DNA of 36,562 nt from Pseudomonadota bacterium (lineage in GTDB: Bacteria > Pseudomonadota > Alphaproteobacteria > Caulobacterales > Caulobacteraceae). The translations under genes were made by a program, and so were the position numbers. The stretch covers positions 1 to 36,562 of the forward strand of contig JAKAZA010000024.1 of NCBI GenBank assembly GCA_021816155.1, read 5' to 3'. The stretch's first letter is position 1; every line of letters begins with the position of its first letter. The notes under the pieces were generated by a model. That model made no database searches. It saw only the letters and a program-made list of their open reading frames with translations, and was not told where the DNA came from. Below, piece after piece: positions 1 to 36,562 of this stretch.

Positions 1-41
1 TCGAGCGCGGCTTGGCGGGCGGGATCGGCGGTCACGGCCAT
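1..41 (-). CDS. N-terminal fragment of a gene leaving the window (MAVTADPARQAAL...), possibly RsmB-like 16S rRNA methyltransferase
   Basis: Minus-strand ATG at 41 opens a frame running off the left edge. The peptide resembles RsmB N-termini, but only 13 residues are visible. Confidence 0.35.
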   Translation of the reverse strand, partial: MAVTADPARQAAL

Positions 42-111
42 GGCCTGCCCGCACTCCCGGCGTCGCGCAAGTCCTGGCCGCGGCGATCGTGCGGGTCTAG
101 AGCGATCGGGC

Positions 112-312
112 ATGGCCGAACCCGATCCACCCGCCGGCGCAGCGCCGGGCAAGCAGCTTTCGCCAGCCGCGCGCCGCGCGCTGGAGGAAGCCGCCGCGCG
201 TCGGGCCGCCGCCCCTCAGGCGCCACTGCCGCCCGAGGAGGGCGGGCCGTCGGGGCCAGAGCCGACCCGCTACGGCGACTGGGAGAGAAATGGCGTCGCG
301 TCCGACTTCTGA
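112..312 (+). CDS. DUF1674 / SDHAF4-like protein (succinate dehydrogenase assembly factor 4 family)
   Basis: C-terminal GPEPTRYGDWERNGVASDF matches the DUF1674 signature. ATG at 112 is in frame with the 40..312 ORF. Confidence 0.85.
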   Translation: MAEPDPPAGAAPGKQLSPAARRALEEAAARRAAAPQAPLPPEEGGPSGPEPTRYGDWERNGVASDF

Positions 313-355
313 CGCGCTCGCCTGTGGGGTGCGTCTGCTCGCCGCTCGGGAGTGC

Positions 356-375
356 GGCCGTTAAGGTTAACGGCC
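356..375. promoter_or_regulatory. 20-bp inverted repeat GGCCGTTAA-GG-TTAACGGCC upstream of the secreted-protein gene
   Basis: Read directly; ends 22 bp before the ATG at 398. Confidence 0.85.
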
Positions 376-397
376 TGACCGGGGCACGGAGGCGACG

Positions 398-844
398 ATG
401 AACTATCGGGCGGGTCTGATCGCTTGCGCGCTGGCGCTGATCGGCTGGGGAACGGCGTTCGCCGGTGGGTACTGGGACGCGGGGCCGTCGCCAGCGTCCC
501 CTGCGCCCCAATACGCCGCCGCGCCGCCTTGTGAACAGGCCTGCGCGCCGCCGCCTTGCGGCTGCTGGCGGGACAGCCGTCCGCTCGTCCGCCGCGAAGC
601 GCCACCGCCGGCGCCGGCGGTGGCGCTTCCGGTGGATTTCTTCGACGCCGAGGGCGGCGTCGGCCCCGCGTTTCCCGATTCCGGATACGGGGGCGGCGGC
701 TACGTCGGGATAGGGGCGTTCGCCGCCGCGCAGGGCTTCGCCTCCGCGTCGGTCAGCGAGAACATCGGGGTCAACGTGTCGATCCTGCAGCGCGGCATGC
801 GCAGGCGCTGGATGTCCCACGGCTGCTGTGGCCGTCGCTGGTAG
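398..844 (+). CDS. Small putative secreted Pro/Cys-rich protein of unknown function
   Basis: 148-aa ORF with a signal-peptide-like N-terminus (MNYRAGLIACALALIGWGTAFAGG), then CEQACAPPPCGC and a terminal CC. No family recognised. Confidence 0.6.
   Translation: MNYRAGLIACALALIGWGTAFAGGYWDAGPSPASPAPQYAAAPPCEQACAPPPCGCWRDSRPLVRREAPPPAPAVALPVDFFDAEGGVGPAFPDSGYGGGGYVGIGAFAAAQGFASASVSENIGVNVSILQRGMRRRWMSHGCCGRRW
596..629. repeat. Perfect 34-bp palindrome inside the small secreted-protein ORF
   Basis: GAAGCGCCACCGCCGGC | GCCGGCGGTGGCGCTTC; right arm is the exact reverse complement of the left. Confidence 0.95.
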
Positions 845-847
845 GCT

Positions 848-1567
848 TCAGCCCTTCGCCATTTCCGCGGCGATGGCGAAGGCCGCGGCGCGGGGATCGT
901 CGGCGGCGGTGACGGGCCGGCCGCACACGATGTGGCTCGCGCCCTGGCCGAGCGCGTAGGCCGGTGTCTCAGCGCGAGCCTGGTCGTCGCGCCCCGCCCA
1001 TGCCGGCCGGACGCCGGGCGTCACCACCAGGAAGTTCGGGCCGCCGATCCGGCGCGCCAGCGCCGCCTCGCGCGGGCTGACGATCACGCCATCCGCGCCT
1101 GCCTCGAGCGCCTGGCGCACGCGCCGTTCGACGAGGTTGACCACCGACGTCGCGTAGCCGATCTGAGCGAGGTCCGCGTCGGCCAGGCTGGTCAGAACGG
1201 TCACGCCCAGCACCTTCAGCGGCGCGCCGGCTCGCCCACGCACCGCAGCCGCCAGCACCTGCGGCTCGGCGTGGACGGTCAGGAAGTCGCCGGCGCCGCT
1301 CGCCGCGATCGCCGCGGTCGCCTTCTCCACCGTCGCGCCGATGTCGTGCAGCTTCCAGTCGAGGAACACCTTGCGTCCGGCCCGCTTCAGACTGAGCGCC
1401 GTCTCGGCGCCGCCCATCGCGAGGAGCTGGAGGCCGATCTTGTAGAACGCCACTGCGTCGCCGAGTCGCTCGACGAGGTCCTCGGCCTCGGCGCGGCTTG
1501 CGAGGTCGAGCGCCACGATGAGACGTGGGTCGGCTTTGACGGGACGCGCGGCGACGCCGACGGCCAA
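848..1567 (-). CDS. pyrF: Orotidine 5'-phosphate decarboxylase
   Basis: RLIVALDL, VFLDWKLHDIGATV and VTPGVRP motifs. TTG start with AAAGGAGG upstream. Confidence 0.95.
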   Translation of the reverse strand: MAVGVAARPVKADPRLIVALDLASRAEAEDLVERLGDAVAFYKIGLQLLAMGGAETALSLKRAGRKVFLDWKLHDIGATVEKATAAIAASGAGDFLTVHAEPQVLAAAVRGRAGAPLKVLGVTVLTSLADADLAQIGYATSVVNLVERRVRQALEAGADGVIVSPREAALARRIGGPNFLVVTPGVRPAWAGRDDQARAETPAYALGQGASHIVCGRPVTAADDPRAAAFAIAAEMAKG

Positions 1568-1606
1568 GGCAGCCTCCTTTGGACAGGTGTCGATCTAGGC
1601 TAAGCA

Positions 1607-2305
1607 TTGAAAATGAGCCCGGCCCACTTCGCGGTCAACTTCTTCGTCGCGCTCTTCGCGCTGATCGATCCTATCGGCAACACGCCGCTGTTCGCGGCGG
1701 CGACCGCGGGCGCCGCCGCGGCTGGCCGCCGGCTGACGGCGCTCTACATCGCGCTTTTCTCGTTCGGCTTTCTGACGTTCTTCTTCGCCACGGGCCTGGC
1801 CCTGCTTCAGTTCTTCGGCATCGGACTCACAGCGTTCCGGATCGCTGGAGGCGTGCTGCTCTTCCTCCTGGGGCTCGACATGGCCCGCGGCGACCTCGCG
1901 CAGACGCTCGGCGATGCGGCGGGCGACGCCGCCGACATGTCGCCCAGGGTCTACGCAAGGCTACGCTTCGAACGACTGGTGGTGCCTTTCGGCATGCCGT
2001 TGCTTATCGGGCCGGGGGCGATCTCCACGGCGGTGATCTACGCCGGCGAGGCGCGGCGGATGGGTTGGCCGGGGGAGGCGATCGGCGTCGGCGTGATCGC
2101 GGCCATCGCGCTCGCCATGCTGGCTTCGTTCTGGGTCTCGGGCGCGGTCACCCGCGCTCTGGGCGGGGTCGGCGCCGTCATCGTGATCCGCGTGCTCGGC
2201 CTCATCCTGTGCGCGATGGCGGTGCAGTTCATCATGGCGGGCGTCGCGGACGCGACCTTCGGCATCCTGCGGCCGGCCGCCGCGACGCCCTACCGCAGCA
2301 GCTAG
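1607..2305 (+). CDS. MarC family membrane protein
   Basis: FFVALFALIDPIGNTPLF and multiple hydrophobic segments typical of MarC/UPF0056. Start could be 1607 or 1613. Confidence 0.9.
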   Translation: MKMSPAHFAVNFFVALFALIDPIGNTPLFAAATAGAAAAGRRLTALYIALFSFGFLTFFFATGLALLQFFGIGLTAFRIAGGVLLFLLGLDMARGDLAQTLGDAAGDAADMSPRVYARLRFERLVVPFGMPLLIGPGAISTAVIYAGEARRMGWPGEAIGVGVIAAIALAMLASFWVSGAVTRALGGVGAVIVIRVLGLILCAMAVQFIMAGVADATFGILRPAAATPYRSS

Positions 2306-3127
2306 TCAGAGCCGCCGGAAGCGGCTGGCCTGGCCCTGCATCAGGGCCATGCCCCACTCGTCGGGCAGCAGCTTCGAGAGCGCGGCGATGGCCTTGTTCG
2401 GCGCGCCAGTGACGCAGATCGGCCGGTTGGCCTCCGCCGCCTCGTAGCCGGCCTGCGCCACCTCGTCGGCGCCCAGCCACATCCAGGTCGGCGCGGCGTT
2501 GGTCACCCGTTCGCGCGTGCCAGCCGCATCGTGGAACTCCGTGTAGGTGAGCCCGGGACAGAGCGCGCTGACGTGGACGCCCGTGCCGGTCGTCTCCAGG
2601 TGCAGGCCTTGCGAGAAGCGGATCACCAGCGCCTTCGCCGGACCGTAGAGCGTGTGGCCGGGCGCCGGCGGGGTCAGGCCCGCGAGTGAGGCGACGTTGA
2701 CGATCCGCCCGAACCGGCGCTCGAGCATTCCGGGCAGCACCCTGTGGCTCAGCTCGCAGACCGCCGTCACCATCACCTGCAGCAGCGCGGCCTGGTCCGC
2801 CCATCCCGTCGCCGTATAGGCGCCGGGCACGCCGTAGCCGGCGTTGTTGACGAGGGCGTCGACGGCGCGGCCGTTGTCCGCGACCTGGGCCAGGATCGCG
2901 CGCGGCGCCTCCGGGTCGGCGAGATCGGCCGGGATCACAAGGCTCGCCACGCCGAAGCGCAGCCGCGCTTCGTCGGCGAGCTGGTGCAGTCGGTCGGCGC
3001 GCCGGGCGGTCAGGGCGAGATCGTAGCCGTGGCTCGCATAGACCCGCGCCAGGGCCGCGCCGATGCCCGAAGAGGCGCCGGTGACGAGCGCGAGGCGTCC
3101 GCTCAAAGCTTCCTCCTGCGACGACAT
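2306..3127 (-). CDS. SDR family NAD(P)-dependent oxidoreductase
   Basis: LVTGASSGIGAALA and NNAGYG. Catalytic Tyr/Lys region is degenerate-looking but recognisable (YGPAKA). Start taken at MSSQEE (3127); the ORF extends to 3181. Confidence 0.88.
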   Translation of the reverse strand: MSSQEEALSGRLALVTGASSGIGAALARVYASHGYDLALTARRADRLHQLADEARLRFGVASLVIPADLADPEAPRAILAQVADNGRAVDALVNNAGYGVPGAYTATGWADQAALLQVMVTAVCELSHRVLPGMLERRFGRIVNVASLAGLTPPAPGHTLYGPAKALVIRFSQGLHLETTGTGVHVSALCPGLTYTEFHDAAGTRERVTNAAPTWMWLGADEVAQAGYEAAEANRPICVTGAPNKAIAALSKLLPDEWGMALMQGQASRFRRL

Positions 3128-3300
3128 GACCCACATCCAGGGGCGCGCGGCAAGGTAGGCGTCCGGCGCGTCGGAAGACAACGCCCAGCCGCGCCGGCGA
3201 CACGGCGGGAATTGAACGGCGCGTGGAACCGGTGTACGCGCCCCGCCGCTGCATGAGGGAGCGCTGCGCGAGAAAGCGCCGGCGACCCGGAGGAGAAGGT

Positions 3301-5334
3301 TTGGCTCTCGAAGCCCCGTCGCAAGCGGCCGCCCCCGACGCTGCCGGCCACATCTCGGAAGCCACCACCGACGCCGCGCCGGCCGGGACGCCGCACGCCA
3401 GCGTCGGACGCAGCGCGTTCCTGGCGCTGGCGGTCGGATCGCTTGGCGTGGTCTTCGGCGACATCGGCACGAGCCCGCTCTACGCGTTCCGGTCGGCGTT
3501 GCTGGCGATGCAGACGCCCGACGAGCTCAAGGGCGGCTCGAAGAACATCGCCGCCATCGTGCATCCCTCGCAGATCTACGGCGTGATCTCGCTGGCCCTT
3601 TGGGCGCTCATCATGGTGGTGACGGTCAAGTACGTCCTCTTCCTGATGCGCGCGGACAACAAGGGCGAGGGCGGCGTGCTCTCGCTCATGGCGCTGGCGC
3701 AGCGCGCGCTGGGCCGCCGCACGCTGGCCATCTTCATTCTCGGGCTGATGGGCGCGGCGCTGTTCTACGGCGACTCGGTGATCACGCCGGCGATCTCCGT
3801 GCTTTCGGCGGTCGAGGGCCTGCGCACCATCGATGCGATCAAGGACGACGTCACCACCGGCTTGGTGATGTTCATCAGCATCGGAATCCTCGTCGGCCTG
3901 TTCGTGGTGCAGTCGCGCGGGACGGCGCGCGTGGGCCAGCTGTTCGGGCCGGTCATGCTGGTCTGGTTCATAGCCATGTTCGCGTTGGGCGCGATGCACC
4001 TGATGGACGACCCGCGCATCTTCTTCGCCTTCAACCCGGGATACGGGATCACATTCCTGTGGACCCACGGCTTCGTGGGCTTCCTGGTGCTGGGCTCGGT
4101 GTTCCTGACCGTCACCGGGGCCGAGGCCCTTTACGCCGACATGGGCCATTTCGGGCGATGGCCGATCCAGTCGGCTTGGCTGTTCCTCGCGTTCCCGTGC
4201 CTTGCGGTGAACTATCTTGGCCAGGGGTCCGACGCGCTCGCCAAGCTCGCCTGGGCCAGGCGCATGGGCCGTCCATTCATGGACCACAATTGGTTCTTCA
4301 TCCTGGCGCCCAACTTCATGCGCCCGGCGCTCGTGATCCTGGCCACCCTGGCCACCGTGATCGCCTCCCAGGCGGTGATCACCGGGGCCTATTCGATGAG
4401 CCAGCAGGCGATACAGCTCGGCCTTCTGCCGCGCATGGACGTGCGCCGCACCTCGGAGACCCAGACAGGCCAGATCTACCTGCCGCAGATCAACCTGATG
4501 CTGCTCGTGGGGGTGCTGGCGCTCGTGGCGTTCTTCCAGACGTCCGACGCGATGTCGAACGCTTACGGCCTGGCGGTCACGGGCACCATGGTGGTGACCA
4601 CGACGCTGGCCTTCATCGTCGTTCGCCAGCTCTGGAAATGGGGGCCGCTGCGCACCGCCGCTCTGATCGGCCCGCTGGTGGTGATGGACCTGACGTTCCT
4701 GTCGGGCAACGCGCTGAAGGTGTTCCACGGCGGCTGGGCGCCGGTTCTGATCGGACTGTCGCTCTTCACCGTGATGCTCACCTGGAACCGCGGCACCCAG
4801 CTGCTGGCCGAAAAGACGCGGCGCGACAGCGTGCCTCTCGCAGACCTCGCCGACATCCTGAAGAGCCGCGCGCCGCACCGCGTGGCGGGCACCGCCGTCT
4901 TCCTCACGTCCGACCCGGATGTCGCGCCCGTGGCGCTGATGCACAATCTCAAGCACAACAAGGTTCTGCACGAGCAGAACGTCATTCTTACGGTCGTCAC
5001 GGCCGAGACGCCGAGGGTCCGGGACGACGCCCGGATCAAGATCGAGCCGGTGTCGAGCGACTTCAGCAAGGTGATGATCACCTATGGCTTCATGGAGAGT
5101 CCCAACCTGCCCGCTGCGCTGGCGCTCTGCCGCAAGCAGGGGATGAAGTTCGACATCATGACCACCAGCTTCTTCCTCGGGCGCCGCTCGGTGGTTCCCG
5201 CGGCGCAGTCCGGCATGCCGCTCTGGCAGGACAAGCTGTTCATCTTCCTCATGAAGAACGCCACCAACCCGACCGATTTCTTCAACATCCCTCCGGGCCG
5301 GGTGGTCGAGATGGGCGCTCAGGTGACGGTCTAG
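3301..5334 (+). CDS. kup: Kup-type low-affinity potassium transporter
   Basis: [31 protein letters not shown] and [26 protein letters not shown] start at 3301 follows AGGAGAAGG; the ORF track starts at 3223. Confidence 0.95.
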
Positions 5335-5392
5335 GCGCGCCTGCGGCGACAGCCCTTGCGCTTACCCGCCCGACGCCCTTAAAGGCGCGCCT
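5333..5392. repeat. Two copies of the 10-bp palindrome AGGCGCGCCT (5333-5342 and 5383-5392)
   Basis: Direct reading of the kup stop / argG upstream region. Copies are exactly 50 bp apart. Confidence 0.9.
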
Positions 5393-5416
5393 CGCTCTCG
5401 CTGGGGACACCCGCCC

Positions 5417-6649
5417 ATGGCTGACCTGCCACCGCCGAAGAAAGTCGTGCTCGCCTATTCGGGCGGCCTGGACACCTCGATCATCCTGAAGTGGCTGCAG
5501 ACCGAATACGGCTGCGAGGTGGTCACCTTCACCGCCGACCTCGGCCAGGGCGAAGAGCTGGGACCCGCGCGCGAGAAGGCGCTGATGCTGGGCATCAAGC
5601 CCGAGAACATCTTCATCGAGGATCTGCGCGAGGAGTTCGTGCGCGACTATGTGTTCCCGATGTTCCGGGCCAACACGGTCTACGAAGGGCAGTACCTGCT
5701 CGGCACCTCGATCGCCCGCCCGCTGATCGCCAAGACGCAGATCGACATCGCCCGCAAGGTCGGCGCCGATGCAGTCAGCCACGGCTCCACCGGCAAGGGC
5801 AACGACCAGGTCCGCTACGAAGTCGGGTACTATGCGCTTGAACCCGACATCCGGGTGATCGCCCCCTGGCGCGAGGAGGGCTTCTTCAAGAGCCGCGAGG
5901 CGATGCTCGCCTATGCGGAAGCGCACCAGATCCCGATCGCCAAGGACAAGCGCGGCGAGGCGCCGTTCAGCGTCGACGCCAACCTCCTGCACTCCTCGTC
6001 CGAGGGCAAGGTGCTGGAGGACCCGTCCGTCCAGGCGCCGGAGATGGTCTACCAGCGGACGATCGCGCCCGAGGACGCGCCCGACAAGGCGCACGTCTTT
6101 ACGATGGACTTCGAGAAGGGCGACCCGGTGGCGATCGACGGCCAGCGCCTGTCGCCCGCGGCGCTGCTGACGAAGCTCAACGAGCTCGGCCACGACAATG
6201 GCATCGGCCGGCTCGACCTGGTGGAGAACCGCTACGTCGGCATGAAGTCGCGCGGCGTATACGAGACCCCCGGCGGGACGATCCTGCTCGCCGCCCACCG
6301 GGGCGTCGAGTCGATCACGCTCGACCGCGGCGCGATGCACCTGAAGGACGAGCTGATGCCCCGCTACGCGGAGCTGATCTACAACGGTTTCTGGTTCACC
6401 CCCGAGCGCGAGATGCTGCAGGCGGCCATCGACTACTCGCAGCGTCACGTCACGGGGCAGGTGCGGATCAAGCTTTACAAGGGCAACGTGACCGTGATCG
6501 GACGCACGAGCCCCTACTCGCTCTACGACCAGGATCTCGTCACCTTCGAGGAAGGCAGCGTCGCCTACGACCATCGCGACGCCTCCGGCTTCATCCGTCT
6601 GAATGCGTTACGCCTGCAGGTGAAGGCGAGGCGCGACCGGCGGGCCTAG
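5417..6649 (+). CDS. argG: Argininosuccinate synthase
   Basis: [32 protein letters not shown] and [10 protein letters not shown] motifs. Confidence 0.97.
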
Positions 6650-6698
6650 AGCGGGCTGTATTCGGGCTGCGGCGGCCTTCGCCGCCCGGCCGTTCCGT

Positions 6699-8201
6699 TC
6701 AGGCGATGATGTCGGACGGCGTCTCGGCGAAAGCGGGCGTGTGGCTGAGCGCTTCCAGGTTCGCCTCGTGCGAGCTGCGGTTCAGCCGGTAGAAGAACAG
6801 CAGCGAGACCGCCGCGAGATTGAGCGTCAGGTTCGCCGGCAGCCACAGCAGCGCCATGTTGCGCATGACCACGGGGTCGACGAAGTCGACGTGACCGGCT
6901 TGCGCGCCGACCGGGAACCGCACGACCTCGAGGATGAGCGCGCCGAGCAGCCCGCCGATGCCAGTGGTGAACTTCGGCAGCAGGTTGGAAGCGGCGAAGA
7001 GCAGGCCCTCGGAGCGGACGCCGGTCCGGACCGCATTGTCCTCGGCGACGTCGGCGATCATCGAGCCGACGATGATGAAGCCGATCAGGGCCAACGTGTT
7101 GGAGAAGAAGCCGTCGATGGCCAGGATGGCGGGTATCGCCGGCGCGCTGTTCGGCGGGAGCCAGCCCAACAGTCGCAGCCCGACGGGCAGGACGCCGCCA
7201 AGGATGGCCAGCGTGAAGACGACCATCATGGTGCGCTTCTTGTCGAGCGCGCGCGACAGCATCGGCGCCGCGACGATGGCCAGCAGCGACGATGGGGCGA
7301 CGAGAAGGCCGATCACGCCGACCATCTGGGGCGATAGCCCCCAGAAGTAGTAGTTCATGAAGGCGTTGATGGTGGCGGTGAGGCCGCCAGCGATCCCGGA
7401 CAGCAGGCCGGCGCCCATCACCGCAATCAGCGACGGATTGGCCAGCGTCGTGAAGACCTCCCGCAGCGCCGCCGTCAACGACTGGCGTCGCTCCGGCGCC
7501 TGCCAGAGAGCGGGAATGTAGCGGTGCGTCGCCGCCGATGAGATGAGGATCGCGCCGAACGTCAGGACCGCCGCGAGCACGCCGAAGCTGGCGTAGGCGG
7601 CGGGGTCATTCTGGCCCAACGGATGGCTGGCGTCCTTGCGTAGGAACACGGTCTGCATCGTCAGGAACACGGCGACGCCGCCCGCGAAGCCGAAGAAGTA
7701 GCGGAAGCTGATGAGCGTCGTCCGATCGTGATAGTCCGGCGCGAGTTCCGGGGTCAGGGCGTCGCTCGGGATCTGGTAGAGGCTTACGCAGAGCCGCAAG
7801 GCGATCAGAAGGAGGAGAGTGTAAGCGGCGACCGCTGGCGGCGAGAACGCGTGCGGCGGCCGCCACAGCAGGAATATGGCGACGGCGATCGGAAGGGCCG
7901 AGGCGTACATGAACGGATGTCGTCGGCCCCACGGCGTGCGCAGCGTATCGGAAAGGCGCCCGATCAGCGGATCGAACACGGCGTCGATGGCCAGCGAAAC
8001 GAAGACGACGAGCCCGACGATCGCCGGGTCGAGACCGATCACGCGGACCAGGAAGTAGGTGATCGTGGCCTGCGACAGGGCCGCGCCGGCGGTCGCCTGC
8101 GCTACCGAACCGATTCCGTAGGAGACCTTCGTGGCAAGGCCCAGCCGCGGCGGCTTAGACGCTTCGTTCAAGACGCTGATTCCCGCCGCCCCCCGCTCCA
8201 C
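6699..8201 (-). CDS. MFS transporter, GPH (glycoside-pentoside-hexuronide:cation symporter)-like
   Basis: Approx. 12 hydrophobic segments; FDPLIGRLSDTLRTPWGRRHPFM and PSDALTPELAPDYHDRTTLISFR are typical of the GPH family. Confidence 0.88.
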   Translation of the reverse strand: MERGAAGISVLNEASKPPRLGLATKVSYGIGSVAQATAGAALSQATITYFLVRVIGLDPAIVGLVVFVSLAIDAVFDPLIGRLSDTLRTPWGRRHPFMYASALPIAVAIFLLWRPPHAFSPPAVAAYTLLLLIALRLCVSLYQIPSDALTPELAPDYHDRTTLISFRYFFGFAGGVAVFLTMQTVFLRKDASHPLGQNDPAAYASFGVLAAVLTFGAILISSAATHRYIPALWQAPERRQSLTAALREVFTTLANPSLIAVMGAGLLSGIAGGLTATINAFMNYYFWGLSPQMVGVIGLLVAPSSLLAIVAAPMLSRALDKKRTMMVVFTLAILGGVLPVGLRLLGWLPPNSAPAIPAILAIDGFFSNTLALIGFIIVGSMIADVAEDNAVRTGVRSEGLLFAASNLLPKFTTGIGGLLGALILEVVRFPVGAQAGHVDFVDPVVMRNMALLWLPANLTLNLAAVSLLFFYRLNRSSHEANLEALSHTPAFAETPSDIIA

Positions 8202-8237
8202 TTAAGCGTCAGAGGGGGGGCGGCGTCCATTAATTCG

Positions 8238-8267
8238 CGCAAACGACCGTCCGCAGGCTGCGGACGG
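8238..8267 (-). terminator. Putative intrinsic terminator downstream of grpE
   Basis: Perfect 9-bp GC-rich stem CCGTCCGCA-GGC/GCC-TGCGGACGG followed on the minus strand by TCGTTT, just after the grpE stop. Confidence 0.6.
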
Positions 8268-8287
8268 GATGGGGCAAGGCGCCCGGA

Positions 8288-8932
8288 TCAGGCCTTGGTG
8301 TCGACCGCGCCGCCTGAGTCCGCGCCGCCTGCGGCCGCGTAGGGGTTCTGGGCGACGGGGTCCGCGGACTCCGCGCCACCGGAGCCGCGGGCGGCCACGA
8401 TGACCATCGCCGGGCGCACCAGGCGGCCGAACAGCTCGTAGCCGGGCTGGATCACCTGCAGCACGCCGCCGCCGGCGACGTCCGGCGCGGACTGCTCCTG
8501 CATCGCCTGGTGCAGGTGCGGGTCGAACTTCGCGCCACGCGCCGGGTCGATCTTCTTGAGCCCGTTGCGCTCGAACGCGCCCATCAGCTCGCGCTCGGTC
8601 ATTTCGAGGCCAATGGCGAGGTTCTTGACCAGAGGGTCGGCCGCGTCCTTCGGCGCGTGCATCATCGCGCGCTGCAGGTTGTCCGCCACGCCGAGGAGAT
8701 CGCGCGCGAACTTCTGGATCGCGTAGGCCCGCGAATCGTTGGCTTCGCGCTCGGCCCGCCGCTTCGTGTTCTCGGCGTCGGCCGCGACCCGCAGCACCTG
8801 GTCCTTCAGCGCCGAGATCTCGGCCCGGAGCGCCTCCACGTCGTCGTTCTGCTCCGCGGCGGCGGTCGCGTCGGCCTCGGTTCCCTGACCGTTCGCCGGC
8901 GTTTCGTCGTCACTCATCGTTCTGTCCGTCAC
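8288..8932 (-). CDS. grpE: Nucleotide exchange factor GrpE
   Basis: Coiled-coil N-terminus and C-terminal [27 protein letters not shown] start at 8932 overlaps the hrcA stop as GTGA. Confidence 0.95.
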
Positions 8933-10008
8933 CCATCCACGATGCGCCCGAGCACCCGGGCCGTGTAGTCGACCAGCGGAATCACACGAGCATAGTTCAG
9001 CCGGGCGGGACCTATCACGCCGATCGCGCCCAGCACCTTCTGTCGTCCGCTCATATAGGGCGCGGCGATCACGGCGGAACCCGAAAGAGAAAAGAGCCGC
9101 GTCTCCGCGCCGATGAAGATGCGCACGCCCTGCGCGTCGCGCACGTTGTCGAGGAGGCCGATCAGCTGTTCCTTCTGCTCGAGGTCGTCGAACAGCATGC
9201 GCACGCGCTCGAGGTCGGCCATGGCTTCCGGGTCGGCCAGCAGGTTGGCGCGGCCGCGCACGATCAGCGCGCGCTCGGTCTCGCCGCCGCCGCTCCAGGC
9301 CGCCAGGCCCTCCTCAACCAGCCGCGCCGCCGTGGCGTCGAGCTCGCGCCGCGCGCGCTCGAGTTCGCCGCCGACCTCGATTCGCGCCTCGGCGAGCGTG
9401 CGGCCGCGGAGCCGCGCGTTCAGGAAGTTGGACGCCTCGGCAAGCGCCGAGGGCGTGACGCCGGCCGGACGGCGCATCAGCCGGTTCTCCACCTGGCCGT
9501 CGTCGAAAACCATGATCACCAGCGCCTGGTCCGGGCCCAGCGCCACGAACTCGACGTGCTTGACGCCCGCCTCGCGCTGCGACGCGACCACGACCCCCGC
9601 GCCGCCCGCGAGGCCCGACAGGATCGAGCTCGCCTCGTTCATCGCTTCCTCGAGCGAGCGGCCGTGGGCGGTGAGCCGCGCCTCGATCATGCGGCGATCC
9701 TCCTCGGCCAGGTCGCCCACTTCGAGCAGGCCGTCGACGAAGAGGCGCAGGCCGACGTGGGTCGGCATGCGGCCCGCGCTGATGTGCGGGGCGTCCAGCA
9801 ATCCGAGTTCGGCCAGATCCTGCATGGTGTTGCGGATCGACGCCGGCGAGAGCCCGATACCGGCCCTGGCGAGGGTGCGCGATCCGACCGGCTCCCCGGT
9901 CTCCAGGTAGGCCTCGACGATGCGACGGAAAATATCGCGGGCGCGCGCGTCCAGCTCCGCGAGCGCGGGCCCTTGGGACAGTGATAGGCCGACGAAAGGG
10001 TTGGTCAT
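8929..10008 (-). CDS. hrcA: Heat-inducible transcriptional repressor HrcA
   Basis: [43 protein letters not shown] is diagnostic. ATG at 10008. Confidence 0.96.
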
Positions 10009-10021
10009 CGTGCAGGCATTG

Positions 10022-10049
10022 AGGATAAGCGCGCGGAGATCGTGTGCAA
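10022..10049 (-). promoter_or_regulatory. Candidate promoter for hrcA-grpE (TTGCAC-N16-TATCCT)
   Basis: Minus-strand -35/-10-like pair upstream of hrcA. No CIRCE-type inverted repeat seen here. Confidence 0.3.
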
Positions 10050-10059
10050 GGAGTGACCC

Positions 10060-10779
10060 GTGGTGAAGCGACCTTCCGGCCGGCTGGCCGACCAGCTGCG
10101 CGAAGTGACGCTGGAGACCGACGTGAACCGCTATGCCGAGGGTTCGTGCCTCGTCTCGTTCGGCCATACCCGCGTGCTGGTGACGGCAAGCCTCGATGAG
10201 ACCGTGCCCCCGTTCCTGCGCGGTCGCGGCCAGGGCTGGGTGACGGCCGAGTACGGCATGTTGCCGCGGGCCACTCACACCCGCGGCCGCCGCGAAGCGG
10301 CCGAGGGCAAGCAGTCCGGCCGCAGCCAGGAGATCCAGCGGCTGATCGGCCGCTCCCTGCGTGCGGTCACCGACCTGAGGGCCCTGGGCGAGCGGCAGAT
10401 CACGCTCGACTGCGACGTCATCCAGGCGGACGGGGGCACGCGCACCGCGGCGATCACCGGCGCCTGGGTGGCGCTTCGGCTGGCCACCCGCTGGCTGAAG
10501 GACGAAGGCGTCATCGCCGCCGACGCAATCCGCGACCACGTTGCGGCTGTTTCCTGCGGCGTCTGCAAAGACCAGCCCGTGCTCGACCTCGACTACGAGG
10601 AGGACTCCACCGCCGAGGCGGACGCCAACTTCGTGCTGACCGGCGTCGGCGACATCGTGGAGATCCAGGCCACCGGCGAGAAGCGCGGGTTCACCAGGGC
10701 GGAGTTCGAGCAGCTCTTCACGTTGGCCCAAAGCGGCGTCGCGACCCTCGTGGAACTGCAGAAGAGGGCGATCGCCTAG
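10060..10779 (+). CDS. rph: Ribonuclease PH
   Basis: [32 protein letters not shown] and [17 protein letters not shown] motifs. Confidence 0.97.
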
Positions 10780-11912
10780 GCTCGCAGCGGCATCAGCACG
10801 TACTGGACGCCGGCGTCGGTGGGATCCAGCACCAGGGTCGGGTCGAGCACGGTCGCGCCGCCCGCGTGTTCAGGGAAGCGGAACTCGGCGATCTCGCCGC
10901 CGATCTGGGTGGTGACGTCGAGGATGTAGCGCGCATTGAAGCCGATCTCGAACGGTTCGCCCTCGTAGTCGACCTCCAGCTCCTCGACCGCCTGGCCGGC
11001 GTCCATGTTGCGCACGGTGAGGGTCATGCGCCCGCTCTCGATCGAGAGCCGCACGGCGCGGCTCTGCTCGGTCGAGATGGTCGCCACGCGGTCGACCGCA
11101 GCGGCGAAGAGGGCGTTGTCGAGCGTCATCACACGCTTGTTGTCGCGCGGTATCACGCGCTCGTACGGCGGGAACGAGCCGTCGATCACCTTCGACGTCA
11201 TCTGCGTGTGGTTCACGCCGAACCGCACCTTCTGCGCCGAGACACCCATCACCACCGTCTCGCCGCCGTCGTCCAGGAGGCGCCTCGCCTCGCCCACGGT
11301 CTTGCGGGGGATGATCACGCCTGGCGCGCCGGAGAAGCCCTCGGGGGCCGGCATCTCGGCCAGCGCCAGGCGGCGGCCGTCGGTCGCCACGGCGCGCAGC
11401 TTCGCTTGGCCCTCCTCGACGACGGCGTGCAGGTAGAGGCCGTTGAGGTAGTAGCGCGTCTCTTCGGTCGAGATGGCGAAGCGCGTCTTGTCGATCAGGC
11501 GGATGAGGTCGTTGGTGTCGATCGAGGTCGCCGCGCCAAGTCCCTCGGCCGACATCACCGGGAAATCGCCAGCCGGCAGGACCGGCAGGTTGAAGCGCGA
11601 ACGGCCGGCGGCCACCTGCAGGCGGGGGTCTTCGCCGGTGTAGCTGAGCGAGACGTCCGCCCCTTCGGGCAGCTTTCGCACGATCTCATAGAGCGTGTGC
11701 GCCGGCGCCGTGATCTGGCCCGGGACGTCCACCTGCGCAGGGCTGGCGTCGGTGATCTCCATGTCGAGGTCGGTGGCCGAGAAGGCGACCTGGTCCTGGC
11801 CGGCCGAGAGCAGCACGTTGGAGAGGATCGGGATGGTGTTGCGCCGCTCGACGACGCTCTGCACGTGCCCGAGGGCCTTCAAGAGCGCCGCCCGCTCGAT
11901 TGTCAGCTTCAT
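10776..11912 (-). CDS. dnaN: DNA polymerase III subunit beta (sliding clamp)
   Basis: [35 protein letters not shown] and the C-terminal YVLMPLRA. Confidence 0.98.
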
Positions 11913-11948
11913 CCAGGTCCTGTCCGCAAAGCCCCGCAGGCGGGTTTC

Positions 11949-12082
11949 GAATCCCCGCGCCGCTCTTCCGATCGGACGCGCGAGATTAGACGAAACCGCG
12001 CCCGGCGGAAGGCCTGCAGATTCCCATTGTCCACAGCTGCGCGACTCCTGCGCGACGGAGCGAACCTAGCGCCGTTTGATTC
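11949..12082. promoter_or_regulatory. Cluster of four GANTC sites upstream of dnaN / ferritin-like gene
   Basis: GAATC 11949-11953, GATTC 12019-12023, GACTC 12043-12047, GATTC 12078-12082, read directly. Confidence 0.85.
12027..12035. promoter_or_regulatory. DnaA-box-like 9-mer TTGTCCACA
   Basis: One mismatch to TTATCCACA, in the dnaN upstream region. Confidence 0.4.
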
Positions 12083-12169
12083 GTGACGCGGGCGTCATTT
12101 TTCTTGACACTGCGAACTGCTCGCAGGCATATCGCCGCGCCAGAACCGTCCAACTTGGGAGACTTAGCC

Positions 12170-13297
12170 GTGGCCGATGGCAATATCACGAAGGACGAAG
12201 TGTACCGCGCCGTGGCGCCTACCGACTTCGAGTCCATGCTCGAGCTCGACCGCTACAACAACCGCTCGACCGCCTTCGACAAGATCATTTCGGCCACGCA
12301 CGACCACTTCTGGGACCCGCTCTCGAAGGACTACATCGACTTCAACGAGCCGTTCGACATGGAGAACGAGGCGCTGCTTCCCGAGGAGATGATCGGGGTG
12401 CTGCAGACCAACTACGGCAAGGAGATGCTCGCCGACCCGAAGAAGCGGATCGCCTTCATCAACGCCCAGACGCTGCGCTCGTTCTCGTCGATCCTGCACG
12501 GCGAGCAAGGCGCGCTGAACCTGTCGGCCAGCCTGTGCCACGTGCTCTATGACCAAGGCGCGCAGGAGTACGCCGCCAACCAGACCCGCGAAGAGGCCCG
12601 CCACGTCACGGCCTTCGCCAAGTACATCAAGGCCCGCTGGGGCCGGCCGGCGAAGTGCTCGCCGGTGCTGCAGAACCTGCTCGTCGAGATCATCTCCTCG
12701 CCGGAGGTCTACAAGAAGATCATCGGCATGCAGATGCTGGTGGAGGGCCTGGCCATGGGCGCCTTCGCGACCTTCTACCAGAAGCTCAACGACCCGCTCG
12801 GTCGCAAGCTGATGCAGCTCGTCATGACCGACGAGGCTTTCCACCACAAGTTCGGGAAGATCTGGGCCGACCGCACCATTCCGAAGCTGACCGAGGACGA
12901 GCACAACATCATCGAAGACTGGGCGGCTCACTGCTTCCAGACGCTGCTCTTCAATCTCGTCGCGCCGTCCGAGCAGCGCGACCTGTTCGAGGAATTCGGC
13001 ATGGATCCCGACCGGGTGATCGCTGAATTCGCCGAGATCGCGACGGACGAGAACCGCCGCGAGGACATGAAGGAAGCCACCAACATCTTCCGCGTGCTGA
13101 TCAAGACCCTGCTCAACGCTGGCATCATCACCGACCGCACGCGCGCCTTCTATGCGATGTATGTCGACATGGACGAGCTCAAGGGCGAAGGCGACAAGAT
13201 GGTCGGAGACGAGATCGCCGAAGAAGGCATCGTCTACTTGAAGGCGATCAACTTCCGCGACCGCTCGCCAGGCCTGCGGCTTGCCGCCGCAGAGTAA
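12170..13297 (+). CDS. Ferritin-like / putative diiron carboxylate protein
   Basis: Metal-ligand-like pattern HGEQGALN, TREEARHVTAFAKY, MLVEGLAMGAF and TDEAFHHKFGKIW. GTG start at 12170 preferred over the ORF-track start 12083. Confidence 0.8.
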   Translation: MADGNITKDEVYRAVAPTDFESMLELDRYNNRSTAFDKIISATHDHFWDPLSKDYIDFNEPFDMENEALLPEEMIGVLQTNYGKEMLADPKKRIAFINAQTLRSFSSILHGEQGALNLSASLCHVLYDQGAQEYAANQTREEARHVTAFAKYIKARWGRPAKCSPVLQNLLVEIISSPEVYKKIIGMQMLVEGLAMGAFATFYQKLNDPLGRKLMQLVMTDEAFHHKFGKIWADRTIPKLTEDEHNIIEDWAAHCFQTLLFNLVAPSEQRDLFEEFGMDPDRVIAEFAEIATDENRREDMKEATNIFRVLIKTLLNAGIITDRTRAFYAMYVDMDELKGEGDKMVGDEIAEEGIVYLKAINFRDRSPGLRLAAAE

Positions 13298-13332
13298 CGC
13301 TCAAGTTCTCATTTTAGTCGTGAATCGTGTTT

Positions 13333-13367
13333 AGCGCCCCGCATCCGAACGCGGGGCGCTTGCCTTT
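13333..13367 (+). terminator. Rho-independent terminator of the ferritin-like gene
   Basis: Perfect 10-bp stem AGCGCCCCGC / GCGGGGCGCT with an 8-nt loop, followed by TGCCTTTT. Confidence 0.88.
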
Positions 13368-13396
13368 TCGCCGACCAGCGGCGAAAATCACGAAGG

Positions 13397-13933
13397 ATGA
13401 GAATGAAGGTTCCGGTTGCGATTCTCTCCCTGCTGGCGCTGGCCGGCGTGGCGTTCCCGGTTGCGGCGGCTCAGTTGCAGCCGTTGCGCCCTGTCGCCCG
13501 GAATCTCTATTCCGGGCGGTGGTACGAGATCGCCCGCACCCCGAATATCACCGAAGGCGATTGCCAGGGCTCGACGTACGACTTCGCCGGCTGGTCGGCC
13601 GGCCAGTTCTCCGCCGTGCAGACATGCCATCAGGGCGGACCGGCCGGCCCGGCGCGTAGCATCAAGGTCAGCGGCCGCGTGCTGCCCCAGACTGCGAACA
13701 CCAAGATGCAGCTCGCGATCCTCGGCGGCCTCTGGACCCAGCAGTACTGGATACTCGACCATGCGCTGGACAACGCGTGGCTGATCATGACCACGCCGAA
13801 CAACCGTTATGTCTGGCTGATGTCGCGCCAGCCGGTGCTGACCGGCGCGTCCCGCGCCGCCGCGCTCGCCCGCCTGTCGCAGTTCGGCTTCGATCTGTCC
13901 CACCTCGTCTTCCCGCAGCAGGCGATGCGCTAG
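13397..13933 (+). CDS. Lipocalin family protein (Blc-like), exported
   Basis: Signal peptide then YSGRWYEIARTPNITEGDCQGSTYDF and YWILDHALDNAWLIMTTPNNRYVWLMSRQP. Confidence 0.88.
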   Translation: MRMKVPVAILSLLALAGVAFPVAAAQLQPLRPVARNLYSGRWYEIARTPNITEGDCQGSTYDFAGWSAGQFSAVQTCHQGGPAGPARSIKVSGRVLPQTANTKMQLAILGGLWTQQYWILDHALDNAWLIMTTPNNRYVWLMSRQPVLTGASRAAALARLSQFGFDLSHLVFPQQAMR

Positions 13934-13940
13934 CGGACGG

Positions 13941-13966
13941 TTGACGGCGCGGAACGAAGCTGGAAC
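13941..13966 (+). promoter_or_regulatory. Candidate housekeeping promoter with overlapping LexA-type SOS box for mmcB
   Basis: TTGACGG (13941-13947)-N11-GCTGGAAC (13959-13966) fits the Caulobacter sigma-73 consensus TTGACGS-N10-14-GCTANAWC with one mismatch. GAAC-N7-GAAC occupies 13952-13966. Confidence 0.7.
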
Positions 13967-13975
13967 ACATCGGGC

Positions 13976-14410
13976 GTGGAGACGCTGGTCCTCGCCGTGT
14001 CGCGTCCTGAGACCACCGGCGCCGTGACCCGAGGCGCCGGACGGCTGATGGCTGCGCTGGGCTACGCGCCGCTCATGGAAGTGACGCTGCCTAACGGGCG
14101 ACGCGCCGACATCATGGCGCTTGGGCCGAAGGGCGAGATCGCCATCTGCGAGGTCAAGTCGAGCGCCGAGGATTTCAGGACGGACGGCAAATGGCCAGAG
14201 TACCTGCCTTACTGCGACGTCTTCTACTTCGCCGTGGCCCCGGAGTTCCCTCGTGAAATACTGCCCGAGGCGCCTGGGCTGATCGTGGCCGATGCGTTCG
14301 GCGGGGCGGTGCTGCGCGAGCCGCCGGAAACGCTGCTGGCCGCCGCGCGGCGCAAGGCGCTGACGGTCGCCTTCGCGCGTCTGGCGGCGATGCGGACGAT
14401 GGGCCTCTGA
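13976..14410 (+). CDS. mmcB: MmcB family DNA repair protein
   Basis: PETTGAVTRGAGRLM, NGRRADIMALGPKGEIAICEVKSSAEDFRTDGKWPEYLPYCDVFYFAV. GTG start at 13976, alternative GTG at 13997. Confidence 0.88.
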   Translation: METLVLAVSRPETTGAVTRGAGRLMAALGYAPLMEVTLPNGRRADIMALGPKGEIAICEVKSSAEDFRTDGKWPEYLPYCDVFYFAVAPEFPREILPEAPGLIVADAFGGAVLREPPETLLAAARRKALTVAFARLAAMRTMGL

Positions 14411-14458
14411 GTGGACCGCCAGCGCGGCCGGGGCCCGTCGGGACGGTCCCCGCGCGAC

Positions 14459-15016
14459 CTACCGCGGCGCGCGCTTGGCCAGGATGCGCTGGAGCGTGCG
14501 CCGGTGCATGTTCAGCCGGCGCGCCGTTTCCGACACGTTGTGATTGCATAGTTCGTACACGCGCTGGATGTGCTCCCAGCGCACGCGGTCGGCGCTCATC
14601 GGGTTCTCAGGCGGGGCCGGCGTCGAACCCCCCTGCGCGAGCAGCGCCTTGACCACATCGTCGGCGTCGGCGGGCTTGGAGAGGTAGTCGACCGCGCCAG
14701 CCTTCACCGCGGCCACCGCCGTGGCGATATTGCCGTACCCGGTGAGCATGATCACCCGCGCGTCCGGTCGGGCCTCGCGCAAGGCTTCCACCACCTTCAG
14801 GCCGGAGCCGTCCTCGAGCCGCATGTCCAGCACCGCGAACGCCGGGGCGCGGGCGCGCACGGCAGCCAGAGCATCGGCGACCGACTCGACGAGTGTCGCG
14901 TGGAAGCCGCGGCTTTCGAGCGCGCGCCCGAGCCGGTTGCGAAGCGGTGCGTCGTCGTCGAGCAGCAGCAACGACTTGTCCTCCAGCCCGGCCACCGCGG
15001 TTTCAAGGCTCGACAT
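14459..15016 (-). CDS. actR: ActR/RegA/PrrA-type redox response regulator
   Basis: Receiver domain (LLLDDDAPLRNRL, VLDMRLEDGSGLKVV, KPADADDVVKAL) and Fis-type HTH (NVSETARRLNMHRRTLQRILAKRAPR). Confidence 0.92.
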   Translation of the reverse strand: MSSLETAVAGLEDKSLLLLDDDAPLRNRLGRALESRGFHATLVESVADALAAVRARAPAFAVLDMRLEDGSGLKVVEALREARPDARVIMLTGYGNIATAVAAVKAGAVDYLSKPADADDVVKALLAQGGSTPAPPENPMSADRVRWEHIQRVYELCNHNVSETARRLNMHRRTLQRILAKRAPR

Positions 15017-15111
15017 CAGCACTCGCTCCCAGCTTCCCCAAGGGGCGCCACAAATCGCCCAAGTTGCATTCTGTCGTCCGAGAATGTGACTTTGCAAGTG
15101 CGGAGGCTTGC

Positions 15112-16497
15112 CTATGCGGTTGCCGGCGCTTCGATCCGCGATCTGGGCCAGCGGGCCGAGACGATCGCCCCGCCAGGCCGGCCATTGCGGAATTCCACCA
15201 CGGCGCCGGTGCGCTCCAGCAGGGTCTTGGCGATGAAGAAGCCCAGGCCCATGCCGATGTGGCCCGTGCGCGAGCCCTCTGCGCCCGGACGACTGGTTAC
15301 ATAGGGCTCGCCCAGCTTTGCGAGGACCGCCGGCGAAAAGCCCGGGCCATCGTCGCGCACCTCGACCTGCACGCTCTCGGCGTCGAAGCGGGCGGTGACC
15401 AGGATCTCCTTGCGCGCGAAATCGAAGGCGTTCTCGACGATCGAGGTCATGGCGTGCACCACCTCGGGCCAGCGCCAGATGTTCGGCGTCTCGACGCCCG
15501 GCGCGCCGGTGACCACCGCCTCGACCCGCACCGCCTCCTCGCCGACGTAGGGGCGGACCACCTCGCTGACGAACTGCAGCAGGCTCATCCGCTCGTGCAC
15601 CTGATCGCCGGTCTCGGGCGTCTCGGCGAGCCGCCGCAGGATGTCTCGGCAGCGCTGGGCCTGCGCCATCAGGAGCATCGCGTCGTCGTGCACGGGCCCT
15701 TCCGGCGTCTCCCGCGCCATCTCCTTGGCGACGACGGCGATCGTGGCGAGCGGCGTGCCCAGCTCATGCGCCGCCGCGGCGGCGAGCGCGCCTAGCGCGG
15801 ACATGCGCTGTTCGCGCGCCAGCACCGTCTCGGTGACATTGAGCGCCAACTCCATCTGCGCCGCCTCCGTCGCCGCCTGATGGGCGTAGGCGGCCGCGAA
15901 GACGATGCCGGCCACCAGCGCCACCGCCAGCCCGGCGCGATAGATGACCGGCAGCGACGGAGGGTCGCCGTCGCTCCAGGGCAGCGGCATCGACCAGACG
16001 GCCAGCGTCAGCGTGGCCGCGATTGCGAGCAAGGCGAGGCCTGCGGCGAAGCGCGACGGCAGGCTCGCGCTTCCCAGGATCACCGGGGCGACGATCAGCA
16101 GCGCGAACGGATTGGCGAGCCCGCCGGTGAAGTAAAGCATCGCCGCGAGCTGGAGCACGTCGAAGCCCAGCTGGGCGGCCGGCTCCCAGTCGGCGCCGCT
16201 GCGACGCCCGAGCGGCGTGAACGTGAGCAGCAGGTTGAGCCCGATCCCGGCGCCGACCACGACGGCGCAGGCAAGGTAGGGCGCCGGGAACCGCAGGCCC
16301 TCGGCGACCACGGCCAGCGTCACCGCCTGACCGCCGAGGGCGAGCCACCGCAGCGTGATCAGGGTGCGAGCGCGCAGCCGGCCAGTGCGTCTGACCGACG
16401 ACGCTGCGGCCGCTTGCGCCGCTGCCGCCCCCAGCGTATCGGGGCCCGGCTTGGCGGGGGCCTGAGTAACGTTCGAAGGCGAGAGCGCCATGGTCAT
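15112..16497 (-). CDS. actS: ActS/RegB/PrrB-type redox sensor histidine kinase
   Basis: YFTGGLANPFALLIVAPVIL (GGxxNPF motif), AAAAHELGTPLATIAVVAKEM H-box, AQRCRDILRRL cysteine box, and HATPase region DDGPGFS / GMGLGFFIAKTLLERTGA. Confidence 0.93.
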   Translation of the reverse strand: MTMALSPSNVTQAPAKPGPDTLGAAAAQAAAASSVRRTGRLRARTLITLRWLALGGQAVTLAVVAEGLRFPAPYLACAVVVGAGIGLNLLLTFTPLGRRSGADWEPAAQLGFDVLQLAAMLYFTGGLANPFALLIVAPVILGSASLPSRFAAGLALLAIAATLTLAVWSMPLPWSDGDPPSLPVIYRAGLAVALVAGIVFAAAYAHQAATEAAQMELALNVTETVLAREQRMSALGALAAAAAHELGTPLATIAVVAKEMARETPEGPVHDDAMLLMAQAQRCRDILRRLAETPETGDQVHERMSLLQFVSEVVRPYVGEEAVRVEAVVTGAPGVETPNIWRWPEVVHAMTSIVENAFDFARKEILVTARFDAESVQVEVRDDGPGFSPAVLAKLGEPYVTSRPGAEGSRTGHIGMGLGFFIAKTLLERTGAVVEFRNGRPGGAIVSARWPRSRIEAPATA

Positions 16498-17161
16498 CAG
16501 GATCGCCGAGATTGAGCGTGTAAGCGAGACCCGTCAAACGGGTTCTTGCAGGCGGGGCTCGCGTCTGGCGCGTGCCGTCGCCGCGGCGCTGGCGCTCGCC
16601 GCGCCGCTGGCCGCCTGCGCGCCGCACGCCGGCGGCTCGGGCGCCGCGCAGGTGGCGGCGAACCCCGACGAAACGCCGGGCGGGCCCTTCACGCTGATCG
16701 ACCAGGACGGCAAGCCGGCCGACCAGCGCGTGTTGAACGGCAAGTGGAGCATCGTCTTCTTCGGCTATACGTTCTGTCCGGATTTCTGCCCCACGACGCT
16801 CACCACACTGGGCCAGACGATGAACGTGCTGGGGGCGAAGGCGCAGGACGTGCAGGTCGTGTTCATCACGGTGGACCCGGCTCGCGACACGCCGCAGCAG
16901 CTCAAGACCTACCTCTCGGCGCGCGTCTTTCCGCGGAACATGATCGGGCTCACGGGCACGCCGGCCCAGATCGCCCAGGTCGCGAAGGAGTACGTGGTCT
17001 ACTACAAGAAGGACGGAACCGGACCGAACTACACCGTCGACCACTCGACGGCGCTTTACCTCATGGACCCCGCCGGCAAGTATCACGGCGTCATCGCCGA
17101 CGGCCTCACGCCGCAGGAGGAAGCGCACCAGATCTCGGCGGCGATGTCCGGCGCCGCCTGA
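16490..17161 (+). CDS. SCO/SenC/PrrC family copper-binding protein, probable lipoprotein
   Basis: FFGYTFCPDFCPTTLTTL (CxxxC), VFITVDPARDTP, and lipobox-like PLAAC. Confidence 0.92.
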   Translation: MVIRIAEIERVSETRQTGSCRRGSRLARAVAAALALAAPLAACAPHAGGSGAAQVAANPDETPGGPFTLIDQDGKPADQRVLNGKWSIVFFGYTFCPDFCPTTLTTLGQTMNVLGAKAQDVQVVFITVDPARDTPQQLKTYLSARVFPRNMIGLTGTPAQIAQVAKEYVVYYKKDGTGPNYTVDHSTALYLMDPAGKYHGVIADGLTPQEEAHQISAAMSGAA

Positions 17162-17217
17162 GAGGCCGCGACGATCCGTCCAGGTTTGTGCTGGACTTCG
17201 TTAAGCCAGGCCCCGAT

Positions 17218-18504
17218 ATGATGCTGCATCGCACAATCGGTGGCTCGATGCTCTACGCTTTGCACGAGGCGGCTTACCACACCGCGACACCTCTCAGAAT
17301 CGCCGCGCAGGCCGCGCGCGAGTTCTGGAGTTCGCCGCTGAACCCGGCCAGCCATTCCACGTGGGGGCGAACGCTCTATGCGTCCGCCGACCTCGTCGCC
17401 AATCTCACCCACCGCTACGGCCGCCCGGAGTGGGGCGTCGCCTCGGTAAAGGTGAAGGATCGCACCGTCGCGGTGCGCGAGGACGTGGTCTGGCAGACAC
17501 CGTGGGTGAAGCTGCGTCGCTTTTCGCGCGAGCCGCTGGACCTGCGCCGCGCCCGCGCGCCGCTGGCTTCGCCGCCCTTGCTGATCGTGGCGCCGTTGTC
17601 CGGCCACTACGCCACGCTGCTGCGCGGCACCGTGCAGACGTTCCTCCAGGATTTCGACGTCTACGTCACCGACTGGTCGAATGCGCGCGAAGTGCCGATC
17701 CTCGAGGGCCGCTTCGACTTCCACGATTACATCGACCACGTGGCCGACATCCTGCGCCAGATCGGCGAGCGGGCGCACGTGGTCGCCGTCTGCCAGCCGG
17801 GCCCACCGGTGCTCGCGGCGGCCGCGCTCATGGCCGAGGACGGCGATCCGCACCGACCCGCGAGCCTCAGTTTTCTCGGTAGCCCGATAGACGCCCGCTT
17901 CGCGCCGACGGCCACCAACCGCCTGGCCGAGGAGCGGCCGTTCAGCTGGTTCCAGCAGGCGATGATCTACACAGTGCCCGCGCCCTATCCGGGGATGGTG
18001 CGGCGCGTCTACCCGGGCTTCGTGCAGCTCTACAGCTTCATCTCGATGAACGCCGATCGGCACCGCGAGGCGCATGGGCGCTACTTCGAGCAGCTCGTCG
18101 CGGGCGATGGCGACTCGGCCGATCGGCACCGCGAATTCTATGACGAATACCTCTCGGTCCTCGATCTCACCGAGGAGTTCTACCTTCAGACGGTGGATAC
18201 GGTCTTCCAGCGCTATCTGCTGCCGAAGGGTGAACTCGAGCACCGCGGGCGCAGGGTCGACCTCGCCGCCCTGTCGGACGTCGCGATCATGAGCGTCGAG
18301 GGCGAGAACGACGACATTTCGGGCGTCGGCCAGACCCAGGCGGTCCACGCCCTGACCCCCAACGTGCCAGACGCCCTGCACGAACTCTACGTTCAGCCGC
18401 GTGTCGGCCACTACGGCGTCTTCAACGGCCGCCGCTTCACCGACGAGATCTACCCGCGCATCCGCGCGTTCATCGACAAGGCCGAAGCCGCGGTTGCCGC
18501 GTAG
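17218..18504 (+). CDS. phaZ: Intracellular poly(3-hydroxybutyrate) depolymerase
   Basis: FDVYVTDWSNAREVPILEGRFDFHDYIDHV; AVCQPGPPVLAAAALMAE (Cys nucleophile-type motif); PKGELEHRGRRVDL. Start 17218, 17221 or 17248. Confidence 0.92.
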   Translation: MMLHRTIGGSMLYALHEAAYHTATPLRIAAQAAREFWSSPLNPASHSTWGRTLYASADLVANLTHRYGRPEWGVASVKVKDRTVAVREDVVWQTPWVKLRRFSREPLDLRRARAPLASPPLLIVAPLSGHYATLLRGTVQTFLQDFDVYVTDWSNAREVPILEGRFDFHDYIDHVADILRQIGERAHVVAVCQPGPPVLAAAALMAEDGDPHRPASLSFLGSPIDARFAPTATNRLAEERPFSWFQQAMIYTVPAPYPGMVRRVYPGFVQLYSFISMNADRHREAHGRYFEQLVAGDGDSADRHREFYDEYLSVLDLTEEFYLQTVDTVFQRYLLPKGELEHRGRRVDLAALSDVAIMSVEGENDDISGVGQTQAVHALTPNVPDALHELYVQPRVGHYGVFNGRRFTDEIYPRIRAFIDKAEAAVAA

Positions 18505-18520
18505 CCCGCCGCGCGGCGGT

Positions 18521-18706
18521 TCACCGTTCGGAGAACATCACCCCGCCCTTCATCTTCGTCTCGCGGGGAGCCTCGACGATCGTCACGGTGACCGCCTCGA
18601 TCGGGGCGTTGAAGTGCTTGACCACCGCGGCGGTGATGTCGGCGCAGAGCGCCTTCTTCTGCTCGGCCGAGCGGCCCTCGACGGCGTGGACGATGACTTC
18701 GGGCAT
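18521..18706 (-). CDS. 4-oxalocrotonate tautomerase family protein
   Basis: 61 aa beginning MPEVIVHAVEGRSAEQKKALCADITAAVVKHF; Pro-1 and length fit the family. Confidence 0.88.
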   Translation of the reverse strand: MPEVIVHAVEGRSAEQKKALCADITAAVVKHFNAPIEAVTVTIVEAPRETKMKGGVMFSER

Positions 18707-18762
18707 GGGGCAAGCTCCTTCGACTGGCGCGCGCTATGCCGCGGCCGCGCCGCGCCGACAAG

Positions 18763-19629
18763 TCAGGCGTGGGCGGCGAACTCGCTCGCCGGGTCGCCGG
18801 CGATACGCGAGTGGTACATGACGCGCGGCTTGGTCATGTCCCAGGGGCAGGCGCGGTGCATCAGCGCGCGATTGTCCCACACCACCGCGTCGCCCGGCGC
18901 CCACTTGTGGTGATAGACGCGCGGCGGCTGCGTCGCGAAGGCCGCGAGATCCTCGAGCAGGCGCTCGGATTCGTCCTCGCCAAGCCCCGGGATGCCGAAC
19001 GCATGGCGCCCGACGGCGAGGCACTTGCGGCCGGTCTCGGGATGGATCTTCACCAGGGGCCGGAGCGGCGGTTCCTCGACCGTCATGCCGTAGCCGGAAT
19101 AGGCGCTCCCCGCCTTGTGCTCGTGGCCGAGCTTGCCCTGGCTGTAACGCAGCGAATGGTAGGCCTTCAGGTCCGCGATCCGCTCGCGCGTCGCCGGATC
19201 CAGCGCATCGTAGGCGGCGCGCATGTCGGCCCAGCCCGTCTCGCCGCCTTCGTCGGGCACGACGTGCGCGGTGAACACGGCGCCCTTGGCCTGCACGGGC
19301 ATGTAGGTGGAATCGCAGTGCCAGCCCATGTTGCCCTTGAGCACCTTGATGACGTCATCGGCGCCGTCTTCCGGCCGCACGGAGCCGTCGGCGCGCACGT
19401 TGCTGATCGGCGCGATCTCGAACTCCGGCGGCCCGAAGCGGCGGGCGAACGCGATCTGTTCGTCGCGGGTCAGGTGCTGGCCTGGGAAGATCAGCAGCGC
19501 GTAGTCGAGCCACGTCCGATAGAGCGCCTCGAAACCCGCCGCATCGAGCTCGGCGACGCGGACGCCGGTGACGATCGCGCCAAACGTGGCGTCGAGCGGC
19601 TCGACGCGGAACGGAGAGGACCCGGCCAT
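18763..19629 (-). CDS. TauD/TfdA family Fe(II)/2-oxoglutarate dioxygenase
   Basis: WHCDSTYMPVQAKGAVFTAHVVPDEGGETGWADM (HxD motif) and the C-terminal WDNRALMHRACP region. Confidence 0.93.
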   Translation of the reverse strand: MAGSSPFRVEPLDATFGAIVTGVRVAELDAAGFEALYRTWLDYALLIFPGQHLTRDEQIAFARRFGPPEFEIAPISNVRADGSVRPEDGADDVIKVLKGNMGWHCDSTYMPVQAKGAVFTAHVVPDEGGETGWADMRAAYDALDPATRERIADLKAYHSLRYSQGKLGHEHKAGSAYSGYGMTVEEPPLRPLVKIHPETGRKCLAVGRHAFGIPGLGEDESERLLEDLAAFATQPPRVYHHKWAPGDAVVWDNRALMHRACPWDMTKPRVMYHSRIAGDPASEFAAHA

Positions 19630-19646
19630 GGCGGCCTCCGGACGTT

Positions 19647-21368
<1,722 letters not shown>

Positions 21369-21431
21369 CGCGCCGCTCCTCGTCTCGCCCCGAGGTTGGA
21401 TAATCCGGCGCCGCGCGGGAAGGGCAAGCGG

Positions 21432-22277
21432 CTAGTTCGCGCGCCTCTGCAGATCGCGCAGCGGCCGGAAGCTGATCCGCTCGATGTGCTCGGCCGCGAA
21501 AAGCGACGCCACCTCGCCGTCGAGCGCGCACGCATGGTCGTCGACGCGCACCTGGGCCGCGTCGCGGTCGTAGGCGCGCAGTTCGGGACCGTCGAGCACC
21601 GGGTGCAAAATGAACTCGGTGACGCCGGGCGCGAGAGTCGGCAGCCGCCGCTGCAGCAGATCCTTGGTCGACGCCTTCCAGCGGAAGACGAAGTCGTCCG
21701 GGTGCGCGAGGCCGCGCTCGGCCGCCGGACCGCGGACGGGAAAGCCCAGCGCCTCTTCGGCGCCCCGCCCCGCCATGCGCACGGGCACGCGGTACTCGGC
21801 CCCCAGCTCGAGGTAGAGCTCGTAGTAGCGCGGATGCACCTGCATCACGCCCATGTGCGCGTCGAGATGGGTCACGTCGACGCCCCAGGCGAGCGCCTGG
21901 TCGATCTGGGCCCGGCACTCGGCGGCGACGTCCGCCAGATCGGCCTTCGCCCAGACGGCCTCGGCCGTAGCGGGAAGACAGCCGTCCGCGTCGTGCAGCG
22001 AGGCCGCGCCCGTCAGCGAGCGCCAGCGGTAGGTCGGGTACTCGGCGGTGAGCGTAAGGTGGACGCCAACGTCCTTGCCGGCGAACAGCTCGACGCCTTC
22101 CTTGGCCCACGGGCAGGGCGTCATCAGCGTGGCGCTTGTGGCGACTCCCGTTTCCACCGCCTCGAGCGCGGCGAGGTTGGCCGAGTGGCTGGAGCCCAGG
22201 TCGTCGCAGTTGAGGATGACGAGCCGGGCGTTCTCGGGATAGCCCAACCGCTCGACGAGGGTCTGTCCGTCAGCCAT
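21432..22277 (-). CDS. ChbG/HpnK (YdjC-like) carbohydrate deacetylase family protein
   Basis: LVILNCDDLGSSHSANLAALEAVETGVATSATLM, VGVHLTLTAEY and VTHLDAHMGVMQVHP. Confidence 0.9.
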   Translation of the reverse strand: MADGQTLVERLGYPENARLVILNCDDLGSSHSANLAALEAVETGVATSATLMTPCPWAKEGVELFAGKDVGVHLTLTAEYPTYRWRSLTGAASLHDADGCLPATAEAVWAKADLADVAAECRAQIDQALAWGVDVTHLDAHMGVMQVHPRYYELYLELGAEYRVPVRMAGRGAEEALGFPVRGPAAERGLAHPDDFVFRWKASTKDLLQRRLPTLAPGVTEFILHPVLDGPELRAYDRDAAQVRVDDHACALDGEVASLFAAEHIERISFRPLRDLQRRAN

Positions 22278-22385
22278 GGCGCGCCTCCTTATGCTTCGTC
22301 CGGACGTTGGCCACAGCGCGCCGGTCATGTCGACAGCGGCTTTGTGAGTTTCCGCGGCGCCGCGCGTCGGGCTAGCGAGAATGCG

Positions 22386-23120
22386 ATGTTCCAGCGCGCG
22401 ATTCGCCATAGCGACGGCGACGTGATCCAGGTCGGCGCGGTCGACGTGCGGCTCATGGTGAGTCGCCGCGCCCGGAGGGTCTCGCTGCGCGTCGACCGTA
22501 GCCGGGGCGAGGTGCTGGCCGTGGCGCCGAGCGCGCGCCGGCTCGCCGACGCCGCCGCCTTCGCCTATGAGCGCCACGCCTGGATCGCCGCGCGCGCCGC
22601 CGAGCTTCGGCCGCCGACCCGCCTCGCGCCCGGCCTGGCGCTCAGCGTGTTCGGCGAGCCCTGCCGGCTCGCGCGGTCGGTGGGCCGGGCCAGCCTCGAG
22701 GGGCCGGCCTGGGAACGCGGCGTGCGGCTGTCGGCGAACGCCGACGGCGAAGCCTACGCCCGCGCGGCTGCTCAGTTGCTGAAGCGCGAGGCCAAGGCCT
22801 GGTTCGCGCCCCGCCTCGACCATCACTGCGCCGCGCTCGGCGTTCCAGCGCCGCCGGTGTCGATCGGCGACGCCCGCACGCGCTGGGGTTCCTGCACGCC
22901 CGGCGATGCGCGCCGCCACCCGTCGATCCGACTTTCGTGGCGCCTCGCGCTCGCACCGCCGCTGGTGGCCGACTACGTTGCGGCCCACGAATGCGCCCAC
23001 CTTGTGGAGGCCAACCACGGGCCCCGCTTCTGGGCGCTCGTCCGTGACCTCGTGGGCGACCCGCGGCGGCACCGCGCCTGGCTGCGGGCGCATGGGGCGA
23101 CGCTGCACGGGTACCGCTAG
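22386..23120 (+). CDS. M48/YgjP-like (DUF45) zinc metallopeptidase
   Basis: ARTRWGSCTPGDARRHPSIRLSWRLALAPPLVADYVAAHECAHLVEANHGPRFW. ATG at 22386. Confidence 0.9.
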   Translation: MFQRAIRHSDGDVIQVGAVDVRLMVSRRARRVSLRVDRSRGEVLAVAPSARRLADAAAFAYERHAWIAARAAELRPPTRLAPGLALSVFGEPCRLARSVGRASLEGPAWERGVRLSANADGEAYARAAAQLLKREAKAWFAPRLDHHCAALGVPAPPVSIGDARTRWGSCTPGDARRHPSIRLSWRLALAPPLVADYVAAHECAHLVEANHGPRFWALVRDLVGDPRRHRAWLRAHGATLHGYR

Positions 23121-24883
23121 GCGGCAAGGCCCATCGTCTTCAGCTGCGCCGGCAGCTTGGGGTCGAGCGCGACCGCGGCGGCGATGTCGGCGTCGCCCTT
23201 GGCCTTGTTCCCCTGCTCGACCTCTGCTCGTCCCCGGCCGTAGAGCGACCAGGCGTCATGCGGGTCCTTCTTCAGAGCGGCGTCGTAGTCGGCCAGCGCA
23301 CGGTCCAACCGGCCCTCGCGCAAATAGATCAGCCCGCGCACCTGCAGGTAATCGGTTGCGCCCGGCCGCAGCTTCATGGCCTGCGCGCAATCCGCCAGCG
23401 CCCTGTCCAGTTCCTGACCCCAGTAGGCGCGGGCGCGGCACCGGGCGAAGAGCGCCCAAGCGGTGTCTTCGCTGGGCGGCTTGCCGCTCAAGAGGCCGTC
23501 GTAGACGGCGACGGCGCGCTGGAAGAGCCCGGCCTGCACGTAGGCCGCGCCTACGGCGGCTGCGACGTTCGGCGTCAGCTTCAGGGCCTGGTCGAAGTCG
23601 GCCTCCGCGCCGGCGGTGTCGTGCGCCGTCAGCCGGAGCTCGCCGCGCGCAACCAGCGTCCTCGGCGCGTTCGGGTGCATCTGGATCGTGCGGTCGAAGT
23701 CGGCCATCGCCGGGGCCGGCTGGCGGTCGCGAAGGTAGGCGAAGCCGCGATCGGCGTAGAGGCCCGCGTTGTTCGGCTGGAGCGCGATCGCGCTGGTGTA
23801 GTCGGCGATCGCCCTGCCGAATTCCTCACGCGTGACGTACGCGTCGGCCCGACGGACGAAGCCGGCCGCGTCGTGCGGCGTGTCGTTCGCCCCGGCGGTG
23901 TCGGATAGCGGCGTCTGCGGCGGCGCAGGGGCGGCCGCCACGTGCTCGAGGTCGAAGACCGGGCCGCCGTTGTAGGTGAAGTAGAGCCGGCTCTGGCTCT
24001 TCGCGACGTAGATCCGGTGCGACAGGAAGAAGTCGGCGCCGACCAGCATGTCCGTGTCGCCGAGGTCGATGTCGGCGATCCGCAGGCGCGTGCCGGTGAT
24101 CGTCTCATCACCGATCCGGAAGCTCTTGAACGGCGCCAGCCAGGTCTCCGTCAGCCGTCGTCCCAGGCCGCCGGCCGCGCCGAGCGCCGTGACGCCAGGT
24201 CCGGTCAGCTGGATGCCGGCGCGGCGCGCCGCCCGCAGCGTGAGCATCGAGCGCGGCGTCCCGGTGTCGAACATCACGTTGATCGCGACCCCGTTCAGCA
24301 GCGCCTTGCCGCGGATCCGGTTGCTCGGCGGCTGCATCGGGTCGATCGCCATCTCGTCCGAGCCGCCGGGCGCCCAGTAGCCGAGGTCGGCGTCCTGGCA
24401 GCCTTGCGCGCGGAACAGCCGCACGACGCCGTTGGCGAGGTCGTACTCAACGTCGGCGCCGCCCAGCAGGTTCTGGCCCAGAATTCCGTCACCGCCGCCC
24501 AGCCCGTGCTCGGCGACGAGGAAATCGACGTCGCGGCTCTTGTAGATTTCGCCGAGCGCGAACTGATCGACGCTGGCCACCCCCACCTGCGACTGCCCGG
24601 TGACCCCGCTCACCGTCATCGCTTGCGGGCCGTAGCGAACCCGCAGCCCGAGGCGCTTCGCCGCGGCCGGGCTGAGTACGCCCCAGAACGAACCCGTGTC
24701 TATGAACAGGTGGGCCGGACGCCCGTTGATGGTGGCCGCGACGATGGGGCGGGAGCCGACCATCGTGACGTGCAGATCTCCACCGTATTTCCCGAGCACG
24801 CAACCGCGCGGCCCGGCCAGCGCGGGCGCGGCCGCGCCGAGCAGGCAAAAGGCGGCGAGCGCTCCGGCGGCGATTCCCCTCAT
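23117..24883 (-). CDS. Exported tandem retropepsin-like aspartyl protease with C-terminal TPR repeats
   Basis: Signal peptide, two DTG motifs (LFIDTGSFWGVLS, VMFDTGTPRSMLT) each followed by an ILG/LVG-type motif (DGILGQNLL, DMLVGADFFL), then about six TPR-like units. Confidence 0.87.
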   Translation of the reverse strand: MRGIAAGALAAFCLLGAAAPALAGPRGCVLGKYGGDLHVTMVGSRPIVAATINGRPAHLFIDTGSFWGVLSPAAAKRLGLRVRYGPQAMTVSGVTGQSQVGVASVDQFALGEIYKSRDVDFLVAEHGLGGGDGILGQNLLGGADVEYDLANGVVRLFRAQGCQDADLGYWAPGGSDEMAIDPMQPPSNRIRGKALLNGVAINVMFDTGTPRSMLTLRAARRAGIQLTGPGVTALGAAGGLGRRLTETWLAPFKSFRIGDETITGTRLRIADIDLGDTDMLVGADFFLSHRIYVAKSQSRLYFTYNGGPVFDLEHVAAAPAPPQTPLSDTAGANDTPHDAAGFVRRADAYVTREEFGRAIADYTSAIALQPNNAGLYADRGFAYLRDRQPAPAMADFDRTIQMHPNAPRTLVARGELRLTAHDTAGAEADFDQALKLTPNVAAAVGAAYVQAGLFQRAVAVYDGLLSGKPPSEDTAWALFARCRARAYWGQELDRALADCAQAMKLRPGATDYLQVRGLIYLREGRLDRALADYDAALKKDPHDAWSLYGRGRAEVEQGNKAKGDADIAAAVALDPKLPAQLKTMGLAA

Positions 24884-25011
24884 GGTCGCAAGACTAACCC
24901 GCTCATCCTAGCGCCGTGAAGCGCCGCGCTGCTGCCACCTGGTTGCCGGGGCGCGTGGTCTAAGGCGCGGACCCGGCCGGCGAGGTCGGGGTTCTGGCGC
25001 AGGAGTTTGGG

Positions 25012-25668
25012 ATGTCCGAAGACCTAATTTTCTACACCCACCCCATGTCGCGCGGCCGGATCGCGCGCTGGATGATGGAGGAAGTCGGCAGGCCCTATCG
25101 CACCGAGATCCTCGACTATGCGACCACGATGAAGTCGCCGGCCTATCTGGCCGTCAACCCAATGGGCAAGGTGCCGGCGCTGAAGCATGGCGACACGGTG
25201 GTCACCGAAGCCGGCGCCATCTGCGCCTACATGGCCGACGCCTTCCCCGACGCCGGCCTCGCGCCGCCGCTGGGCGATCGCCGGCGCGGACCCTACTTCC
25301 GCTGGATGTTCTTCGCTGCGGGTCCGATCGAAGGCGCGATGGCGGCCCGGATGCTCGGCGCGGACGTCAAGCCGGAGCAGAAGCGCGCGGCCGGCTGGGG
25401 CGACCACGCCGATCTGATGAACGGGCTCGATGCCGCTCTGAAGGGCCGCGACTACATCCTGGGCGACACCTTCAGCGCCGCTGACGTCTACTTCGGCTCG
25501 CACATCGGCTGGGGCATGCAATTCGGCCTCGTCGAACGCCGCCCGGTCTTCGAGGCCTACCATGAGCGCTTGCAGAACCGCCCGGCCAACATCCGGGCGC
25601 GCGAGATCGACGACGCGCTGACGGCTCGGACGACGGCGCAGCAGGGGTCCCGGCCGGCTTCGGCTTGA
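25012..25668 (+). CDS. Glutathione S-transferase family protein
   Basis: Thioredoxin-fold N-terminus, YLAVNPMGKVPALKHGDTVVTEAGAICAYMAD, and C-terminal YILGDTFSAADVYFG. Confidence 0.93.
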   Translation: MSEDLIFYTHPMSRGRIARWMMEEVGRPYRTEILDYATTMKSPAYLAVNPMGKVPALKHGDTVVTEAGAICAYMADAFPDAGLAPPLGDRRRGPYFRWMFFAAGPIEGAMAARMLGADVKPEQKRAAGWGDHADLMNGLDAALKGRDYILGDTFSAADVYFGSHIGWGMQFGLVERRPVFEAYHERLQNRPANIRAREIDDALTARTTAQQGSRPASA

Positions 25669-25702
25669 CGGACCGAGGCGCCGGGGACAAGGGGTTGTCT
25701 CG

Positions 25703-26200
25703 ATGGACTCCGACCGCACGCCGAATGAAGGCGCTACGCTCACTTGGGGCGTGAAGCAGAGCTTCCGCGCCTATGTCGAAGGTTCGGGGGGCGTGATCGA
25801 GGTCGGCGAGGGCGCCCGGCGCGCCGCCGACGGCGAGTTCGTGTTCGCGTCAGCGCCGGGCGCGGGCCTCAGGCTGAACGCCGACGGCAAGCCGGAGGGA
25901 GCGGGCCGGTTCTTGGGCGAGGTCAGGTGCCAGGCGCACGGCGGCATGCTCGACGTCTTCCTCGCCGATCCCGGCGTCGAGGTCGGACCTGCCGGCGCCG
26001 CTGTCACCGTCGCCGACAGTCGCACGCGGGACCGCCGTGTCGAACTCGCGCTGCTCGACCTCGCCGCGGCGAAGGTCGGCGACGAGGGCGAGATCGTGAT
26101 TCCCGCGAAGCTCTCGAAAGATGGCTGGCGGATCCTTGGCGACCACTATCTGCCGTCGACGCCGCTCGACCCGCTTCGCCTGAAGCTGCGGCCGAGCTGA
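25703..26200 (+). CDS. HtaA-domain-like protein without an obvious signal peptide
   Basis: ATLTWGVKQSFRAYVEGSGG and VRCQAHGGMLDVFLADPGVEV resemble HtaA (heme-binding conserved region) motifs. Confidence 0.7.
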   Translation: MDSDRTPNEGATLTWGVKQSFRAYVEGSGGVIEVGEGARRAADGEFVFASAPGAGLRLNADGKPEGAGRFLGEVRCQAHGGMLDVFLADPGVEVGPAGAAVTVADSRTRDRRVELALLDLAAAKVGDEGEIVIPAKLSKDGWRILGDHYLPSTPLDPLRLKLRPS

Positions 26201-26231
26201 CCGGGACGGACGCCTCGCCGGACGACGGACG

Positions 26232-27473
26232 TCAGGCCGCCTCCAGACCGAGCACGCGGGCCCGATGCTCGGGCGTGAACACCGCCGCCGGCAGGGTTTC
26301 CGGCCCGGCCATCACCGCGAAGGCGTGGGCGCGCAGGGACGGGTCCGACGCCGCCCGCGCGAAGTGCTCCTGGCGCCGCGCCCTGGCCGCATCGCCGAAC
26401 TCCATGTCGAGCGCAGACTGCAGCGCGGCGGTGAAGCGCAGCCGCCGCATGCGTTCGGCGCGCTCCTCGGCGTAGGGGGCGAACAGCGCGCTCGACCAGT
26501 CGTCCGACTGGAGCATGAGTTCGCTCACCGTCCGCACGTCGCGATAGGTGATCGAAAGGCCGAGGCCGATGATCGGGTCGTTCCAACCGGCCGCGTCGCC
26601 CACCAGCACGACGCCCGGCGCGAATGGCCGGTCGGTCCACGAGTCGCTGTTGACGTAGCTGAGGAGCGGCCCGGCCGGTCGCCCGGCGACAAGGCGCGCG
26701 TTGTCTGGGCTCGAGCGCATGCCGAAGGTGTCGAGGAAGCGGCGCGCCCCATCAGCCCCCTTGAAGCGGCCGGCCTCGGAGAGCGCGTAGCCGCCGTAGA
26801 CGCGGACCCTCCCGCCACCTTGCGGAAAGGCCAGGAACGCGAAGTCGCCCTCGGTGCCGATCGCCTGCAGGTCGTCGCTCCAGCCGTCGGCGCCTTCGAC
26901 CAGCAGCCCGGCGAACCAGTGATGCGGTGCGTCCTGATGCAGCTCGACGCCTGCCGCCTCGCGCACCTGGGAGGTGCGGCCGTCGGCGCCGACGACGAGC
27001 CGCGCGCGTGCCTGGTGCAGGGCGCCAGCGTGTTCGTAGGCGACGCCCGGCGACGCGCCGAGGTCGATCCTGGCGACGTTGGCGCCGCGTTTCACCTCGG
27101 CGCCGGCCGCAGCCGCGGCTTCGATCAGCGTCTGGCAGTGGCGCGGATGGCCGAGGCAGAGCGGCCCCGGAACGCCTTCCTTGAAGACGCCGAGCGGCAG
27201 CGCGGCTGCGGCGGCGAGGGCCGGGTCCAGGGATTCGTCGAAGGTTATGTGTCGCGTCAGGTGGTGTCCGCCCGCGCTGACCAGCAGGTCGTACAGTCCC
27301 AGCCGCTTCACCTCGGCGACGCCCCACGGCGCGATCCATTCGCCCCGCACCCGATCCTCGAACGCCTCGCTGCGTTCGAGCAGGAGGATCCGCCTGCCGG
27401 CGCGCGCCATGACCGTGGCCAGCGCCGACCCTCCGATCCCGCCGCCGACGATGATGAGGTCGTAGCTGTGCAT
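26232..27473 (-). CDS. FAD-dependent monooxygenase / oxidoreductase (PHBH-like)
   Basis: DLIIVGGGIGGSALATVMARAGRRILLLER and GVVLVGDAAGWNDPIIGLGLSITYRD. Confidence 0.92.
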   Translation of the reverse strand: MHSYDLIIVGGGIGGSALATVMARAGRRILLLERSEAFEDRVRGEWIAPWGVAEVKRLGLYDLLVSAGGHHLTRHITFDESLDPALAAAAALPLGVFKEGVPGPLCLGHPRHCQTLIEAAAAAGAEVKRGANVARIDLGASPGVAYEHAGALHQARARLVVGADGRTSQVREAAGVELHQDAPHHWFAGLLVEGADGWSDDLQAIGTEGDFAFLAFPQGGGRVRVYGGYALSEAGRFKGADGARRFLDTFGMRSSPDNARLVAGRPAGPLLSYVNSDSWTDRPFAPGVVLVGDAAGWNDPIIGLGLSITYRDVRTVSELMLQSDDWSSALFAPYAEERAERMRRLRFTAALQSALDMEFGDAARARRQEHFARAASDPSLRAHAFAVMAGPETLPAAVFTPEHRARVLGLEAA

Positions 27474-27632
27474 GGGTCCGCCCCGCCGCCTTCGAGGCGC
27501 CAGCGTGCCGTCATGCGGGAGGCCAGATCAAGCCTGACCCTACGGAGCGAACCCCGCGTCCCGCAAGCGCGCGGCTGCCCCTGCGTCGGTGTTCCCTGTT
27601 CACGGCGCAGCGGCGGGCCTAAACAGTCACTC

Positions 27633-28622
27633 ATGCAGCGCACCCAGCTCGGCCGCACCGGCCTCTCCGTTTCCCGCCTCTGCCTCGGCACGATGACGTT
27701 CGGGCTGCAGTGCGAGGAGCCGCTCAGCCACCAGATCCTCGACCGCGCCGCCGAGGGCGGCATCGACTTCCTCGACACCGCCGACGTCTATCCGCTCGGC
27801 GGCGGCGCCAACACTGTCGGGCGCACCGAGGAGATCGTCGGTGACTGGCTCGCCGGCAAGCGTCACGACTACGTGCTGGCGACGAAGTGCGTCGGCCGCA
27901 CCGGCCGCAAGCCCTGGGACCAGGGCATGAGCCGCAAGCACATCCTCGACGCGATCGACGCCTCGCTGCGACGCCTGAAGACCGACTACGTCGACCTCTA
28001 CCAGTTGCACAGCTACGACCCCACGACCCCGCTCGACGAGGCGCTGGAGGCGCTGGACTGCGTAGTGGAGAGCGGCAAGGCCCGCTACGTGGGTGTCTCC
28101 AACTGGCCGGCCTACAAGGTCGCCAGGGCCATCGGGCGCGCCGAGCTGAAGGGCTGGGCCGGGATCACGACCCTGCAGCCGCGCTACAACCTCCTTTTCC
28201 GCACGTTCGAGCGCGACCTCCTGCCGCTCGCCCACGAGGAGGGGATCGGCGTCATCCCCTACAACCCGCTGGCCGGCGGCATGCTGACCGGCAAGCACAG
28301 GCCGGGCGCGCCGCCGCAGGGCACGCGCTTCACGCTCGGCACGGCGGGCGCCCGTTACCAGGAGCGCTACTGGCACGAGCGCGAATTCGCCGCGGTCGAG
28401 GCGTTGAAGGGCGTGGCGGCCGAGGCCGGCATGAGCCTCGCCACGATGGCGGTAAGCTGGGTTCTCGCCAACCCCGCCATAAGCGCTCCGATCGTCGGCG
28501 CCAGCCGTCCAGACCAGCTTCCCGAGAGCCTCGCCGCCGCCGACAAGCCGCTTCCGCCAGACCTGAAGGCGAAGCTCGACGAGTTGACCCACGAATGGCG
28601 CGCCCTCGACGCCGAGCGGTGA
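27633..28622 (+). CDS. Aldo/keto reductase
   Basis: [30 protein letters not shown], and [25 protein letters not shown]. Confidence 0.94.
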
Positions 28623-28650
28623 CGCTCCGCGCCTGCCCGGGGGAAGCGTA

Positions 28651-34024
<5,374 letters not shown>

Positions 34025-34206
34025 GCGGCCGCTATGGCAGGCGCGGCGAGTCCGCGCCACCCGGCGCGCGCCGCGGCCGCATGCTTAACGCCTGTTCACC
34101 GTTCCTCAACCGGGTGGAGCGCTCAATCGGCATGCGATAAGAGCGCCGACGGGGAGAGGGCGCTTCGACCACGACGTAGCCTTAGCGCAAGCGAGCGACG
34201 AGACTC

Positions 34207-36201
34207 ATGCCGGCCCCGAAAGGCGCCCCTCGCGCCCGGCGCACGCCGTTGCAGGCGCTGATCTACTGGACGCTGGTCCTCGGCGTCTGGGGACTGATCT
34301 TCGTCGTCGGATTCCTAGCCGTCTTCGCCACCGATCTGCCCGACACCTCGACGCTCTACGACGTCAAGCGCCAGCCCTCGATCTCGTACCTCGACCGCTC
34401 CGGCGCGCTCGTGGCGGTGCGCGGCACGCAGGAATCACCGCCGGTCGATATCGACAAGCTGCCGCCCTACGTGCCGGCCGCCTTCATCGCCATCGAGGAT
34501 CGCCAATTCTATCACCACTTCGGCTTCAATCCCTGGGGGATGGTCCGCGCCGAGTATTACAACCTCACCCATCCGGGCGGCCCGCTGCAGGGCGGCTCGA
34601 CGATCACCCAGCAACTCGCCCGCAACCTCTTCCTCACTCCCACCCAAAGCATCCGCCGCAAGGTGCAGGAGCTGATCCTCGCGGTCTGGCTCGAGATGCA
34701 TTTCTCGAAGAAGCAGATCCTGGCGCTCTATCTGAACCGCGTGAATTTCGGCGGCGGCGCCTACGGGATCGAGGCGGCCGCGCAGCGCTACTTCAACAAG
34801 CCCGCCTCGCAGCTGACGCTCGGCGAGGCGGCGTTGCTGGCCGCGACGATGAAAGGGCCGAGCCGCTACAATCCGGCCGCCAACAGCGAGCGCGCGGCGA
34901 GGCGCGCGACCGAGGTGCTCAACGCAATGGTCGAGACCGGGGCGATCACGCCGCAACAGCGCGACGAGGCGTTCGCCCACCCGGTCCACGTCTCGGCGAC
35001 GCTGGCGAGCCAGCGCGCGCAGTATTTCACCGACTGGCTCGACAGCCAGGTGCGTTCGATCATCGGCAGGGAGCCGACGCAGGACCTCGTGGTCGAGACG
35101 ACGCTCGACCTTCCGATCCAGGCCGCGGCGGAGCAGGCGGTGCGCGCCGGCGTCGCCGCACACGCGGGCCAGGGCGTCCAGCAGGCGGCGCTCGTCGCGC
35201 TCGACGGGGAAGGGCGGGTGCGCGCCTACGTTGGCGGAGTCTCGTACGCCGAGAGCCAGTACGATCGGGTGACCGAAGCCATGCGGCAGGCCGGCTCGGC
35301 GTTCAAGCCGTTCGTCTACCTCACCGCGATGAACGCCGGACATACGCCGCAGGAGCAGGTGGTCGACGAGCCGATCACCATCGGCAACTGGTCGCCGCGG
35401 AACTACGACGGCAAGTACCTCGGGCAGATCACGCTGGAAACCGCGCTGGCGCAGTCGATCAACACGGTGGCCGCGAGGCTCGCCAATACGATCGGCACGA
35501 ACAACGTGGCCGCCACCGCCCGGCGGCTCGGCGTCACCACGCCGATCCAGACGGATCCCTCGATGGCGCTGGGCGCCGTCGAGGTCAGTCCCCTCGAGAT
35601 GGCCGAAGCGTACGACGCCTTCGCCAACGGCGGCTACCGCGTCCACGCCTACGCCATCGAGCGAATCCGCACCGCTTCGGGCCAGGTGCTCTACGACCAC
35701 TCGCTCGCGCGCCAGGCGCCGCAGCCGGTGATCGGCCAGCCGTCGCTCTCCGAGATGACCGAGATGCTGCGCCAGGTGGTGGCGTCGGGCACGGGCATGC
35801 GGGCGCGCATCCCGGGCTACGACATCGCCGGCAAGACCGGCACCACCAGCGACTACCGCGACGCCTGGTTCGTCGGCTACACCGGCGGCTTCGTAACCGC
35901 CGTCTGGGTCGGGCGCGACGACAACACCCCGATGCGGCGCGTCACCGGCGGCGGCGCGCCGGCCGAGATCTGGCGCAGCTTCATGGCCCCTGTGCTGCCA
36001 AGGCTCCAGTCGCAGCCGATTCCCGGCGGCGGGCTCCCCGAGCCGGCCTCTCCCGGGCCGGCGTCTCCCGACGCGATCGCCAACATCCTCGACCACGGCC
36101 CGTCCGCGCCCGCGCAGGCGCCGCCTGGGCCGGCGCCTGCGGCCGCTGCGCCGTCGCCGCCGGCGGCGCAGCGTCAGACGCAGGAAAATCCGCCGTTCTG
36201 A
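34207..36201 (+). CDS. Penicillin-binding protein 1A (bifunctional transglycosylase/transpeptidase)
   Basis: GT51 motifs EDRQFYHHFGFNP and QGGSTITQQLARNLFL; transpeptidase SAFK, QSINT and GKTGTTSDYRDAWFVGYT; Pro/Ala-rich tail. Confidence 0.95.
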   Translation: MPAPKGAPRARRTPLQALIYWTLVLGVWGLIFVVGFLAVFATDLPDTSTLYDVKRQPSISYLDRSGALVAVRGTQESPPVDIDKLPPYVPAAFIAIEDRQFYHHFGFNPWGMVRAEYYNLTHPGGPLQGGSTITQQLARNLFLTPTQSIRRKVQELILAVWLEMHFSKKQILALYLNRVNFGGGAYGIEAAAQRYFNKPASQLTLGEAALLAATMKGPSRYNPAANSERAARRATEVLNAMVETGAITPQQRDEAFAHPVHVSATLASQRAQYFTDWLDSQVRSIIGREPTQDLVVETTLDLPIQAAAEQAVRAGVAAHAGQGVQQAALVALDGEGRVRAYVGGVSYAESQYDRVTEAMRQAGSAFKPFVYLTAMNAGHTPQEQVVDEPITIGNWSPRNYDGKYLGQITLETALAQSINTVAARLANTIGTNNVAATARRLGVTTPIQTDPSMALGAVEVSPLEMAEAYDAFANGGYRVHAYAIERIRTASGQVLYDHSLARQAPQPVIGQPSLSEMTEMLRQVVASGTGMRARIPGYDIAGKTGTTSDYRDAWFVGYTGGFVTAVWVGRDDNTPMRRVTGGGAPAEIWRSFMAPVLPRLQSQPIPGGGLPEPASPGPASPDAIANILDHGPSAPAQAPPGPAPAAAAPSPPAAQRQTQENPPF

Positions 36202-36207
36202 GGCGGG

Positions 36208-36562
36208 TCACGGCTCGTATCGGCTGACCTCGAGGCCCGATCCCACGGGCAGCAGCACGCTGGTCATGTGCGGCTTGGCGCGGACGGCGCGGGCATAGGC
36301 GGCCACCTCGGCGCCGCCGGGCCGCAGCATGTTGTCGGCGACGAGGATCGCGCCCGGATTGAGCTTGGGGTGGAACGCCTCCAGGCAGGGAACGTAGAGG
36401 TCCTTCCACAGGTCGACGAGCACGAAGTCGATCCCCGCCGGCATCGCCTCGATCATCTCCACCGCGTCGCCGACCCTGAAGTCCACGAAGTCGGCGAGGC
36501 CCGCCCTGGTCGACATTTCGCGGGCGTGCGCCGACTTGTAGTCCTGCAGCTCCATGGTGATC
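36208..36562 (-). CDS. Partial class I SAM-dependent O-methyltransferase (N-terminus beyond window)
   Basis: ARAGL-like STRAGLADFVDFRVGDAVEMI, DFVLVDLWKDLYVPCLEAFHPKLNPGAILVADNML. Confidence 0.75.
   Translation of the reverse strand, partial: ITMELQDYKSAHAREMSTRAGLADFVDFRVGDAVEMIEAMPAGIDFVLVDLWKDLYVPCLEAFHPKLNPGAILVADNMLRPGGAEVAAYARAVRAKPHMTSVLLPVGSGLEVSRYEP

Follow-up and report, generated by a model that had tools for sequence, protein, structure and literature searches.

A perfect palindrome of 34 bp, located within the gene of a secreted protein in the window (the whole stretch of DNA analysed, 36,562 nucleotides), is probably a lineage-specific mutational scar, left by template switching (quasipalindrome correction). 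The palindrome, GAAGCGCCACCGCCGGCGCCGGCGGTGGCGCTTC, spans bases 596-629 with neither spacer nor mismatch, and translates as EAPPPAPAVALP in the frame 398-844; both its geometry and its peptide are as described in the initial, sequence-only reading. The runner-up among the spacerless palindromes of the window has arms of only 8 bp. The features discussed are reported in Table 1.

Table 1. Position of the palindrome, of its parts and of the surrounding genes within the window
Feature	Position	Strand	Remarks
Perfect spacerless palindrome	596..629	.	17-bp arms; read directly from sequence
Imperfect extension of the palindrome	588..636	.	one bulged C and seven further pairs, one of them G-U
Left arm	596..612	+	in the variable Pro-rich linker; putative derived inverted copy; no counterpart in homologues
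Right arm	613..629	+	encodes A-V-A-L-P, part of the family V-x-L...FF motif; putatively ancestral
Gene of the secreted protein	398..844	+	Gly-rich, low-complexity protein of 148 aa; signal-peptide-like start; no Pfam family
DUF1674 gene	40..312	+	conserved upstream neighbour
pyrF	848..1567	-	conserved convergent downstream neighbour

Pairing continues outward beyond the perfect arms, over a 49-base region, also described as containing one bulge and one mismatch, for which BLAST reports a self-match of 92%; an extension this good has a chance probability of about 0.009. The very stable RNA hairpin proposed in the sequence-only reading is in line with the predicted minimum free energy, which is -47.2 kcal/mol for the 49-mer (588-636) versus -32.9 for the 34-mer, and with a z score of -5.0 for the predicted RNA fold of the region 560-665. 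The hairpin would be located 66 codons into the gene.

ORF 398-844 is a real gene, since homologues with a common architecture occupy the same place in other Caulobacteraceae, adjoining the DUF1674 gene and pyrF/marC. In these homologues a signal-peptide-like start is followed by a variable middle part, rich in Pro, Gln, Tyr and Cys, by a motif resembling E-V-x-L-x-D-S-FF, by GGVGP and finally by a Gly-rich, ASASAR-like tail. The ORF is preceded by a plausible GGAGG ribosome site, and by inspection its start looks like a signal peptide; a Pfam search of its product gave no match. The gene is fast-evolving and of low complexity, and its codon statistics are too odd for a simple gene finder. The contig containing it begins 397 bases before the ORF; elsewhere, contig 28 of genome G023 starts inside the Gly-rich gene and contig 60 of G009 ends just past it. 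Breaks at or near this gene in three genomes suggest that it is hard to assemble. As for the downstream neighbour, pyrF matches at E <= 0.001 were found in only 4 of the 15 other species of the genus, several of which are more than 95% complete, reflecting either search sensitivity or real absence.

The palindrome was searched for in 14 homologues of the gene, as the sequence-only reading had suggested, and was absent from all of them, the longest spacerless arms found anywhere in these genes being 4-8 bp. When the 17-pair score was evaluated at any centre near the motif, the best values were 8-11, against 17 in the window, and about level with those found elsewhere in the same genes. Pairing maintained while the sequence varies, the mark of a conserved regulatory hairpin, was thus seen in none of the 14. 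Homologues retaining the APPPAPA peptide with codons that break the palindrome had been named in advance as evidence against a function; the result goes further, as neither the palindrome nor the peptide is kept. Conservation is limited to the V-x-L...FF motif, whose coding sequence spans the right arm and continues beyond it: the right arm encodes (A)VALP, corresponding to the (E)V-x-L-x of the family, while the left arm falls within the linker, which is widely divergent and unalignable among homologues. Judged against these distant homologues only, the palindrome appears to be a derived character, absent in relatives. When the DNA was searched against 299 genomes of the family, nothing closely homologous to the ORF turned up; the top hits fall on the pyrF portion of the query, and the others are short, weak stretches. 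The palindrome is also a single locus. The search for further copies, likewise proposed earlier, found none within three mismatches in the genome, an exact scan of viral contigs gave no match, and distant blastn comparison against plasmids found none.

Among the four options listed in the sequence-only reading, the inverted-duplication scar is the one that these data support, the sequence being unique, absent in homologues, and composed of a motif-bearing right arm and a variable left one. Starting from a weak inverted repeat in a segment rich in GCG and CCG, the nascent strand may have folded back during replication and been elongated along the adjacent arm, by quasipalindrome correction or a short-range template switch. 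In this way the right arm, which encodes the conserved V-x-L block, would have been copied in inverted orientation into the variable linker immediately upstream of it. Read in frame, the resulting arm gives EAPPPA, a change which a linker that is Pro-rich and of low complexity, in a secreted protein, would tolerate. An old right arm, with the left arm as its inverted copy, is the simplest history, although the direction rests on a short motif. The arms are adjacent and perfect, as in quasipalindrome or template-switch scars, and their imperfect continuation past a one-base bulge would suit a quasipalindrome that was older or longer. A template switch would therefore explain a perfect, unspaced, single-copy, in-frame palindrome with an imperfect fringe, present in one lineage and in the most tolerant part of the protein. 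The event is one that we infer rather than see, because the nearest homologue (L012, with a 77% identical pyrF) is too diverged to reveal the ancestral bases; its direction and the absence of a function are inferred as well.

Chance is the alternative deserving most attention: point mutations alone might have produced the palindrome within an Ala/Pro/Val stretch written in GCG, CCG and GTG codons, to be noticed because many windows were scanned. Under an independent-base model the probability is 2.6e-5 per window, a value which is too low, because it ignores coding structure and GCG and CCG codons pair easily here. In the register of the palindrome, first codon positions pair with one another and second positions with third ones, which makes the Ala and Pro codons GCG and CCG partly self-complementary; accordingly, random permutation of the same 12 codons generated 17-bp arms in 14 of 50,000 trials. 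The fast evolution and low complexity of the gene also favour chance, as does the finding that short-loop inverted repeats in coding sequence match the shuffled expectation, a single outlier in a hydrolase gene aside. Other codon-preserving tests point the opposite way. Among 200,000 synonymous recodings of the peptide no arm exceeded 15, and shuffling all codons of the ORF gave at most 14 in 4,000 trials. Synonymous shuffling of 759 predicted genes of the same genome, corresponding to 700 kb of coding sequence, produced over 60 rounds a mean of 0.10 spacerless arms of at least 14 bp, and never one of at least 15. The outward extension contributes its further small factor, and the gap separating the palindrome from the 8-bp arms of the runner-up is likewise against chance. 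The earlier statement that such an arm is not expected by chance in 36 kb therefore needs amending: the independent-base estimate behind it was too strict, but even codon-preserving models reach 17 only very rarely. Extrapolated to 36 kb, the codon-aware probability would be about 1e-4 per window; such a palindrome would be unlikely in one window taken alone, but possible over a scan of many. As the finding was picked from such a scan, chance retains a real share, and is regarded as an unlikely but serious explanation.

A functional hairpin confined to this lineage, at the mRNA or DNA level, is considered improbable. It could act as a translational pause aiding export, as a transcription pause or attenuator, or as a regulator site, and both the very stable predicted fold and its position within the gene of a secreted protein would suit such roles; however, no homologue has the palindrome, no second copy exists in the genome, and searches for terminators and RNA families were negative. 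The sequence after base 629, CGGTGGATTTCTTC, contains no U-tract, and no terminator match was obtained at the palindrome, so that an intrinsic terminator was rejected. A known structured RNA was discarded as well, since no Rfam family was detected, the one chance match (E 0.28) being far below the gathering score. The absence of a second copy within three mismatches similarly excludes a repeated mobile palindrome (RPE/MITE-like). Dimeric regulator sites are usually shorter than 34 bp of perfect symmetry. The attenuator, pause-site and regulator-site options of the sequence-only reading are therefore left unsupported. An error of assembly or sequencing is very improbable. In its favour, the window corresponds to an entire contig of a metagenome-derived assembly in 188 contigs, the palindrome lies 596 bases from the contig end, and other genomes too have contig breaks close to the Gly-rich gene; against this, the frame continues through the palindrome, linking the signal peptide and the part rich in Cys and Pro to the conserved motif and to the Gly-rich tail, and hairpin chimaeras normally have much longer inverted arms. 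Lastly, it would be highly speculative to regard the palindrome as a new intragenic hairpin, born by template switching in this lineage and co-opted as a co-translational pause aiding export.

The occurrence of inverted repeats was also evaluated in a sample of 776 kb of stretches from the same genome, window included. Spacerless palindromes with arms of at least 12 bp number 4 in coding sequence, the one under study being counted, versus 0.53 expected by synonymous shuffling, a moderate excess. A strong excess of long palindromes in the genome, initially indicated by 7 cases with arms of at least 12 bp versus 0.83 expected from the tail slope, was not retained, because the codon-aware model reduces its coding part to the figures just given; another part is intergenic, and probably consists of terminators. 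Apart from the palindrome, one intragenic inverted repeat reaches arms of 17 bp; this is the hydrolase outlier (L148 17308-17345, contig 58), which has a 4-nt loop and lies in an alpha/beta-hydrolase gene. One of its arms overlies the conserved DAAGWP block; most of 21 relatives have LVLVDAAGWP, versus LVLVDPVGAA here, and the Arg-rich complement lies downstream of the DPVGAA block. Conserved columns are altered in 3 of 5 cases inside the repeat, versus 16 of 122 outside (Fisher p 0.024). The pattern would fit the overwriting of one arm from the other, although this is one isolated case and its statistical support is modest. A weaker candidate for homogenisation, the 13-bp palindrome of an amidohydrolase gene, was compared with a homologue whose protein is 77% identical and was rejected as support, substitution density being 0.19 in the arms versus 0.21 in the rest of the gene. 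Two more repeats were observed. Contig 56 opens exactly on a 31-base inverted repeat with 15-bp arms (L146 1-31), suggesting that the hairpin ended the assembly there. On contig 57 (L147 10047-10084) an intergenic, AT-containing inverted repeat with 17-bp arms, CGGGGAGTTATATACGTGACAACGTATATAACTCCCCG, differs from the other hairpins, which are GC-rich, and is possibly an operator or the end of an element.

Template switching which homogenises the arms of inverted repeats is an established process, also inside genes, where it may change several residues, as in yeast coding genes (PMC8604942); it has been studied in E. coli with lacZ QP reporters (PMC7202029), and its mutations have been related to RNA hairpins (PMC8794818). 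The palindrome resembles these cases (PMC7202029, PMC8604942, PMC8794818) in that short, adjacent repeats are perfected, one arm templating the other, in coding sequence and with changes in neighbouring residues; it differs from them in that the event is deduced from distant homologues rather than from an ancestor-descendant pair. Perfect inverted repeats within protein-coding genes are also known from the mitochondria of Nematomorpha, where template switching is discussed as a possible origin; those palindromes are numerous and reach 284 bp, whereas here a single one of 34 bp is found in one gene (PMC6649704).

Palindromic DNA read in frame inside an ORF is also a feature of the Rickettsia palindromic elements, but these are repeated families inserted in genes, while here one copy, within three mismatches, is present in the genome. 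With intrinsic transcription terminators the palindrome shares a stable GC-rich hairpin; it differs from them by its location in the middle of an ORF and by the lack of a U-tract.

The palindrome is ordinary in kind, and a regulatory function is unsupported. Estimates of chance based on independent bases are misleading for palindromes in Ala/Pro stretches encoded by GCG and CCG. If the template-switch explanation is right, this would be a bacterial case in which a single event wrote a peptide segment from the antisense of the adjoining one, in a gene which tolerates such change.
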